Assembly (NCBI RefSeq): GCF_006442975.2
Contig: NZ_CP083954.1
Location: forward strand, 1,178,001-1,242,000
Source: Mesorhizobium sp. B2-1-1
GTDB taxonomy: Bacteria > Pseudomonadota > Alphaproteobacteria > Rhizobiales > Rhizobiaceae
Length of the DNA stretch: 64,000 nucleotides
Reading direction: 5' to 3'
Below the pieces are notes generated by a model, which was not told where the DNA came from, did no database searches, and was given only the letters and a program-made list of their open reading frames with translations. Below are positions 1 through 64,000 of the stretch, piece by piece. The translations under genes were made by a program, and so were the position numbers. How positions within the stretch are numbered: the first letter of the stretch is position 1; each line of letters opens with the position of its first letter.

Positions 1-119
1 GCCAGCACGAAGACGGTGAGCAGGAACATGATGGCCAGAAGCAGCGTCGACAACGCGTCGACGAAGCCCGGCCAATAGTCGATGCGGCGGTCGGCGCGCC
101 GGCTCCTGGCGAGCGCCAT
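1..119 (-). CDS. MotB/OmpA-like envelope protein, N-terminal fragment
   Basis: The 3' part lies beyond the window edge. About 39 residues are visible: a short Arg-rich cytoplasmic start, the motif DYWPGFVDALSTLL, then one hydrophobic segment. This is the N-terminal anchor arrangement of MotB/OmpA-type peptidoglycan-binding partners of MotA/TolQ-like channels. The start ATG is at 119-117, one base after the stop of the upstream MotA/TolQ-like gene, so the two are almost certainly co-transcribed and form a stator-like complex. The OmpA domain itself is not in the window, so the assignment rests on the anchor segment and the neighbour. Confidence 0.7.
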   Translation of the reverse strand, partial: MALARSRRADRRIDYWPGFVDALSTLLLAIMFLLTVFVL

Positions 120-120
120 G

Positions 121-1146
121 CTAGTGCACCCCGGTCTTCTTCAGGGCGTCGGCGATCTTTTCCAGCGTGTTGCGCATCGCCTTTTGTTCATCCGACTGTG
201 CTTCGACCCAGTCGCGCATGATCTGCTGCTCGGAGCGCATGTTCTTGACCAGGCCGGAAATGCCGTCGGCGAGATTGGCCATGGCGGTGGCGACGCGCGG
301 ATTGGAGCCGCCGCCATTCTCCTGCATGCTGCGCAGCCGCTCCGACAGCAGGCGGATTTCATCGGAAGGCTCGGTCCGGACCGCGTCGGAGACGACGATG
401 TCGGACGACAGGTCGGTGACCGAGGACAGCCAGTTCTCCAGTTCGGTGTAGAAGCGCGTCTGCGCGCGGCCGGCCTGCAGGTCGAGGAAACCGAGAACGA
501 GCGAGCCGGACAGGCCGAACAGCGAGGACGAGAAGGCCGTGCCCATGCCGGCGAGCGGCGCCGACAGCCCTTGCTTCAGCGAATCCAGCACAGCGGCGGC
601 ATCGCCGGTGCCGGGATCGAGCGACTCGATGGTCTCGCGGATGGAGCCGATCGTGTTCAGCAGGCCCCAGAAGGTGCCGAGCAGGCCAAGGAACACCAGG
701 AGGCCGACGAGGTAGCGCGAGGTGTCGCGGCTTTCATCGAGCCGCGTGGCGATGGAGTCGAGCATGGTGCGCATCGAGCTGGTCGAAAACGCCATGCTCG
801 ACGAGCGGCCGATCATCGCCTTCATCGGCGCCAGCAGCACCGGTTCGGTGATCTCGGAACCGGCGCGGAAGGAGTTGACCCAGCGCACTTCGCGAAACAG
901 CCGCCCGACCTGGACGAAGGCCAAAAGGATGCCGACGGCAAGCACGCCGATGATCAGGCCGTTGAGCCCCGGATTGGTGACGAAGGCGGTCGAGATCTGC
1001 CGTGTCAGGATCGCTGCGATGAAGGCGACGATGGCCAGGAAGATGACCATGGTCAGGAGAAAGACCTGCGGGCTCGACAATTTGTGTGGGTCGTAGATCA
1101 GCACGTCGGAGCGCCTGCCCATGCCGAAGGATCTGAGAAAAGCCAT
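121..1146 (-). CDS. MotA/TolQ/ExbB proton-channel family protein
   Basis: A 341-residue inner-membrane protein. Hydrophobic segments lie near residues 28-48, 62-80, 145-165 and 203-222. The last two carry the Gly-rich LLGTFWGLLNTIG and GMGTAFSSSLFGLSGS stretches typical of the MotA/TolQ/ExbB channel core. The start at 1146 (MAFLRSF) is preferred over the upstream in-frame ATG at 1215 because the extra 23 residues are not membrane-like. The gene is followed after one base by a MotB/OmpA-like partner, so the pair probably forms a proton-driven stator linked to peptidoglycan. It is not the flagellar motA, since no flagellar genes are nearby. Its physiological role is unknown. Confidence 0.85.
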   Translation of the reverse strand: MAFLRSFGMGRRSDVLIYDPHKLSSPQVFLLTMVIFLAIVAFIAAILTRQISTAFVTNPGLNGLIIGVLAVGILLAFVQVGRLFREVRWVNSFRAGSEITEPVLLAPMKAMIGRSSSMAFSTSSMRTMLDSIATRLDESRDTSRYLVGLLVFLGLLGTFWGLLNTIGSIRETIESLDPGTGDAAAVLDSLKQGLSAPLAGMGTAFSSSLFGLSGSLVLGFLDLQAGRAQTRFYTELENWLSSVTDLSSDIVVSDAVRTEPSDEIRLLSERLRSMQENGGGSNPRVATAMANLADGISGLVKNMRSEQQIMRDWVEAQSDEQKAMRNTLEKIADALKKTGVH

Positions 1147-1251
1147 CCGTGCCCCGTTTCCGATGCCGCTGCCGCCGATCACGTCGTCGGCGACTCTAAA
1201 CGGAATTGTGACCAAATTGAATGGTGCTTGGCAATATTGCCGCCAGCAGTT

Positions 1252-1944
1252 TCAGAGACGGTTGATGACCAGGCAATCGACCATCGCCGCCAGATGCAGG
1301 CCTGCGCCGGTGACCACGAAACCATGCCACAGCGCGTTGTGGAAGCGCAGCCCCTTCCAGGCGAAGAAGATCACGCCGCAGGAATAGACGACGCCGCCGG
1401 CGACGATGAGCACGATCGCCGTCGTCGGCAAGGTAGCGACGAGCGGCTCGACCAGGACGATGCCGCTCCAGCCGATGGCGAGATAGAAGACGATCGCCAG
1501 CCGGTCGAAGCGGCCGGGGAAAAACACCTTTATGGCGATGCCGATAATGGCCGCGGTCCAGACCAGGACGATCATCCAGCCGGCCAGCGCCGAGCCGTCG
1601 AGCTGCGCGAGAAAGGGCGTGTAGGTGGCGGCGATGAGCAGATAGATCGCAGCGTGGTCGAAACGCCGCAAAATCCATTTCACCGGCGAAGTCACCGGCC
1701 ATAGATTGTAGGTCAGCGACACCGAGAGCACGGTGAGCAGCGACACGACATAGAAGGCGGCGGCGATGTATTCGCCCGGTCCGACCCGAAAGGCGGCCAG
1801 CGCCAGCAGCGCCGAACCGGCCGCGATCGCCAGCACGATGCCGACGGCATGGACGATGCCGTCGGCGATCATCTCGGCACGCGAATAGTGCCATCGTCCG
1901 ACAAAGGGGATCTCGATCTGCGGCGGCGTCTTGATCATCATCAT
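1252..1944 (-). CDS. Haemolysin III family (PAQR-like) membrane protein
   Basis: A 230-residue protein with about seven hydrophobic helices. It carries the PAQR/HlyIII signature residues: a His in the first helix region (DGIVHAVG, H32), the motif RRFDHAAIYLLIAATYTP (D96, H97), and the C-terminal cluster HNALWHGFVVTGAGLHL (H202, H207, H217). These histidines form a metal site in PAQR relatives, where hydrolase activity on ceramide-like lipids is proposed. Three consecutive ATG codons at 1944-1936 make the exact start uncertain by one or two residues. It appears monocistronic. 'Haemolysin' is a historical family name and haemolytic activity should not be assumed. Confidence 0.9.
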   Translation of the reverse strand: MMMIKTPPQIEIPFVGRWHYSRAEMIADGIVHAVGIVLAIAAGSALLALAAFRVGPGEYIAAAFYVVSLLTVLSVSLTYNLWPVTSPVKWILRRFDHAAIYLLIAATYTPFLAQLDGSALAGWMIVLVWTAAIIGIAIKVFFPGRFDRLAIVFYLAIGWSGIVLVEPLVATLPTTAIVLIVAGGVVYSCGVIFFAWKGLRFHNALWHGFVVTGAGLHLAAMVDCLVINRL

Positions 1945-2062
1945 CCTGCGTCAACCCTATCTGGGCAAGCGCCGGACAGTATTTCAAGCTTTGTTTGCGG
2001 TTTTGCGACTGCGGCGCTTCAGCGCGGCGGGGATTTGACATTACTCCGCGCTTATTCCTGCT

Positions 2063-2863
2063 TCAGCGGGCAGCGAGCGGCTTTTTCACGGCCTTCAGGA
2101 GGGCGCGCTGGATGATCTCGTTGCCGGCGACGACCGAACCGTTGTCGAGCATGTCCTGACCGCCGTCCATGTCGGAGGCGAACCCTCCTGCTTCACGGAT
2201 CAGCAACAGGCCGGCTGCGATGTCCCAGGGCGACAGGCCGACTTCCCAGAATCCGTCCATGCGGCCGGCGGCGACGTAAGCGAGATCGAGCGAGGCCGAA
2301 CCCAGGCGCCGGACGCCGGAAACCTCGGCCATGACATTGCGTAACTCGATCAGGAAATTGCCATGCTGGCCACGCCCCAGATGCGGCACCCCGCAGCCGA
2401 TGACGGTGTCGATGAGCTTGGTGCGGCCGGCGACACGCAGGCGGCGGTCGTTCATGAAGGCGCCGCCGCCGCGCTCGGTCGTATAGAGCTCGTCCATGGC
2501 CGGATTGTAGATCACGCCGGCCACGATCTGGCCCTGGCGCTCGAGCGCGATCGAGACAGCGAAAAGCGGAATGCCGTGCAGGAAATTGGTGGTGCCGTCG
2601 AGCGGATCGACGATCCAGCGGTGCTGGCTGTCATCGCCGGCGATCGTGCCGCGCTCTTCCATCAGGAAGCCGTAACCGGGCCGCGCCTTCGACAGTTCGG
2701 CAAAGACAATATCCTCGGCCTTGCGGTCGGCCTGGCTGACATAGTCGCCCGGTCCCTTCATCGAGACCTGCAGGTTCTGGACCTCGCCGAAATCGCGCGA
2801 CAGCGAGCGGCCGGCCTTCATTGCGGCCTGGACCATGACGTTGAGAAGGGCTGAGCGTGCCAT
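2063..2863 (-). CDS. suhB: Inositol monophosphatase family protein (SuhB-like)
   Basis: A 266-residue cytoplasmic phosphatase of the FIG/IMPase superfamily. The metal-binding motifs are intact: MEERG (E70), DPLDGTTNFLHG (D86, D89) and SPWDIAAG (D214). The family hydrolyses inositol-1-phosphate and related sugar phosphates with Mg2+. SuhB homologues also affect ribosome maturation in enterics. The start at 2863 (MARSALL) was chosen because the longer frame reads into the palindromic repeat separating it from efp. It lies 87 bases downstream of efp on the same strand. The exact substrate cannot be told from sequence. Confidence 0.88.
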   Translation of the reverse strand: MARSALLNVMVQAAMKAGRSLSRDFGEVQNLQVSMKGPGDYVSQADRKAEDIVFAELSKARPGYGFLMEERGTIAGDDSQHRWIVDPLDGTTNFLHGIPLFAVSIALERQGQIVAGVIYNPAMDELYTTERGGGAFMNDRRLRVAGRTKLIDTVIGCGVPHLGRGQHGNFLIELRNVMAEVSGVRRLGSASLDLAYVAAGRMDGFWEVGLSPWDIAAGLLLIREAGGFASDMDGGQDMLDNGSVVAGNEIIQRALLKAVKKPLAAR

Positions 2864-2869
2864 CGTAAC

Positions 2870-2954
2870 TCTTCCTGCTGCACGCGCTTTAACCTTTGTC
2901 CTGATGCATGTCGGTGACCCGAAACCTGGGCCACCTCTGGGCGACATGCATCAG
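2870..2954. repeat. Palindromic intergenic repeat between efp and suhB
   Basis: Perfect 13-base inverted arms, CTGATGCATGTCG at 2901-2913 and its complement at 2942-2954, enclose a 28-base loop. The efp stop codon lies inside the right arm. The flank ACGCGCTTTAACCTTTGTC and the CGACATGCAT end are typical of a dispersed rhizobial intergenic repeat, as I remember it. It could act as an mRNA 3'-end stabiliser for efp. Confidence 0.6.
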
Positions 2955-3517
2955 TCGGCGCGGCGCATATAAGTGATTTCATTGGTGTCGACGACGATGC
3001 GTTCCCCCGCGCCGATGAATGGCGGCACCAGCACGCGAATGCCGTTTTCCAGCACCGCGGGCTTGTAGGAAGAGGCCGCCGTCTGGCCCCTTACCACCGG
3101 GTCCGCTTCGGTGATGGTCAGCGTTACCTGGTCGGGGAGCGAAATGCCGATAGGCCTTTCCTCGTAGAGCTGGACCGTCACCATCATGCCGTCCTGCAGG
3201 AAAGCGGCGCGGTCTCCGACGAAGTCCTTCGCCAGCTCGAGCTGCTCGTAGCTCTCGGTGTCCATGAACACCAGGGCGTCGCCCTGCTCGTAGAGGAAGG
3301 AAAAATCCTTGAGATCGAGCCGGATCTGCTCGACCGTCTCTGCCGAACGGAAGCGCTCGTTCAGCTTTGTGCCGTTGATGAGGTTCTTCAATTCGACCTG
3401 GTTATAGGCGCCGCCCTTGCCCGGCTTGACCGTGTTGGTCTTGACGGCCACCCACAGGCCGCCATCGTGCTCGATGACGTAGCCGGGACGGATTTCGTTG
3501 CCGTTGATCTTGGCCAT
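2951..3517 (-). CDS. efp: Translation elongation factor P
   Basis: The 188-residue EF-P rescues ribosomes stalled at polyproline stretches. The protein begins [12 protein letters not shown] and keeps the KOW-like N-domain followed by two OB domains, ending with the conserved I-V-V-DT-E-TYMRRAD segment. The loop PGKGGA carries K34, the position that receives the beta-lysyl modification in other bacteria. Length matches the family. The start at 3517 is the family start; the reading frame continues upstream only as shadow sequence of the zinc-finger gene. No EpmA/EpmB genes are visible in the window. Confidence 0.97.
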
Positions 3518-3629
3518 AATGATGTGATCCGGGAATGAGATGTTCGCAAGACAGCGATTTCGGGCCTCCAAGACCACAAATCGCCCGAAGAGGCAAGCTG
3601 GCGCTGATCGGGTGTCCCGTGGCGGCGGC

Positions 3630-3947
3630 TCAATCGAAGCGCACGATGGTGCCGCGTTGCGGCGTCTTGTCCTGCGAGAAATCGAGCATGACCTCGTCGA
3701 CATAGCACCAGCCCCACGTCTCGGGCGGGTCGTAGGCCTCGATGACCGGATGGCCGGTCGCCCGGTAGTGGCCGGTGGCGTGACGGTTCGGAGAACTGTC
3801 ACAGCAGCCGACATGGCCACAGGTGCGGCACAGCCGCAGATGCACCCACCAGGAACCGGTCTTCAGGCACTCCTCGCAACCTTCGGCGCTTGGCGTTACC
3901 TCGAGGATGAAGCTGCCATGCGTGCATCGTTTGTCGGGCGAAGCCAT
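3630..3947 (-). CDS. UBP-type zinc finger protein
   Basis: A 105-residue protein consisting almost entirely of a zf-UBP domain: [22 protein letters not shown], and the H-x-H/H spacing in [21 protein letters not shown], with the aromatic WGWCYVDE tail. In eukaryotic deubiquitinases this fold binds the ubiquitin C-terminus. In bacteria it is widespread, zinc-binding and of unknown function. The start at 3947 is supported by a strong AAGGAGG eight bases upstream. A possible 57-codon ORF ends one base before this start. Confidence 0.9.
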
Positions 3948-3948
3948 T

Positions 3949-4122
3949 TCATTGCCTCCTTGGAGAAGCGATGCCGCGATATAAACCCTCAACCGCTCTC
4001 ATCGAAACCGCGGCGACCGCTTCGGTAATGATATCGAAGACTTTTGCCAGCCGACGGATCTGCGACGACCGCATGATAGCCATCTGCATGGAAAGATCGA
4101 GGTCACTTGCCTCGACGAGCAT
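3949..4122 (-). CDS. Possible small ORF upstream of the zf-UBP gene
   Basis: A 57-codon ATG-to-TGA frame (4122 to 3949) ends one base before the zinc-finger start, and that gene's ribosome-binding site lies inside its last codons. The predicted peptide has a low-complexity Met/Ser start, then an amphipathic stretch around SSQIRRLAKVFDIITEAV. A weak GGAAG lies about 13 bases before the ATG. I do not recognise a family. The tight spacing suggests either translational coupling or simply an untranslated leader open by chance. Confidence 0.3.
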   Translation of the reverse strand: MLVEASDLDLSMQMAIMRSSQIRRLAKVFDIITEAVAAVSMRAVEGLYRGIASPRRQ

Positions 4123-4158
4123 CGCGCGATGACTTCCGCTGGATTTCCGCTGATCGCG

Positions 4159-5199
4159 TCAGGGCAGGCGGTTTGCCTTCTGCAGTGCCTGCTTGGTCTG
4201 GTCGTCGCTCAATCCTTGCAGGAAATCGTCCATCTCGGGGTCGATGAGGCCGGCGCGGCGGGCGACGATGTACCAGGCGCCGGCAAGCACGAGGTCCGGC
4301 TCGGTGCCGATGCCTTGCATATAGAGTTTCGCCAGGCGGTTCTGGGCGGCGACATTGCCGCCTTCGGCGGCCTGCTTCATCCAGCCGAAGGCGGATTTCA
4401 AATCACGCCCGCCGCCGCGGCCCTCGATCATCCAGGTGGCGAGGTCGAGTTGCGCGGTGTCATAGTTTTGCCGCGCGGCCTGAGCCAGCAGGCGCCGGGC
4501 CTGGGCGTCGTCGCGCGATTTGCCGCCGACGCCGTTGGCATAGATCTGTGACATCGCATACTGGGCGTCGGCGAGGCCGGTCGCCGCGGCGCGCTCGTAA
4601 TAGGTCACGGCCTTGGCGATGCCGGCGTCGCCGGGGTCCTGCTGGACCAGCATCTGCGCGAAATTGAATTGTGCCAGCCGGTTGCCCGCTTCGGCGGCGG
4701 CCTGCATCAGCGCATAAGCTTCCTTTTCGTCCTTTTTGACGTAGCGGCCGTCGAGCAGCATCAGCGCATATTGGAACTGCGATTCCGGCACCCCTTGCTC
4801 GGCGGCGGCTGCGTACCATTTCGCCGCTTCGGCCGCATTAAGGGGCACGCCCAGTCCGCGCGACAGGATCTCGGCCACCAGCGTCTGCGCCGCCGGGTCG
4901 CCGTTTTGCGCGCGCACCAGCGCGAGGTTGTAGGCGGTCTTGTAGAGCCCGCGCTGGAAAGCGCCGTAGGCCGCATCCGCCGGCTTGGCGCCGAAGCGGT
5001 CGGGATTGATCGCGTCGGCCGAAGGCAATGGCGCTGGCTCGGCGGTGGTGGCGGGCTGCGGCAGCTGCTTTTCGATCGGCTTGTCGGTATGCACGCCGGC
5101 ATCCGGCTTAGGGTGCGGTAAAGGAATCGTTTCGGCGGCAGCGGCCTGGATCATGACCGCAGCAAGCAGGGCCTGAAGGGGAAGCCTTGCCGAAGACAC
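4159..5199 (-). CDS. Sel1-repeat (TPR-like) secreted protein
   Basis: A 346-residue protein starting at GTG 5199, directly after the ThiE-like stop. It opens with a signal peptide (SSARLPLQALLAAVMIQAAAA), then a Pro-rich linker. From about residue 80 there are successive Sel1-like repeats recognisable as A-x-x-Y-x-x-A-A-E-x-G-x-x-x-A-Q-x-x-L-A, for example AAKWYAAAAEQGVPESQFQYALMLL-type units. Sel1 repeats form alpha/alpha superhelices used for protein interactions in the periplasm; rhizobial examples such as ExoR regulate signalling. No catalytic domain is seen. The one-base spacing to the upstream gene suggests co-transcription. Confidence 0.85.
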   Translation of the reverse strand: MSSARLPLQALLAAVMIQAAAAETIPLPHPKPDAGVHTDKPIEKQLPQPATTAEPAPLPSADAINPDRFGAKPADAAYGAFQRGLYKTAYNLALVRAQNGDPAAQTLVAEILSRGLGVPLNAAEAAKWYAAAAEQGVPESQFQYALMLLDGRYVKKDEKEAYALMQAAAEAGNRLAQFNFAQMLVQQDPGDAGIAKAVTYYERAAATGLADAQYAMSQIYANGVGGKSRDDAQARRLLAQAARQNYDTAQLDLATWMIEGRGGGRDLKSAFGWMKQAAEGGNVAAQNRLAKLYMQGIGTEPDLVLAGAWYIVARRAGLIDPEMDDFLQGLSDDQTKQALQKANRLP

Positions 5200-5200
5200 G

Positions 5201-5848
5201 TCAGTCCTCGAAACGCGGTGCGGTTTCGTCGAGCAGCGCATTGGCCTGCGCGATCGCCGCCTTGGGATCGACACCGTCGGCGAACACCGCACTCGACAGG
5301 GCGACGAACTCGGCGCCCGTATCTGCGACGGTTTCGATCGAAGCGAGCTCCGATCCGGCCATGACAATGCAGGGGATCTGAATCATCTGCGCCCACCATT
5401 GTCCCAGCGCCACGTTGCGCGGATGCGGATCGGGCTTGTTGTCGTAGCCGAAGCGGCCGAAGAAAATATAGTCGGGCCTGACTTCGCCGAGTTCGAGCGC
5501 GTCATCACGCGTCTTGGCGCCGCCGGCGCCGACCATCATTTTTGCCTGGAAATGCTCGACCGTCTCGGCGAGCTCGGCCTTGGAGACCTCGACATGAATG
5601 CCGTCGGCCTGGACACGCCCGGCAATGCGCGTATCGCCGGCAATGACGACCGCGATGCCGGCCGCCTGTGCCGCCGGTACGATTTCGGCGGCGAAGGCCT
5701 GGAAGGAAGCTTCGTCCATGTCGTTCTGCGGCAGGATGAGCGAGGCGACGTCGCCGCCCTCGAACGCCGAGACGATACGGGCGGCCGGCACGCGAGATGG
5801 CGCGATCAGCACGATGCGGCAGCGATTGGGGGGCGTTGCGTCGTTCAT
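5201..5848 (-). CDS. Thiamine-phosphate synthase-like protein (ThiE family)
   Basis: A 215-residue TIM-barrel protein of the ThiE/TenI superfamily. Visible features are the GIHVEVSKAEL strand corresponding to the D/E-G-x-H-x-G region, the M-V-G-A-G-G-A-K-T-R-D-D-A stretch, DYIFFGRFGYD, and an I-V-M-A-G phosphate-binding segment near the C-terminus. Standard ThiE forms thiamine phosphate from HMP-PP and HET-P. This protein departs from canonical ThiE in several loops, so it may be a paralogue rather than the main synthase. The start at 5848 (MNDATPP) was taken because the upstream extension is not conserved-looking. It precedes the Sel1 gene. Confidence 0.75.
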   Translation of the reverse strand: MNDATPPNRCRIVLIAPSRVPAARIVSAFEGGDVASLILPQNDMDEASFQAFAAEIVPAAQAAGIAVVIAGDTRIAGRVQADGIHVEVSKAELAETVEHFQAKMMVGAGGAKTRDDALELGEVRPDYIFFGRFGYDNKPDPHPRNVALGQWWAQMIQIPCIVMAGSELASIETVADTGAEFVALSSAVFADGVDPKAAIAQANALLDETAPRFED

Positions 5849-5979
5849 GGTCTTCGATCCCGGGTTTCGCCTATGCCGGGCGAAGATGGTTGGATTGCGG
5901 CATAGAGCAAAGTGCCCGCTTTGAACAGGCGGGCAGGCGGGATCGCTATTTTTGACCGCCGAAGCGCCGGCGATTGGCG

Positions 5980-6885
5980 TTACTCGATCGGTTGCGCACC
6001 TGCCGCGGCAGGCCTTGGCTTCCACAATTTCCAGCCGAGATTCATGCCGGCGGCCGCGATCAGGATGGCGGCGGCACCGACGAGTTGGCTGAGATGCAGG
6101 CGATGGCCGAATGCCGTGACGTCGACCAGGATCGCAACGATCGGGTAGATGAAGGACAGCGACCCCTGCAGGTGCGTCGGCAGCTTCTGGATGGCGCCGT
6201 ACATCAGGATGTACATCAGACCGGTGTGGACGATGCCGAGCGTCGCCAGCATGGCCCAGCTCCTTGCGTCGGTCGGAAGATGCGAGAGATTGGCGAAGGG
6301 CGCCAGCATCAACACGCCGACGCAGACCTGGACGAGCGCGATGAGATGCGGCGGCGTGCCCTTGAGCTTTTTGGTGACGATGGCGGCGACGGCCCAGAAG
6401 AAGGCAGCGGCCAGCGCCATGACGATGCCGGCGAAATAGTTGGTGCCGATATCGCCGGCGTCAGGGGCGGCCTCGACGATCAGCACCATGCCGGCGAAGG
6501 CGATTGCCAGCCAAGTCAATTTCGTCAGGGTCAGCCGCTCGCCGAAGAAGAGCGCGCCGAAGCCGACCAGCATGAAAGGCTGGGTATTGTAGACAGCGGT
6601 GGCGATCGAGATCGACGCGCGCGAGAATGCACTAAACAGCAGCAGCCAGTTGACGACGATAGCGGCGCCACCGAGGGCCGCGATGGCGAAAACGCGAAGC
6701 GACAGCCTGTTGCGCAACAGGCCGAGGCCGACGCAGATGAAGAGCAGCGTCACCGCGCCGAAAGCGCAGCGCCAGAACACCACATCCATGATAGGCTGGC
6801 CGGACAGGACGACGAACCATCCGATCGTTCCCAGGATCGCCATTGCGGCGGACATTTCGATCGTCCCACGTGCTGTATCGCTCAC
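5980..6885 (-). CDS. EamA/DMT-family exporter
   Basis: A 301-residue integral membrane protein with ten predicted hydrophobic helices in two EamA halves, including the FWRCAFGAVTLL and IGTNYFAGIVMALAAAFFWAVAAIVTKK segments. Family members export amino acids or other metabolites. It is divergently transcribed from an Lrp/AsnC regulator across a 130-bp region with a perfect inverted repeat. By analogy with Lrp-controlled exporters it is the likely target of that regulator. The substrate is unknown. Confidence 0.88.
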   Translation of the reverse strand: MSDTARGTIEMSAAMAILGTIGWFVVLSGQPIMDVVFWRCAFGAVTLLFICVGLGLLRNRLSLRVFAIAALGGAAIVVNWLLLFSAFSRASISIATAVYNTQPFMLVGFGALFFGERLTLTKLTWLAIAFAGMVLIVEAAPDAGDIGTNYFAGIVMALAAAFFWAVAAIVTKKLKGTPPHLIALVQVCVGVLMLAPFANLSHLPTDARSWAMLATLGIVHTGLMYILMYGAIQKLPTHLQGSLSFIYPIVAILVDVTAFGHRLHLSQLVGAAAILIAAAGMNLGWKLWKPRPAAAGAQPIE

Positions 6886-6967
6886 GACAAATCTCCAGAT
6901 CGTTGCTTGTGCATAATCTCATGCTGATCCTGAGCTTTCCACCCAGCGAGAAAGGTGACATGCTGGT

Positions 6968-6990
6968 TTTGCCTATTAAAAATAGGCAAA
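6968..6990. promoter_or_regulatory. Inverted repeat, probable Lrp/AsnC operator
   Basis: Perfect 10-base arms, TTTGCCTATT (6968-6977) and AATAGGCAAA (6981-6990), are separated by AAA. The site lies 26 bases before the Lrp-family start and about 78 bases before the divergent EamA exporter start. Size, AT-rich centre and position fit an autoregulatory Lrp/AsnC binding site controlling both genes. Confidence 0.7.
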
Positions 6991-7015
6991 TACCCGGAAA
7001 TCCTGAGAATGTGAA

Positions 7016-7456
7016 ATGCTTGACGATCTCGACCGACGTCTCCTCGAAATCCTGGTGAGGGATGCGCGGACTTCATTGAAGGAGCTGGCCGGCCAGGTCG
7101 GGCTGTCATCGCCGAGCGTTTCGGAGCGGCTGAGGCGGCTCGAGGAGCGCGGGGTTATCAGGGCTTTCACCGTCGAGATCGACCCGCTGGCGCTCGGCTA
7201 TACATTGCAGGCGATCGTGCGCATCAAGCCGCTGCCGGGCAAGCTGCACATCGTCCAGAAGCTGATCGAGGAGATCCCTGAGTTCGGCGAATGCGACAAG
7301 GTCACGGGGGACGACTGCTTCGTGGCCAGGCTGTTCGTGCGCTCGATCGGCGACCTCGACGGTATCCTCGATCGCATCGCCGACAAGGCCGAGACCAGCA
7401 CCGCCATCATCAAGGCGCAGCCGATCCGGCGGCGGCCGCCACCGCTCGGCGCATGA
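7016..7456 (+). CDS. Lrp/AsnC family transcriptional regulator
   Basis: A 146-residue feast/famine regulator. Residues 1-60 form the winged helix-turn-helix (LDDLDRRLLEILVRDARTSL, then LSSPSVSERLRRLEERGVI). Residues about 65-140 form the RAM ligand-binding domain with the KVTGDDCFVARLFV segment. It is divergent from the EamA exporter with a shared palindromic operator, so it probably senses an amino acid and controls its export. The effector cannot be predicted. Confidence 0.93.
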   Translation: MLDDLDRRLLEILVRDARTSLKELAGQVGLSSPSVSERLRRLEERGVIRAFTVEIDPLALGYTLQAIVRIKPLPGKLHIVQKLIEEIPEFGECDKVTGDDCFVARLFVRSIGDLDGILDRIADKAETSTAIIKAQPIRRRPPPLGA

Positions 7457-7543
7457 CCGGTCGGCCTTTCTTGACTCTGCTTGGCGGTGGTGGAAATGCG
7501 TGGCGGCTCCGCCAGTCAGGCATATGAACAACGAGGAAAGAAC

Positions 7544-8272
7544 ATGGCGCAGAATGTCTACGATCAGCCGGATTTCTTCGCAGGCTACAGCCAGCTCGGC
7601 CGGTCCATCCAAGGGCTGGACGGCGCCGCCGAGTGGCCGGCGTTGCGCGCGATGCTTCCCGACCTCGGCGGCTTGCGAATCGTCGATCTTGGTTGCGGTT
7701 TCGGCTGGTTCTGCCGCTGGGCTCTTGAACACGGGGCCAAGGAGGTTCTGGGTCTCGACCTGTCGGAAAAGATGCTCGCCCGGGCGCGTGCCGCCGGCCC
7801 GGACGCCGGCATCGTCTACGAACGCGCCGATCTCGATGAACTCAGCCTGCCGCCGACGGCTTTCGATCTCGCCTACAGCTCGCTTGCCCTGCACTATGTC
7901 AGCGATGCCGCGCGGCTGTTCCAGACCGTGCACCGGTGCCTAGTCCCCGGCGGGCATTTCGTCTTCTCGACGGAGCATCCGATCTATATGGCTCCGACCC
8001 ATCCCGGCTGGTCTGTCGATGCCGAAGGCCGCAAGACATGGCCCGTCGACCGGTATCTGGTGGAGGGACCGCGCAAGACGGACTGGCTGGCCAAGGGAGT
8101 TGTGAAACATCACCGCACCATCGGCACCACGCTCAACACGCTGATCCGGTGCGGCTTCACCATCGAGCATGTCGAGGAATTCCGTCCGACCGACGCGCAG
8201 ATCGCGGCCAAGCCCGAACTGGCGGAAGAGCTCGAGCGGCCGATGTTCCTGCTGGTCTCGGCCCGGCGATAG
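7544..8272 (+). CDS. Class I SAM-dependent methyltransferase
   Basis: A 242-residue cytoplasmic enzyme. SAM-binding motif I is VDLGCGFGWFCRW at residues 48-60, followed by LGLDLSEKML (motif Post I) and the FDLAYSSLALHYV motif typical of UbiE/Methyltransf_11 proteins. The start at 7544 is preceded by GAGGAAAG; a longer frame upstream lacks a good ribosome-binding site. It lies 87 bases after the Lrp gene. The methyl acceptor is not deducible. Confidence 0.88.
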   Translation: MAQNVYDQPDFFAGYSQLGRSIQGLDGAAEWPALRAMLPDLGGLRIVDLGCGFGWFCRWALEHGAKEVLGLDLSEKMLARARAAGPDAGIVYERADLDELSLPPTAFDLAYSSLALHYVSDAARLFQTVHRCLVPGGHFVFSTEHPIYMAPTHPGWSVDAEGRKTWPVDRYLVEGPRKTDWLAKGVVKHHRTIGTTLNTLIRCGFTIEHVEEFRPTDAQIAAKPELAEELERPMFLLVSARR

Positions 8273-8388
8273 GCAGAGCAGAATGGGCCGGCCTTGCTGT
8301 GGCGACGCCCACATTTGCTGTCGCTCCGCTCGGGAATCTGGGCTATTCAGGCGTTGACTCGCTTTCCCTCCAGACCAGTCCCTCCTCC

Positions 8389-9159
8389 ATGTCAGGCCTG
8401 CTTTCCGATCCGTGGTTCTATGCGGCCGCCGTCCCGGCGGTCATTCTGGTCGGCCTGTCCAAGGGCGGGTTTGGCGGCGCGGTCGGTTTCGTCGGCGTGC
8501 CGCTGATGGCGCTGACCATGCCGCCGGTGCAGGCGGCGGCCATCCTGCTGCCCATCCTGTGCCTGATGGACATCGTTTCGGTATGGACATGGTGGGGCGT
8601 CTATAACAGGAAGATGCTGGTCGACATGATGCCCGGCGCGGTGATCGGCATCGGTCTCGGTTGGCTGACGGCCGCACTGGTCACCGAGGAGGCCGTGCGG
8701 CTGATCGTCGGCGCCGTCGCCATCATTTTCGTGCTGCGCTGGCTCTATCTGAAGTACCGCCACGGCGCCGACCATGCGGCGCAGCCCAACCGCGTCGCCG
8801 CGGCCCTCTGGGGCACGGTCGCCGGCTTCACCAGCTTCGTCGCCCATGTCGGCGGCCCGCCCTTTCAGGTCTACGCGCTGCCGATCCGGCTCGACCCGAA
8901 GGTGTTGTCCGGCACGGCGGCGATCTTCTTTGCCGCCACCAACGCGCTGAAGCTCGTTCCCTATTTCGCGCTCGGCCAGTTCGACAGCACCAATCTGACC
9001 GCGTCGGCGGTGCTGATGCCGCTGGCGCCGCTATCGACCATCGCCGGCGCCTGGCTGGTGCGCCGCATGCGTCCGGAGATCTTCTATCCCTTCACCTATG
9101 CGACGGTGGCCGTCGTCGCGGTGAAGCTTCTGTGGGACGGGATCGCCGGCCTGATGTAG
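8389..9159 (+). CDS. TauE/SafE family sulfite exporter-like permease
   Basis: A 256-residue membrane protein with about eight hydrophobic segments in two homologous halves. The first half has the G-x-S-K-G-G-F-G-G (VGLSKGGFGGAVGFVGVP) signature and the second has VAGFTSFVAHVGGPPFQVYALP, the duplicated DUF81/TauE motif. Members transport small organic or sulfur anions such as sulfoacetate or sulfite. The start at 8389 places the first helix directly at the N-terminus. No substrate-linked neighbours are evident. Confidence 0.9.
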   Translation: MSGLLSDPWFYAAAVPAVILVGLSKGGFGGAVGFVGVPLMALTMPPVQAAAILLPILCLMDIVSVWTWWGVYNRKMLVDMMPGAVIGIGLGWLTAALVTEEAVRLIVGAVAIIFVLRWLYLKYRHGADHAAQPNRVAAALWGTVAGFTSFVAHVGGPPFQVYALPIRLDPKVLSGTAAIFFAATNALKLVPYFALGQFDSTNLTASAVLMPLAPLSTIAGAWLVRRMRPEIFYPFTYATVAVVAVKLLWDGIAGLM

Positions 9160-9180
9160 CCGGGACCGTTTTCGCCTGCC

Positions 9181-9732
9181 TCAGGCGACGCTCGGCACCA
9201 TGCGCCTTGGTCGGCCGAGCGCCAGGGTGGCGCCAGCCGCCAACACAAGCCCCATGGCGGCAAGGACCGTGAAGTCGTCGATGGTCGGCTTCAGCACCAT
9301 GTCGGCGATGATGATCAGCATTACCGCATAGTCGAAGCGCGCCGCCCGCAAGATGCGCTGGCCAGAGGCAAGGGCGGCCGGCGTCACGCCATCCCTGGCG
9401 ATCATCGCGCCCATGTGGTCGGCGCTCGGCTTGAAGACGAACATGCCGATTGAAAAGGTGGTGGCGTAGCCGGCAAGGCCGATCAGGATCCACAGTTGCG
9501 AGAAGCCGACCCAGAACCAGCACATGATTAGCCCGAAGGCCAATGTCAGCATCGACATCGGCGCGAAGAAGCGGTTTCCCAATTCGCCCGTAGCCCGCAT
9601 TGCCTGCAGCGTTCCCTGGATGTTTCCCGACCGATCGGCGAGCGTCGCCAGCACCATCAGCGCGAAACCGCCGCCGACCCATAGGGTCGCCGAAAGAATG
9701 TGCAGCAATTTAACGATCGAATACCAGTCCAT
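9181..9732 (-). CDS. DUF2269-type integral membrane protein
   Basis: A 183-residue protein with four hydrophobic helices. It starts MDWYSIVKLLHILSATLWVGGGF, where the H-x-x-x-A-x-x-W-x-G-G motif is the hallmark of DUF2269/CopD-like small membrane proteins. The start at 9732 puts this motif at the N-terminus; an upstream ATG at 9795 would add 21 non-conserved residues. It converges with the TauE gene, with 21 bases between stops. Function unknown. Confidence 0.8.
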   Translation of the reverse strand: MDWYSIVKLLHILSATLWVGGGFALMVLATLADRSGNIQGTLQAMRATGELGNRFFAPMSMLTLAFGLIMCWFWVGFSQLWILIGLAGYATTFSIGMFVFKPSADHMGAMIARDGVTPAALASGQRILRAARFDYAVMLIIIADMVLKPTIDDFTVLAAMGLVLAAGATLALGRPRRMVPSVA

Positions 9733-10053
9733 GCTTCTCCCCGGCGCCTGATGTAGCGGAAGGAGCGAATCCTCGCCTGCCGCTTCGATGGCCAAGCGTT
9801 TATCGCCGCGCCTGTTTCGGAACGATGTCGTGAAAAAACCAGTTCTGTTTCAAGTGCCGGCTAACGTAAGGAGCCACTGATATTGCGAGCGCGCCATTCG
9901 GTTTTCTGCTATTATGAGGGGCGTCCGGGGGCGCGACATCGTCCAGAAACAGTGCCGATGCTAGTGCGCCCGCGCCGGGAGCCCGGTGGCGAGAGCAATC
10001 GCCTGACGATCAACCCTTTCCCGAACACGGGAAAGGCAACTCGGGGGAAAGAT
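9733..10053. other. Intergenic region between divergent membrane-protein genes
   Basis: About 320 bases between the DUF2269 gene and the next rightward gene. I see an AT-rich stretch near 9830-9850 and a TTTTCTGCTATTAT segment near 9900, which could be promoter elements. No recognisable gene, RNA or repeat is visible. Confidence 0.5.
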
Positions 10054-10434
10054 ATGCAAGGGGTAGCACGGAATTTCTTCACGCTGGCCGTTATCTATGC
10101 GCTGTGCGGCATGGCGCTCGGCCTGTACATGGCGATCAGCCAGGACCATGGCCAGATGCCGACCCACGCCCATACGATGGTCGCTGGCTGGCTGATGTCG
10201 GCGGTCTTCGCCTTCTTCTATCACCTGTTTCCGGCGGTCGGACAGAAGACGGTTGCCGTCGTTCACTTCTGGCTGACCGCAATCAGCGGCATCGGCCTTT
10301 TGATCGGGCTCTACTTCCTGCTTGGCGGCGATGCCGCGATCGAACCGCTGGTGGCGGCGTCTTCGATGGGTTTCTACGCGGCCTTGCTGCTGTTTGCCTT
10401 CATTGCCTTGCCGGCGGTTTGGAAAACGGCCTGA
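10054..10434 (+). CDS. Small four-helix membrane protein with His-rich motif
   Basis: A 126-residue hydrophobic protein with four predicted helices. A distinctive MPTHAHTMVAGWLMSAVFAFFYHLFP stretch spans helix 2 and resembles haem-ligating helices of haem-copper oxidase subunit I, though it is far too short to be one. The ATG at 10054 follows GGGGGAAAG, a good ribosome-binding site, so the longer upstream frame is unlikely. It has no operon partner and is followed by the sRNA region. I do not recognise a named family; a haem- or metal-binding membrane protein is only a suggestion. Confidence 0.7.
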   Translation: MQGVARNFFTLAVIYALCGMALGLYMAISQDHGQMPTHAHTMVAGWLMSAVFAFFYHLFPAVGQKTVAVVHFWLTAISGIGLLIGLYFLLGGDAAIEPLVAASSMGFYAALLLFAFIALPAVWKTA

Positions 10435-10559
10435 GCCGAGTCTCGGCACATCCTTCAGGAACTGTGCTGTTACGGCACAGTGGCGCGGGGTTCGCTCAAA
10501 AAACATCGGCGCCGTTAAGGGTTCATTAAGCTTTACAGGCGTTTACTATGCGCATCCAG

Positions 10560-10651
10560 TGATCTGGATTCTTACCGAGTGGTTGGAGCCACTTTGTTTG
10601 ACGCCTCCCTGTTAAACTCCTGAGAGCCGCCTTATCCGCGGCTCTTTTTTT
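10560..10651 (+). ncRNA. Probable AbcR/alpha-r15-type small RNA
   Basis: A non-coding stretch between a membrane-protein gene and rcdA. It contains an upstream hairpin around GTGGTTGGAGCCAC, then a single-stranded pyrimidine-rich ACGCCTCCCTGTTAAACTCC, then a strong intrinsic terminator. The CCTCCCT anti-Shine-Dalgarno core and this layout match the alpha-r15/AbcR sRNAs of rhizobia and Brucella, which are Hfq-dependent repressors of ABC-transporter mRNAs. The 5' end is uncertain, since no clear -35 box is visible. The family call is from memory of the motif. Confidence 0.55.
10623..10651 (+). terminator. Rho-independent terminator of the small RNA
   Basis: An 8-bp stem, AGAGCCGC (10623-10630) with GCGGCTCT (10638-10645), has a seven-base loop CTTATCC and is followed by an uninterrupted T-run to 10651. 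Confidence 0.9.
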
Positions 10652-10688
10652 GTCCGCTTTCCAGCGACACGGTCCGCACCGGATCACG

Positions 10689-10703
10689 TTAACCTTCTGT
10701 TAA
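10689..10703. promoter_or_regulatory. Candidate CtrA box upstream of rcdA
   Basis: TTAA (10689-10692), seven bases, TTAA (10700-10703): a perfect match to the TTAA-N7-TTAA consensus of the alphaproteobacterial cell-cycle regulator CtrA. It lies 115 bases before the rcdA start. The target makes biological sense, because RcdA helps degrade CtrA. Confidence 0.55.
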
Positions 10704-10817
10704 ACATGTGCTTGCCTTCACCCCGGACGAGGCGCATTTTCAAGCTTCAGTTATGTAGGGTTCCGGGTGTATCGGCAGTAAGCCGAATCGGCCGGTTGCA
10801 AGTGCAGGGGCGTATCG

Positions 10818-11351
10818 ATGAACGAGCCTTCGAAGGGCAGCGCGAAAACCGTCAAGCTGGCGGAACGTCGGGTCTTTTCGCACTCCTTCAAACCGCTCTA
10901 TCAGGAAGGCATGGGGCTGGTCGAACAGGCGGCGGAGTATCTCGACGGCAAGGGCCGGGCCGAGGCCAAGAAGCTGTCGCGGCTGGCGGCCACGCTCTAT
11001 GCGGCCGAATCGATGCGGCTAACCACAAGGCTGATGCAGGTCGCCTCGTGGCTGCTTCTGCAGCGCGCCGCGAATTCCGGCGAGATGACCCGCGACCAGG
11101 TCGCGTCGGAAAAGTCCAAGGTGCGCCTCGACACTGCCTCCGCCCATGACGAGGCGGCCGGCTGGGCCGAACTGCCCAAGGATTTCCTCGACCTCGTCAA
11201 CCGGTCGCTGCGCCTGCAGGCACTGGTGCGCCGCATGGACGAGGAGATCTACGGCGCCGGCGCGGTGGTCGACATGCAGCCCTTGAGCCGCCGGCCCAAT
11301 CCGGTCTCGGACCAGATCAGCCTGCTCAACACGGCTTTCGCCCGCAACTAA
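10818..11351 (+). CDS. rcdA: DUF1465 family protein, RcdA-like CtrA-degradation adaptor
   Basis: A 177-residue all-helical cytoplasmic protein of the DUF1465/RcdA family. Conserved-looking blocks are FSHSFKPLYQEGMGLVEQ, the long helix YAAESMRLTTRLMQVASWLLLQRA, and FLDLVNRSLRLQALVRRMDE. In Caulobacter, RcdA with CpdR and PopA delivers CtrA to ClpXP during the cell cycle. The disordered C-terminal tail is present. The upstream TTAA-N7-TTAA site suggests CtrA controls its own degradation adaptor. Confidence 0.85.
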   Translation: MNEPSKGSAKTVKLAERRVFSHSFKPLYQEGMGLVEQAAEYLDGKGRAEAKKLSRLAATLYAAESMRLTTRLMQVASWLLLQRAANSGEMTRDQVASEKSKVRLDTASAHDEAAGWAELPKDFLDLVNRSLRLQALVRRMDEEIYGAGAVVDMQPLSRRPNPVSDQISLLNTAFARN

Positions 11352-11444
11352 GGGGTTCGGAGCATTTCTGGCCCCGGCAGGCTGCTGTTTCCGGTTTGTT
11401 CACATTTCGCTGGCATCGCTGTCTCCGGGAGGTAGAGTAACCGG

Positions 11445-11954
11445 ATGGGGGACACGATTCGCATCATCGGTATCGATCCGGGGCTCAGGCGCACCGGCTG
11501 GGGCATTGTCGAAAGCCTCGGCAATTCGCTGCGCTTCGTCGCGTCCGGCACGGTGCGTTCCGAAGACAAGGCGGCGCTGGCGACGCGGCTGTGCCAGCTG
11601 CATGACGGGTTGGCTGAAATCCTGCATACGGCCATGCCGCATGAGGCGGCCGTCGAACAGACCTTCGTCAACAAGGATGCGGTGGCGACGCTGAAGCTTG
11701 GCCAGGCGCGCGGCATCGCCATGCTGGTGCCGGCACGCGCCGGCCTGGTCGTTGCCGAATATGCACCCAATGCCGTCAAGAAGGCGGTGATCGGCGTCGG
11801 CCATGGCGACAAGAAGCAGATCCACATGATGGTGAAGGTGCTGCTGCCGAAAGCGACCTTCGACACCGAACATGCCGCCGACGCGCTCGCCATAGCCATT
11901 TGCCACGCGCATCACCGGCAAAGCGTCGCCTATCGGATGGCACTTGCCGGTTGA
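11445..11954 (+). CDS. ruvC: Holliday junction resolvase RuvC
   Basis: A 169-residue endonuclease that cleaves Holliday junctions in the RuvABC resolvasome. The RNase H-fold acidic residues are present: D11 in [14 protein letters not shown]71 in AAVEQTF, and D146 with H143 in [11 protein letters not shown]. Length matches the family. It is the first gene of a ruv cluster, but it is separated from ruvA by a 0.7-kb vapBC-type toxin-antitoxin module. Confidence 0.97.
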
Positions 11955-11962
11955 CGATGTTC

Positions 11963-12009
11963 TTGACTTGTTCCCTTGTCTGTCGTAGGTAATACTTTGA
12001 GGTATTACC
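11963..12009 (+). promoter_or_regulatory. vapBC promoter and palindromic operator
   Basis: A -35-like TTGACT (11963-11968) and a -10-like TAGGTA (11986-11991) are 17 bases apart. Overlapping the -10 is an inverted repeat, GGTAATAC (11988-11995) and GTATTACC (12002-12009), ending immediately before the antitoxin ATG. This fits classic autorepression by an antitoxin-toxin complex and a nearly leaderless transcript. Confidence 0.65.
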
Positions 12010-12279
12010 ATGCGCGTCACCACCAAAGGCCAAGTCACGATCCCCAAACAGATAAGGGATCACCTGGGTATCCGCCCGGGCTCCGAGGTGGAATTCGTGG
12101 CCACCGATGAGGGTGCTCGGCTTGTGGCCGTCAACGAGAATCTCCCCGAGGAGGAGAAATTGCGCAGGTTCAGTAATGTCCTTGACCGGATGGAGGGGAC
12201 GTTGGATCTGGGTGGCATGACGACCGACGAGTATATGGAGTGGCTGAGGGGGCCGCGTGAAGATCTCGACGTTGATTGA
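12010..12279 (+). CDS. vapB: AbrB/MazE-fold antitoxin (VapB type)
   Basis: An 89-residue protein. Residues 1-45 form the swapped-hairpin SpoVT/AbrB DNA-binding domain: MRVTTKGQVTIPKQIRDHLGI, then PGSEVEF. The acidic C-terminal half, with TTDEYMEWLRGP, is the usual toxin-wrapping tail. It overlaps the PIN toxin start by 23 bases, typical of coupled toxin-antitoxin translation. A palindrome abuts its ATG with almost no leader. The module sits inside the ruvCAB cluster. Confidence 0.88.
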   Translation: MRVTTKGQVTIPKQIRDHLGIRPGSEVEFVATDEGARLVAVNENLPEEEKLRRFSNVLDRMEGTLDLGGMTTDEYMEWLRGPREDLDVD

Positions 12280-12676
12280 CACAAATGTCCTGATCGACGT
12301 TTGGGGGCCGGCCGGACCGCTGACAAAATGGTCGGCGTCTGCAATCGCCTCATGCCGCCGCGACGGCGACTTGGTGGTCAATACGATCATCTGGTCTGAA
12401 CTGGCGCCGCTGATCGCCTCGGAGGCAGCGCTTCGAAAAGCGGTCGACATGCTCGAGATCGATCGCGAGTTTCTGCCCTGGGATGCGGCCTTCCTTGCAG
12501 GTGTGACGCATTCCCGTTATCGCCGTGCTGGTGGAATCCGCGAACGAACCTTGCCGGACTTCTTTATTGGCGCTCATGCGACCGTTGCCGGACATCGTCT
12601 TTTGACGCGCGACGCCGCGCGTTATCGCAGTTATTTCCCGGACCTTGACATCATTTCTCCTGAAACGCACCCATGA
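12257..12676 (+). CDS. vapC: PIN-domain toxin (VapC type)
   Basis: A 139-residue PIN-fold ribonuclease. The acidic catalytic set is intact: D8 in LIDTNVLIDVW, E48 in IIWSELAPL, D101 in RTLPDFFIGAHA, and D119 in LLTRDAARY. VapC toxins cleave tRNA or rRNA and are held inactive by VapB. It overlaps the antitoxin gene and is followed after 27 bases by ruvA. The reading frame and key residues look functional. Confidence 0.88.
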   Translation: MKISTLIDTNVLIDVWGPAGPLTKWSASAIASCRRDGDLVVNTIIWSELAPLIASEAALRKAVDMLEIDREFLPWDAAFLAGVTHSRYRRAGGIRERTLPDFFIGAHATVAGHRLLTRDAARYRSYFPDLDIISPETHP

Positions 12677-12703
12677 GGGCCTATCTTCCATGAAAGATTT
12701 GGC

Positions 12704-13324
12704 ATGATCGGCAAGCTCAAGGGTATGCTCGACGAGATCGAGGAGGACCACTGCCTCGTCGACGTGCATGGCGTCGGCTATGTCGCCTACTGCTCGGCGC
12801 GGACGCTTGCCGCGCTGCCTTCGCCCGGCGAAGCGGTGGTGCTGTTCGTCGAGACCTATGTGCGCGAGGATATGATCCGGCTCTACGGCTTCCAGTCGGT
12901 GCTGGAGCGTGAATGGTTCCGGCTGTTGATGAGCAATGTGCAGGGCGTCGGCGCCAAGGTGGCGCTGGCAATCCTGTCGACGCTGGCGCCGGCCGACCTT
13001 GCCAACGCGATCGCGCTGCGCGACATCGCTATGGTCTCCCGCGCGCCCGGCGTCGGCAAGAAAGTGGCCGAGCGCATCGTTACCGAATTGAAGAACAAGG
13101 CGCCGGCCTATGCGGGTTCAGCGGCGGGCACGATCGGTCTCAAGCAGGAGCTCGGCGAAGGCGTCGCAGCCGCGCCGATCACAGACGCGGTCTCGGCCCT
13201 AGTCAATCTCGGCTATTCCCGCGACACCGCCGCCAATGCGGTGGCGGCGGCACTGAAGACGGCGGGCGAGGAGGCGGACGCGTCGAAGCTGATTCGCTTC
13301 GGGCTCAAGGAACTGGCGCGATGA
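12704..13324 (+). CDS. ruvA: Holliday junction branch-migration protein RuvA
   Basis: A 206-residue protein. The N-terminal OB domain begins [26 protein letters not shown]. The central tandem helix-hairpin-helix motifs include [14 protein letters not shown] and [19 protein letters not shown]. The C-terminal three-helix RuvB-binding domain contains [16 protein letters not shown]. RuvA tetramers hold the four-way junction for RuvB. It is 27 bases after the toxin gene and 43 bases before ruvB. Confidence 0.97.
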
Positions 13325-13367
13325 GCGCACGCTTGTTCGGTTCCCGGCCATATGCAAGGAAGGCGGC

Positions 13368-14405
13368 ATGAGCCTTTCCCCCCGTCTGATCGCTCCGGAA
13401 AAACGCGGCGAGGATGCCGACCAGAGTTTGCGGCCGCAGACGCTTGACGATTTCGTCGGCCAGGCGGCGGTGCGGGCCAACCTCAAAGTGTTCATCGAGG
13501 CCGCCAAGGGGCGCAAGGAGGCGCTCGATCATGTGCTGTTCGTCGGGCCGCCAGGTCTAGGCAAGACGACGCTGGCGCAGATCATGGCGCGCGAGCTCGG
13601 CGTCAACTTCCGCTCAACCTCCGGACCGGTCATCGCCAAAGCCGGCGATCTCGCCGCACTCTTGACCAATCTCGAAGAAGGCGACGTCCTGTTCATCGAC
13701 GAGATCCACAGGCTGAATCCTGCGGTGGAAGAGATCCTCTATCCGGCGATGGAGGATTTCCAGCTCGACCTGATCATCGGCGAGGGGCCGGCGGCGCGCT
13801 CGGTCAAGATCGATCTTGCCCGTTTCACCCTGGTCGCCGCCACCACGCGGCTCGGCCTGCTCACCAATCCGCTGCGCGACCGCTTCGGCATCCCGGTGCG
13901 GCTCAACTTCTACACGGTCGAGGAACTGGAGCAGATCGTGCGGCGCGGCGCACGCATCCTGCAAATGCCGCTCGGCGATGACGGCGCGCTGGAGATCGCG
14001 CGGCGCGCGCGAGGCACGCCGCGCATCGCCGGCCGGCTGTTGCGGCGCGTGCGCGATTTCGCTTCGGTCGCCGGCGATGGTCATGTGAACCGCTTGATCG
14101 CCGACGAGGCCTTGACCCGGCTGGAGGTCGACGCGCTCGGCCTCGATGCGCTCGACCGCCGGTATCTTTCGATGATCGCGCGCAATTTCGGCGGCGGGCC
14201 GGTCGGCATCGAGACGATCGCCGCCGGCCTGTCCGAGCCGCGCGATGCCATCGAGGACATCATCGAGCCCTATCTCATCCAGCAGGGTTTCATCCAGCGC
14301 ACGCCGCGCGGCCGTGTGCTGACGGCCAATGCCTGGCGCCATCTCGGTCTCGACGCGCCGAAGGACCTGGCGCAACAGCAGATCAATTTGTTCCAGGAAG
14401 AATAG
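13368..14405 (+). CDS. ruvB: Holliday junction DNA helicase RuvB
   Basis: A 345-residue AAA+ motor. Walker A is GPPGLGKT at residues 60-67, Walker B is FIDEIHRL (D111, E112), sensor I lies in AATTRLG, and the arginine finger lies in LRDRFGIP. The C-terminal winged-helix domain ends with the [16 protein letters not shown] signature. It drives branch migration with RuvA. It converges with the GH5 gene about 107 bases downstream. Confidence 0.98.
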
Positions 14406-14512
14406 CGGCCCCGGCGGCGGCGTTCGGGCCGGCGATCAAGCGTCCGCAACCGCTTTGCGGCGTGCGACCGGAGATCTTGCTGATCGGTGCCGGCGCCGTG
14501 GAGCAACGGCGC

Positions 14513-15781
14513 TCAGTGAAGCGACCGGATCACGTCCAGCACATCGGGTTCGGCCTTTTCGCCGTTGAAAGCATCGACGATGCCGAAAGCGCCGCCGTAA
14601 CTCCACACCGACCAGGAGAAGCCATGCGCCTCGGCGCGCGCGATCATGTCCCGGACATAGGCGGCACGATAGCCGGCCGGCATCACATAGGGATTGCCGT
14701 ATTCCTGGCGGATCATGCCGAACTCGCCCAGCGTGACGTTTTCCGGCCTGATGCGGTTGGCCTTCGCCCAGGCATCGACGGCCTTGAATGGGGCGTCCAT
14801 GAGACCAAGCAGCTTGGCGTCGGTGTCCATGCTGGCTACCTGCTCGTCGAGATAGACAAGCAGCCCGCCCTGCCGCGCCCAAGGTGCCTCGGTCTTGATC
14901 CTGGCGCGGATGGCGTCGAGCGTGACGTCGAGCTCAGCCGGCGGCACCGCGGTCAGCGGGTAGGGCAGGCCGGTCACATAGGGAATGAAATCGCCGGCCC
15001 AGGTCGCGCCCTGATGGGTAAGCAGGAACGGATCGTAGGAATGGAAGGTCCAGATGACGTTGTCGTCCGGGATCGCCATCGGATCGATTTTTTCCAGCGA
15101 CGACGCCGCGGAATAGCAGGCCCCGGTCAGCACAAGCGTCAATCTCGTCGCCGAAGAACGCGCCGCGGCGAACAACCTCTGCTGGCGTTGCGGCCACAGG
15201 CTGGTGCCGTCGGCGTCGCAGTCGACGATCGGTTCGTTCATCGGTTCGAAGGCCACTTGCCCCGGATCTTCCCCGGCGAGCGTGTGCGCCATCTTGCGCA
15301 CCACCTCGACATAGGCATCGAATGTCACCGGGTTGTTCATCACCTCGGCCATGCCGATCTTGCGCCCACTGCCGGCGGGGATCAGATGCATGTCGACGAC
15401 AACCTTCAGGCCGGCGCGGTTGATCATGCGGACAGAGTCCAGCACGCTGGCATAGAGATCCTCGCGCAAGGCCATCGTATTTTCGGAAAGGAAGGGCGAA
15501 GGATCGACCGGCATGCGCAGGAAATCGAAGCCTGCATGCTTCAAAGCCTCGAGATCGTCGTCCTTGAGAAATTTGCGCCATTCCGGGTAGGGCAGGATGG
15601 CCTTGGCGTTGCCCCATTGGTCTTCGCCCGGCCAGGTCACCCACTGGTCGAGATTGAGCCCGCGCTTCATGGAGAAGGTCGCGGCCTGGCTCGGCCCGGC
15701 CAGAGCCATCACGACGAACAGAGCCATCACCACGAACAGCGCCGTCACCAAGGTCTTGATCATCGCCGTCAACAGTGCCAT
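14513..15781 (-). CDS. Secreted glycoside hydrolase family 5 glycanase
   Basis: A 422-residue protein with an N-terminal signal/anchor (residues about 5-34, ending GPSQAA) and a GH5 TIM barrel. The retaining catalytic pair is visible: acid/base E183 in FEPMNEP and nucleophile E353 in TLGEFGM. HSYDPF and the WSVWSYGGAFGI segment are further GH5 marks. Members cleave beta-1,4-glucans or related glycans; in rhizobia they trim cellulose or exopolysaccharide. The start at 15781 leaves 57 bases to the divergent ybgC. The gene interrupts an otherwise rightward ruv-tol block. Confidence 0.87.
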   Translation of the reverse strand: MALLTAMIKTLVTALFVVMALFVVMALAGPSQAATFSMKRGLNLDQWVTWPGEDQWGNAKAILPYPEWRKFLKDDDLEALKHAGFDFLRMPVDPSPFLSENTMALREDLYASVLDSVRMINRAGLKVVVDMHLIPAGSGRKIGMAEVMNNPVTFDAYVEVVRKMAHTLAGEDPGQVAFEPMNEPIVDCDADGTSLWPQRQQRLFAAARSSATRLTLVLTGACYSAASSLEKIDPMAIPDDNVIWTFHSYDPFLLTHQGATWAGDFIPYVTGLPYPLTAVPPAELDVTLDAIRARIKTEAPWARQGGLLVYLDEQVASMDTDAKLLGLMDAPFKAVDAWAKANRIRPENVTLGEFGMIRQEYGNPYVMPAGYRAAYVRDMIARAEAHGFSWSVWSYGGAFGIVDAFNGEKAEPDVLDVIRSLH

Positions 15782-15838
15782 CCGATGCCATGTCACGCGC
15801 GGCACAGGTGCCTTGCCGCGACTGAAAAAGGAAGCGCA

Positions 15839-16309
15839 ATGGACGATCATGGTGAATCCGCGACCTTGCTGGCGGGGATTTCCGGTGCGCTGACGGCGTT
15901 CGGCCATCGGCTGATGGCGCGGGTCTACTATGCCGACACCGATTTCTCCGGCGTCGTCTACCACGCCCGCTATCTCGAATTCCTCGAGCGCGGCCGCTCC
16001 GACTATCTGAGGCTGAGCGGCGTCCACCACACCGAACTTGCCGATGGCAAGCATGGCGAAAGAATAGTCTGGGTGGTGCGTCGCATGGAGATCGACTTCC
16101 GCATCCCGGCCCGCATGGACGACATCCTGACGATCGACACCCGGACCGAGGAAATCTCCGGCGCGCGCATCTTCATGGCCCAGCAGCTCAAGCGCGGCGA
16201 CGAGGTGCTGGTCGAGGCCAGGGTGGAGGCGGCGATCATAGGCGAGAATGGCCGGCCACGCCGCTTCCCCAGGGAGTGGATAGCAGCGTTCATACCCAAG
16301 GCGGGCTAA
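15839..16309 (+). CDS. ybgC: Tol-Pal-associated acyl-CoA thioesterase YbgC
   Basis: A 156-residue hot-dog-fold thioesterase. The active-site region RVYYADTDFSGVVYHARYLEFLERGRSDYL contains the catalytic Asp (D35) and conserved His (H42). Members hydrolyse short acyl-CoA or acyl-ACP thioesters and are linked to phospholipid metabolism. It is the first gene of the tol-pal cluster, as in enterics, with about 270 bases before tolQ. Confidence 0.93.
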   Translation: MDDHGESATLLAGISGALTAFGHRLMARVYYADTDFSGVVYHARYLEFLERGRSDYLRLSGVHHTELADGKHGERIVWVVRRMEIDFRIPARMDDILTIDTRTEEISGARIFMAQQLKRGDEVLVEARVEAAIIGENGRPRRFPREWIAAFIPKAG

Positions 16310-16576
16310 AAGGCCGACGTCGTTGGTATCGCCGGCGCCGGCTTGAAGCGCGGCAATGCGCCGCGTCTGGTGGACTAACCCATCCTTAACCATAACGGTT
16401 CATGAAGAGATTGGTGAAGATTGGCGCTATCCAGCGCCTTCCTTTCACCAACATTTGCCCCGAAAAGGCCGCGAAAGGCACGTTTTGGGGTTGTTCCGGT
16501 AGCTTCGCGCGAACCGACCACAAGGGATGCCAGGGGCCAGCCGCCAGCTTCGCTCGGAAATCTTAAGGACGTTACG

Positions 16577-17287
16577 ATGGAAAATATCGCACTCGCCGAA
16601 CCGGGCGCGCAATTGTCGATTTGGGCGCTGTTCATGCAGGCCAGCTGGGTGGTCAAGCTGGTCATGATCGGGCTGCTCTGCGCCTCGGTCTGGACCTGGG
16701 CGATTATCGTCGACAAGCTCGTATCCTATGCCCGCATGCGGCTGGCGCTGAACCGGTTCGAGCAGGTGTTCTGGTCGGGGCAGTCGCTGGAGGAGCTTTA
16801 CCGCACGTTGGCCGACCGCAAGACATCGGGCATGGGCGCCATCTTCGTTGCTGCCATGCGCGAGTGGAAGAAGAGTTTCGAAAAAGGCGCCAAGACGCCG
16901 CTCGGCTTGCAAACCCGCATCGATAAGGCGATGGACCTGGCGCTGACCCGCGAGATGGAGAAGCTCGAAGGCCGCCTCGGCTTCCTCGCAACCACGGGCT
17001 CGGCGGCCCCGTTCATCGGCCTGTTCGGCACCGTCATTGGCATCATGACGTCGTTCCAGGCGATCGCCGGCTCCAAGAACACCAGCCTGTCGGTGGTCGC
17101 GCCCGGCATCGCCGAGGCGCTGCTGGCGACCGCCATCGGCCTGCTCGCCGCCATTCCGGCCGTCATCGCCTACAACAAGCTGTCATCGGATGCGAGCAAG
17201 ATCGCGGTGCGCATGGAAGGGTTCTCCGACGAGTTCTCCGCCATACTCTCGCGCCAAATCGATGAAAAAGTAGCGCCGAAGGCCTGA
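16577..17287 (+). CDS. tolQ: Tol-Pal system proton channel subunit TolQ
   Basis: A 236-residue inner-membrane protein of the MotA/TolQ/ExbB family. It has one N-terminal helix (residues about 18-40) and two C-terminal helices containing FLATTGSAAPFIGLFGTVIGIM and AEALLATAIGLLAAIPAVIAYN. With TolR it uses the proton gradient to energise TolA. The ATG at 16577 has AAGGA 11 bases upstream; a longer upstream frame encodes non-membrane filler. tolR follows after 11 bases. Confidence 0.97.
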   Translation: MENIALAEPGAQLSIWALFMQASWVVKLVMIGLLCASVWTWAIIVDKLVSYARMRLALNRFEQVFWSGQSLEELYRTLADRKTSGMGAIFVAAMREWKKSFEKGAKTPLGLQTRIDKAMDLALTREMEKLEGRLGFLATTGSAAPFIGLFGTVIGIMTSFQAIAGSKNTSLSVVAPGIAEALLATAIGLLAAIPAVIAYNKLSSDASKIAVRMEGFSDEFSAILSRQIDEKVAPKA

Positions 17288-17298
17288 GGAGTAAGCCG

Positions 17299-17751
17299 AT
17301 GGGAATGTCCGTAGGCATGGCTGGACGCGGCGGACGCGGCCATAGGCGGCGCGGCCGCCATCATGGCCTCATCGCCGAAATCAACGTCACGCCGATGGTC
17401 GACGTGATGCTGGTGCTGTTGATCATCTTCATGGTCGCGGCGCCGCTTTTGACGGTCGGCGTGCCGATCGATCTGCCGGATACGCAGGCCAAGGCGATGA
17501 ATGCCGACACGCAGCCGATCACCGTTTCGATCAATGCCGCCGGCCAGATCTATCTCCAGGAGACCGAAATCCCGATCGAGGAACTGGTGGCGAAGCTGCA
17601 GGCGATCTCGAAGACCGGCTATGACGAGCGCATCTTCATCCGCGGCGACAAGTCCACCGACTATGGCACGGCGATGAAGGTGATGGCCCGCATTTCGGCC
17701 GCCGGCTACAAGAATATCGGCCTGGTTTCACTGCAGGAACAGGATCAATAG
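17299..17751 (+). CDS. tolR: Tol-Pal system protein TolR
   Basis: A 150-residue protein. A basic Gly/Arg/His-rich cytoplasmic tail precedes a single transmembrane helix containing the proton-channel aspartate (D35 in TPMVDVMLVLLIIFM). The periplasmic domain follows, with the IPIEEL and YDERIFIRGDKST ExbD/TolR signatures. It pairs with TolQ. The gene lies 11 bases after tolQ and eight bases before tolA. Confidence 0.97.
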   Translation: MGMSVGMAGRGGRGHRRRGRHHGLIAEINVTPMVDVMLVLLIIFMVAAPLLTVGVPIDLPDTQAKAMNADTQPITVSINAAGQIYLQETEIPIEELVAKLQAISKTGYDERIFIRGDKSTDYGTAMKVMARISAAGYKNIGLVSLQEQDQ

Positions 17752-17758
17752 ACCCACT

Positions 17759-18913
17759 ATGAGGACCGGCCTCACCACATCGGTGATCATGCATGCGGCG
17801 CTGATTGGCTTCGGCCTGTTCACGCTGTCGGCACCGGCCGCGCTTCCGTCGGCCGACGTCGAGTCGGTCGCTGTCGACATCGTGCCGATCGAAGCCACTG
17901 CCCAGGTGCTGCAGGGCGACAAGAAATCGGTGGTGCATGAAAAGCCGGCGCCCTTGCCCACGCAGCGTCCCGATGTGGTGCCGGACGCGCAGAAGGTCGG
18001 CGAGAACAGCGTCGATACCGACAAGCCGATAACGCCCGAGGCCAAGCCGAAGCCGGTCGACATGACGTCGGCTCCGCCGCCGGCGCCAACGCCGATCGAA
18101 AAGCCGAAGACCGAGGACGTGCCGAAGCCGCAGGAAAAGCCCAAGCCGACGCCGGCCACGGAAGTGGCTCCCGCGCCGCAGCCCAAGGAAGAGGTCAAGC
18201 CCGAGCCGGTCAAGCAGACCGAGCCGAAGCCGGCGCCGGCCAAGGAGCCGACGCCCGCACCGCCACAGGACAAGACCGCGGCCATCGAGCCGACGCCCGA
18301 GGTGAAGCCGGACGCGGTCGCCCAGGCGATCGCCAAGGACCAGCCTGACGATGCCCAACTGCCGGACTCCGCGCCCGCGCCTCAGGCGCGGCCGAAGCCG
18401 CAGCCGGCACAGGCCGAAAGCGCCAAGGCGCCGGAGCGCAAGGACGCCGACAAACCGGTCAAGGAGGCTTCATCCAAGCCGAAATCGGAGGACAAGCAGT
18501 TCAATTCCGACGAGATCTCGGCCCTGCTGGACAAGCAGAAGCCCTCCGGCGGCGGCGCCAAGCGTTCGACACAGCAGGCTTCGCTCGGCGGCGAGAAGGA
18601 CCAGGGCCAGAAGCTGTCGAGATCAGAACTGGGCGCCCTGTCGGATCAGCTTGGCGGTTGCTGGACATTGCCGGCGGGGCTGGAGGGCTCGGAGAATTTC
18701 GTCGCCGTGGTCATGTTCAACCTCGACCCCTCGGGCAAGCTGGATGGCCGGCCCACCGTCGAGAAATCGAGCGGGAATCGCCAATTCGATGAAAGCGCCG
18801 TGCGTGCGGTTCAGAAATGCAACATGGCCGGCCTTCAGGTTCCGGCGGGCAAACAGGACATCTGGGCCCAGGTCCGTGTCACTTTCGATCCGAGGGAAAT
18901 GCTTGGCCTTTGA
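17759..18913 (+). CDS. tolA: Tol-Pal system protein TolA
   Basis: A 384-residue bridging protein with one N-terminal transmembrane helix (residues about 5-24). A long Pro/Lys/Glu-rich periplasmic spacer (about 55-240) has many KP/PxP repeats rather than the Ala-rich helix of enterics. The globular C-terminal TolA/TonB-like domain (about 280-384) has [11 protein letters not shown] and [11 protein letters not shown]. It links the TolQR motor to TolB/Pal. The spacer composition suggests an extended polyproline rod. Confidence 0.93.
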
Positions 18914-18954
18914 GGCCTGCCCTCCGCAGAATCAGTGAAGAGAAGCGAGAAGAC

Positions 18955-20265
18955 ATGAAATTCATCCTCAAGCCGCTCCTGATGGTCGCGACAATGGCGC
19001 TGGGCTCGATGGCCGGCGCCGTCATGCCTGCGTGGGCGCTCGTCGAGATCAACGTCAACAAGGGCAATGTCGAGCCGCTGCCGATCGCCATCACCGATTT
19101 CCAGTCGGGCGATGGGCTTGGCGCGCAGATTTCCGGCATCGTCACCGCCGACCTGAAGCGCTCGGGCCTGTTCGCACCGATCGACAAAAGCGCCTTCATC
19201 GAGAAGATCGCCAATCCTGACGCAGCGCCTCGCTTCGACGACTGGAAGGTGATCAATGCCCAGGCTCTGGTCACCGGCAGCGTCAGCAAGGAGGCCGACG
19301 GGCGCATCCGCGCGCAGTATCGGCTGTGGGACACGTTCGCTGGACAGCAGATGTCGGGCGAACAATTCTTCGCCAACGACGCCAATCAACGACGCGTCGC
19401 TCACATCATCGCCGACGCCATCTACGAGCGGCTGACCGGCGAGAAGGGCTATTTCGACACGCGCGTCGTTTTCATCGACGAGTCCGGCGCCAAGAATGCG
19501 CGCAAGAAGCGCCTCGCCATCATGGACCAGGACGGCGCCAATGTGCGCTATCTCTCGGACGGCAGGGCGATCGTCTTGACGCCGCGCTTCTCGCCGAACC
19601 GGCAGGAAATCACCTACATGTCCTATGAGAGCGGCCAGCCGCGGGTGTATCTCCTGCAGATCGAGACCGGCCAGCGCGAACTGGTCGGCAATTTTCCGGG
19701 CATGACGTTTGCGCCGCGCTTTTCGCCGGATGGCCAGAAGGTGATCATGAGCCTGCTGCGCGACGACGGCAATTCCAACATCTTCGCCATGGACCTCAGG
19801 AGCCGCTCGACGACCCGGCTCACCAACTCGACCGCCATCGACACTTCGCCTTCCTATTCGCCCGACGGCAGCAAGGTGGTGTTCACCTCCGACCGCGGCG
19901 GCCGCGCGCAGATCTATGTGATGGGCGCCGACGGTTCGGGCCAGACCCGCATCTCCTTCGGCGACGGGGTCTATTCGACGCCGGTGTGGTCGCCGCGCGG
20001 CGATCTCATCGCCTTCACCAAGCAGACCGGCGGCGAATTCCAGATCGGCGTTATGAAGACCGACGGTTCGGGCGAGCGCATCCTGTCATCCGGCTTCCAG
20101 CAGGAAGGACCGACCTGGGCGCCGAACGGCCGCGTGCTGATGTTCTTCCGCGATTCCGCCGGCGGCCCGAAACTGGTTTCTGTCGATCTCACCGGCCGCA
20201 ACGAGCAGTCGATCCCGACCGCGAACTTTGCCTCCGATCCGGCCTGGTCGCCGCTGCTGGAGTGA
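18955..20265 (+). CDS. tolB: Tol-Pal system beta-propeller protein TolB
   Basis: A 436-residue periplasmic protein with a signal peptide ending near PAWA (residue about 28). The N-terminal alpha/beta domain is about residues 35-170. A WD40-like/TolB propeller follows, with repeated blade signatures such as [34 protein letters not shown] and [12 protein letters not shown]. It binds Pal and TolA. The start at 18955 (MKFILKPL) is immediately before the signal sequence. It is 41 bases after tolA. Confidence 0.97.
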
Positions 20266-20306
20266 GAGGAATTGGAGAAATGAAGAAATGAAGAATTGAG
20301 GGATGG
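20266..20306 (+). repeat. Left flank inverted repeat of the four-helix-bundle gene
   Basis: A purine-rich, A/G-biased stretch from about 20269 (GAATTGGAGAAATGAAG and on) is an imperfect inverted match to 20677-20719 on the far side of the broken gene. The composition is unlike neighbouring GC-rich sequence, suggesting the gene entered together with these flanks. Confidence 0.5.
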
Positions 20307-20675
20307 AGAGAGAAGCGGGCTACATCAAGCGCGCGAAGGATTTGGATGTCTATAGGCACGCTTATGGGGTTTCCCTCGACGTCCACAAGGCCACGCTTGT
20401 TTTTCCGAAAAACAATACGCGTTGGCTGACCAAATGCGGCGATCCAGCAAGGCGATCTGTGCCAATCTGGCTGAAGGATTTGCCAAACAGACCCATTCCA
20501 GGCCCGATTTGCGCGTTTCATTTCGATGGCCATGGGATCATGCAGCGAAGTAGAGACGTGGATTTCGTATGCGTTCGACCTTGGCTACATCACCCACGCG
20601 CAGCGCGATGAATGGCTGCAATCCTATGTCCATATCTATGGAATGCTGGTGAATCTCAGGAAGAAGTTGAAATGA
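20303..20675 (+). pseudogene. Frameshifted S23/IVP-like four-helix-bundle protein gene
   Basis: Three frames together spell a four-helix-bundle protein of the 23S-rRNA intervening-sequence (S23/IVP) family. The first frame from 20303 gives AKDLDVYRHAYGVSLDVHKA. After a shift near 20407 comes QYALADQMRRSSKAICANLAEGF. After a second shift between about 20490 and 20517 comes FISMAMGSCSEVETWISYAF, ending LRKKLK and stop at 20673-20675. Both shifts are -1 relative to the previous frame, consistent with single-base losses. The family signature RRSS-x-x-I-x-x-N-x-A-E-G is intact. The gene is inactive as written and lies between tolB and pal. Confidence 0.8.
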
Positions 20676-20676
20676 C

Positions 20677-20719
20677 CCTTTTCCTCATTTCTTCAATTCC
20701 TCAATTCTCCATTTCCACC
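20677..20719 (-). repeat. Right flank inverted repeat of the four-helix-bundle gene
   Basis: A pyrimidine-rich stretch beginning CCTTTTCCTCATTTCTTC. Its complement resembles the A/G-rich left flank at 20266-20306. Together the flanks bracket the broken gene. Confidence 0.5.
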
Positions 20720-20896
20720 TCTTTGTCGCGTTTTGGCCGCATTTCCGCCTAGGGTCCGCGCCAACTGTGGCCCGGATCAAAGGGCTGCGGACGGGCGGCC
20801 TAAACCAAATTTTAACCGTGTTTCTTGAATGCCGGTTAACCCAAACGTGGTTACTGGGTGATCAACGAAATCACTCGAATGCGAAGGAGAGGCGGC

Positions 20897-21403
20897 ATGA
20901 GCCGTATCGCAGCACTTACCAGAAATCCCGTCATGATCGCGCTGGTGGCGATGCTCGCCATTGCCGGTTGCGCTTCGAAGAAGACGCCCAACAGCGCCGC
21001 CGATCTCGGCCTCAACGGCGCCGGTGCCGCAACGCCCGGATCGGCGCAGGACTTCACCGTCAATATCGGCGACCGCATCTTCTTCGACACGGACTCCTCC
21101 TCGATCCGCGCCGACGCCCAGACGACCCTGTCGCGCCAGGCGCAGTGGCTGAACCAGTACAAGCAGTATGCGATTGTCGTTGAAGGCCATGCCGACGAAC
21201 GCGGCACGCGCGAATACAATTTGGCGCTCGGTGCCCGCCGCGCCGCCGCCACGCGCGACTTCCTGGTCTCCAAGGGCGTCTCCGCCAACCGCCTGAAGAC
21301 CATTTCCTACGGCAAGGAACGGCCGGTCGCGGTTTGCGACGACATCTCCTGCTGGTCGCAGAACCGCCGCGCGGTCACCACGCTCAGCGGCGCCGGCTCC
21401 TGA
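20897..21403 (+). CDS. pal: Peptidoglycan-associated lipoprotein Pal
   Basis: A 168-residue outer-membrane lipoprotein. The lipobox LAIAGC puts the acylated cysteine at residue 25. The OmpA-like domain follows, with FFDTDSSSIRADAQ, VEGHADERGTREYNLALGARRA and the C-terminal NRRAV signature. It anchors the outer membrane to peptidoglycan and binds TolB. The start at 20897 follows a GAAGGAGAGG ribosome-binding site. tolB is separated by the broken four-helix-bundle gene, which is unusual for this operon. Two hairpin terminators follow. Confidence 0.97.
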   Translation: MSRIAALTRNPVMIALVAMLAIAGCASKKTPNSAADLGLNGAGAATPGSAQDFTVNIGDRIFFDTDSSSIRADAQTTLSRQAQWLNQYKQYAIVVEGHADERGTREYNLALGARRAAATRDFLVSKGVSANRLKTISYGKERPVAVCDDISCWSQNRRAVTTLSGAGS

Positions 21404-21405
21404 CA

Positions 21406-21435
21406 TTTTTCGCGCGTCGAGCGACGCGCGAAAAA
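21406..21435 (+). terminator. Hairpin after pal (bidirectional-looking)
   Basis: CGCGCGTCG (21411-21419) pairs with CGACGCGCG (21422-21430), flanked by five T's before and five A's after. The loop is very short. It begins two bases after the pal stop codon. Confidence 0.65.
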
Positions 21436-21466
21436 CACGACGGCAAAAATGCAACACAGGCTTGCG

Positions 21467-21492
21467 AAAGGCGGCTGAAAGGCCGCCTTTTT
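21467..21492 (+). terminator. Rho-independent terminator downstream of pal
   Basis: AAAGGCGGC (21467-21475) pairs with GCCGCCTTT (21482-21490) around a six-base loop TGAAAG and is followed by T's. It probably ends the tol-pal transcript before cpoB. Confidence 0.8.
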
Positions 21493-21615
21493 CATGTTTG
21501 GTCCCTTCAAACAAAATTTGGCCGAAGTCTCGCGTCCTGCTATGAGCCGAGGGCGCTTGGCTGGTCCCATACCGATTGGAAGGCGCGAACAAGCTAACGA
21601 CACGGCGAGAGGCAT

Positions 21616-22737
21616 ATGCATTTGAGATCAGTTCTGAGCGGCACGCTTGCGCTGCTGCTCCTTTCAGGCGTCACCGCGATGGCGGGTGGCTTAGGGACTG
21701 ATGGCACGGGACAGCCAGCCGACAGCGGCTTCTCGTTCCATCTGCCCAGCATCGAGTTGCCTGGCGTTTTCGGCGAAAAGAAGAAGTCGGACCAGGTTCA
21801 GTTCGCGCAGCAGTCGACTGGCACAGGCGCCACCGGGCTCGAGGACCAACTGCGCCAGATGAACGGCAAGATCGAGGAACTGAACTTCCAGATCCTGCAA
21901 ATGCAGGAGCAGATCCGCAAACAGCAGGAAGACAACGAGTTCCGCTTCCAGCAGCTCGAAGGCGGTACGCAGGGTGCGCAGCAGCCGGCCGGGCAGAAGA
22001 AGTCACAGGCCGCGCCCGCCGACAGCGATGACAGCGTGGCCGAGGCGCCGGCCACGCAACCGCCCGCGGAGGCCGACAATCGGGCAGCGGCCGGCCAGTC
22101 GGCTGGCGGCGGCCAGAGCGTCGAGGACGTCATCGTCGAATCCTCTGACGGTGATCCGGGCAAGGTGATCCCCGGAAGGGGAGCGCCCGAAAAGACCTTC
22201 GGCAGCATCACCGTCGACAAGAACGGCAATGTGGTCGATGCCGGCGGCAGCACGCAGGCGACCGCACCGGCGCAGGATGTCGCTCCAGCCACCGGCGCTC
22301 CGGCCAAGAGCGGCAAGTCCGACGGCACGGTGGTTGCGGCGCTGCCTTCCACGAACGATCCCGAGGAGCTCTACCGCAACTCCTACCAGTTCATCCTTTC
22401 GGGCGACTACGGCACCGCCGAACAGGGTTTTCGTGACCACATCGCGCGTTTTCCCCGTGACGCGAAAACGGCGGATGCGCACTATTGGCTGGGCGAATCG
22501 CTGCTTGGCCAGCAGAAATACCGCGATGCCGCGGAGGTCTTCCTCGCCGCCAGCAAGGACTATCCCAAGGCCAAGAAGGCCCCCGACATGCTGCTGAAGC
22601 TCGGCGTGTCGCTGGTCGGCCTGAAGCAGCACGACGTGGCCTGCGCCACCTTCAGCGAGGTCGGCAAGCGCTACCCCGACATTTCCAACACGCTCAAGGA
22701 GCGCGTGAAGCAGGAAAAGGCCCTGGCGGCGTGCTAG
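21616..22737 (+). CDS. cpoB: Tol-Pal-associated cell-division coordinator CpoB (YbgF)
   Basis: A 373-residue periplasmic protein with a signal peptide (residues about 1-23). A short coiled coil at about 73-115 (DQLRQMNGKIEELNFQILQMQEQIRKQQ) is the trimerisation segment. A low-complexity Ala/Pro/Gly linker leads to a C-terminal TPR domain (about 250-373) with LYRNSYQFILSGDYGTAEQGF and ADAHYWLGESLLGQ. CpoB coordinates peptidoglycan synthesis with Tol-driven outer-membrane constriction. Its place after pal is the canonical order. The linker is longer than in E. coli. Confidence 0.93.
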   Translation: MHLRSVLSGTLALLLLSGVTAMAGGLGTDGTGQPADSGFSFHLPSIELPGVFGEKKKSDQVQFAQQSTGTGATGLEDQLRQMNGKIEELNFQILQMQEQIRKQQEDNEFRFQQLEGGTQGAQQPAGQKKSQAAPADSDDSVAEAPATQPPAEADNRAAAGQSAGGGQSVEDVIVESSDGDPGKVIPGRGAPEKTFGSITVDKNGNVVDAGGSTQATAPAQDVAPATGAPAKSGKSDGTVVAALPSTNDPEELYRNSYQFILSGDYGTAEQGFRDHIARFPRDAKTADAHYWLGESLLGQQKYRDAAEVFLAASKDYPKAKKAPDMLLKLGVSLVGLKQHDVACATFSEVGKRYPDISNTLKERVKQEKALAAC

Positions 22738-22795
22738 CCCTTCTCCTGCCTGCCGTTGCCTTGCCCTCGGAGCCGTGTTCGGGCGACATGCATTG

Positions 22796-24154
22796 ATGCT
22801 CGACACCGAGCCTGATCTTTCGAAAGACCTTTTTTCGCACATCGACTTTACCAGCGGCGCCGTTGCGGCCGTATCCGGCGGCAGCGACTCGACCGCCCTA
22901 CTTCTCCTTCTCAAACGACATCTCGACCGAACCGCGCCGTCCGCGAAGCTGCTGGCGGTGACGATCGACCACGGTTTGCGGCAGGGCGCGGCGGCCGAAG
23001 CGGAAGCGGTGGCCAGGCTTTGCGCCGCGCACGCCATCGCGCACCGCATCGTCGCCTGGTCCGGACGCAAGCCGTCGACCGGGCTGCCGGCCGCCGCGCG
23101 GGAGGCTCGCTACCGGCTGCTGGCCGAGGCGGCGCGGGAGGAAGGCCTCGGTCTGATCGTGACCGGTCATACGGCGGACGACCAGGCCGAGACGGTGCTG
23201 ATGCGGCTAGTCCGAGGCAAGGGCGCCCGCGAGGACGGGCGCGGCCTCGCCGGCATGGCACCGGTCACCTTGCACGACTGGCACGAATGGATCGTGCGGC
23301 CGCTCCTTGGCATTCGACGCTCGGCTTTGCGCAACTTCCTGCGGCGCGAGCATGTCGGCTGGGCCGAGGACCCGACCAATGCCGACGCGGCCTTCGAGCG
23401 ACCGCGCATGCGCGCGGCACTGGCCGGCGCTGACGGTGCGCAGCGCATCGATGACGCATTGACGCTGGCGGCGCGCGAGAGCGAGGCGCGCAGCCGGCTT
23501 GGCATCCGCGCCGCGGATTTAATCGCGCGCTTCGCCAGCCAGCCGGCGCCGGGTCTTGTCCGCCTCGATCCGACCCTGCTTTCGGCCGGCGACGATCCGG
23601 CGGCCGTCTATGCGCTGCGCATCCTCCTCGCCATAAGCGGGGGCGTTGCGTTTCTGCCGGACCAGGCGCGATGCGAGGCGCTGTTCGGTAGGCTGAAGGC
23701 TGGATTTCTTTGCGCCACATTGTCGCGGACGGTGGTCGATTCCAGGCGCGCCGGCATCTTTCTGCGCCGCGAGACGCGAGGCTTGCCGCCTGTGGTCGCG
23801 GCCACCGGCGGGCTGCTCTGGGACGGCCGCCGGAACATCACGTTGGACGACGGCGGCAGTGCATTGTTGATCGCGCCGTTCGGGGCAGCGGCGGCGAAGC
23901 GTCTGGCAATCGCGGAAGGCGAGACGCCGCGCAGCCTCGTGCGCGCCGCCCTGGCCTGCGAGCCGGCATCGCGGCAAGCCGTTGAAAACCCTGGCCTGCC
24001 TCAGGGTGGGCAGGCGTCGCCGGGGTTCACGGCACAGGCCGTCGTCGCCCCCTTTGTCCGTTTCCTGCCGTCCTTCGACCTGGCGCCGGCGCGGGTCGTC
24101 GCCGAATTGATCGGCGCACCGTTGCTTCCCGCGCCGCCTTTCAAGCGGCCATAG
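22796..24154 (+). CDS. tilS: tRNA(Ile)-lysidine synthetase TilS
   Basis: About 452 residues. The ATP-pyrophosphatase P-loop is AVSGGSDSTALLLLL near residues 25-39. Further N-terminal motifs are VTIDHGLR, GHTADDQAETVLMRLVRG, and RPLLGIRRSALRNFLR with WAEDPTN. The enzyme converts C34 of the AUA-reading tRNA-Ile to lysidine and is essential. The start at 22796 (MLDTEPD) is preferred; an in-frame ATG at 22775 would add seven residues that read from a repeat-like GGGCGACATGCAT sequence. Confidence 0.92.
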   Translation: MLDTEPDLSKDLFSHIDFTSGAVAAVSGGSDSTALLLLLKRHLDRTAPSAKLLAVTIDHGLRQGAAAEAEAVARLCAAHAIAHRIVAWSGRKPSTGLPAAAREARYRLLAEAAREEGLGLIVTGHTADDQAETVLMRLVRGKGAREDGRGLAGMAPVTLHDWHEWIVRPLLGIRRSALRNFLRREHVGWAEDPTNADAAFERPRMRAALAGADGAQRIDDALTLAARESEARSRLGIRAADLIARFASQPAPGLVRLDPTLLSAGDDPAAVYALRILLAISGGVAFLPDQARCEALFGRLKAGFLCATLSRTVVDSRRAGIFLRRETRGLPPVVAATGGLLWDGRRNITLDDGGSALLIAPFGAAAAKRLAIAEGETPRSLVRAALACEPASRQAVENPGLPQGGQASPGFTAQAVVAPFVRFLPSFDLAPARVVAELIGAPLLPAPPFKRP

Positions 24155-24287
24155 CGCCGGTCGGTCATGGGCGAAAGCTTAACCCACACGTGCTGTTCTG
24201 CTTGGCAAGGGGGGGCGCTCTCCCTATGTTAGGCTCAAGTTTCCTCTCACGACGCGTGTCCGCCCGCGGACGCCAACGGGACAATTG

Positions 24288-26213
<1,926 letters not shown>

Positions 26214-26236
26214 ACTCGGCCAAGAACAAATTGAGA

Positions 26237-26264
26237 AACGCCGCGGTTCGACCGCGGCGTTTTT
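26237..26264 (+). terminator. Rho-independent terminator of ftsH
   Basis: An 11-bp stem, AACGCCGCGGT (26237-26247) with ACCGCGGCGTT (26251-26261), has a TCG loop and a T-run. It lies 23 bases after the ftsH stop. Confidence 0.93.
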
Positions 26265-26345
26265 GTTTGGGGCAGGCTGCTGAGTTTCTCCGTGGCCTGC
26301 GCCTGCAAGGTTGGTTAGGCGATTGGCGGAAGCCGGCGTGGCAGC

Positions 26346-26581
26346 AGCCAATCTTCCCACTTTGTGGAAGATGCCGGGCAGCTCAGCGGGGGCAGCGTCC
26401 GCCGACAAATCGAGTTAGGCCTTCCGGGCTGCGGGGGAGGATCTCTCTTGCCGTTCGACGATTCCTCGAGCCACCCTCGCCCAGCTTTTCGTGAATGCGA
26501 GGCAACCTGGCCGGGAGCAGGCAACGATCCTTCGTGCCCCCCCCTTCTGGCCTGCCGGCCATCTCCCCCACGAGGGGAGTT
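26346..26581. repeat. Degenerate pair of inverted palindromic repeats
   Basis: The segment 26346-26397 (AGCCAATCTTCCCAC..., ATGCCGGGCAG...) and the oppositely oriented 26533-26581 (GTGCCCCCCCCTTCTGG..., CCATCTCCCCCACGAGGGG) are diverged copies of the repeat between thiB and thiP. The roughly 135 bases between them show no recognisable gene. These copies fill most of the 485-base gap between ftsH and the Cys-repeat protein gene. Confidence 0.6.
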
Positions 26582-26640
26582 TGCAGCGTCGCCGGCAACG
26601 CGCCTCTCGTCAGCGGGGATTCCTGCTGAAGCTGCGGGCA

Positions 26641-26671
26641 AAAAAGCCCGCGAACCCTGCGGCTCGCGGGC
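26641..26671 (-). terminator. Terminator of the Cys-repeat protein gene
   Basis: Read on the minus strand, GCCCGCGA (26671-26664) pairs with TCGCGGGC (26653-26646) around a ten-base loop, followed by a run of T's (A's on the plus strand at 26640-26645). It lies 28 bases after the stop codon of the leftward gene. Confidence 0.85.
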
Positions 26672-26698
26672 CTTACTTTCCTCAAATAGTGCTGTCGC

Positions 26699-27565
26699 TC
26701 AGCTCTTCAGCTTGGCATTGCACAGGCTGTAGAAGCCGCCGCCCTTCTGGATCCACTTCAAGCCGCCAAGCGTGTTGGCGTCCTTGTTGGCATAGTACTG
26801 CTGGAGGCAGGTATGCATGCGGGCCTTGGCCGGGGTTTCGGTGGCGAATTTCGGCGAGATTGCGGTCGGGAAACTCACGCCCTTCGGCGCAGCGACAGTC
26901 GGCTTTGCCGGCTCCTTGGTGTAGGTCGCCTCTGTTGGAGCCGGGACGGTGTCATCGTCCGAGGCGCTGGCGCCGCATTCGGCCTTCCGGAAGTCGTTCC
27001 ACTTCATGCCGTTGAGCGTATTGGCGGTCTTGGCAGCCTGGTACTTGCTGCTGCAGTCGGCCATGCTCAGGCCCTTGCCCGAGCTGTCGGTCGCCGCAGC
27101 CGTGGTCGCCGCCTTGGTGGTCGCCGGTTTGGTGGCGGCGGCAGCGGATGCGCCGGCGGCAGCGGACGCGCCGGTGGCGCATTCGCTCTTGCGGAAGTCG
27201 TTCCACTTCATGCCGTTGAGCGTGCCGGCGGCCTTGGCCGCCTGGTACTTGGTGCTGCATTCCTTTGCGGTCAGGCCTTTGGCTCCGTCGTCGGCGGCGG
27301 CCGCAGCCTTGGTCGCCTTGGCCGGCTTCGTATCGGCCGCCTTGGTGTCCGCTGCCTTGGCGTCGGGCTTGGCTGTCGCGGCGGCATCAGTGCCGCACTG
27401 CGCCTTGCGGAACTGGTTCCAGGTCTGGCCGGCAAGTGTCCCCGCGTCCTTGGCCGCGTTATACTTCGTGCTGCACTCGGCCATCGTCAGCGCGTTGGCT
27501 GGCGCGGCCAGGAATAACGTCGCGACCGCAAGGCCGGTCAAAGTGGCAAGTCGGTGGATGAGCAT
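26699..27565 (-). CDS. Secreted protein with tandem two-cysteine repeats
   Basis: A 288-residue protein with a signal peptide (about residues 1-25, ending PANA). It then has three near-identical modules of the form CSTKYQAAK-x-A-x-TLNGMKWNDFRKSEC and a fourth diverged one. The cysteine pairs are C31/C57, C103/C129, C171/C197 and C253/C282: exactly 26 residues apart in the first three and 29 in the last. Linkers are Ala/Lys/Thr/Asp-rich and repetitive. The pattern implies one disulfide per small helical module on a flexible string. I do not recognise a named function; a periplasmic or surface binding protein is an inference. Confidence 0.8.
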   Translation of the reverse strand: MLIHRLATLTGLAVATLFLAAPANALTMAECSTKYNAAKDAGTLAGQTWNQFRKAQCGTDAAATAKPDAKAADTKAADTKPAKATKAAAAADDGAKGLTAKECSTKYQAAKAAGTLNGMKWNDFRKSECATGASAAAGASAAAATKPATTKAATTAAATDSSGKGLSMADCSSKYQAAKTANTLNGMKWNDFRKAECGASASDDDTVPAPTEATYTKEPAKPTVAAPKGVSFPTAISPKFATETPAKARMHTCLQQYYANKDANTLGGLKWIQKGGGFYSLCNAKLKS

Positions 27566-27933
27566 AGCGTTTCTCCGTTGCAGCAGCCCATTATACGTCC
27601 CAGCAAATCAATAACGCTCAACGGTCGGTTGCGCCAGATGCTAAGTGGCGTATACATCGCCGAAACCCGGCTTCTGCCGGCAAGGTGATGAAATCGTTGC
27701 CTGTTGCCGGCTGGAAGACAAGAATTTGTGGGTAAATCCATGTCGAATGGTCCACAGGCATGGTATATTGTGGCGAGGCAGCGCCATCACGCTAGGTTGC
27801 GCCAGTCTGTGTGCAATGCACAACAAGGGTTTTCTAAAGGATTGGTAACAGATAATCACGAAATGTGATCGTAGTGCGCCGGCCAATTATGGCATGACGT
27901 ACCGGGCAAGAACCACCGGGGACACTGACTAGC
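27566..27933. other. Divergent promoter region before glmM
   Basis: 368 bases between the Cys-repeat gene (leftward) and glmM (rightward). Apart from the TATAAT-type box near 27590 and a short inverted repeat ATCAC/GTGAT at about 27855-27869, I see no gene, RNA or dispersed repeat. The stretch is noticeably AT-richer than its surroundings. Confidence 0.5.
27590..27595 (-). promoter_or_regulatory. Candidate -10 box for the Cys-repeat gene
   Basis: On the minus strand the sequence reads TATAAT, a perfect -10 hexamer 25 bases before the ATG at 27565. A GGAGAAACG ribosome-binding site lies in between. No convincing -35 hexamer at 16-18 bases is visible. Confidence 0.45.
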
Positions 27934-29286
27934 ATGGCAGGAAATTATTTCGGCACGGACGGTATTCGCGGGCGCGCCAACAAGTTTCCAATGACGGCGG
28001 AAATCGCGATGAGGGTCGGCATGGCGGCCGGCCTGTCCTTCCAGCGCGGCAGCCATCGTCACCGTGTGGTGCTCGGCAAGGACACCAGACTTTCCGGCTA
28101 CATGATCGAGAACGCCATGGTGGCGGGCCTCTGCGCCGCCGGCATGGACGTGTTCCTGCTCGGCCCCATCCCGACGCCGGCGGTCGCCATGTTGGTGCGT
28201 TCGCTGCGCGCCGATATCGGCGTCATGATCTCGGCCTCGCACAATCCTTATTACGACAATGGCATCAAGCTATTCGGTCCCGACGGCTACAAGCTCTCCG
28301 ACGAGATCGAAGAGCGCATCGAGAGCATGCTGGACAAGGATATCGAACTGGCACTCGCCGATTCCGACGGACTTGGTCGCGCCAAGCGCGTCGATGGCGT
28401 GCATGACCGCTACATCGAGTTTGCAAAGCGCACCTTGCCGCGTTCGATGTCGCTTTCAGGTTTGAGGATCGTCGTCGATTGCGCCAATGGCGCCGCCTAC
28501 AAGGTTGCCCCCGAGGCGCTTTGGGAGCTGGGCGCCGAAGTGGTGGCCATCAATGTCGAGCCCAACGGCTTCAACATCAACAAGGAATGCGGCTCGACCC
28601 ATCCGGCAGGCCTGCAGAAGAAAGTGCACGAGGTGCGCGCCGACATCGGCATCGCGCTCGACGGCGATGCCGACCGTGTCGTCATCGTTGACGAGAACGG
28701 CGCGATCGTCGACGGCGACCAGATCATGGCAATGATCGCCGAGTCCTGGCACCAGAGCGGGCGGCTTGCCGGCGGTGGCGTCGTTTCGACGGTCATGTCC
28801 AATCTCGGCCTCGAACGCTTCCTCGGCGACATGAAGCTGCAATTGCACCGCACCAAGGTCGGCGACCGCTATGTCGTCGAGCATATGCGCGCGCACGGGC
28901 TCAATGTCGGCGGCGAGCAGTCGGGCCACATCGTGCTGTCGGACTTCTCGACCACGGGCGACGGCCTGGTTTCGGCGCTGCAGGTGCTGGCCTGCATCAA
29001 GCGGCAGGGCCGGCCGGTCAGCGAATTGTCGAAGAAGTTCGAGCCGGTGCCGCAACTCCTCAAGAACGTCCGCATCGCCGGCGGCAAGCCGCTCGAGGAA
29101 GCTCCGGTCAAGGCTGCGATCGAGGACGCCCGTCAACGCCTCGGCAAGGCGGGGCGGCTCGTCATCCGGCCGTCCGGCACCGAGCCGCTGATCCGTGTCA
29201 TGGCCGAGGGCGACGACCCGCAGCTGGTCGAGGCCGTCGTCAACGACATCGTCGAGGTCATCTCGGAAACACGCAGCGCCGCCTAA
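27934..29286 (+). CDS. glmM: Phosphoglucosamine mutase
   Basis: The 450-residue enzyme interconverts glucosamine-6-phosphate and glucosamine-1-phosphate for UDP-GlcNAc, peptidoglycan and LPS synthesis. The start [16 protein letters not shown] is the family N-terminus. The phosphoserine loop [15 protein letters not shown] puts the catalytic Ser at S102. The metal loop is DGDADR, the sugar-binding loop GGEQSGH, and the phosphate-binding loop [15 protein letters not shown]. In many alphaproteobacteria glmM lies near ftsH, as here. A terminator follows. Confidence 0.98.
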
Positions 29287-29331
29287 TCTCAGGAGCATCC
29301 GGAGGGCCGACGCCGCTCTGATTGCTTCGAA

Positions 29332-29355
29332 GCCCGCCCGTCCGGCGGGCTTTTG
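29332..29355 (+). terminator. Rho-independent terminator of glmM
   Basis: GCCCGCC (29332-29338) pairs with GGCGGGC (29344-29350) around CGTCC, extended by AA/TT and followed by T-rich sequence. Confidence 0.85.
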
Positions 29356-29435
29356 TTTGCCTGCGGAACTGGCTCGAGACACATGGAACCATCCGAATTC
29401 CTCAAATGCTCGAGATTCGTGGTTAATAGACAGGG

Positions 29436-29451
29436 TTAAATGCCTTTTAAC
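29436..29451. promoter_or_regulatory. Candidate CtrA box upstream of the first OMP gene
   Basis: TTAA (29436-29439), seven bases, TTAAC (29447-29451): a perfect CtrA consensus, 83 bases before the start codon of the beta-barrel protein gene at 29534. Confidence 0.55.
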
Positions 29452-29533
29452 CTTTGCAATTCATTATCCACGCCTGAAAGCCAATCTCATTCGGACGCGA
29501 CCGCTGTTCCGAGGGTTTCTAGGGGTGACAAGC

Positions 29534-30367
29534 ATGTTCAATACAGCAAGAAAGGCCCTGTTCGCCGCGCTGTTCGCGGGCCTGGCATGGCCGGTGTTCG
29601 CGGCCGACCTTCCGGAGCCGGTGGTCGAAGAGGCGCCGCCGCCGGTATACGAGCAGCCAGTCGATGTCGGCGGCTGGTACATTCGCGGCGATCTCGACTA
29701 CCACAAGTCGAAAGTGCGCGGCATCGATTACACGACCTACACCATCGATCCCTGTAATTGTAACGTCATTCCCGGCGACAGGAGCTTCGATTTCGGCAAG
29801 CTCAAGGGCGGCTTCTCGCTCGGCGCCGGCGTCGGCTACAAGATCAACGATCATTTTCGTACGGATTTGACCGCCGATTACTGGTTCAAGTCGAACTTCG
29901 ACGGCGGAACCTCGGACGCTTTCTCGACGTCGACCGAAGTGTCGAAAATGAGCGCCTTGCTGCTGCTGGCCAACGCCTATGTCGATCTCGGCACCTATCA
30001 CGGCATCACGCCCTATGTCGGCGCCGGCATCGGCGGCGCGCATGTCAGATGGGACGATGTCAGGGACCCGAACACCACCGAGTTCAACCCCGGTGCGAAA
30101 AGCTGGCGCTTTGCCTACGCGCTCATGGCCGGCGCTTCCTACTGCCTGACCGACAAGCTGATCCTGGACGCGGGCTATCGCTACAGCCACATCCAGGGTG
30201 GCCGCATGTTCGAGTGGGATATCAGCAGCGCCGGGCCGGGCTTCGACCGCGGCATCGACACGCATGAGGTGCGCGGCGGCCTGCGGTACCAGTTCGGCGG
30301 CAACAACGGTTGCGCCGCGCCGACGGTGGCCTATCAGCCCGAACCCGAGCCGATCTACACCAAGTAA
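29534..30367 (+). CDS. Outer-membrane beta-barrel protein (Omp25/RopB-like)
   Basis: A 277-residue protein with a signal peptide ending VFAADLPEP, the usual AADL-type cleavage of rhizobial and Brucella Omp25/31 proteins. After a short Pro/Glu linker come alternating amphipathic beta strands such as GGWYIRGDLDYHKS, GYKINDHFRTDLTADYWF, GITPYVGAGIGGAHV, and a terminal HEVRGGLRYQFGG. The barrel strands are followed by an unusual Pro/Glu-rich tail. Its role is structural or porin-like. The start at 29534 immediately precedes the signal peptide. A paralogue follows, and a CtrA-type box lies upstream. Confidence 0.88.
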   Translation: MFNTARKALFAALFAGLAWPVFAADLPEPVVEEAPPPVYEQPVDVGGWYIRGDLDYHKSKVRGIDYTTYTIDPCNCNVIPGDRSFDFGKLKGGFSLGAGVGYKINDHFRTDLTADYWFKSNFDGGTSDAFSTSTEVSKMSALLLLANAYVDLGTYHGITPYVGAGIGGAHVRWDDVRDPNTTEFNPGAKSWRFAYALMAGASYCLTDKLILDAGYRYSHIQGGRMFEWDISSAGPGFDRGIDTHEVRGGLRYQFGGNNGCAAPTVAYQPEPEPIYTK

Positions 30368-30390
30368 CATCCGACCATCCAACGGTCCGA

Positions 30391-30418
30391 AACCGCCCGG
30401 CATCAGCCGGGCGGTTTT
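30391..30418 (+). terminator. Rho-independent terminator after the first OMP gene
   Basis: An 11-bp stem, AACCGCCCGGC (30391-30401) with GCCGGGCGGTT (30406-30416), has an ATCA loop and is followed by TT. Confidence 0.9.
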
Positions 30419-30464
30419 CGCTTGTCTGGCTGCCCGAAAATCATTCGCTAACGCTCTGTTAGCC

Positions 30465-30480
30465 TTAACCCCGACTTAAC
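30465..30480. promoter_or_regulatory. Candidate CtrA box upstream of the second OMP gene
   Basis: TTAA (30465-30468), seven bases, TTAAC (30476-30480): a perfect CtrA consensus, 72 bases before the start at 30552. A further GGTTAAC half-site lies at about 30486-30492. Confidence 0.55.
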
Positions 30481-30551
30481 CACTATGGTTAACAATGCTT
30501 CCTGAAACGATGGCTGCCGTCTGGTGGCGCCGAAATCGGGAGCAGGGGATC

Positions 30552-31316
30552 ATGAAACTCACATCGCGTATGGCGCCGGTGCTTGCCACATTCGCCATCA
30601 TGCCGCTGACGCCTGCGCTGGCCGCCGACTATGAGCCCCCGGTCTATGTCGACCAGGCGCCCGACTACGTGCCGGTCGAGGTCGGCTCGGGCTGGTATCT
30701 GCGCGGCGATGTCTCCTACCTGGTAGAGAAGAGCTTCAAGAATGAGGATTTCGCCTTCACGCCGGCGAGCTTCGACAACGAGGAAGACCCGGTCTTCGCC
30801 AGCATCGGCTTCGGCTACCACTTCAACGATTATCTGCGTGCCGATCTCAATCTGGGTTACCTGCCCGGCAACAAGATCCGCATTGGCTATGACGATTCAG
30901 CGACCGCGGCAGAGGCGACCCTGGCGTCGGCGTCCCTGAAGAACTATGCCTTTTCAGGCATGCTCAACGGCTATGTCGACCTTGGAACCTATGTCGGCAT
31001 AACACCCTATCTCGGCGCCGGCATCGGCATCGTCAGGAGCACGCACAAGCTCTCGGCGAGCTATTTCACCGACAATGGCGATCCAACCGACGACTTCGGA
31101 CTGAGTGACGACAAGACCAAGTATTCCTTCGCTTACACGCTGAATGCCGGCCTTGCCTATCAGGTGTCGAAGAATGTTTCCGTCGATCTCGGCTATCAGT
31201 ATTTCTCGGCGCCCGACGCCGAATATGTGACGGCCGAGAGCCTGACCTCGTTTCCGGTCCACAAGGGAATCAGCAATCATCAGGTTAAGCTCGGGCTACG
31301 CTACGATCTCTGGTAG
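30552..31316 (+). CDS. Outer-membrane beta-barrel protein, paralogue of the preceding gene
   Basis: A 254-residue protein with a signal peptide ending PALAADYEPP and the same architecture as its neighbour: GSGWYLRGDVSYLVEK, FASIGFGYHFNDYLRADLNLGYL, GYVDLGTYVGITPYLGAGIGIV, and a C-terminal strand HQVKLGLRYDLW ending in an aromatic residue, as required for BAM-dependent assembly. The tandem arrangement suggests local duplication, though the two differ substantially. A TTAA-N7-TTAAC box sits upstream. Confidence 0.88.
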   Translation: MKLTSRMAPVLATFAIMPLTPALAADYEPPVYVDQAPDYVPVEVGSGWYLRGDVSYLVEKSFKNEDFAFTPASFDNEEDPVFASIGFGYHFNDYLRADLNLGYLPGNKIRIGYDDSATAAEATLASASLKNYAFSGMLNGYVDLGTYVGITPYLGAGIGIVRSTHKLSASYFTDNGDPTDDFGLSDDKTKYSFAYTLNAGLAYQVSKNVSVDLGYQYFSAPDAEYVTAESLTSFPVHKGISNHQVKLGLRYDLW

Positions 31317-31433
31317 TAGGCTGGCATACATGAACCCTGGCGGCGGATCTCTTCGGTCCGCCGTTTGCGTTTGAAGCTCACGAGATCCTGATCGCGGGTC
31401 GCCAGTATCCTGCCCGCGACAAAAACTTTCCCC

Positions 31434-31462
31434 TTGACGCCCGAAGCCCGAGCGCATATCGC
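31434..31462 (+). promoter_or_regulatory. serC promoter
   Basis: TTGACG (31434-31439) and TATCGC (31457-31462) are 17 bases apart, a good sigma-70-type arrangement. It predicts a transcript starting near 31469, just before the two leader hairpins. Confidence 0.55.
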
Positions 31463-31470
31463 CGTCCGTG

Positions 31471-31512
31471 GGCCACCCCTCCCCAACGAGGGGCCACTAT
31501 CTGGAAGGATAG
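31471..31512 (+). ncRNA. serC-motif-like structured leader
   Basis: Two consecutive hairpins lie directly before serC. The first pairs CCCCTC (31476-31481) with GAGGGG (31488-31493). The second pairs CTATC (31497-31501) with GATAG (31508-31512), and its loop and 3' arm hold GGAAGG, the ribosome-binding site. This is the arrangement of the alphaproteobacterial 'serC motif' leader found by comparative genomics. Occlusion of the binding site suggests control of translation; the ligand or trigger is unknown. Confidence 0.6.
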
Positions 31513-31518
31513 ACCACG

Positions 31519-32694
31519 ATGACGACGCATACGAAGCCCGGATTCCGTCCGGCAAACCCCAATTTTTCCTCAGGTCCCTGCGCGAAACGTCCCGGCTGGT
31601 CGGTCGAGGCGCTGAAAGCTGCCGCGCTCGGCCGTTCCCATCGCGCCAAGATCGGCAAGACCAAGCTCGAACAGGCGATCGCGCTGACGCGCGAAATTCT
31701 CCAGGTTCCTGCCGACTACCGCATCGGCATCGTGCCGGCGTCCGACACAGGCGCCGTCGAGATGGCGCTTTGGTCGCTGCTGGGCGAGCGCGGCGTCGAC
31801 ATGGTCGCCTGGGAGAGTTTCGGCTCCGGCTGGATCACCGACGTGGTCAAGCAGTTGAAGCTTGCCGATGTGCGCAAGCTCGAGGCCGGTTACGGCGAAC
31901 TGCCGGATCTCGGCAAGATCGATTTCGACCGCGACGTGGTCTTCACCTGGAACGGCACGACCTCGGGCGTGCGCGTGCCGAACGGCGATTTCATCCCGGC
32001 CGATCGCAAGGGTCTGACCATCTGCGACGCGACATCGGCCGCCTTCGCGCAGAAGCTCGACTTCGAGAAACTCGATGTCGTGACCTTCTCCTGGCAGAAG
32101 GTGCTGGGCGGCGAAGGCGCGCATGGCATGCTGATCCTGTCGCCCCGCGCCGTCGAGCGGCTGGAGAGCTATAAGCCTGCATGGCCGCTGCCGAAGATCT
32201 TCCGCCTGACCTCGGGCGGCAAATTGATCGAAGGCATCTTCAAGGGCGAAACCATCAACACGCCGTCGATGCTGTGCGTCGAGGACTATCTCGACGCGCT
32301 CAGCTGGGCGAAATCGATCGGCGGCCTCGATGCGCTGGTCGCCAGGGCCGACGCCAACGCGGCCGTGCTCGACCGTTTCGTCGCGAAATCCTCCTGGCTT
32401 GGCCATCTCGCCGTAGAGCCGGCGACGCGGTCGAACACGTCCGTCTGCCTGTCCTTCACCGACGGACAAGTCGCTGCACTCGACGCCGACGCACAGGCGG
32501 CCTTCGCCAAGGGTCTGGTTTCAGCGCTCGACAAGGAAGGTGTCGCCTATGACATCGGTTCCTATCGCGACGCGCCGCCTGGCCTGCGCATCTGGTGCGG
32601 CGCAACGGTCGAGACCTCCGATCTCGAAGCTCTGCTGCCCTGGCTCGACTGGGCCTTCGCCGGCCAGAAGGCGTCGCTGAAAGCGGCGGCCTGA
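31519..32694 (+). CDS. serC: Phosphoserine aminotransferase
   Basis: A 391-residue class V PLP aminotransferase. It makes phosphoserine from 3-phosphohydroxypyruvate in serine biosynthesis. The N-terminus [14 protein letters not shown] is typical of the alphaproteobacterial SerC type. The PLP lysine lies in [15 protein letters not shown], with the [16 protein letters not shown] cofactor-binding segment upstream. It is followed by serA, the preceding pathway step, after a repeat-filled 156-base gap. Confidence 0.95.
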
Positions 32695-32720
32695 AACTCA
32701 ACAGTTATTTTCTGGAACAG

Positions 32721-32830
32721 CCCTCATCCGGCCGCTTCGCGGCCACCTTCTCCCACAAGGGGAGAAAGATCGGCGCCCGACCTTCTCCCCCGTGGAGAAG
32801 GTGCCTGAGCGAAGCGAAGGCGGGTGGGGT
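32721..32830. repeat. Mosaic of palindromic repeats (RIME-like) between serC and serA
   Basis: Tandem palindromic units are visible: GGCCGCTTCGCGGCC, then CTTCTCCCACAAGGGGAGAA, then CTTCTCCCCCGTGGAGAAGG, ending in the GAGCGAAGCGAAGGCGGGTG tail. This composition is that of the rhizobial intergenic mosaic elements. The tail resembles the sequence inserted in the helicase gene at 54499-54548. Confidence 0.75.
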
Positions 32831-32850
32831 AAGCAACAAGGACCAATCCC

Positions 32851-34449
32851 ATGCCTCGCGTTCTCGTCTCGGATAAACTTTCCACCACCGCTGTTCAGAT
32901 CTTTAGGGATCGCGGCATCGAGGTCGACTATCTTCCAGATCTCGGCAAGGACAAGGAGAAGCTGCTTGAAGTGATTGACCAGTATGACGGCCTCGCCATC
33001 CGCTCGGCGACCAAGGTTACCGAGAAGCTGATCAATGCCGCCACCAGGCTCAAGGTCGTCGGCCGGGCCGGTATCGGCGTCGACAATGTCGACATACCGG
33101 CGGCCAGCCGCAAGGGCATTATCGTGATGAACACGCCGTTCGGCAATTCGATCACGACGGCCGAGCATACGGTAGCAATGATCTTCGCGCTCGCCCGCCA
33201 GATCCCGGAAGCCAACGCCTCGACGCATGCAGGCAAATGGGAAAAGAACCGCTTCATGGGCGTCGAGATCACCGGCAAGACGCTCGGCGTCATCGGCTGC
33301 GGCAATATCGGCTCGATCGTCGCCACGCGCGGCGTCGGCCTGAAGATGCATGTCGTCGCCTTCGATCCGTTCCTGTCGGACAAACGCGCCGAGGAACTTG
33401 GCGTCGACAAGGTTGAACTGGACGAGCTCTTCGCGCGCGCGGACTTCATCACGCTGCACACGCCGCTGACCGACAAGACGCGCAACATCATCGATGCCGC
33501 CGCGATCGCCAAAATGAAGGACGGCGTGCGCATCATCAACTGCGCCCGTGGCGGGCTGGTCGTCGAAGCCGACCTGGTGGCGGCGCTGAAAAGCGGCAAG
33601 GTGGCCGGCGCCGGCATCGACGTGTTCGAGGCCGAGCCGGCCGAACAGAACGCATTGTTCGGCATGGAGAATGTGGTGGCCACCCCCCATCTCGGCGCCT
33701 CGACGGCGGAGGCGCAAGAGAACGTCGCGCTGCAGGTCGCCGAACAGATGGCCGACTACCTGATCAAGGGCGCCGTCTCCAACGCCATCAACATGCCGTC
33801 GATCACCGCGGAGGAAGCGCCGCGGCTCAAGCCCTTCGTCAAGCTCGCCGAAGTGCTTGGCGCCTTTGTCGGCCAGGTCACCGAGGACCCGATCAAGGAG
33901 GTGGAAATCCTGTTCGACGGCTCGACCGCGACGATGAATACGCGCGCGCTGATCAGCGCGGCCCTTGCCGGGCTGATCAGGCCGCAGGTCGCCGACGTCA
34001 ACATGGTGTCGGCGCCGATCATGGTGAAGGAGCGCGGCATCATCGTCGCCGAGGTCAAGCGCGACAAATCGGGCGTGTTCGACGGCTATATCAAGCTGAC
34101 GGTCAAGACCGAGCATATGACGCGCTCGATCGCCGGCACTTGCTTCTCCGACGGCAAGCCGCGCTTCATCCAGATCAAGGGCATCAATCTCGATGCCGAG
34201 GTCGGCCAGCACATGCTCTACACGACCAATGCCGACGCGCCGGGCATTATCGGCCTGCTCGGCACGGTGTGCGGCGAGAACGGCGTCAACATCGCCAACT
34301 TCCAGCTCGGCCGCAACCGGCCGGGGGGCGATGCCATCGCGCTGCTCTATCTCGACGCACCGTTTCCGGAAAAAGTGCTGGAGCAGGTGCGGGCGCACAA
34401 ATCGATCGATTCGGCCAAGCGGCTGCAGTTCGAGGTCGGCAGCGTGTAG
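32851..34449 (+). CDS. serA: D-3-phosphoglycerate dehydrogenase
   Basis: The 532-residue enzyme catalyses the first committed step of serine synthesis. The substrate-binding domain starts MPRVLVSDKL. The NAD-binding domain has GKTLGVIGCGNIGSIVATR. The catalytic dyad lies around TPHLGASTAEAQ (His) with Glu upstream in FEAEPAE. An intervening domain and a C-terminal ACT domain (MLYTTNADAPGIIGLLGTV) make it the long type 1 form, open to allosteric serine feedback. It is probably co-transcribed with serC. Confidence 0.97.
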   Translation: MPRVLVSDKLSTTAVQIFRDRGIEVDYLPDLGKDKEKLLEVIDQYDGLAIRSATKVTEKLINAATRLKVVGRAGIGVDNVDIPAASRKGIIVMNTPFGNSITTAEHTVAMIFALARQIPEANASTHAGKWEKNRFMGVEITGKTLGVIGCGNIGSIVATRGVGLKMHVVAFDPFLSDKRAEELGVDKVELDELFARADFITLHTPLTDKTRNIIDAAAIAKMKDGVRIINCARGGLVVEADLVAALKSGKVAGAGIDVFEAEPAEQNALFGMENVVATPHLGASTAEAQENVALQVAEQMADYLIKGAVSNAINMPSITAEEAPRLKPFVKLAEVLGAFVGQVTEDPIKEVEILFDGSTATMNTRALISAALAGLIRPQVADVNMVSAPIMVKERGIIVAEVKRDKSGVFDGYIKLTVKTEHMTRSIAGTCFSDGKPRFIQIKGINLDAEVGQHMLYTTNADAPGIIGLLGTVCGENGVNIANFQLGRNRPGGDAIALLYLDAPFPEKVLEQVRAHKSIDSAKRLQFEVGSV

Positions 34450-34590
34450 GGCTTGTCTGCTGGGGCAATGCCGCCCCGGCAGTCTCGTCCGACGACGTGG
34501 CGGCGGTGCGCAAGGAATTGCAGTAGTCCTGCGAATTGCCGGGCGAGCCGACGCTCTCCTCAAGGCTGACGATCGGGGCGCGAAGTGAGT

Positions 34591-35493
34591 TTACTGGCGC
34601 CTCGGCATGGCTGCCTTGCGGCCGCTATATTCGGCAAGCGCGATGCCGCCCAGCACGAGGACGAGCGCCAACGCCTGGTAGAGCTGGAATGTCTCGCCGA
34701 CGATCAGCACCGAAAGCAGGGTGCCGAAGATCGGCACCAGGTTGATGAACAGGCCGGCCCGGTTGGCGCCGATCAGCTCATTGCCCCTGATGTAGAATAT
34801 CTGCGAGACGACCGAGGCGCCGATCGCGGTATAGACGATCACCGCCCAGCCGCGCGCGTCGGGAACGATGACCTTGCCGGCCACGATTTCCCATAGGAAG
34901 AACGGCAGCGAGGTGATGAGCGCGGCGAGCGACATGGCCAGCATCAGGCTCTGCCATTGCATGGCCGGCTTCAGCCGCAACCCGACCGAATAGCCACTGT
35001 AGAGAATGACCGCGACCAGCATGATGGCGTCGCCGAAATTGAGCTCCAATGTCAACAGCCGGCGCGGATCGCCGTGGCAGGCGGTCAGGATGACGCCGAA
35101 GATCGTCAGCACCACGCCCGCGATCTGCGCCCAGTTCACGCGCAGGCGGAAGAAGATGAAATTGGCTACGATGATCAGGATAGGCATCGCCGCCTGCTCG
35201 ATCGAAACGTTGATCGCGGTCGTGTAATTGAGCGCCGTATAGAAGATCGTGTTGAACAAGGTGAAGCCGCTGGCGCCAAGCGCGGCGAGCACGAACCAGT
35301 GCCTGCGCACCACGGGCCAATCTCTTTTCAGCGCATTCCAGCCGATCGGCAGCAGGATCGCCACCGCCAACACCCAGCGCAGGAAGACCAGCGTCATCGG
35401 TGAGACGTGATCGACCGCCAGCTTGCCGGCCACCGAGTTGCCGCCCCACAGCAAGGTGGTGAGCAGCAGGAACATGTAGGCGCTTCGGTGCAT
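34591..35493 (-). CDS. EamA/DMT-family transporter
   Basis: A 300-residue membrane protein with ten predicted helices in two EamA repeats. It starts MHRSAYMFLLLTTLLWGGNSVAGKLAVDHVSPMTLVFLRW, the canonical first-helix motif of RhaT/EamA exporters. The second half contains GWAVIVYTAIGASVVSQIFYIRGNELIG. It is the second DMT transporter of the window and is not closely similar to the first. It is divergent from purA with about 214 bases between. Substrate unknown. Confidence 0.88.
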   Translation of the reverse strand: MHRSAYMFLLLTTLLWGGNSVAGKLAVDHVSPMTLVFLRWVLAVAILLPIGWNALKRDWPVVRRHWFVLAALGASGFTLFNTIFYTALNYTTAINVSIEQAAMPILIIVANFIFFRLRVNWAQIAGVVLTIFGVILTACHGDPRRLLTLELNFGDAIMLVAVILYSGYSVGLRLKPAMQWQSLMLAMSLAALITSLPFFLWEIVAGKVIVPDARGWAVIVYTAIGASVVSQIFYIRGNELIGANRAGLFINLVPIFGTLLSVLIVGETFQLYQALALVLVLGGIALAEYSGRKAAMPRRQ

Positions 35494-35707
35494 GGCGGGT
35501 CGCAGCGGGGAGGAGGTGAATGGGGCGTGCCCGCCGGCCTATTGCCCGCGCCTGGACAAGTAAATGATGTCAAAGCTGAAAATTGTTGTGCCTCAGCCCA
35601 TTTTCGGCGGCAAAGAAAGGTCGCATCGGCCTGCTCTTGACGTTATAGAGGCCTGTCGTTTCGAACCGTATCCAAGCCGCGCGGCGGCGCCTCGAAGGAA
35701 AAGAAAC

Positions 35708-37006
35708 ATGGCCAATGTGGTGGTCGTCGGCTCGCAATGGGGTGACGAAGGCAAGGGCAAGATCGTCGACTGGCTGTCGGAGCGCGCCGATGTCGTGGTG
35801 CGTTTCCAGGGCGGCCACAATGCCGGCCACACGCTGGTCGTCGACGGCAAGGTCTACAAGCTGTCGCTGTTGCCGTCGGGCGTCGTGCGGCAGGGCAAGC
35901 TGTCCATCATTGGCAATGGCGTCGTCTTCGATCCGCACGCATTCGTCGCCGAAGTGGCGAAGCTCAAGGGGCAAGGCGTCGAGGTAACGCCGGAGCGCCT
36001 GAAAATAGCCGAAAACACAGCGCTTATCCTGTCCCTGCACCGGGAACTGGACGGCTTCCGCGAGGACGCCGCCTCAAATTCCGGGACCAAGATTGGCACG
36101 ACCCGCCGCGGTATCGGCCCCGCCTATGAGGACAAGGTGGGCCGGCGCGCGGTGCGGGTGATGGATCTGGCGGATTTGGAAACACTACCCTTGAAGGTCG
36201 ACAGGCTGTTGACGCATCACAATGCACTGCGTCGCGGCCTTGGCCATGCCGAAGCCACGCATGACGCGGTCATGCAAGAGCTGACCTCGGTCGCCGGCGA
36301 AATCCTGCCCTACATGGACCGGGTCTGGAAGGTGCTCGACGACAAGCGCCGGGCCGGCGAGCGCATCCTGTTCGAGGGCGCGCAAGGCACGCTGCTCGAC
36401 ATCGATCATGGCACCTATCCGTTTGTCACCTCGTCCAACACCGTCGCCGGCCAGGCGGCAGCCGGTGCCGGCGTGGGCCCGGGCGCCATCGGCTATGTGC
36501 TTGGCATCACCAAGGCCTATACGACGCGCGTCGGCGAAGGTCCGTTCCCGACCGAGCAGCAGAACGAGATCGGTGAATTCCTCGGCACGCGCGGCCATGA
36601 ATTCGGCGTCGTCACCGGCCGCAAGCGCCGCTGCGGCTGGTTCGACGCGGTGCTGGTGCGCCAGGCCGTCGCCGTCAACGGCATCAAGGGCATCGCCCTG
36701 ACCAAGCTCGATGTGCTTGACGGGCTGGACGAGATCAAGGTCTGTACCGGCTACCGCCTCGACGGCGAGACGATCGACTATCTACCCGCCAGCCAGGGCG
36801 CGCAGGCCCGCGTCGAGCCAATCTACGAGACGCTGGAGGGGTGGAAAGGCACCACCGCCGGCGCGCGCAGCTGGAACGACCTTCCGGCCCAGGCCGTCAA
36901 ATATGTCCGCCATATCGAGGAGTTGATCGGCGCGCCGGTCGCGCTCCTCTCCACCAGCCCGGAACGGGACGACACGATACTTGTGACCGATCCGTTTCAA
37001 GACTAG
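35708..37006 (+). CDS. purA: Adenylosuccinate synthetase
   Basis: The 432-residue enzyme joins aspartate to IMP using GTP in AMP synthesis. Clear motifs are [17 protein letters not shown] (P-loop region), [31 protein letters not shown], the central [23 protein letters not shown], and the C-terminal [10 protein letters not shown] and [10 protein letters not shown]. Length is normal. It starts at 35708 with GAAGGAAAAG upstream. The longer upstream frame is not part of the family. Confidence 0.98.
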
Positions 37007-37080
37007 TTTCTCAAGCCTTTCCGGGCGTTACGGCTGATTTGCGGAGGCCGGTCCGGAGCACAATACAGGTCGACTGACGC

Positions 37081-38766
37081 ATGGCGAAAGATTTCGTTTC
37101 TGCTCTGAGGGATACGATAAACAATTTTGGCGATCCTACGCCGGAGCTGCGGGCCAAAGTCTACGACAAAGCGCGCTCGACGATTGCAAAGAAGATTGCC
37201 GAGCGCGAGCCGCCGCTTTCGCCGTCGGAAGCCGAAAGGCAGAAGCGCGGCCTGGAAGACGCCATATCGAGGCTCGAGCGCGAATATGCCAAAAGCGTGC
37301 CGGAGACCGATCCGCTTGCCGAACTGGAGCACATATTTTCCTCCATCGATCGCAACAAGAACCAGTCGAACCATACCAAACAGCCGGTAAAGGCGGAGCC
37401 GGCCTGGCCGGCAGCGCCCGCCTCGAAGGCTGAACCCTACAAGCCGGCGCCCCCCGCTCCGGCGCCCGACATCTCCAGGCCTGCATCGCCTGCCGCCGAG
37501 GTCGAGCCGAACTGGCAAAAGCCCGTACCGGTGCAGCCGGCCCCGGAGTTCGACGACAGGGCTCAGCCTGGCATGGATGTGGGTCAGGACGACGAGCATG
37601 CCGATGTCTTTGCGAGCGACGAAGAGGCTGCGGCCGCCGACACTTTCCAGCGCTTGCGTCCGGCTGAACGCAAGCGCAGCTATGGCGGGCTGATTGCCGC
37701 TGCCGTTGCGTTGCTGGTCATTGCCGGCGGCGGCTATGGCATCTGGCTGAACAAGGATGCCTTCGGCAAGATGCTGGGTCTGGGCGGCGGCAGCAAGGTC
37801 GCGACGACCGAGCCGGTCAAATCGACACCCGCCAAGCCGGCGAGCGATGCGGCGGCAACGCCCCCGGCACCTGCGGCTAGCGGTGCCGAGCCCGAAGGGA
37901 CACCGAAGTTCACTCAAAGACTGACACCGCAAGGAAGCGAGGTCGATCCTGGCCCGGCCGGCGGACAGAGCGGCGTGGGCGAGGGCGAGTCCGTCGCGGC
38001 GCTGACGACGCCGCCTTCAGCCACGACCACCCCGGCCTTGTCGGCTCCGGCAGGAGGCACGCCGGCCGCAGGCGCGCCCGCCGGGACCACGCCCCCTGCA
38101 CCGGGCGCTGCGCCGGCGGCGCCACCCGCCAATGGGACCGCACCCGCGGCGCCGGCTGACAACGCCGCCACGCCGCCCTCGCCTGCCGGTGCGCCGACGC
38201 AAACCTCTCTGCCGGTCGGCCAGAAGGCGATCTTCTATGAGGAGCGCACCAGCACCGCGCAGGGTTCGGCCGAGCCGGGCAACATCGTCTGGTCGCTGGT
38301 GCAGGAATCGCCCGGCGGCGACCTGCCGCCTGAGCCGGCGATCCGCGCCGAGGCAACCATTCCCGGCAAGGACATCCAGTTGCGCATGACCATTCGCCGC
38401 AACACTGACCAGACTCTGCCGGCCAGCCACATCATCGAGATGATCTTCCTGACGCCCGACGGGTTCGAAGGCGGCGGCGTCGACAACATCCTGCGCGTGG
38501 CCATGAAGAGTTCCGAGCAGGATGCCGGCAGCCCGCTGATCGGCATTCCGGCCAAGATCGCCGACGGCTTCTTCCTCGTCGCGCTCAACGACACCAAGGC
38601 CGACGAGGACGCCAACCTGACGTTGCTTCGGGGACAGGACTGGATCGACGTGCCGGTCGTCTACAAGACCGGACGACGAGCGTTGCTGACGATGGAAAAA
38701 GGCATTCCCGGCGAGAAGGTGTTCGACGAGGCGATCAAGGCTTGGCAGGCGAAGACGGCGGGCTGA
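37081..38766 (+). CDS. Membrane-anchored protein with Pro/Ala-rich linker, unknown function
   Basis: 561 residues. Residues 1-75 form a charged, probably helical cytoplasmic domain starting MAKDFVSALRDTINNFGDPTPELRAK. A Pro/Ala-rich segment (about 100-190) leads to one transmembrane helix near 200-222 (YGGLIAAAVALLVIAGGGYGIWL). A second Pro/Ala/Thr-rich periplasmic linker (about 240-375) leads to a compact C-terminal domain (about 376-555) with SLPVGQKAIFYEER and LRMTIRRNTDQTLPASH. I do not recognise a named family. It lies 75 bases after purA on the same strand. The architecture suggests a trans-envelope sensor or scaffold. Confidence 0.75.
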   Translation: MAKDFVSALRDTINNFGDPTPELRAKVYDKARSTIAKKIAEREPPLSPSEAERQKRGLEDAISRLEREYAKSVPETDPLAELEHIFSSIDRNKNQSNHTKQPVKAEPAWPAAPASKAEPYKPAPPAPAPDISRPASPAAEVEPNWQKPVPVQPAPEFDDRAQPGMDVGQDDEHADVFASDEEAAAADTFQRLRPAERKRSYGGLIAAAVALLVIAGGGYGIWLNKDAFGKMLGLGGGSKVATTEPVKSTPAKPASDAAATPPAPAASGAEPEGTPKFTQRLTPQGSEVDPGPAGGQSGVGEGESVAALTTPPSATTTPALSAPAGGTPAAGAPAGTTPPAPGAAPAAPPANGTAPAAPADNAATPPSPAGAPTQTSLPVGQKAIFYEERTSTAQGSAEPGNIVWSLVQESPGGDLPPEPAIRAEATIPGKDIQLRMTIRRNTDQTLPASHIIEMIFLTPDGFEGGGVDNILRVAMKSSEQDAGSPLIGIPAKIADGFFLVALNDTKADEDANLTLLRGQDWIDVPVVYKTGRRALLTMEKGIPGEKVFDEAIKAWQAKTAG

Positions 38767-38790
38767 GCCGACGGCAACGGTCGGCTCCGG

Positions 38791-39034
38791 TCAGAAGCCT
38801 TGGAACAGCATGTCGAGCGCGGCGACGATGTCGTCGTGGTGCTTGGAGAGATTTCCCTCGGCATCCGGCAATTCAGTGGCCATCAAGGCAGAGCCGGCGG
38901 CCAGGAACGGGGGCTGTGTCGGGCGGCATCAACGGAATGACGACTCTCGTGTTCAGCCTCTCAAGAAGGTCGGACTGAACATCGACAAGGTAACCACTGC
39001 CTCCGGCATTCCGATGGAGATCGTAACGGGCCAT
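38791..39034 (-). pseudogene. ccdB: Broken CcdB-type toxin gene
   Basis: Read leftwards from an ATG at 39034, the first frame gives MARYDLHRNAGGSGYLVDVQ, then SDLLERLNTRVVIPL, clear CcdB N-terminal sequence, before stopping early after GRRLCLDGH. The CcdB C-terminus appears in another frame as GNLSKHHDDIVAALDMLFQGF-type sequence ending at 38791. The remaining 244 bases are not a multiple of three and are about 60 bases shorter than a normal ccdB. An internal deletion with frameshift has therefore destroyed the gyrase-poison toxin. Confidence 0.8.
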
Positions 39035-39054
39035 CAAAACAGCGGGCGTGTGGC

Positions 39055-39276
39055 CTATGGCAACCCGTTCCGCTCGACATAGGCGTTGGAGCTCACAATC
39101 GCCTCAAAGTTCTCCTCTTGCCACCGACGCGTTTTTTCCGCCGCGATGGCCTTCGCAATACCCGCCTCGGCGGCGCGCGAGAGATTGATACCCGACGCTT
39201 TGGCGTCTTTGATCAGCTGAGCGTCAATGGATGTATTGACAGACTTTCGCTGAGGTTTTGTCGTCGATTGAAGCAC
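39055..39276 (-). CDS. ccdA: CcdA-type antitoxin, C-terminus truncated
   Basis: 73 residues from a GTG at 39276, with a GAGGG upstream. The ribbon-helix-helix N-terminus contains KSVNTSIDAQLIKDAKASGINLS, and the toxin-binding tail has WQEENFEAIVSSNAYVERNGLP. The frame stops at TAG (39057-39055). Reading through that one codon gives seven more in-frame codons ending at a TGA that overlaps the ccdB ATG (TGATG), the usual ccdAB junction. The TAG is therefore a probable nonsense mutation removing the last residues. The DNA-binding part may still be functional. Confidence 0.75.
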   Translation of the reverse strand: MLQSTTKPQRKSVNTSIDAQLIKDAKASGINLSRAAEAGIAKAIAAEKTRRWQEENFEAIVSSNAYVERNGLP

Positions 39277-39320
39277 GGAGACAGCCCTCTTTTAAGCGCA
39301 TAACGTAGCGCATACCATCC

Positions 39321-41138
39321 TCACCCCTCCATCTCCTCGCGCAACATCTCCAGTTCGAGCCACTCTTCCTCCAGTGCCGCCAGTGTCGCGCGCTCCTTGT
39401 CGAGGGCGGCGATGGTCTTCTGGAACGAGGCCGGATCGCGCTCGTAATAGGCGGGATCGGCGATGTTGTTCTCCAGCCGCGAGATCGAGGCTGTGACCGC
39501 CTCGATCTTCTTGGGCAGCGATTCCAGCGCGAATTTCTGCTTGAACGAGAGTTTTTTTGCCGGGGCTTTGGCGGTGGCGCTGTCCGCCTTGGCCGTCGGG
39601 GCCTCGCTTGCATCCGCCTTCGCGCGCGCCTTGCGGTCGTCGAGCCTGGTACCGCCGCGCTGCGCCAGCATGTCGGAATAGCCGCCGGCATATTCGACCC
39701 AGCGGCCGCCGCCGTCCGGCGCGATGATGCTGGTGACGGTGCGGTCGAGGAAATCGCGGTCGTGGCTGACCAGGATGACCGTACCGGCAAAGCCGGCGAC
39801 CAGTTCCTGCAGCAACTCCAGCGTCTCCATGTCGAGATCGTTGGTGGGCTCGTCGAGCACCAGAAGGTTGGCCGGCCGCGCCAGCACACGCGCCAGGATC
39901 AGCCTCGCGCGTTCGCCGCCGGACAGCTCGCGCACCGGCGTGCGCGCCTGTTCCGGTTTGAACAGGAAATCCTTCATGTAGGAGACGACGTGGCGCTGCT
40001 CGCCATTGATGACAAGGTTCTCGCCGCGCCCGTCGGTGAGATACTGAGCCAGCGTCTCCTGCGGATCGACCGCCTCGCGCTTCTGGTCGAGCGTGGCGAT
40101 CTCCAGATTGGTGCCGAGCCGCACCGAACCGGCATCCGGCTGCAATTCTCCGGTCAGCATCTTCAGAAGCGTCGTCTTGCCGGCGCCGTTCGGCCCGACG
40201 AGGCCGACGCGGTCGCCGCGTTGGATGCGGGTCGAGAACCCCTTGACCACGGTGAGGTCGCCAAAGCTCTTCTCGATGTTCCTGGCCTCGATCACCAGCT
40301 TGCCGGATTCGGCGGCGTCGCTGGCCACCATGGTCGCGGTGCCTTCGGCGCCGCGATGGCCGCGAAAACGCTGGCGCATGGTCTGCAATTCGCCCAGGCG
40401 GCGCATGTTGCGCTTGCGCCGCGCCGTCACGCCATAACGCAGCCAGTGTTCCTCGCGCACGATCTGGCGGCCGAGCTTGTGCTGTTCGCGCTCTTCTTCC
40501 TCAAGCACCTGGTCGCGCCATTCCTCGAAATGGCCGAAGCCCTTATCCAGCCGGCGCGTCTGGCCCCGGTCGAGCCACACGGTGGCGCGCGAGACGCGCT
40601 CAAGGAAACGGCGGTCGTGCGAGATGACGATGAGGGCCGAGGAGGTGCGGACGAGTTCCTCTTCCAGCCATTCGATCACCGAGAGATCGAGGTGGTTGGT
40701 CGGCTCATCGAGCAGCAGGATATCAGGCTCGGGCGCCATGACGCGGGCAAGGGCGGCGCGCCTGGCCTCGCCGCCGGAGAGGTCGCCCGGCTGCTCCTCG
40801 CCCGAGAGGCCGAGGTGCTCCATCAGGTAGCTGGCGCGATAAGGATCGTCGGCGGGACCGAGCCCGGCCTCGACATAGGCGCGCACGGTTGCGAAGCCGT
40901 CCATGTCGGGCATTTGCGGCAGATAGCGGACGGTCGCCGATGGCTGGCGGAACACCTCGCCGTCCTGCGGCTCGATCAGGCCGGCGGCGATCTTGAGCAG
41001 CGTCGACTTGCCGGACCCGTTGCGGCCGACCAGCGCGATCTTGTCGCCTGCCGACGCAGCCAAGTCGGCGCCGTCGAGCAGGGGCGTGCCGCCGAACGTC
41101 AGTTTTATTCCGTCGAGATTGAGAAGAGGCGGCGCCAT
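39321..41138 (-). CDS. ABC-F family ATPase (Uup-like)
   Basis: A 605-residue cytoplasmic protein with two ABC cassettes and no membrane domain. Cassette 1 has GRNGSGKST, LSGGEARRAALARVM and LLDEPTNHLD. Cassette 2 has GPNGAGKTT, LSGGERARLILARVL and LDEPTNDLD. The linker (about 210-280) is the charged P-site tRNA interaction motif region. A C-terminal coiled coil (about 530-605, SLPKKIEAVTASISRLEN) resembles that of Uup. ABC-F proteins act on ribosomes; Uup also affects transposon excision. The start at 41138 overlaps the end of the thiamine pyrophosphokinase gene region by position only (two-base gap). Confidence 0.93.
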   Translation of the reverse strand: MAPPLLNLDGIKLTFGGTPLLDGADLAASAGDKIALVGRNGSGKSTLLKIAAGLIEPQDGEVFRQPSATVRYLPQMPDMDGFATVRAYVEAGLGPADDPYRASYLMEHLGLSGEEQPGDLSGGEARRAALARVMAPEPDILLLDEPTNHLDLSVIEWLEEELVRTSSALIVISHDRRFLERVSRATVWLDRGQTRRLDKGFGHFEEWRDQVLEEEEREQHKLGRQIVREEHWLRYGVTARRKRNMRRLGELQTMRQRFRGHRGAEGTATMVASDAAESGKLVIEARNIEKSFGDLTVVKGFSTRIQRGDRVGLVGPNGAGKTTLLKMLTGELQPDAGSVRLGTNLEIATLDQKREAVDPQETLAQYLTDGRGENLVINGEQRHVVSYMKDFLFKPEQARTPVRELSGGERARLILARVLARPANLLVLDEPTNDLDMETLELLQELVAGFAGTVILVSHDRDFLDRTVTSIIAPDGGGRWVEYAGGYSDMLAQRGGTRLDDRKARAKADASEAPTAKADSATAKAPAKKLSFKQKFALESLPKKIEAVTASISRLENNIADPAYYERDPASFQKTIAALDKERATLAALEEEWLELEMLREEMEG

Positions 41139-41139
41139 G

Positions 41140-41784
41140 TCAGCTTTCTGGCAAGGGATAGGGATGGGCGAGCAGCAGCGCGCGCCCCGCTCCCAGCGCG
41201 ATCTCGAGCCTGCCCTTGACCTCATTAGAGATGGTCAGCGATGAGCCGAACGCGACCTTGACGCGGTCAAGCGGCCATTTCGCGCCGGCGACGGTCAGCC
41301 CGGCAAGCTCGGAAAAACCCAGGATCGAGAACAGGGTGCCGTCTGTATAGTCGAAGTGGACCGTGCCGTGCGCCAGGGGCACGCCTTCCTGCGCGCCGCT
41401 GGTCAACAGCACCTTTGTCCCGGCCCCGGCCAGCCGCAGGGCGAGCGCCATGTGCAGGAAGGCATGGTCGGCGCGTTTGCCGCCGAAGGCGCCGGCAAGC
41501 ACGAGGCTGGTCGCGCCGCGCTCCAGGGCGGCCGATATCGCGAGTTCGCCATCGGTGGCGTCCTTCTCTGCCGGGAAGGTTCGGCGCGGCACGGCGGCCA
41601 ACTCATCCGGCAGGCCGGCGGGCACGGAATCGAAATCGCCGACCCACAGTTCCGGCACAAGGCCGAGCGTCCTCGCATGGCCGATGCCGGCATCGGCGGC
41701 GATGACGCGGGTCCCCTCGACCTGACGGTCGAGCCGTGGCGTGCGGATGAGGTCGCCGCCAAGCAGGATGGTGAATGTGCTCAT
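41140..41784 (-). CDS. thiN: Thiamine pyrophosphokinase
   Basis: The 214-residue enzyme converts thiamine to TPP. Motifs of the TPK catalytic domain are visible: IAADAGIGHARTLGLVPELWVGDFDSV, then FPAEKDATDGELAI (the Asp-rich metal/ATP region), GAFGGKRADHAFLHMALAL, and a C-terminal thiamine-binding beta domain containing LTVAGAKWPL and SNEV. It is divergent from thiBPQ with the TPP riboswitch between them, fitting thiamine uptake followed by activation. The riboswitch itself faces thiB. Confidence 0.93.
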   Translation of the reverse strand: MSTFTILLGGDLIRTPRLDRQVEGTRVIAADAGIGHARTLGLVPELWVGDFDSVPAGLPDELAAVPRRTFPAEKDATDGELAISAALERGATSLVLAGAFGGKRADHAFLHMALALRLAGAGTKVLLTSGAQEGVPLAHGTVHFDYTDGTLFSILGFSELAGLTVAGAKWPLDRVKVAFGSSLTISNEVKGRLEIALGAGRALLLAHPYPLPES

Positions 41785-41875
41785 ATCGTGTGGCCCTTAC
41801 CAGCCCGACAGCGGAAACGGAAGGCCGGCAAACAGCCACTTGCGCGGTTCACCGGCCGGGCCTATGTGTCGAGGC

Positions 41876-41980
41876 GCTCTAACGGGGTGCCGGACGCGAT
41901 ATTCGCGGACCGGCTGAGAGGCAGTCTCGCCAACCCGCTGAACCTGATCCGGTTTGTACCGGCGGAGGGATTAGACGTTT
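41876..41980 (+). ncRNA. TPP riboswitch (THI element)
   Basis: The conserved TPP-aptamer sequence blocks occur in order: CGGGGTGCC near 41883, GGCTGAGA near 41912, ACCCGCTGAACCTGATCCGG (41933-41952), and GCGGAGGGATTAGA near 41962. It lies about 50 bases before thiB and controls the thiBPQ uptake operon, repressing it when TPP is plentiful. A following hairpin-forming stretch (GTTTCGGACAGTCCGACGCC) near 41978-42000 is the likely expression platform. Confidence 0.95.
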
Positions 41981-42029
41981 CGGACAGTCCGACGCCTCAA
42001 TTCCTTTAACCCGAACGAAGGAGGCGCCG

Positions 42030-43028
42030 ATGCGCACGCTTTTATACGCCCTTGTCTCTGCAATGGTCGTGGTTCTGTCCGGGCCGGCCTTAGCCAAGGA
42101 CAAGCTCACCGTCTACACTTATGAGAGCTTTACCGCCGACTGGGGCCCCGGCCCGGTGGTGAAGAAGGAATTCGAGGCCGAATGCGGCTGCGATGTCGAC
42201 TTCGTCTCGGTTGCCGACGGCGTCGCGCTGCTCAACCGCGTCAAGCTGGAAGGGGCCGCGACTAAGGCCGACATCGTGCTTGGCCTCGACACCAATCTCA
42301 CCGCCGATGCCAAGGCCACTGGCCTGTTTGCGCCGCATGGCGCCGTGACCGGGCTCAATGTGCCGGGCGGCTGGAACGACGACATCTTTGTCCCGTACGA
42401 CTATGGCTATTTCGCCGTCGTCTATGACACGCAGAAGCTGAAGACGCCGCCCAAGAGCCTGAAGGAATTGGTCGAGGGCAGTGCCGACGACAAGATCGTC
42501 ATCCAGGATCCGCGCACATCGACGCCGGGCCTCGGCCTGCTGTTGTGGGTGAAGTCGGTCTATGGCGACAAGGCGCCGGAGGCCTGGGCCAAGCTCAAGG
42601 CAAAGGTCTTGACCGTGACGCCGGGCTGGAGCGAGGCCTACGGCCTGTTCACCAAGGGCGAGGTGCCGATGGTGTTGTCCTACACGACCTCGCCCGCCTA
42701 CCACATGGTTGCCGAGAACACCGAGCGCTACCAGGCCGCTTCCTTCGAGGAGGGCGAATATCTGCAGATCGAGGTCGCCGGCATCACCACGACGGGAGCC
42801 AAAAATCCGCTGGCGGAAAAGTTCATTGCCTTCATGACGGGGCCGAAATTCCAGGATGCCATCCCCGAGACCAACTGGATGTTCCCGGCCGGCAAGACGG
42901 ACAAGCCGCTCAATCCCGCCTTCGACAGACTGGTCAAACCGACCAAGACCTTGCTGTTCAGCCCCGAGGAGGTCGCGGCCAACCGCAAGGCATGGGTGGA
43001 TGAATGGCTGGCGGTGATGAGCAAGTAG
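42030..43028 (+). CDS. thiB: Thiamine ABC transporter substrate-binding protein
   Basis: A 332-residue periplasmic protein with a signal peptide (residues about 1-20, ending GPALA). The ThiB/TbpA fold shows as [24 protein letters not shown], then [25 protein letters not shown] and [10 protein letters not shown]. It binds thiamine or its phosphates for import by ThiP/ThiQ. The GAAGGAGG ribosome-binding site is strong. A TPP riboswitch lies directly upstream. A 237-base gap with a large inverted repeat separates it from thiP. Confidence 0.96.
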
Positions 43029-43062
43029 TTTGGTCGTATGATCGAATGATGAGTGCTCTACG

Positions 43063-43222
43063 GCGCCCCCCTCTGTCCTGCCGGACATCTCCCCCACAAG
43101 GGGGGAGATTGGCCGTCACGACGGCTTTCGCCAATTGGCGACGTCACAGGAGAGGGTGGAGCGCTGAAGCAGCCAATCTCCCCCCAAGTGGGGGAGATGT
43201 CCGGCAGGACAGAGGGGGGCGC
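43063..43222. repeat. Long inverted repeat between thiB and thiP
   Basis: Two 51-base arms, 43063-43113 and 43172-43222, are reverse complements with only two mismatches, enclosing 58 bases. Each arm contains its own palindrome (CATCTCCCCCACAAGGGGGGAGAT and the matching right-hand copy). The arms match, in degenerate form, the pair downstream of ftsH. An RNA from this region would fold into a very stable hairpin inside the thiBPQ message. Confidence 0.9.
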
Positions 43223-43265
43223 GAAGGAACGCGACGCTCGCTAAAGGTCCTTTGGGTGGCGCAGC

Positions 43266-44879
43266 GTGCAGCGCGCGTCTGACCCCCGCATCTCCGCCGG
43301 CATCCTCGCGCTTGCGGCGATCGCGCTGCTGATCGGCGGCGCGTTTGCGGGTCTTCTTTTCGAAGGCGCGAACGATTTCTCCGGAGCCTGGGCAGCCTTC
43401 GATGCTTATCTCCTGCGCGTCGTGCGCTTTACGTTGTGGCAGGCGGCGCTTTCGACGCTGCTGTCGGTGGCGCCGGCCCTGTTCGTGGCTCGCGCGCTGT
43501 CGCGGCATCCGCACTTTCCCGGCCGCGGCTTCATCCTCCAGCTCTTCGCCCTGCCGTTGGCGCTGCCGGCGATCGTGGCGGCGCTCGGCATCCTGGCGCT
43601 CTATGGCCGCGCCGGCTATTTCGCCGGCTTTCTTGGTGCCGTCGGCGGTTACAATTGGCCGGGCATCTATGGCCTCTCCGGCATCCTCGTTGCTCATGTC
43701 TTCTTCAACCTGCCGCTGGCCACGCGGCTGTTCCTCGAAGCGCTGCAAACCATCCAAGCCGACCAATGGCGGCTGGCGAGCCAGCTCGGCATGGGTGCCG
43801 CACCGGCTTTCCGGCTGATCGAGTGGCCGACACTGCGCGCCGCTCTGCCGGGCGTCGCCGGCCTGGTGTTCATGCTCTGCATCACATCCTTCACGATCGT
43901 GTTGACGCTGGGCGGTGGCCCCGGCGCGACGACGCTGGAGGTCGGCATCTACCAGGCGCTGCGTTTCGATTTCGATCCCGCGCGGGCGGTGGCGCTGACG
44001 CTGCTGCAGATCGCGCTGACCTTTGTCGTGGTGCTGGCGTTGACGCGGCTCGGCGCCAACACCACCGGTGACGCCAATCTGCCGGTGGCGCCGCGCCGCT
44101 ACGTCTCGGCCGGCAGGACCGAGACCGCGCTGAATGCCGCGCTCGTCGTGCTGGCCCTTTTGTTCGTCGCCGGGCCGATGACGGCGACGGTGATGTCAGG
44201 CCTCGGCGCCGACCTCGGTCGTCTCGCCGGCGAAGCGGCGGTGCGGCAGGCGACGCTGACCAGCGCCGTGCTGGCTTTCCTGTCGGCGCTGCTGTCGGTT
44301 GCGCTGTCGCTTTCGCTCACCATGGCGCGCCGCGTGCTGGCCCTGAAGCGCCGCTCCGGTCCGCGGACCGTGCTCGAACACGCCACCGACACCGGTGCCG
44401 GCTTCGTCCTGGTCGTGCCGCCCATCGTCATCGGCGCCGGCTGGTTCCTTCTGCTGCGCCATGTCGGCGATGTCTTTGCCATAGCCCCGGTCATGGTCGT
44501 CACTGTCAATGCAGTCATGGCGATGCCTTTCGCCATCCGTGCCATCCGCCCCGCCTATGATGCGGCGAGCGAGCGCCATGAGCGGCTCTGCGCGCTTCTG
44601 GGAATAGCGGGCTGGGCCCGGTTGCGGCTGGTCGACTGGCCCTCGCTGCGACGGCCGCTGGCCACCGCCTTCGCGTTTGCCATGGCGCTGTCGCTTGGCG
44701 ATCTCGGCGTCATCGCATTGTTCGGCAGTGATTCCGTGCAGACCTTGCCCTACCTTCTCCTGGCGCGCATGGGCAGCTACCGTACCGAGGACGCCGCCGG
44801 CCTGGCGCTGCTGCTCGGTCTGGTCTGCCTTGCGCTTGTGGTGGCGGCGAGCGGGCTGGGAAGGGGAGAACGAGACTGA
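43266..44879 (+). CDS. thiP: Thiamine ABC transporter permease
   Basis: A 537-residue inner-membrane protein with about twelve helices in two fused BPD_transp_1 halves. The EAA motifs are [31 protein letters not shown] and the corresponding [28 protein letters not shown]. This duplicated architecture is that of ThiP. The start is GTG at 43266, because no ATG gives the first helix; a longer leader is not possible through the repeat. It overlaps thiQ by one base (TGATG). Confidence 0.94.
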
Positions 44880-45661
44880 TGGCTGCGGGCGCCACCAATG
44901 GTGCGACAAGGGGAGCCGAGGTGCGGCTGGACACGGTCTCGTTCAGCTACGGCGACGCGCCGCTCGTTTTCGATGTCGATTTCGCCGCGTCGAAAATTAC
45001 CGCCATCATGGGGCCGAGCGGCTCGGGCAAGTCGACGCTGCTCAATCTGGTGGCGGGCTTCGAGACGCCGCAGGCTGGCCGCGTGCTGATCGGCGGCGCC
45101 GATGTCGGCGCGGCGCCGCCTTCGGCGCGGCCCGTGTCGATGGTGTTCCAGGAAAACAATCTTTTTGCCCATCTTTCGGTCGAAGAGAATGTCGGGCTCG
45201 GCCGCTCGCCCTCGCTGCGGCTGACCGAGGCCGACGGCGCTGACATCGCGGAGGCGATCGCGCGCACCGGCCTCGCGGGCAAGGAAAGACGCCTGCCGCG
45301 CGAACTTTCGGGAGGCGAACGCCAGCGTGTCGCATTGGCGCGCGTGCTGGTTCGCAACCGCCCGGTGCTTCTTCTGGACGAGCCTTTCGCTTCACTCGGA
45401 CCGGCCTTGCGCGACGACATGCTCGATCTTGTCGCCGACGTGCATGCCGAGCGGGGCATGACGCTGCTGTTCGTTACGCACCAGCCACAGGACGCACGCC
45501 GTATTTGTGAGGAGGTGGTGTTCCTCGACAACGGCATGGTTGCCGCCAAGGGCAAGGCGGATGATTTCTTTGCCGGGGCTGGTCCTGAAGTTTTCCGGCG
45601 CTATGTTGGCACAAGCGCCTGGGAGGCTGGATCACGAGATATTGCCCGGAAGCGGACATAA
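44879..45661 (+). CDS. thiQ: Thiamine ABC transporter ATP-binding protein
   Basis: A 260-residue ABC ATPase. Walker A is GPSGSGKST, the Q-loop lies in [11 protein letters not shown], the signature is [15 protein letters not shown], Walker B is [11 protein letters not shown], and the H-loop lies in FVTHQPQDA. It energises thiamine import through ThiBP. Its ATG overlaps the thiP stop codon, so translation is coupled. It is the last gene of the riboswitch-controlled operon. Confidence 0.95.
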
Positions 45662-45918
45662 TTTACGCTCAAACCGGCTCCTGGCGACGGGGCGATTGCT
45701 TGCCTTGACAGAGGTAGTGTGGCTAGGTCCGCCCTGTACCGGTCCGGTGCAGGCCGTGATTTGCCTGCGGCATCCGCCGCGCGTTGGTATGGCGTGGATG
45801 CTGTAATGCTTTGATTTGCGCATGAGCCCTTGCGAGGATCGCCCCGATTTTCGCGGGCATGCGCCAGACCCGAAAGGAAGCCGTTCTGCCGACCGGCACG
45901 GAAAGACCAAGAGGGAAA

Positions 45919-47382
45919 ATGCTGGCGCGCTTTCTGGCGCTGGCCGGCTTTGTCGTGGCCCTGGCAAGCTGCCAGATGTTCACACCTCCGGAAGTCCAGG
46001 AATCCGGCTTCCAGCCTTCCGACAAACCGATCACGGTCGACAATGTCGCGGCCAATAACAAATTGGCCGAACTGGCCAAGGCGCAGCATCCACGCATCCT
46101 GGCGACCTATGGCGGCGAATACTCCGATCCCAAGCTCGAGCGCATGGTCGCCAAGGTCGTAGGCAGCCTGACGGTGGTGTCGGCCAACCCGACCCAGACC
46201 TATCGTATCACCATCCTCAATTCGCCCAACGTCAATGCCTTCGCACTGCCGGGCGGCTACCTCTACGTCACGCGCGGCCTGCTGGCCCTGGCCAATGATT
46301 CGGCCGAGCTCGCCGCCGTCATCGCGCATGAGATGGGCCACGTCACCGCCAACCACGGCCTGCAGCGCCAGCAGCTCGAGGCCGAGGAGGGGCTCGCCAC
46401 CAAGGTTGTTTCCGACGTGCTCGGCGACAGCCCGACCGCCAAGGCGGCGCTGATCCGCGGCAAGCTGAGACTGGCGCAGTTTTCGCGCAACCAGGAACTG
46501 GAAGCCGACGCGATCGGCATCAAGTCGATCGGCGAAGCCGGCTACGATCCTTACGCCGCCGGCCGCTTCTTGCAGTCCATGTCGGCCTACACCGATTTCC
46601 GCTCGATCAGCGGCGCCACCGACGCCAGCCTCGATTTCCTGGCAACGCATCCCAATACGCCGCAGCGTATCGACCTTGCGCAACGCCATGCCCGCCAGTT
46701 CGGCCCGCCGGGCGTCGGCACCCGCGATCGCGACGCCTTCCTCGCCGGGATAGACGGCCTGCTCTACGGCGACACGCCGGAAGAAGGGTATGTGCGCGGC
46801 GAGACCTTTCTGCATCCGGGCCTGGGCGTGTCCTTCTCGGTGCCGGAGGGCTTCATCATCGACAATTCGGCCGCCGCCGTGACGGCGACCGGGCCGGGCG
46901 ACATTGCGATCCGCTTCGACGGCGTGTCGATCGACAAGAACCGTGCGCTGACCGATTATATCAGGAGCGGCTGGGTGGCCGGTCTCGACGACGCGAGCGT
47001 CAGGCAGGAAACGATCAACGGCAACGAGGCGGCGACGGCGCATGCAGGCGCCGAAGGCTGGCAGTTCGATATCGCGGTAATCCGCGCCGGCGGCCAGGTC
47101 TACCGGCTGCTGACGGCGGCACCATCCGCCAGCACGTCGCTCGACACCGTGGCGCGTTCCGTCAGCGGCTCGTTCCGCATTCTGAGTGCCGCCGAAAAGG
47201 CGGCGCTGAAGCCGCTGCATATCCGCGTGGTCACCGTCCAGCCGGGGCAGACGATGGGTTCGCTTTCGGCGCAGATGGTCGGCGTCGACCGCAAACTCGA
47301 CCTGTTCCGGGTGCTCAACGCGCTGTCGCCGGGGGCTGCGGTTTCGGCCGGCGACAAGGTCAAGATCGTCACCGACAAATAG
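45919..47382 (+). CDS. M48-family metalloprotease lipoprotein
   Basis: About 487 residues. A lipobox (VALASC) near residue 18 marks an envelope lipoprotein. The M48 zinc site is AVIAHEMGHVTANHG, with the third ligand Glu in QELEADAIGI. The C-terminal portion has a beta-rich domain and a final LysM/SH3-like stretch (VVTVQPGQTMGSLSAQMVG). Relatives include BepA/LoiP, which handle outer-membrane protein quality control. The ATG at 45919 follows AAGAGGG and places the lipobox correctly, so the in-frame ATG at 45859 is unlikely. Confidence 0.9.
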   Translation: MLARFLALAGFVVALASCQMFTPPEVQESGFQPSDKPITVDNVAANNKLAELAKAQHPRILATYGGEYSDPKLERMVAKVVGSLTVVSANPTQTYRITILNSPNVNAFALPGGYLYVTRGLLALANDSAELAAVIAHEMGHVTANHGLQRQQLEAEEGLATKVVSDVLGDSPTAKAALIRGKLRLAQFSRNQELEADAIGIKSIGEAGYDPYAAGRFLQSMSAYTDFRSISGATDASLDFLATHPNTPQRIDLAQRHARQFGPPGVGTRDRDAFLAGIDGLLYGDTPEEGYVRGETFLHPGLGVSFSVPEGFIIDNSAAAVTATGPGDIAIRFDGVSIDKNRALTDYIRSGWVAGLDDASVRQETINGNEAATAHAGAEGWQFDIAVIRAGGQVYRLLTAAPSASTSLDTVARSVSGSFRILSAAEKAALKPLHIRVVTVQPGQTMGSLSAQMVGVDRKLDLFRVLNALSPGAAVSAGDKVKIVTDK

Positions 47383-47392
47383 CTATTGTCGG

Positions 47393-47452
47393 CGCTAACT
47401 CGCTCTCCCGTTTTCGCAATTCCCGGACGGGAACCGTTACACACTTTCCCAC
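47393..47452. repeat. Dispersed intergenic repeat between convergent genes
   Basis: CGCAATTCCCGGACGGGAA followed by CCGTTACACACTTTCCCA is recognisable, from memory, as a common rhizobial intergenic repeat of the same general class as the efp-suhB element. It includes the short palindrome TTCCCGGACGGGAA and could terminate both convergent transcripts. Confidence 0.5.
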
Positions 47453-48319
47453 TTAGGCGGCGGTGGCGAGGAATTCCGGGTTCTGCTTCACCAGCGCCAC
47501 TTTCAGCTTTTCCATGGCGCGGGCCTCGATCTGGCGCACGCGTTCCTTGGAAATGCCAAGCGTCTCGCCGAGCGCTTCGAGCGTCGCGCCCTCGTCGCTC
47601 AGCCGACGCTCCTCGATGATGCGCAGCTCACGCGCGTTGAGTGCGGCAAGCGCCGCCTTCAGCCATATCGAGCGGCGTTCGATATCGATGGTGTCGCTGA
47701 CGACCTCGTCGGGCAAGGGATCGTCCGACACGAGGAAGTCCATCCGCTCGGTCGCGCCCCCATCGTCGGCAAGCGGGACATTGAGGGAGGAGTCGGGCGC
47801 CGAGAGCCGCGAATCCATCAGCGCGACATCGGCTTCGGAGACGCCGAGGGCCGCTGAAACCTCGCGGTACAACGTCCTGTTCGACAGCGGCTCCGCGGCG
47901 CCGTTCGCCAGCCGGGCGCGCAGGCGCCGCAGGTTGAAGAACAGAGCCTTTTGCGCCGAGCTGGTGCCGCCGCGCACGATCGACCAGTTGCGCAGGATGT
48001 AGTCCTGCATCGAGGCCCGGATCCACCAGGTCGCATAGGTCGAAAACCGCACTTCGCGCTCCGGCTCGAAACGGGCCGCGGCCTCGAGCAGGCCGACATG
48101 GCCCTCCTGGACCAGATCGCCAAGCGGCAGGCCGTAATGACGGAATTTGGAGGCCATGGAAATGACCAGGCGCATATGCGCCACGGTGATGCTGTGCAGC
48201 GCGTTCTGGTCGTTGTCCTTTTTCCAGCGCAGCGCCAGCCGCAACTCCTCGTCGCGTTCGAGATAGGGAGCCCTCATTGCCGCGCGGACCATGATCCGTC
48301 CTGCCGTGTCTTCCATCAT
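47453..48319 (-). CDS. rpoH2: RNA polymerase heat-shock-type sigma factor (RpoH2-like)
   Basis: A 288-residue sigma-70-family factor. Region 2 has HMRLVISMASKFRHYGLPLGDLVQEGHVGLLEAAARFEPEREVRFSTYATWWIRASMQDYILRNWS. The RpoH box, QKALFFNLRRLR, is the sigma-32 hallmark. Region 4 has LEALGETLGISKERVRQIEARAMEKLK. Rhizobia carry two RpoH proteins; the divergence here and the short N-terminus favour RpoH2, which acts in oxidative or general stress. The start at 48319 has GGGAG upstream. An earlier in-frame ATG at 48424 adds a non-conserved extension. Confidence 0.88.
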   Translation of the reverse strand: MMEDTAGRIMVRAAMRAPYLERDEELRLALRWKKDNDQNALHSITVAHMRLVISMASKFRHYGLPLGDLVQEGHVGLLEAAARFEPEREVRFSTYATWWIRASMQDYILRNWSIVRGGTSSAQKALFFNLRRLRARLANGAAEPLSNRTLYREVSAALGVSEADVALMDSRLSAPDSSLNVPLADDGGATERMDFLVSDDPLPDEVVSDTIDIERRSIWLKAALAALNARELRIIEERRLSDEGATLEALGETLGISKERVRQIEARAMEKLKVALVKQNPEFLATAA

Positions 48320-48641
48320 GAGGCACTCCCTGGCTCTGGCGATACGGATGTCATTTCGAAACCCGGCAGCCGCTCGACTTGAAATGACGGCGTCCTGCCC
48401 TACAACGAACGCAAAACGTGCCATGCGCGGGAAAGGTTCCGCCGCCGGCGGCGCGGCGTGGAGGCTGCGCGAAAAAACTCCGGGCGGGTTCGAGGCACCG
48501 CCAGAAACGTCAGTGGTAGAATCCGATTCCGAATAATGGATGTTTTTGAAATCTCATTCCTTATTTTTTCAACTCACATCTGTCAATTTCCAGCGCTCAC
48601 ACACCATGCCGGATATCAGGCCAGGACGGGATCACAGAAAA
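48320..48641. other. Divergent promoter region of rpoH2 and the amino-acid ABC operon
   Basis: 322 bases. The part near 48540-48600 is AT-rich and probably holds the transporter promoter (TTTTTGAAATCTCATTCC, TTATTTTTTC). The rpoH2 side is GC-rich. I see no small gene, repeat or structured RNA that I can name. Confidence 0.45.
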
Positions 48642-49415
48642 ATGAAATGGCTCAAGTCGCTCATCGTCGCCGGAACTTTGCAGGTTCTGGCTGTTACCGC
48701 AGGCTATGCCGGCGCCAATCTCGACCAGATCAAGCAGGCCGGCGTCATCAAGGTCGGCACGGAGGGCACCTACGCACCCTTTACCTATCATGATGCCGGC
48801 GGAGCGCTGGTCGGCTTCGATGTCGAAATCGCCAAGGCGATCGGCGACAAGCTCGGCGTGAAGGTAGAGTTCCTCGAGGGCAAATGGGACGGGCTGATCG
48901 CGGGCCTCGATGCCAATCGCTATGACGCGGTCATCAACGAAGTCGGCATCACCGACGCCCGCAAGGCGAAATACGATTTCTCCGACCCCTACATCGCCTC
49001 CAAGGCAGTGCTGATCGTGCGCGGCGACAATACCGACATCAAGAGTTTCGCCGATCTCAAGGGCAAGAAGTCGGCGCAGTCGCTGACTTCGAATTTCGGC
49101 AAACTGGCCGAGGCCAACGGCGCCGAACTGGTCGGCACCGACGGGTTCGACCAGTCGATCCAGCTGCTTCTGACCGGCCGCGCCGACGCAACCATCAATG
49201 ACAGCCTGTCCTTCCTCGACTTCAAGAAGCACAAGCCGGATGCCAATGTGAAGATCGCGGCCCAGGAAGAGAACGCCGACTATTCCGGCGTCATCGTTCG
49301 CAAGGGCGACCCGGAACTGGTTGCCGCGATCAACAAGGCGCTGGCCGACATCAAGGCAGACGGCACCTATCAGAAGATCGCAGACAAGTATTTCGGCCAG
49401 GACGTTTCGAAGTAA
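48642..49415 (+). CDS. Polar amino-acid ABC transporter substrate-binding protein
   Basis: A 257-residue periplasmic protein with a signal peptide (residues about 1-24). The SBP_bac_3 fold shows IKVGTEGTYAPFTYHDAGGALVGFDVEIAKAIGDKLG, FLEGKWDGLIAGLDANRYDAVINEVGIT, YDFSDPYIASKAVLIV, and LLLTGRADATINDSLSFLDF. Similarity is to cystine/polar amino-acid binders of the FliY/TcyA type. It is the first gene of a three-gene import operon. Ligand specificity is an inference. Confidence 0.92.
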   Translation: MKWLKSLIVAGTLQVLAVTAGYAGANLDQIKQAGVIKVGTEGTYAPFTYHDAGGALVGFDVEIAKAIGDKLGVKVEFLEGKWDGLIAGLDANRYDAVINEVGITDARKAKYDFSDPYIASKAVLIVRGDNTDIKSFADLKGKKSAQSLTSNFGKLAEANGAELVGTDGFDQSIQLLLTGRADATINDSLSFLDFKKHKPDANVKIAAQEENADYSGVIVRKGDPELVAAINKALADIKADGTYQKIADKYFGQDVSK

Positions 49416-49523
49416 TTTACGGCCGGGCCGTTGGCGGCCCGCGCGACATCGCCCGGCGGCGGACCGTTTTGACGGCCCGCCGCCTTTCGCGTGATATACG
49501 GCAGTCGCAAGAAGGAGCCTTTC

Positions 49524-50204
49524 GTGCCGCACTGGCTGCAACTCATGCTGGAATCGCTGCCTTCGCTGCTATGGGCCGCGTTGATCTTCACCGTACCGCT
49601 GACGCTCCTGTCCTTTGTGCTTGGCTTGAGCGTCGGTCTCGGAACCGCGCTGATCCGGCTCTTCGGGCCAATGCCCCTGGTCGCGGTGGCGCGCTTCTAC
49701 GTGTGGATATTCCGCGGCACGCCGCTCTTGGTGCAGCTGTTCCTGATCTTCTACGGCCTGCCCTCGGTCGGCATCCTGCTTGACGCGTTCCCCGCGGCGT
49801 TGATCGGCTTCACGCTCAATATCGGCGCCTATTCGTCGGAAATCATTCGCGCGGCGATAGGCGCGGTGCCAAAGGGGCAATGGGAGGCGGCCTATTCGAT
49901 CGGCATGACCTGGAGCCAGGCGATGCGCCGCACCATCTTGCCGCAGGCTGGGCGCGTGGCGGTGCCGCCGCTCTCCAACACCTTCATCTCGCTGGTCAAG
50001 GACACGTCGCTGGCCGCCGCCATCACCGTGCCGGAAATGTTCCAGGCCGCGCAGCGCATCGTCGCCACCACCTATGAGCCGCTGATCCTCTATGTCGAGG
50101 CGGCGATCCTCTATCTGGCGATGAGTTCGGTGCTGTCGGCCTTGCAGACGCGGCTGGAGGCGCGGCTCAATCGCTATGGCGGGTTCCTGGAGGCGCGCTC
50201 GTGA
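49524..50204 (+). CDS. Polar amino-acid ABC transporter permease
   Basis: A 226-residue membrane protein with about five helices and the His/Glu/Gln permease signatures FRGTPLLVQLFLIFYGLP, YSSEIIRAAIGAVPKGQWEAAYSIGMTWSQAMRRTILPQA (EAA loop), and NTFISLVKDTSLAAAITVPEM. The GTG at 49524 has AAGGAG seven bases upstream and is the likely start. The end overlaps the ATPase gene by four bases (GTGA). Confidence 0.92.
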   Translation: MPHWLQLMLESLPSLLWAALIFTVPLTLLSFVLGLSVGLGTALIRLFGPMPLVAVARFYVWIFRGTPLLVQLFLIFYGLPSVGILLDAFPAALIGFTLNIGAYSSEIIRAAIGAVPKGQWEAAYSIGMTWSQAMRRTILPQAGRVAVPPLSNTFISLVKDTSLAAAITVPEMFQAAQRIVATTYEPLILYVEAAILYLAMSSVLSALQTRLEARLNRYGGFLEARS

Positions 50205-50992
50205 TCGACCTTGCCAACATCGAAAAGCGCTTCGGCGACAATCTCGTGCTGAAGGGCGTGACGGTTGCCATTGCCGAAGGCAGCGTCACCGCGCTGGTCG
50301 GTCCTTCGGGTGGTGGCAAAAGTACGCTGCTGCGCTGCATCAACCTGCTTGAGATCCCAACTTCGGGCACAGTGCGTATCGGCGATCAGGCGCTGGAGTT
50401 CCATCCGGGAGCGAAGGTGGCGGCCCGGGACATTCAGCGGCTGCGGCTGCAGACCGGCATGGTGTTCCAGAACTTCCAACTGTTCCCGCATCGCACCGCG
50501 ATCGAGAACGTCATGGAAGGGCTGGTGACGGTGCTGAAGTGGCCCCAGGCACGGGCGCGCGAACGGGCGCTCGCGCTGCTGGAAAAGGTCGGCATGGCGC
50601 ACAAGGTCGATGCCTGGCCGGCAACGCTGTCGGGCGGCCAGCAGCAGCGGGTAGCGATCGCCCGGGCGCTGGCGCCGTCGCCAAAGGTGCTTTTGTGCGA
50701 CGAGCCGACCTCCGCGCTCGACCCGGAACTGGCGCAGGAAGTCGTCGACGTGCTCGGCCGGCTCGCCAGCGAGGGGACGACGATGGTGATGGCCACGCAC
50801 GATCTGCGGCTTGCTTCAAAGATCGCTCGCGAGGTGGTGTTCCTCGAGGCCGGCATTGTCGTCGAAAAGGGCCCCGCGGCGGTGCTGTTCGGCAATCCGG
50901 AGCGCGAACGGACAAGACGGTTCATCGCGACGCTAAAGCAGGAAATGGCGGAGAAGGAGGGTGGGGGAGAAGGCGGCAATTTCTCGTCCTAG
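50201..50992 (+). CDS. Polar amino-acid ABC transporter ATP-binding protein
   Basis: A 263-residue ATPase starting at GTG 50201 within the permease stop region. Walker A is GPSGGGKST, the Q-loop lies in GMVFQNFQLFPH, the signature is LSGGQQQRVAIARAL, Walker B is LLCDEPTSALDPE, and the H-loop is ATHDLRLAS. It energises the preceding SBP/permease pair, in the GlnQ/TcyC subfamily. The C-terminal tail is Gly/Glu-rich and probably disordered. Confidence 0.94.
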   Translation: MIDLANIEKRFGDNLVLKGVTVAIAEGSVTALVGPSGGGKSTLLRCINLLEIPTSGTVRIGDQALEFHPGAKVAARDIQRLRLQTGMVFQNFQLFPHRTAIENVMEGLVTVLKWPQARARERALALLEKVGMAHKVDAWPATLSGGQQQRVAIARALAPSPKVLLCDEPTSALDPELAQEVVDVLGRLASEGTTMVMATHDLRLASKIAREVVFLEAGIVVEKGPAAVLFGNPERERTRRFIATLKQEMAEKEGGGEGGNFSS

Positions 50993-51103
50993 GCCTGCGC
51001 TGCGCTTGCTCCCTGCCGGGCATTTATCCTCGTGAGCCGCCGTCAGGCACGGTGTTTCTATTTCGATGGACGGGCGTGTCCATGCGCTGCAATAGTGGGG
51101 CCG

Positions 51104-52015
51104 ATGGTTCGCAACGTTGCTCTTGTTCTCGGTGGTGGCGGGGCCGCCGGAAATGCCTGGCTGATCGGCATCATCGCGGGCCTCGCCGACACTGGTGTCG
51201 ATCTGACCGAGGCCGCCGATCTGGTGATCGGAACCTCGGCAGGCGCCAATGCGGCAGTGCAGGTGCGCAGCGGCATACCGCCGGGCGAGCTGCTGGCCGC
51301 GGTGCTGTCCCCGCTGCCGGTTCAACCGGCCGGACAGAGCCGCCAGCAACCGCCGTTCGCTTCGATGGATAGTGTGTTCGAGCGGATGCGTGCCATCTCC
51401 GCCGCCGCTATCTCGGCAGCCGATCTGCAACGGGCGATGGGGGCATTCGGTTTGGAGAGCGATGTCAAATTCGGACCGGAAGTGGCCAAACAGCGGCGCG
51501 CGCTGGTCGCCGCCAGATTGCCTCGCCATGAATGGCCGGAAAGGCCGATGATCTTGGTGGCCGTCGACGCGCTTACCGGTGAACTGGCTGCGTTCGACCG
51601 CGATTCCGGCGTCGATCTGGTTGACGCGGCCACCGCGAGCACCGCGCTGCCCGGTGCGGGGCCCACGCACAGCATCAATGGCGTCCGCTACATCTCCGGT
51701 GGCGTGCGCTCCGCCGATAATGCCGACCTTGCCTCGGGCTATGCGAACGTGATCGTGCTCTCGCCGTTCAGCGGACGGAGCGGGCCGCTACCGGAAGGCC
51801 AGTTCGAGGGCCTGCGCAGACCGCCGGGCGCGGACCTTGCAAGCGAGGTCGAAGCCCTGCGCCAGCAGGGCAGCCGGGTGGTGGTGATCACGCCTGACGT
51901 CGATTCCCGCGCCGCAATGGGCACCAACCAGATGGATCTGGCGACCCGCATCCCCGCGGCCCGTGCCGGTTTCGCCCAAGGCAAGAAGGAAGCGACCCGC
52001 GTAACGTTCCTGTGA
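51104..52015 (+). CDS. Patatin-like protein with altered catalytic Asp motif
   Basis: A 303-residue patatin-family protein. The oxyanion-hole loop LVLGGGGAAGNAWL (residues 8-20) and the nucleophile elbow IGTSAGAN (S45) are present. The second half of the Ser/Asp dyad, normally DGG or DGA, reads ISGGVRSADNADLA here, with Ser198 in place of Asp (codon TCC). This would impair lipase activity unless another acid substitutes. It follows the amino-acid transporter by about 110 bases and ends at a bidirectional terminator shared with carD. Confidence 0.85.
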   Translation: MVRNVALVLGGGGAAGNAWLIGIIAGLADTGVDLTEAADLVIGTSAGANAAVQVRSGIPPGELLAAVLSPLPVQPAGQSRQQPPFASMDSVFERMRAISAAAISAADLQRAMGAFGLESDVKFGPEVAKQRRALVAARLPRHEWPERPMILVAVDALTGELAAFDRDSGVDLVDAATASTALPGAGPTHSINGVRYISGGVRSADNADLASGYANVIVLSPFSGRSGPLPEGQFEGLRRPPGADLASEVEALRQQGSRVVVITPDVDSRAAMGTNQMDLATRIPAARAGFAQGKKEATRVTFL

Positions 52016-52065
52016 CGATTGCACGCCGAGGGCGTGCACCAACTTTCCAAATATTGCCTGCAACA

Positions 52066-52092
52066 AAAAACCCGGCGCAAGACCGGGTTTTT
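52066..52092. terminator. Bidirectional terminator between patatin gene and carD
   Basis: AAAAACCCGG (52066-52075) pairs with CCGGGTTTTT (52083-52092) around a seven-base loop. A-run on one side and T-run on the other serve both convergent genes. Confidence 0.9.
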
Positions 52093-52116
52093 CAAAAACT
52101 CAAAAGGCGCAAGGCC

Positions 52117-52698
52117 TCAGGCAGCTTCTTCCTGCTCGGCTTCCTCATTGTCGGCCTTGGCGCCGCGCTTAGGGCCCTTGTTGAGATTGACCTCGATCAA
52201 ACGCACGGCTTCGGTTTCCGACATGCGGTTGACAGCGGCGATCTCGCGGGCCATGCGGTCGAGCGCGGCTTCGTAGAGCTGGCGTTCGGAATAGGACTGC
52301 TCCGGCTGGTTGTCGGCGCGGTAGAGGTCGCGAACAACTTCCGAGATCGAGATTAGGTCGCCGGAATTGATCTTGGCATCATATTCCTGCGCGCGACGCG
52401 ACCACATGGTGCGCTTGACGCGGGCGCGGCCTTGCACGACCTTCAGTGCGCGTTCGACATAATCCTCTTCCGACAGCTTGCGCATGCCGATCGAGGTTGC
52501 CTTGGCGACCGGCACCTTGAGGCGCATCTTGTCCTTCTGGAAATCGATGACGAACAGTTCCAGCTTGTGCCCGGCCACTTCCTGCTCGTCGATCGAGACG
52601 ATCTGGCCGACACCATGCGCCGGATAGACGATGTACTCGCCGGTCTTGAAACCGTGACGTGCAGCGGTGGACTTCTTCTGCGGGGTGATCGTTGCCAT
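52117..52698 (-). CDS. carD: CarD family transcriptional regulator
   Basis: A 193-residue protein. The N-terminal RNA-polymerase-interacting (TRCF-RID-like) domain, about residues 15-75, has FKTGEYIVYPAHGVGQIVSIDEQEVAGHKLELFVI. The C-terminal helical DNA-binding domain has WSRRAQEYDAKINSGDLISISEVVRDLYRADNQPEQSYSERQLYEAAL. CarD stabilises open promoter complexes, especially at rRNA genes, and is usually essential in alphaproteobacteria. A charged Ala/Glu tail ends the protein. Confidence 0.95.
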   Translation of the reverse strand: MATITPQKKSTAARHGFKTGEYIVYPAHGVGQIVSIDEQEVAGHKLELFVIDFQKDKMRLKVPVAKATSIGMRKLSEEDYVERALKVVQGRARVKRTMWSRRAQEYDAKINSGDLISISEVVRDLYRADNQPEQSYSERQLYEAALDRMAREIAAVNRMSETEAVRLIEVNLNKGPKRGAKADNEEAEQEEAA

Positions 52699-53065
52699 TA
52701 CGCCCTGAACTCCTTGTTGTGGGCCGGCGGCGGTGCCGGCTGAACTCGCGCGATCGGGTTACCGATCATTAGCCGCACAACAGATGAACCCACCGGAAAA
52801 GCCGGGACCGGCAAACCGCACGATTGCGATCGCCTGGCCCAGATCGCTCTGGTCCGATATGGGATTTTCACCTTTCAGTGATTTGGGGCGTTAGCGCCAT
52901 AAATCGACGTTGTGTCACCGGCATGTTTCGCTCATGTAACACAAAAAGTCGGAAGAATCAAGGTTTTGCTGCATAAGCGAAGGCCACAGGTTCACGCCGC
53001 CTGTCAAGGCGGTTAATAGGCCGTACCTCTTACGCCGCGTCATGCCGGTTGAAACGGCAGCGCTG
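52699..53065. other. Intergenic region between fdxA and carD
   Basis: 367 bases upstream of carD and downstream of fdxA. I see AT-richer segments near 52880-52960 that may contain the carD promoter, including a short inverted match around CATGTTTCGCTCATG. No gene, RNA or dispersed repeat is recognisable. Confidence 0.45.
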
Positions 53066-53404
53066 TCAGTCGCCTTCTCCGGGTTCAGCCGAGAAATATT
53101 TCTCGAACTTGCCGGCCTCGCCATCGAAGGCCTTGGCGTCGGCCGGCGGCTCCTTCTTGGCGGTGATATTAGGCCATTTCTCAGCGTATTCGGTGTTTAT
53201 CTGCAGCCATTTGTCGAGGCCCGACTCAGTATCGGGCTTGATCGCGTCGGCGGGGCATTCCGGTTCGCAGACACCGCAGTCAATGCACTCGTCGGGATGG
53301 ATGACGAGCATGTTCTCGCCCTCGTAGAAACAGTCGACCGGACAGACCTCGATGCAGTCCATATATTTGCATTTGATGCAATTGTCGGTCACGACATAGG
53401 TCAT
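53066..53404 (-). CDS. fdxA: Seven-iron ferredoxin FdxA
   Basis: A 112-residue ferredoxin starting [29 protein letters not shown]. The two clusters are supported by cysteines at 9, 12, 17, 21 and 25 and by [12 protein letters not shown] (40, 43, 46, 50), the pattern of 3Fe-4S/4Fe-4S ferredoxins of the FdxA type. The C-terminal extension ([16 protein letters not shown]) is typical of alphaproteobacterial members. The start at 53404 is the family start. It is followed upstream by the S4-domain gene on the same strand. Confidence 0.96.
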
Positions 53405-53608
53405 CGATCTGCTCCGGGACGTCCCGTTTTTGTTGGCTTTTTCCGTGAGGTAACGCCTTTGGCGCCCGCTTGCAAGGGCGGCCATTCCGGCCATGCCGGC
53501 ATTGCCGGAATGGAATTCCAACGGCTCGGCAATGGCGGGCATCGGTCATGTGCTCGGACCGTTGTGTCGGCGGCGTGGAAGAACATACATGCCTCCGTGC
53601 ACCGGCGG

Positions 53609-54004
53609 TCAGTCGTCGCCAAGCAAGCGGTCGGTCTCGCGGCGCTCCTTCTTCGTGGGGCGGCCGCTTCCGGCCTCGCGCAGCCCTGGGATCGCGTCGG
53701 GAGGCGCCTCGCCCGTCGGTGCGGCAGGCGGCGACATGTCTTCGTAGAGCGTGCGTGCCTCCACGGCGGGGCCGCGCCGGCTTCCCGCATCGAGCACCTT
53801 CCAGATGAAGATGCGCCGCTCCAGCGTGATGGTCAGGACGTCGCCAGGCTTGACCAGGTCGGAGGCCTGCGCTGCTTTGTCGCGATTGATGCGCACCCGG
53901 CCGGCCACGACCAGTTTGGCGGCCAGCGAGCGCGATTTCACCGCGCGCGAGAAGAACAGCCATTTGTCGATACGCTGGCGGTCGGTGGCCATCGGGGCGA
54001 CCAT
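53609..54004 (-). CDS. S4-domain RNA-binding protein (HslR/Hsp15-like)
   Basis: A 131-residue protein. Its first 65 residues form an S4 domain: RQRIDKWLFFSRAVKSRSLAAKLVVAGRVRINRDKAAQASDLVKPGDVLTI. Hsp15 relatives recycle stalled 50S subunits carrying nascent chains. The C-terminal half is short, Pro/Arg-rich and probably flexible, ending KKERRETDRLLGDD. It lies 14 bases after the helicase stop codon, so the two are likely co-transcribed and may act together in RNA or ribosome metabolism. Confidence 0.9.
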   Translation of the reverse strand: MVAPMATDRQRIDKWLFFSRAVKSRSLAAKLVVAGRVRINRDKAAQASDLVKPGDVLTITLERRIFIWKVLDAGSRRGPAVEARTLYEDMSPPAAPTGEAPPDAIPGLREAGSGRPTKKERRETDRLLGDD

Positions 54005-54018
54005 CGGATCCTGTGCGG

Positions 54019-57000
54019 CTATTTCTTCAGCTGGTCGCGCAAAGCGGCGAGCTTGGCGAAGGGAGAGTCGGGATCGAAGCGCACCGGGCGCTCCTCGCGC
54101 GGTTTTGCCTGAAACGAGGGTTTGCCGCCTTGCGGGCCGCCCTTGCCTTCCGGACTGCCGCCCGGCCGGCCCTCACGGCGGTCAGAACGCTCGCCCTGCG
54201 GCTTTCCCTCCCGCCGTTCCCCGCCTTCGCCTTGCGGCCTGGGCTTGAACTTCGAGCGATCGAAACGCGGCTTGCCGGCGCCATCGCGGCGCCCTTCATG
54301 GGCGGGCCGGGTGCCGGGCTGGCCGACAGCGGCATCCGCCGGGGCATCGGAGCGCGCCGCCTGGCCGTTGCGCGGCCGGGCGCGGTTCTCGTGGTGACGG
54401 TGACGAGGCCGCTGGTCGAAGCGGCCCTGCCGCCACAACAGGATCGGCTTAGGCTCTTCGGCTTCCGCAGCGGGTCCCTGTTGGGGAGCGTCGGCGCTGT
54501 CCCCCTCCTCGCCTCGCTCCGCGATCTCCCCCGTCGAGGGGGAAGTGAGAGCGTCGGCGCTTTCGGCGGCAGGAGTCTCAGGCACGGCTTCTGCTACAGA
54601 CGCAACCTCTTCCGTAGCTTCGGCTGGAGCTTCGGGTTGTTCTTCCGCAACAGTTTCGGCCGGTTCCGCAATGGGTTCAGCAGGAATTTCGACGGCGGTC
54701 TGGGCAGTCGCAGTTTCCGGATCTTCCGCTGATGTCTCCTCAGGCGTGTCCGTCGCAGCCGCCTCCGCCGCCTTGGCCTGCTCGGTGCGCGCGGCCTCTT
54801 CCGCTGCCAGCTTGGCCGCCACGGCTTCCCGGGCGGCATTGTCCTGCGCTTCCAGCCGTGCCTTGATTTCGGCCGCCGGCTTCGGCTCGGCACGATAGCC
54901 AAGACCTTTCAGGATTTCTTCCATGTCGTCGGCCGTGGCGCCGAGAATCGACATCATCGGCGGCGTCACCATGAAAGACTGGCCATCATAGGCGCCATCC
55001 GGACGCTGGCCGAGGCCGGGCTTCCAGTTGGTCGCCGGGCGGATCAGGTCGGCCAGCCGTTCCAGAATGTCGATGCGCACGGCGCGGCGGCCGAGATTTC
55101 GGTAGCCCGCAAGCTTGTAGAAGGCCTTGTCGAAAGCCGGATCGATGACCACCGAGGTGCGGCCCGATGCCAGCGCATGGACGACGTCGCCGAAGCCGAG
55201 CTTGTCCTTGCCATCGTTTTTCAGCGCCCACAGCAACGTCACCAATCCCGCGGGCGCCGGCTTGATCAGCGCCGGCACGAAGACATGATAGGCGCCGAAG
55301 CGCACGCCCAGCCGGCGCAATGCCGCGCGGCCTTCCTGGTCGAGCGACTTCATCTCCTCGGCGATGTCGCGACGATTGATAAGGCCGAAATTCTCGACCA
55401 GCTGGAAGGCAATGCCGCGGCCGATACCCGATATCTGCTCGGCATTCTTTAAATCGACCAGCGGCTTCAGCAGGGATTCGATCTGGAAATTGACGAAGCG
55501 CTCGGCGCGCGCGGCGACCTTGTCACGCGCCGGGCCGGTCAGCTGTTCGTCGGCCAAAAGCACCAGGCGCGGCTTCAGCGCGTCTTCACCGGCAACCAGA
55601 GTGCCGATCGGCGCGCCGATCCAGCGCAGCGTGCCGTCGGAACCGAGCGCGATGTCGCCATTGGCGCATGCGCCGAAGCGTTCGGCGCGTGCCTCGAACT
55701 CCGCCGCCAGCGCCTTCTGGGCGGCCGCGCGCACGGCCTTGGCGTCTTCGCCGCCAGCGCTCTGATCGGCGGTGAAACGGAACCCCTGCAACTCGCCGAC
55801 ATGGTGGCCTTCGACGAGGACGGTTCCGGTTGGGCTTATTTCGGCTTCAGGCATGGTATTTTCTCTAAGGCGCCGCATGAGGACGGAAGTCCTGCGGTCT
55901 ACGAAGCGTTTCGTCAACCGCTCATGCAGCGCATCCGACAATCTGTCTTCGATTTCGCGCGTCTTTTCCTGCCAGTGTGCCTGATCGGCCAGCCAGCCGG
56001 GCCGGTTCGACACGAATGTCCAGGTGCGGATCTGGGCGATGCGATGCGACAGCGTATCGATGTCGCCCTCGGTGGTGTCGGCGCGGCGCACCTGCTCGGC
56101 CATGTAATTCTCGTCGACATGGCCATGCCTGGCGAGGTCCATGTAGATCGACGCAATGAGGTCGGCGTGCTGGGCCGGCGCTATCTTGCGGTAGTCGGGG
56201 AGCGCGCAGGCCTCCCACAGCAGCGCGACGCGCCTTGCGTCGGTGGCGAGCGCCCTGATGTCCTCGTCACGCGACAGGTGCTCAAGCGCCTGCGCATCGA
56301 CTGCCGGCAGCGCACGGGTCAGGCCTTCCACCGGGGCATTGGTCTCGATCGAGCGCTTCAGCGCGTCGAGGCTGGCGAAATTGAAACGCGCTGTGCGCCA
56401 CTGCAGAACCTTCACGGGGTCGAAGTCGTGGCTTTCGATCTTCTTGACCAATTCCTCGTCCAGCGGGTCGACCTGGCCGGTGACGCCAAAGGTGCCGTCG
56501 CGCAGGTGCCGGCCGGCGCGCCCGGCGATCTGGCCAAGTTCGGCCGCCGTCAGGTTGCGATACTGATAGCCGTCGAACTTGCGGTTCTGGGCGAAGGCGA
56601 CATGGTCGAGATCGAGGTTAAGGCCCATGCCGATGGCATCGGTGGCGACGAGATAGTCGACGTCGCCCGACTGAAACAGCGCCACCTGGGCGTTGCGGGT
56701 GCGGGGCGAGAGCGCGCCAAGCACGACGGCCGCACCGCCCTGCTGGCGGCGGATCAGTTCGGCGATGGCATAGACCTCGTCGGCGGAGAAGGCGACGATC
56801 GCTGTGCGCCGGGGCAAGCGGGTCAGCTTCTTCGAACCGGCATAGGCCAGATGTGACAGCCGCGGTCGTGTCACCACCGAGACGCCTTTCAACAGGCGCT
56901 GCAAGATGCCGTGCATGGTGGCGGCGCCGAGCAGCAGCGTCTCCTGGCGGCCGCGCAGATGCAGGATGCGGTCGGTGAAGATGTGGCCGCGCTCGAGGTC

Positions 57001-57333
57001 CCCCGCAAGCTGCACCTCGTCGATGGCGACGAAGGCGGCATCGGTCTCGCGCGGCATGGCTTCGACGGTACAGACCGAATATCTGGCGCCTGGCGGCTGG
57101 ATCTTCTCCTCGCCGGTGATGAGCGCCACCTTGTGGGCACCGACCTTTTCGCAGACGCGGGTGTAGACCTCTCGCGCCAAGAGCCTGAGCGGCAGGCCGA
57201 TGATGCCGCTTTCATGCGCCACCATGCGCTCGATGGCGAGATGGGTCTTGCCTGTGTTGGTCGGCCCAAGCACGGCAGTCACGTCGCGACCCGATAGGAT
57301 CAGCGGCTCGGTGGGTTTCGGATGGATGTTCAT
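54019..57333 (-). CDS. Suv3-like DEAD/DEAH-type RNA helicase with long disordered tail
   Basis: 1104 residues. Helicase motif I is LGPTNTGKTHLAIERM (about 22-37), motif II is AIDEVQLAGD in the DEVQ form of mitochondrial Suv3/MgpS relatives, and motif VI lies in QIAGRAGRHLRDGTFGVTG. A C-terminal Suv3-type domain extends to about residue 800. Residues about 800-1104 are Ala/Glu/Pro- and then Arg/Gly-rich, probably disordered. At residues about 929-946 a palindromic repeat is inserted in frame between two copies of SADA. Upstream lies a 0.7-kb region with clustered GANTC sites. Role inferred: RNA unwinding and degradation. Confidence 0.9.
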   Translation of the reverse strand: MNIHPKPTEPLILSGRDVTAVLGPTNTGKTHLAIERMVAHESGIIGLPLRLLAREVYTRVCEKVGAHKVALITGEEKIQPPGARYSVCTVEAMPRETDAAFVAIDEVQLAGDLERGHIFTDRILHLRGRQETLLLGAATMHGILQRLLKGVSVVTRPRLSHLAYAGSKKLTRLPRRTAIVAFSADEVYAIAELIRRQQGGAAVVLGALSPRTRNAQVALFQSGDVDYLVATDAIGMGLNLDLDHVAFAQNRKFDGYQYRNLTAAELGQIAGRAGRHLRDGTFGVTGQVDPLDEELVKKIESHDFDPVKVLQWRTARFNFASLDALKRSIETNAPVEGLTRALPAVDAQALEHLSRDEDIRALATDARRVALLWEACALPDYRKIAPAQHADLIASIYMDLARHGHVDENYMAEQVRRADTTEGDIDTLSHRIAQIRTWTFVSNRPGWLADQAHWQEKTREIEDRLSDALHERLTKRFVDRRTSVLMRRLRENTMPEAEISPTGTVLVEGHHVGELQGFRFTADQSAGGEDAKAVRAAAQKALAAEFEARAERFGACANGDIALGSDGTLRWIGAPIGTLVAGEDALKPRLVLLADEQLTGPARDKVAARAERFVNFQIESLLKPLVDLKNAEQISGIGRGIAFQLVENFGLINRRDIAEEMKSLDQEGRAALRRLGVRFGAYHVFVPALIKPAPAGLVTLLWALKNDGKDKLGFGDVVHALASGRTSVVIDPAFDKAFYKLAGYRNLGRRAVRIDILERLADLIRPATNWKPGLGQRPDGAYDGQSFMVTPPMMSILGATADDMEEILKGLGYRAEPKPAAEIKARLEAQDNAAREAVAAKLAAEEAARTEQAKAAEAAATDTPEETSAEDPETATAQTAVEIPAEPIAEPAETVAEEQPEAPAEATEEVASVAEAVPETPAAESADALTSPSTGEIAERGEEGDSADAPQQGPAAEAEEPKPILLWRQGRFDQRPRHRHHENRARPRNGQAARSDAPADAAVGQPGTRPAHEGRRDGAGKPRFDRSKFKPRPQGEGGERREGKPQGERSDRREGRPGGSPEGKGGPQGGKPSFQAKPREERPVRFDPDSPFAKLAALRDQLKK
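54486..54561. mobile_element. In-frame palindromic element with 13-bp flanking direct repeat
   Basis: The 13-base sequence GAGCGTCGGCGCT occurs perfectly at 54486-54498 and 54549-54561, bracketing a 50-base GC-rich insert (54499-54548). The insert contains a palindrome, TCCCCC-CGTCGA-GGGGGA, and a CTCGCCTCGCTCCGCGA segment resembling the tail of the serC-serA repeat. Insert plus one repeat is 63 bases, exactly 21 codons, so the helicase frame is preserved. This looks like a Rickettsia-palindromic-element-type insertion with target-site duplication. Confidence 0.75.
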
Positions 57334-58051
57334 CGGCTCGGAAATAAGGCTTTCTGGCCTCTCATTGTCGGGAGCACGCCTCGGGTGGCGCGTATGACAG
57401 GCGACACATAGGGATTTCAGGCGCGAAGCGAAAGCGGAATGTTCCGCTGGCGGTTCGAAGTCACCTCCGTCGAGCTTCGGTTCGGCTGCTGATTAAGGGT
57501 TGGAACGAGTCTGGAACGAATCGGCGACGAATCGCTGACTCGCCCGGATTCAGGTTTTGTTCACGGCTAGATGTGGAGTTTTGGCTGATGATCCTTACCA
57601 CATGCTGAATCACGGAATTGGCCCGTTTCATGCTAGGCGAGAGCCGCCGTTAACTTTCGCTGGCAAAGCCGTGTGGCAGCCCGCCTTGCTTCATCCAAGC
57701 TTATGAAATTGTTGAACTTTCTTAATAGAAATTAACAGTTTGACAGGCGATTGCAACTGCTCTCGTTAACATTGCGGCCAAACATGGAACGAAAGGGCGA
57801 CGAATCGGCGATGTCGGGATTTTCCCTGTTTGTTCACGACAAGATGTAGTGTTACGCATAGGTTTTCCACCGACAATGCACAGCTTATCCAGGCAGTTTT
57901 GCACAATACCCGCTGCCGCGATTAACCTTTGCGTGCCGGATTGGAACAGTAGGCCGACAGCCGTCATCGGACGGCGTCACGGACATCCGAAGCGGATGGC
58001 GAACGAGCCCTCCTTCAATCGGCACCGGGAAGCCGGCAGCCCGGCGAGACC
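57334..58051. other. Long regulatory intergenic region upstream of the helicase gene
   Basis: 718 bases with no convincing gene. Six GANTC sites fall between 57507 and 57611. Two diverged copies of a roughly 70-base element lie at 57512-57582 and 57785-57854, both beginning TGGAACGA and ending near TTTGTTCACG-x-x-x-AGATGT. Several GTTAAC/TTAACC half-sites occur between 57650 and 57930. It is AT-rich relative to flanking genes. It probably holds the leftward helicase promoter plus additional regulatory sites. Confidence 0.6.
57507..57611. promoter_or_regulatory. Cluster of six GANTC (CcrM methylation) sites
   Basis: GAGTC at 57507, GAATC at 57518 and 57529, GACTC at 57537, GATTC at 57547, and GAATC at 57607. 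One site per 256 bases is expected at random, so six in 105 bases is about fifteen-fold enriched. CcrM methylates GANTC in alphaproteobacteria, and clusters mark cell-cycle-controlled promoters or origins. Confidence 0.65.
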
Positions 58052-58777
58052 TCAGGCGAAGTACTGGCCGCCATTGGCGGTGATGGTCGATCCCGTGATG
58101 AAGCCGGCGTCCTCGGAGGCGAGGAAGACGACGCAGCGCGCGATCTCCTCCGGCTCGCCGAGGCGCCCGACCGGGATTAGCGGGATGATGCGTTCGTTGA
58201 GCACCTTCTCATCGATCGCCCGGACCATTTCGGTGGCGATATAGCCTGGGCAGATGATGTTGACGGTGATGCCCGCGCGGGCTCCTTCCTGGGCCAGAGC
58301 CTTCGAGAAACCGATGTCGCCGGCCTTGGCCGCGGAGTAGTTGACCTGGCCGGCCTGGCCCTTCTGGCCATTGATGGAGGAGATGGTGATGACGCGGCCG
58401 AACTTGCGGTCGCGCATGCCGCTCCACAGCGGATGCGTCATGTTGAAAACGCCGGAGAGATTGGTGTCGATGACCTCCTTCCACTGCTCACGCGTCAGCT
58501 TGTGGAACATGGCGTCGCGCGTGATGCCGGCATTGTTGACCAGCACCGCGACCGGGCCCAGATCGGCCTCGACCTGCTTGATGCCGGCGGCGCAGGCGTC
58601 GTAGTCGGCGACCGACCATTTGTAGGTCTTGATGCCGGTTGTGGCCGTGAACTTGCTCGCCGCCTCATCATTGCCGGCGTAGTTGGCGGCAACCGAATAG
58701 CCGGCTTCCTTCAGCGCCATCGATATTGCCGCGCCGATGCCGCGCGATCCGCCCGTGACGATTGCAACCTTGGTCAT
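58052..58777 (-). CDS. phbB: Acetoacetyl-CoA reductase
   Basis: The 241-residue NADPH-dependent short-chain dehydrogenase is the second enzyme of polyhydroxybutyrate synthesis. The cofactor loop is VTGGSRGIGAAI, NNAGITRDAMFHKLTREQW is typical of PhbB, the catalytic Ser lies in ISSINGQKGQAGQ, and the Tyr-x-x-x-Lys lies in VNYSAAKAGD. The C-terminus ends TITANGGQYFA, the usual PhbB ending. It lies downstream of phbA on the same strand, separated by a 119-base gap holding an inverted repeat. Confidence 0.96.
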   Translation of the reverse strand: MTKVAIVTGGSRGIGAAISMALKEAGYSVAANYAGNDEAASKFTATTGIKTYKWSVADYDACAAGIKQVEADLGPVAVLVNNAGITRDAMFHKLTREQWKEVIDTNLSGVFNMTHPLWSGMRDRKFGRVITISSINGQKGQAGQVNYSAAKAGDIGFSKALAQEGARAGITVNIICPGYIATEMVRAIDEKVLNERIIPLIPVGRLGEPEEIARCVVFLASEDAGFITGSTITANGGQYFA

Positions 58778-58801
58778 GCGCTCCCTCCCTTTGGTTGGGA
58801 G

Positions 58802-58890
58802 AGTGAACAGGGAGTAGCGAATGACGAGTAGGGATCAGATATCCCATTGCGCCGACGCCGTTCTTCCCTATTCGCTACTCCCCATTCACT
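58802..58890. repeat. Inverted repeat between phbA and phbB
   Basis: Two 21-base arms, 58802-58822 (AGTGAACAGGGAGTAGCGAAT) read against 58870-58890, match at 19 of 21 positions. They enclose 47 bases. Purine-rich arms around a short core resemble the flanks of the four-helix-bundle pseudogene in layout, though the core holds no such gene. Confidence 0.75.
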
Positions 58891-58896
58891 TCTCTT

Positions 58897-60081
58897 TTAG
58901 AGCGCTTCGACGCACATGGCGACGCCCATGCCGCCGCCGATGCACAGGGTGGAGAGACCCTTCTTGGCACCTCTTCGGCGCATCTCGTGGACCAGCGTGT
59001 TGAAAATGCGCGCGCCAGAGGCGCCGATCGGATGACCGATGGCGATGGCGCCACCATTGACGTTGACGATCGAGGGATCCCAGCCCATGTCCTTGTTGAC
59101 CGCGCAGGCCTGCGCGGCGAAAGCCTCGTTGGCCTCGATCAGGTCGAGATCGCCGACCGACCAGCCGGCCTTTTCCAGCGCTTTTCGCGAGGCGGGAATC
59201 GGACCGGTGCCCATGATCGCCGGGTCAACGCCCGCGGTCGCCCAGGAGACGATGCGCGCCAGCGGGGTGATGCCCCGCCTGGCAGCTTCCGCTTCGCTCA
59301 TCAAAAGCGCGCCGGCGGCGCCGTCGTTGATGCCGGAGGCATTGGCGGCGGTCACAGTGCCGTCCTTGTCGAAGGCCGGCTTCAGTTTGGTCATGGCATC
59401 CAGCGTCGCGCCATGGCGGATGTATTCGTCCTGGTCGACAATTGTATCGCCCTTCTTGCCCTTGATGGTGAAGGCGACGATCTCGTCCTTGAACCGGCCG
59501 GCCTTCTGCGCGGCCTCGGCCTTGTTCTGCGAGGCCAGCGCGAACTGGTCCTGGTCCTCGCGGGTGATCTGGAACTGGCGGGCGACGTTCTCGGCCGTGT
59601 TGCCCATGTGATAGCCATTAAAGGCATCCCACAGTCCATCCTTGATCATGGTGTCGATCATCTTGTAGTCGCCCATCTTGACGCCAGCGCGCAGATGCTG
59701 GGCGTGCGGCGACATCGACATCGATTCCTGGCCGCCGGCGACAACCACCTTGGCATCGCCGGTGGCGATCTGCTGCATGCCGAGCGCGATGGCGCGCAGG
59801 CCCGAGCCGCACACCTGGTTGAGGCCCCAGGCGGTGGTCTCCCTGGGCAGCCCGGCGAGGATCGAAGCCTGGCGGGCGGGGTTCTGCCCTTGGGCCGCGG
59901 TCAGCACCTGGCCAAGAATGACCTCGTCGACTTCGGCCGCCTCGACGCCGGCGCGCGACAACAATTCCCTTACGACGACGGCGCCAAGCTCGTGAGCCGG
60001 GGTGGCGGCGAAAGCGCCGTTGAAGGAACCGACCGGTGTGCGCGCCGCGCTGGCGACGACGATGGCATTGGAAGCGGGCAT
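58897..60081 (-). CDS. phbA: Acetyl-CoA acetyltransferase (beta-ketothiolase)
   Basis: The 394-residue thiolase condenses two acetyl-CoA to acetoacetyl-CoA, the first step of PHB synthesis. The nucleophile is C91 in [16 protein letters not shown]. The catalytic His lies in [17 protein letters not shown], and the second Cys in [14 protein letters not shown]. The ATG at 60081 has GGAGAACAG upstream; the preceding in-frame TTG is less likely. Its neighbours phbB and phaR (divergent) form the PHB locus. Confidence 0.97.
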
Positions 60082-60222
60082 TCTGTTCTCCAAACTTCAA
60101 GCTGATGTTCTGTCATTGAAGACTTTTCTTGCCCTTTCCCAACCCCGAGTCAAACCGGAAATCGGCAGGGCACCCATGCGTCGCAAGCAAGCTGCGCATG
60201 GCCGCGACATCAAGCTGTCCGC

Positions 60223-60234
60223 TGCTGCGCAGCA
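60223..60234. promoter_or_regulatory. TGC-rich palindrome, candidate PhaR site
   Basis: TGCTGCGCAGCA is a perfect 12-base palindrome in the phbA-phaR divergent region, followed within 50 bases by GCACTGCAC and ACTGCTTGG. PhaR-family repressors bind TGC-rich, CTGC/GCAG-containing sites, so autoregulation and phbA control are plausible. Confidence 0.45.
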
Positions 60235-60376
60235 TATTTCACCGGCCATGCAGCGATAATTAATCCCGCACTGCACAAACTGCTTGGAATTGTGACGCTT
60301 TTGCGCATATCCTTTGAACGGGCGCAATCGTTACCGGCGGCTTACTCAGGCGCGCCGGTGTCCGGGGAGGATGCAG

Positions 60377-60985
60377 ATGGCTGCGAAAGACGATCCGATC
60401 GTCATCAAGAAATATGCCAATCGCCGGCTCTACAACACCGGCACCAGCACCTATGTGACGCTCGAGGACCTGGCCGAAATGGTCAAGAAGGGCGAAGAGT
60501 TCACGGTGCAGGACGCCAAGACCGGCGACGACATCACGCATCCGGTTCTGACCCAGATCATCTTCGAATTGGAGAACAAGGACGGGCAGAACATGCTGCC
60601 GATCCCGTTCCTGCGCCAGTTGATCGCCTTCTACGGCGACCAGATGCAGATGATCGTGCCGAGCTTCCTCGAACAGTCGATGATCGCCTTCTCCAAGGAA
60701 CAGGAGCGCTTCCGCGAGCAGATGAAGGGCGCCATCGGCAAGTCACCACTCGACATGATGAAGATGGCCACGCCGATCAAGGCGCTGGAGGAGCAGACGC
60801 GCCGCAACATGGAAATGTTCCAGAATGCCATGCGGCTGTTCACGCCTTTCCCGCCGGCAGGCTCGGCACCTGCGGCGGCCCCCGCCGAACCGGCCAGGAA
60901 GGAAACGCCGGAAAAACCCGACGATCTGCAGCAGTTGAAGGACCAGATCGCGGCCATGCAGCGCAAGCTCGACACCATGTCGTGA
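60377..60985 (+). CDS. phaR: Polyhydroxyalkanoate synthesis repressor PhaR
   Basis: A 202-residue protein. The N-terminal PHB/PHA accumulation regulator DNA-binding domain has IVIKKYANRRLYNTGTSTYVTLEDLAEMVKKGEEF. The central domain (LTQIIFELENKDGQNMLPIPFLRQLIAFYGDQMQ) and a C-terminal coiled coil (DDLQQLKDQIAAMQRKLDTM) follow. PhaR (AniA in Rhizobium) senses PHB granules and represses phasin and related genes. The second ATG, at 60377, has GGGGAGG at proper spacing, whereas the ATG at 60371 abuts it. Confidence 0.95.
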   Translation: MAAKDDPIVIKKYANRRLYNTGTSTYVTLEDLAEMVKKGEEFTVQDAKTGDDITHPVLTQIIFELENKDGQNMLPIPFLRQLIAFYGDQMQMIVPSFLEQSMIAFSKEQERFREQMKGAIGKSPLDMMKMATPIKALEEQTRRNMEMFQNAMRLFTPFPPAGSAPAAAPAEPARKETPEKPDDLQQLKDQIAAMQRKLDTMS

Positions 60986-61009
60986 GCGCGCAGCGCTTTT
61001 CTTCCGATC

Positions 61010-62152
61010 CTACGGCAATAATCCCTCGTAGCGACCGCGCGGCCTGATGCTGCCGCCGCTCATTGCCTGTTCGACCATGTGGGCGGCCCAGCCAACGCTG
61101 CGTCCAAGCGCGAACAGCTGGAACGGCGCATCGCGCGGCAGGTCGAGGCTGCGCGTCAGAACGGCCAGGGCAAAGTCGACGTTCGGGCGGGCGCCGGTCG
61201 CGGCAATGGCGGCGATTTCCAGCGATCGCAATGTTCTGTCGGTGTTGTCGATGGCCGCCAAAAGCGCCGTGGCGCGGGGATCGCCTTCGGGATAGAGCGG
61301 ATGGCCGAACGCTGGCAAAGGCCTGTCATGGCCGAGCCAGCGCCGGATCGCCGCATCGGCGCCGTGCCGCGCCGCATCGTCCGCGAGTTGCATCACCGCC
61401 TCGCCGGCGCCACCGTGCCGCGGACCGGAAAGTGTCGCCAGACCGGCGAGCAGGCAGGCGGCGGGCGAGGCTCCGGTCGAGGCCGCGACGCGCGCCGCGA
61501 AGGTCGATGCGTTGAGTTCGTGATCGGCAAGCAGCACAAGGGCGCGCCGGATAGCCTGCGCCCCGCCTTCATCCACCGACCAGCCTCGCGCCAACCGCAT
61601 GTGCACCGGATCTGATCCCGCCGAGGCGCCAAGAGCGCCGGCCAGCACGCCGATCGCGCGCGCGGCGTCGGCGCACAGCGAGGCGGCGCCGCGCCCTAGT
61701 GAAGGCCGCGCCTGGCCGGCGAGCATGGCAAGTTGCATGAAGGCCGGGGCTCGGCCGAGTTGTTGGGATTGATCCGAGGCCGGAGCCTCGAAACTCACCG
61801 GCTCAGGCAGGGCCCACAGCACGGCGGCGGTCTCTTCGAGCGTGGCATGTTCGGACAGCGCAACGGCGTCGCGGCCCCGATAGACAAGGTGGCCGTGCGA
61901 AACGGTCGAGATCGAGGTGACGAGCGAGGGTTCGCCCCAGGCGATGGCGCTTTCGGCGATGGCCGATGGGCTGCGTCCGCGCTCTCTTCGCATCATCAGG
62001 GCCGCGATATCGTCGGCGCGATATTGGCTGCGGCGTGGATCGGCACTGTCCGGGCGCATGCCGATGCGCCCGCGACTGACATAGGCGTAGAGCGTCTGCG
62101 GCCGCACCTTGAGCCGTTCCAGTGCCTCGTCCCGCGACAGCCATTCGGACAT
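61010..62152 (-). CDS. Citrate synthase family protein with N-terminal DNA-binding-like domain
   Basis: 380 residues. The first 60 or so residues form a helix-turn-helix/excisionase-like module (LSRDEALERLKVRPQTLYAYVSRGRIGMRP, then YRADDIAALMMRRERG). The rest is a citrate synthase fold with the catalytic triad equivalents H211 (DHELNAST), H284 (FGHPLYPEGDPRA) and D326 (NVDFALAVL). The combination suggests a self-regulating or bifunctional protein. It is divergent from a second citrate-synthase paralogue across 91 bases, and both may share a promoter. Confidence 0.88.
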   Translation of the reverse strand: MSEWLSRDEALERLKVRPQTLYAYVSRGRIGMRPDSADPRRSQYRADDIAALMMRRERGRSPSAIAESAIAWGEPSLVTSISTVSHGHLVYRGRDAVALSEHATLEETAAVLWALPEPVSFEAPASDQSQQLGRAPAFMQLAMLAGQARPSLGRGAASLCADAARAIGVLAGALGASAGSDPVHMRLARGWSVDEGGAQAIRRALVLLADHELNASTFAARVAASTGASPAACLLAGLATLSGPRHGGAGEAVMQLADDAARHGADAAIRRWLGHDRPLPAFGHPLYPEGDPRATALLAAIDNTDRTLRSLEIAAIAATGARPNVDFALAVLTRSLDLPRDAPFQLFALGRSVGWAAHMVEQAMSGGSIRPRGRYEGLLP

Positions 62153-62243
62153 GTCGGTCCCATGTTGATTCTATTGATCAAGATTGATGCGCGTGTTGCC
62201 CATCCTTATCCTTGATGTCGAAAAAGCTCAAGGAGACTAAGCC

Positions 62244-63332
62244 ATGGCGAACGGGCTCGATGATGTGGTGGCGGCGGAAACGGTGCTGTCCGACGTGGAT
62301 GGGCTGGGCGGCCGCTTGACGATCCGGGGGTACTCCCTGCCGGAACTGGCCGGGCGATGGAACTATCCGCAGGTCGTTCGCCTGCTTCTCGACGGCTTCT
62401 TCGACGACGTTCCCGGAGACGCGGAACTGGCCGCGAGACTGGGCCAGGCGCGCGTCGAGGTGTTCGACCGGCTCTTGCCTTGCCTGCCCCTGCTGGCGCC
62501 GCTCGACGTCTATAGCGCCATGCGCGCCGGCATGGCGCTGCTGCCGGACGGCGAGACGCTGACGGACGCGCTTGGGCTGATCGCGGCGCCCGCCGTGCTG
62601 ACGCCGGCGCTCTTGCGCCTGCTGCACGGCGAGCAGCCGGTCGCGCCGGATGGGAAGGCCGATCATGCCGCCGATATGCTGAGGATGCTCGACGGTTCCG
62701 TGCCGACGCCGGTTCTGGCAAAGGCACTCGACACTTACCTCGTGACCGTCTGCGACCACGGCCTCAATGCCTCGACCTTCGCCACGCGCATCGTCGCTTC
62801 GACGCAGGCCGGGCTGACATCGTCGGTGCTGGCTGGCCTCGGGGCGCTCAAGGGCCCACTGCATGGCGGCGCGCCCGGCCCTGTCATCGAGATGCTCGAC
62901 GCCATCCAGGCGCATGGCGACACCGCCGGCTGGCTGCGCGGCGAGATCGCGCGTGGTGAACGCATCATGGGCTTCGGCCACCGCATCTACCGCGTGCGCG
63001 ATCCGCGCGCCGATGTGCTGAAGGCGGTGGTGCGGCAACTCGGCGGGGAGGGCGAGACCGGTCGCCGGCTGGCCTTCGCCGAGACAGTCGAACAGGCTGC
63101 GCTCGATGTGCTTCGGATTGCCAAGCCGCAGCGCTCGCTGCAGACCAATGTCGAGTTCTACACCGCGTTGGTGCTGGAAGCGGCGGGTTTTCCCAGCCAA
63201 GCCTTCAGCAATGTCTTCGCGGCCGGGCGCGTCGCCGGTTGGGTCGCGCATGCGCGCGAGCAGCAGACGACGGGACGGCTGATCCGGCCGCTGTCGCGCT
63301 ATGTCGGACCGATGCCGGACCTCGTCGCCTGA
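62244..63332 (+). CDS. Citrate/2-methylcitrate synthase family protein
   Basis: A 362-residue short citrate synthase. H172 (CDHGLNASTFATRIVAST) and H246 (GFGHRIYRVRDPRA) are intact. The third catalytic position is Glu304 (NVEFYTALVLEAAG) instead of the usual Asp; the same change is known in some CitA/methylcitrate-type members. It lacks the N-terminal DNA-binding-like domain of its divergent neighbour. It probably condenses acyl-CoA with oxaloacetate; the preferred acyl group is not clear. A strong terminator follows. Confidence 0.9.
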   Translation: MANGLDDVVAAETVLSDVDGLGGRLTIRGYSLPELAGRWNYPQVVRLLLDGFFDDVPGDAELAARLGQARVEVFDRLLPCLPLLAPLDVYSAMRAGMALLPDGETLTDALGLIAAPAVLTPALLRLLHGEQPVAPDGKADHAADMLRMLDGSVPTPVLAKALDTYLVTVCDHGLNASTFATRIVASTQAGLTSSVLAGLGALKGPLHGGAPGPVIEMLDAIQAHGDTAGWLRGEIARGERIMGFGHRIYRVRDPRADVLKAVVRQLGGEGETGRRLAFAETVEQAALDVLRIAKPQRSLQTNVEFYTALVLEAAGFPSQAFSNVFAAGRVAGWVAHAREQQTTGRLIRPLSRYVGPMPDLVA

Positions 63333-63360
63333 GCATCAAACCTGTTTGGAAGATACACCG

Positions 63361-63389
63361 CGCCCTCCGCCACAAGGCGGAGGGCGTTT
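63361..63389 (+). terminator. Rho-independent terminator after the citrate synthase gene
   Basis: An 11-bp stem, CGCCCTCCGCC (63361-63371) with GGCGGAGGGCG (63376-63386), has an ACAA loop followed by TTT. Confidence 0.9.
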
Positions 63390-63455
63390 CCGCATGATCG
63401 AAATTTCATGCCATCACGCGACCGTGCTCGTGTTCTTGCCTTGGTGCGTCCTTAT

Positions 63456-63472
63456 ATGCTGCACTGCAACAT
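63456..63472. promoter_or_regulatory. TGC-rich motif, candidate PhaR site upstream of the patatin gene
   Basis: ATGCTGCACTGCAACAT is close to an inverted repeat and has the CTGC/TGCA composition of PhaR boxes described for phasin promoters. It lies about 75-90 bases before the patatin start at 63545. Confidence 0.45.
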
Positions 63473-63544
63473 AGGTCTGCCGTGACGCTGACGTCCCGAT
63501 TCCCGGGCACGCAATAAGCCAGGCACCGGGATCGACAGGAACGC

Positions 63545-64000
63545 ATGACGAAGAACGGCAAGGCGGAGGAAGTAAAGAAGATCAACATCGCGCTTCAGGG
63601 CGGCGGTTCCCACGGGGCTTTTTCCTGGGGCGTGCTCGACCGGCTTCTGGAGGATGGCCGGCTGGAGATCGCAGCGGTGTCCGGCACAAGCGCGGGCGCG
63701 ATGAACGCGGTGGCGCTGGCCGACGGCTTCGTTCGCGGCGGCGTCGAAGGCGCGCGCAAGAAGCTCGACGACTTCTGGCATGCGGTGGCGGCGAAGGGCC
63801 GGTTCAGCCCGGTGCAGCGCATGCCGTGGGACGTCGCCTGGGGCAATTGGTCGATCGAGAACACGCCGGGTTATGTCTTCTTCGACACCATGTCGCGCGT
63901 GTTCTCGCCCTATGTCGCCAACCCGCTCGGCCTCAATCCGCTGCGCGACGTGGTCGCGCAGGGGATCGATTTCGACAATGTACGCGCCTGCAAGTCGATG
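63545..64000 (+). CDS. Patatin-like phospholipase, 5' part
   Basis: 152 residues are visible before the window ends. The oxyanion-hole loop is NIALQGGGSHGAFSWGVLD (about 14-32), and the nucleophile elbow is VSGTSAGAMNA (S49). FWHAVAAKGRFSPVQRMPWD is typical of large bacterial patatins. The Asp motif lies beyond the edge. The upstream TGC-rich site and the PHB genes nearby raise the possibility of a PHB-related hydrolase. The ATG at 63545 is preceded by GACAGGAAC, a plausible ribosome-binding site. Confidence 0.88.
   Translation, partial: MTKNGKAEEVKKINIALQGGGSHGAFSWGVLDRLLEDGRLEIAAVSGTSAGAMNAVALADGFVRGGVEGARKKLDDFWHAVAAKGRFSPVQRMPWDVAWGNWSIENTPGYVFFDTMSRVFSPYVANPLGLNPLRDVVAQGIDFDNVRACKSM

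Follow-up and report, generated by a model that had tools for sequence, protein, structure and literature searches.

A probable in-frame remnant of a two-module palindromic repeat in a Suv3-like helicase gene of Mesorhizobium

Rhizobium-specific intergenic mosaic elements (RIMEs) are rhizobial, contain two large palindromes in a mosaic layout, and are described as intergenic. Palindromic repeats lying in frame within genes were first described from Rickettsia and Wolbachia; accounts of intragenic REPs in some other species came later (PMC2229807, PMC10969869, PMC3733652). The RPEs of Rickettsia are described as dispersed palindromic repeats of about 105-150 bp that occur in frame in many unrelated conserved genes, with a recurring peptide (PMC2229807, PMC10969869). 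Intragenic REPs, tagged GTAG or CGTC, are short palindromes, often in inverted pairs, found in helicase, tRNA synthetase and other genes; REP dimers encode 20-30 amino acids and clusters 43-82, and that account covers REPs of Bradyrhizobium, with the word Mesorhizobium absent from its main text (PMC3733652). The intragenic MITEs ERIC, YPAL and Correia are small non-autonomous repeats for which in-frame gene fusion is possible, and they are reported to show target-site duplications (PMC2229807).

We have analyzed a window of 64,000 nucleotides from Mesorhizobium sp. B2-1-1, comprising positions 1178001-1242000 of contig C1 in a two-contig genome of 6.18 Mb (here G000). A segment within its Suv3-like helicase gene is very probably the shortened in-frame remnant of a two-module REP/RIME-like repeat that lay in the helicase linker of a Mesorhizobium ancestor, one of a kind that is dispersed, tolerated, trimmed and swapped.

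Like the RPEs and the Wolbachia palindromic elements, these repeats are palindromic, dispersed and in frame in several unrelated conserved genes, and orthologues without the insert exist (GlyS, hydantoinase and E2-1, together with 46 of 78 helicase loci, which offer no clean empty site). They are GC-rich and appear to be of another sequence type than the RPEs, and they differ in the combination of a free-living rhizobial genus, two inverted modules and several types that exchange at one site. With RIMEs as generally described they share the two palindromes, the mosaic layout and the rhizobial host, but here copies also lie in genes. Unlike the tagged REPs they have no conserved GTAG or CGTC at the hairpin feet; in the flanks of 100 listed hairpins, both strands taken together, each motif reaches at most 4/200 at any position. 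They differ from REP/RAYT systems in that a search of this genome with PF01797 (Y1/RAYT transposase) gave 0 matches at E<=0.001, where 5 of 14 control genomes were positive. In contrast to the MITEs, no target duplication is seen in the helicase, or in GlyS and hydantoinase as judged by eye.

The kind of element is already known from Rickettsia RPEs and intragenic REPs, whereas this genus, these families and the turnover at fixed sites appear to be new. No description of in-frame repeats in Mesorhizobium was found by title or abstract in a literature search that left most subscription journals outside its reach, and a search with the repeat peptide strings returned no paper.

The helicase gene and its 50-bp segment

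The features of the window are as follows.

54019-57333, minus strand: Suv3-like helicase gene, an ORF of 1104 aa that stays open, assigned by Pfam and orthologues
54499-54548, minus strand: probable remnant (50 bp) of a family-1 palindromic repeat, left module, 39/46 nt identity
54524-54543, minus strand: surviving hairpin TCCCCCTCGACGGGGGAGAT, short; the hairpin pattern was modelled on this site
54486-54498, minus strand: 13-mer, downstream copy in gene orientation, probable remnant of the element's spacer
54549-54561, minus strand: 13-mer, upstream copy in gene orientation, found in carrier alleles only
43087-43195, no strand assigned: palindromic repeat with two hairpins, related in type, lying in the gap that separates two plus-strand ORFs (42030-43028 and 43266-44879)
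26563-26579, no strand assigned: single hairpin of the family pattern (G000:C1:1204563-1204579)
32721-32830, no strand assigned: palindromic repeat of similar layout and different sequence, by eye

The helicase ORF scores 94 bits with DEXQc_Suv3 and 39 bits with Helicase_C in Pfam. Within it, as an earlier note on this DNA had described, there are two perfect copies of GAGCGTCGGCGCT (plus strand), and no further copy occurs on either strand of the window. They flank 50 bases, and their start-to-start spacing of 63 nt is exactly 21 codons; the frame is indeed kept, with the minus strand reading ...ESADALTSPSTGEIAERGEEGDSADAPQQ... here. The site lies in an Ala/Glu-rich C-terminal linker, about residues 815-960, judged by eye. 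An AlphaFold model of the helicase (23 sequences) has a mean pLDDT of 41 and is too poor to show disorder of the linker.

The palindrome ascribed to the segment is present only in part. There is a hairpin at 54524-54543, but it is short, and its 0 mismatches to the hairpin pattern follow by construction because the pattern was modelled on that site. The whole 76 bases, 13-mers included, fold no better than shuffled sequences (z -0.56).

Other Mesorhizobium helicases have an intact two-module element of ~147 bp in the corresponding position. In the form exemplified by locus L032 the left module consists of CTCACCTCCCCC..GGGGGAGG, a second hairpin and GGGTGGGGG, and is followed by a spacer of about 40-45 nt and then by the inverted module, with the end GGGGGAGGGTGAG. 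The element translates as LTSPSMGEVAARSDAGGGD...PPTPALRADPPHKGEGE, and it folds well beyond its shuffles, with z -7.22. The 50 bp of the window are identical to the left modules of L032 and L034 at 39/46 nt. Alignment to six carriers gives scores of 48-57, against 28-40 for the best of 300 shuffles, and the top score of 57 compares with 28 for the best of its own shuffles. When the intact L032 element was compared with the genome by BLAST, its positions 82-100 were identical to window positions 54483-54501 at 19/19 nt. This stretch of spacer covers the second 13-mer, and the region of the first copy, 54549-54567, matches the spacer at 89%. Taken together, the left-module match and the spacer identity indicate that the window allele comprises a left module and a spacer remnant, the right module having been lost. 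The 50 bp would thus not be a mobile unit, as had been proposed, but one module of a longer element; from its sequence the window copy appears to be a worn remnant from which most of the palindrome has gone.

An origin within the linker itself, by slippage or local duplication of low-complexity Ala/Glu sequence, with the likeness to the repeat arising by chance, could draw on the variable length of this linker among orthologues and on the fact that a perfect pair of 13-mers 13-150 nt apart is not rare, five distinct pairs being found in the 64-kb window. Yet the left-module score stands above those of all 300 shuffles, on which ground we reject chance slippage, and the element matched in the orthologues is plainly a palindrome of two modules, one half of which recurs at 98% identity at another place in the window's genome. 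We regard this origin as very improbable.

Carriers and non-carriers among the helicase orthologues

We compared 80 helicase loci from Mesorhizobium and some Pseudaminobacter, Aminobacter and Corticibacterium, the closest of them being 91% identical over the first 2430 nt. Two of the loci (L080 and L094) stop before the site, leaving 78 informative. An in-frame family-1 repeat or a clear remnant is present in 31 of these, 28 found by motif search and three (L051, L075 and L077) by eye; one locus (L099) has another type, and 46 have none, a number that may include overlooked decayed remnants. The 13-mer is absent from all 46 non-carriers at <=1 mismatch, and L069 alone has it at 2 mismatches. 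Two or more 13-mer-like copies (<=2 mismatches) are present in 22 of the 31 carriers, some of them within the element, and the carrier L043 has the 13-mer at the place of the upstream copy. From these comparisons we take the 13-mer repeat to belong to the carrier allele itself rather than to represent target duplication.

These data bear directly on the proposal that a 50-bp mobile palindrome had inserted and duplicated a 13-bp target. The perfect 13-mers on either side and the in-frame 63-nt period speak for it, but the second 13-mer falls within the spacer that separates the modules of the longer element, and at <=1 mismatch none of the 46 loci without the element has the single-copy 13-mer expected of an empty allele. 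For these two reasons target duplication was rejected, and we consider it extremely improbable. Filled and empty alleles of GlyS and hydantoinase likewise reveal no obvious target duplication by eye.

None of the 46 non-carriers has a clean empty site; there is instead an Ala/Glu-rich sequence of similar length, and the element may therefore have replaced sequence on arrival. Partial deletion is seen in several carriers. By eye, L072 and L056 retain a single hairpin in which the left arm runs directly into the element's right end; L067 and L073 are cut at other points. The linker of L099 has a repeat of another type close to where other species have family 1, and this points to an independent second insertion.

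Carriers are scattered on a quick helicase gene tree, with 16 changes of state, at least 12 of them forced by supported branches. Such scatter could reflect one insertion that was lost many times, repeated insertion, or recombination. Recombination between species could have spread both carrier and non-carrier alleles of the helicase, so that the relic was acquired rather than trimmed within the lineage. Carriers and non-carriers are interleaved among close relatives, which speaks for this, but an allele like that of the window occurs in 0 of the 78 informative loci. Such acquisition is possible though rather unlikely, and it is compatible with descent from a trimmed two-module repeat.

Dispersed copies and in-frame host genes

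Scoring 40 of 86 candidates in the window's genome gave at least 63 matches to the intact L032 element, the top one being 98% identical over 50 nt; other genomic copies of the full element thus exist. The window's own 76 bases have at least 41 matches including the self-match (40 of 56 candidates scored), and those elsewhere in the genome are short hairpin matches, mostly of 22 nt. The in-frame origin from a dispersed palindromic repeat proposed by the earlier note agrees with these copies and with the 46 orthologues lacking the element. The resemblance it drew between the tail of the insert and the repeat at 32721-32830 is one of architecture, both having a hairpin and a GAGCGARGCGARG-like tail by eye; other repeats are closer.

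The pattern CTCCCCN{3,7}GGGGAG has 149 matches in the genome and its reversed control 0; among the 100 matches listed, four are clearly another hairpin, with a GT..AAC loop. The copies inspected have a common layout of hairpin, second hairpin and G-rich tail, often in inverted pairs. Family and type names were assigned by eye, and some elements resemble mosaics of shared modules. No Rfam family gathering score was reached with L220, L117, L111 or L004, and the repeat peptide of E2-2 had no match at E<=1e-3 in a plasmid collection by tblastn with the low-complexity filter on.

Copies lie in frame in nine more Pfam-recognised genes of this genome. Coordinates are those of stop-to-stop ORFs on C1, and only hosts with a Pfam match were kept; most other open frames around copies were judged by eye to be spurious GC-rich ORFs, and three loci (L266, L267 and L275) were excluded because their repeat either coincides with the N terminus or precedes it.

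3743337-3744746: dehydrogenase E2-1, repeat between lipoyl and E3-binding domains
1376838-1378250 (G000:C1; L220:239-1651, plus strand): dehydrogenase E2-2, repeats in both linkers
2524674-2528516: hydantoinase A/B fusion, repeat from residue about 246 and a short remnant near 861
4645080-4647419: GlyS, insert within residues 306-362
3090295-3092130: CobG-type gene (Pfam NIR_SIR; the CobG name is our reading)
1956742-1959633: NasA-type reductase (Pfam molybdopterin oxidoreductase; the NasA name is our reading)
327676-328761: XdhC, in-frame repeat
208217-210817: HrpB, in-frame repeat
1656703-1657692: PhnJ, repeat in the C-terminal tail

The inserts of GlyS and hydantoinase are absent from the nearest PDB chains, residues 306-362 of GlyS lying opposite just 7 residues of 7yse_C and residues 242-292 of hydantoinase opposite 8 residues of 7hk5_A. 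Alleles of both genes were read in 20 genomes hand-picked out of 31. GlyS is filled in four and empty in 16, and 14 of the empty alleles have RPQG at the site, from which it follows that a few codons were replaced. Hydantoinase A is filled in 11, five being clean empty alleles (GELG[AE]GPRLMFM) and four having short odd sequences. Seven of the filled alleles have a two-module repeat of one broad type, L334 a half element and L339 a single hairpin, and in the remaining two, L342 (G028) and L343 (G008), a second sequence is nested in the repeat, with the frame open over the stretch read. The short odd sequences (L335, L336, L337 and L340), some of which have an AATCCCC edge as in filled alleles, may be excision footprints.

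E2-1 is the third host gene with empty sites; 4 of 30 loci are filled, by family 1 in the window's genome and by another type in L196, L209 and L211. In one E2-1 region (L227, G031) the E2 frame shifts inside a repeat insertion, which is either a frameshift or an assembly error. The nearest PDB chains to E2-2 are pyruvate dehydrogenase E2. Its two linkers consist of palindromic repeats with near-perfect hairpins that are predicted to be translated, likewise in L221, L228, L229 and L230; both linkers are occupied in 5 of 7 loci read, L226 having no repeat and L223 none that is clear. XdhC has the family-1 type in L265, L347 and L348 and other types or remnants in L349-L352, HrpB is filled or partly filled by differing sequences in 7 of 7 loci read, and the CobG-type gene, recovered by motif from 5 of 9 loci, has two hairpins in four and a trimmed repeat in L365. 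Different repeat types thus occupy one site across species in E2-1, hydantoinase, XdhC and the helicase (L099).

Reading register and the fate of the repeats

Within host ORFs the left or 19-nt type of hairpin is read TCC-CCC (SP) in 12 of 13 cases and the right type GGG-GAG (GE) in 6 of 7, the exceptions being one hairpin in NasA and one in hydantoinase. The types were assigned after the table had been seen, and two entries were dropped, one a GlyS hairpin that precedes the probable start, the other a cysteine motif native to NasA. It was peptides in the favoured register that first drew attention to GlyS and hydantoinase, although each is also matched at the DNA or pattern level. When 17 distinct complete copies belonging to one family were read on both strands, giving 34 readings per register, the numbers free of stops were 20, 18 and 18. 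They are about equally open, so stops do not explain the preference. A register-neutral sample of 62 elements, from the 100 listed of the 149 hairpins, has 6 inside genes, four flagged by script as in-gene and open (HrpB, XdhC, NasA and hydantoinase) and two in E2-2 added by hand that the flank rule had missed; 11 further elements have one frame on both sides with a stop between.

These observations are consistent with the following course of events. In an ancestor within Mesorhizobium, a two-module palindromic repeat would have entered the helicase's C-terminal linker, a low-complexity stretch. Repeats of this sort are dispersed in the genome in several related types, each module being a GC-rich hairpin with a second hairpin and a G-rich tail and two modules being inverted. 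Copies within genes would persist where length and frame are tolerated, as in interdomain linkers and loops, mostly in the SP..GE register, and would later be trimmed by in-frame deletion or replaced by another type. Frame-breaking insertions would be purged by selection, deletion might proceed by slippage between mutually repeated arms, and types could replace each other at permissive sites through new insertion or recombination. We infer the direction of change (gain versus loss), and would attribute the register to tolerance of the peptide.

The in-gene repeats might alternatively be domesticated, that is, selected as flexible linkers or mRNA hairpins rather than merely tolerated. The occupation of both E2-2 linkers in most loci, the near-perfect hairpins there in the window's genome and the favouring of one register when the others are equally open are in keeping with this, but relatives have empty sites, the type at one site varies by species, and several copies are decaying. 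We consider domestication unlikely.

A stronger reading, offered tentatively and at somewhat less than even chances, is that Mesorhizobium housekeeping enzymes (hydantoinase A, XdhC, HrpB, the CobG-type protein, the E2 linkers, GlyS and the Suv3-like helicase) hold fixed acceptor sites, at which several GC-rich palindrome types are repeatedly inserted, trimmed and exchanged in frame, with one of three equally open registers selected and, in the one genome tested, without a RAYT. If true, this would be an ongoing repeat-driven source of new linker peptides in free-living bacteria. The genus can be cultured and many of its species have been sequenced; with essential enzymes that occur as both filled and empty alleles, and with several repeat types in competition, it would permit direct tests of the neutrality of insertion, of movement without a RAYT and of the building of new linkers.

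Two of the loci excluded from the hosts have repeats directly upstream of signal-peptide-like N termini (L267:1420-3090, plus strand, and L266:458-2257, minus strand). In both, the ATG of SPLEGEM could be the start codon.
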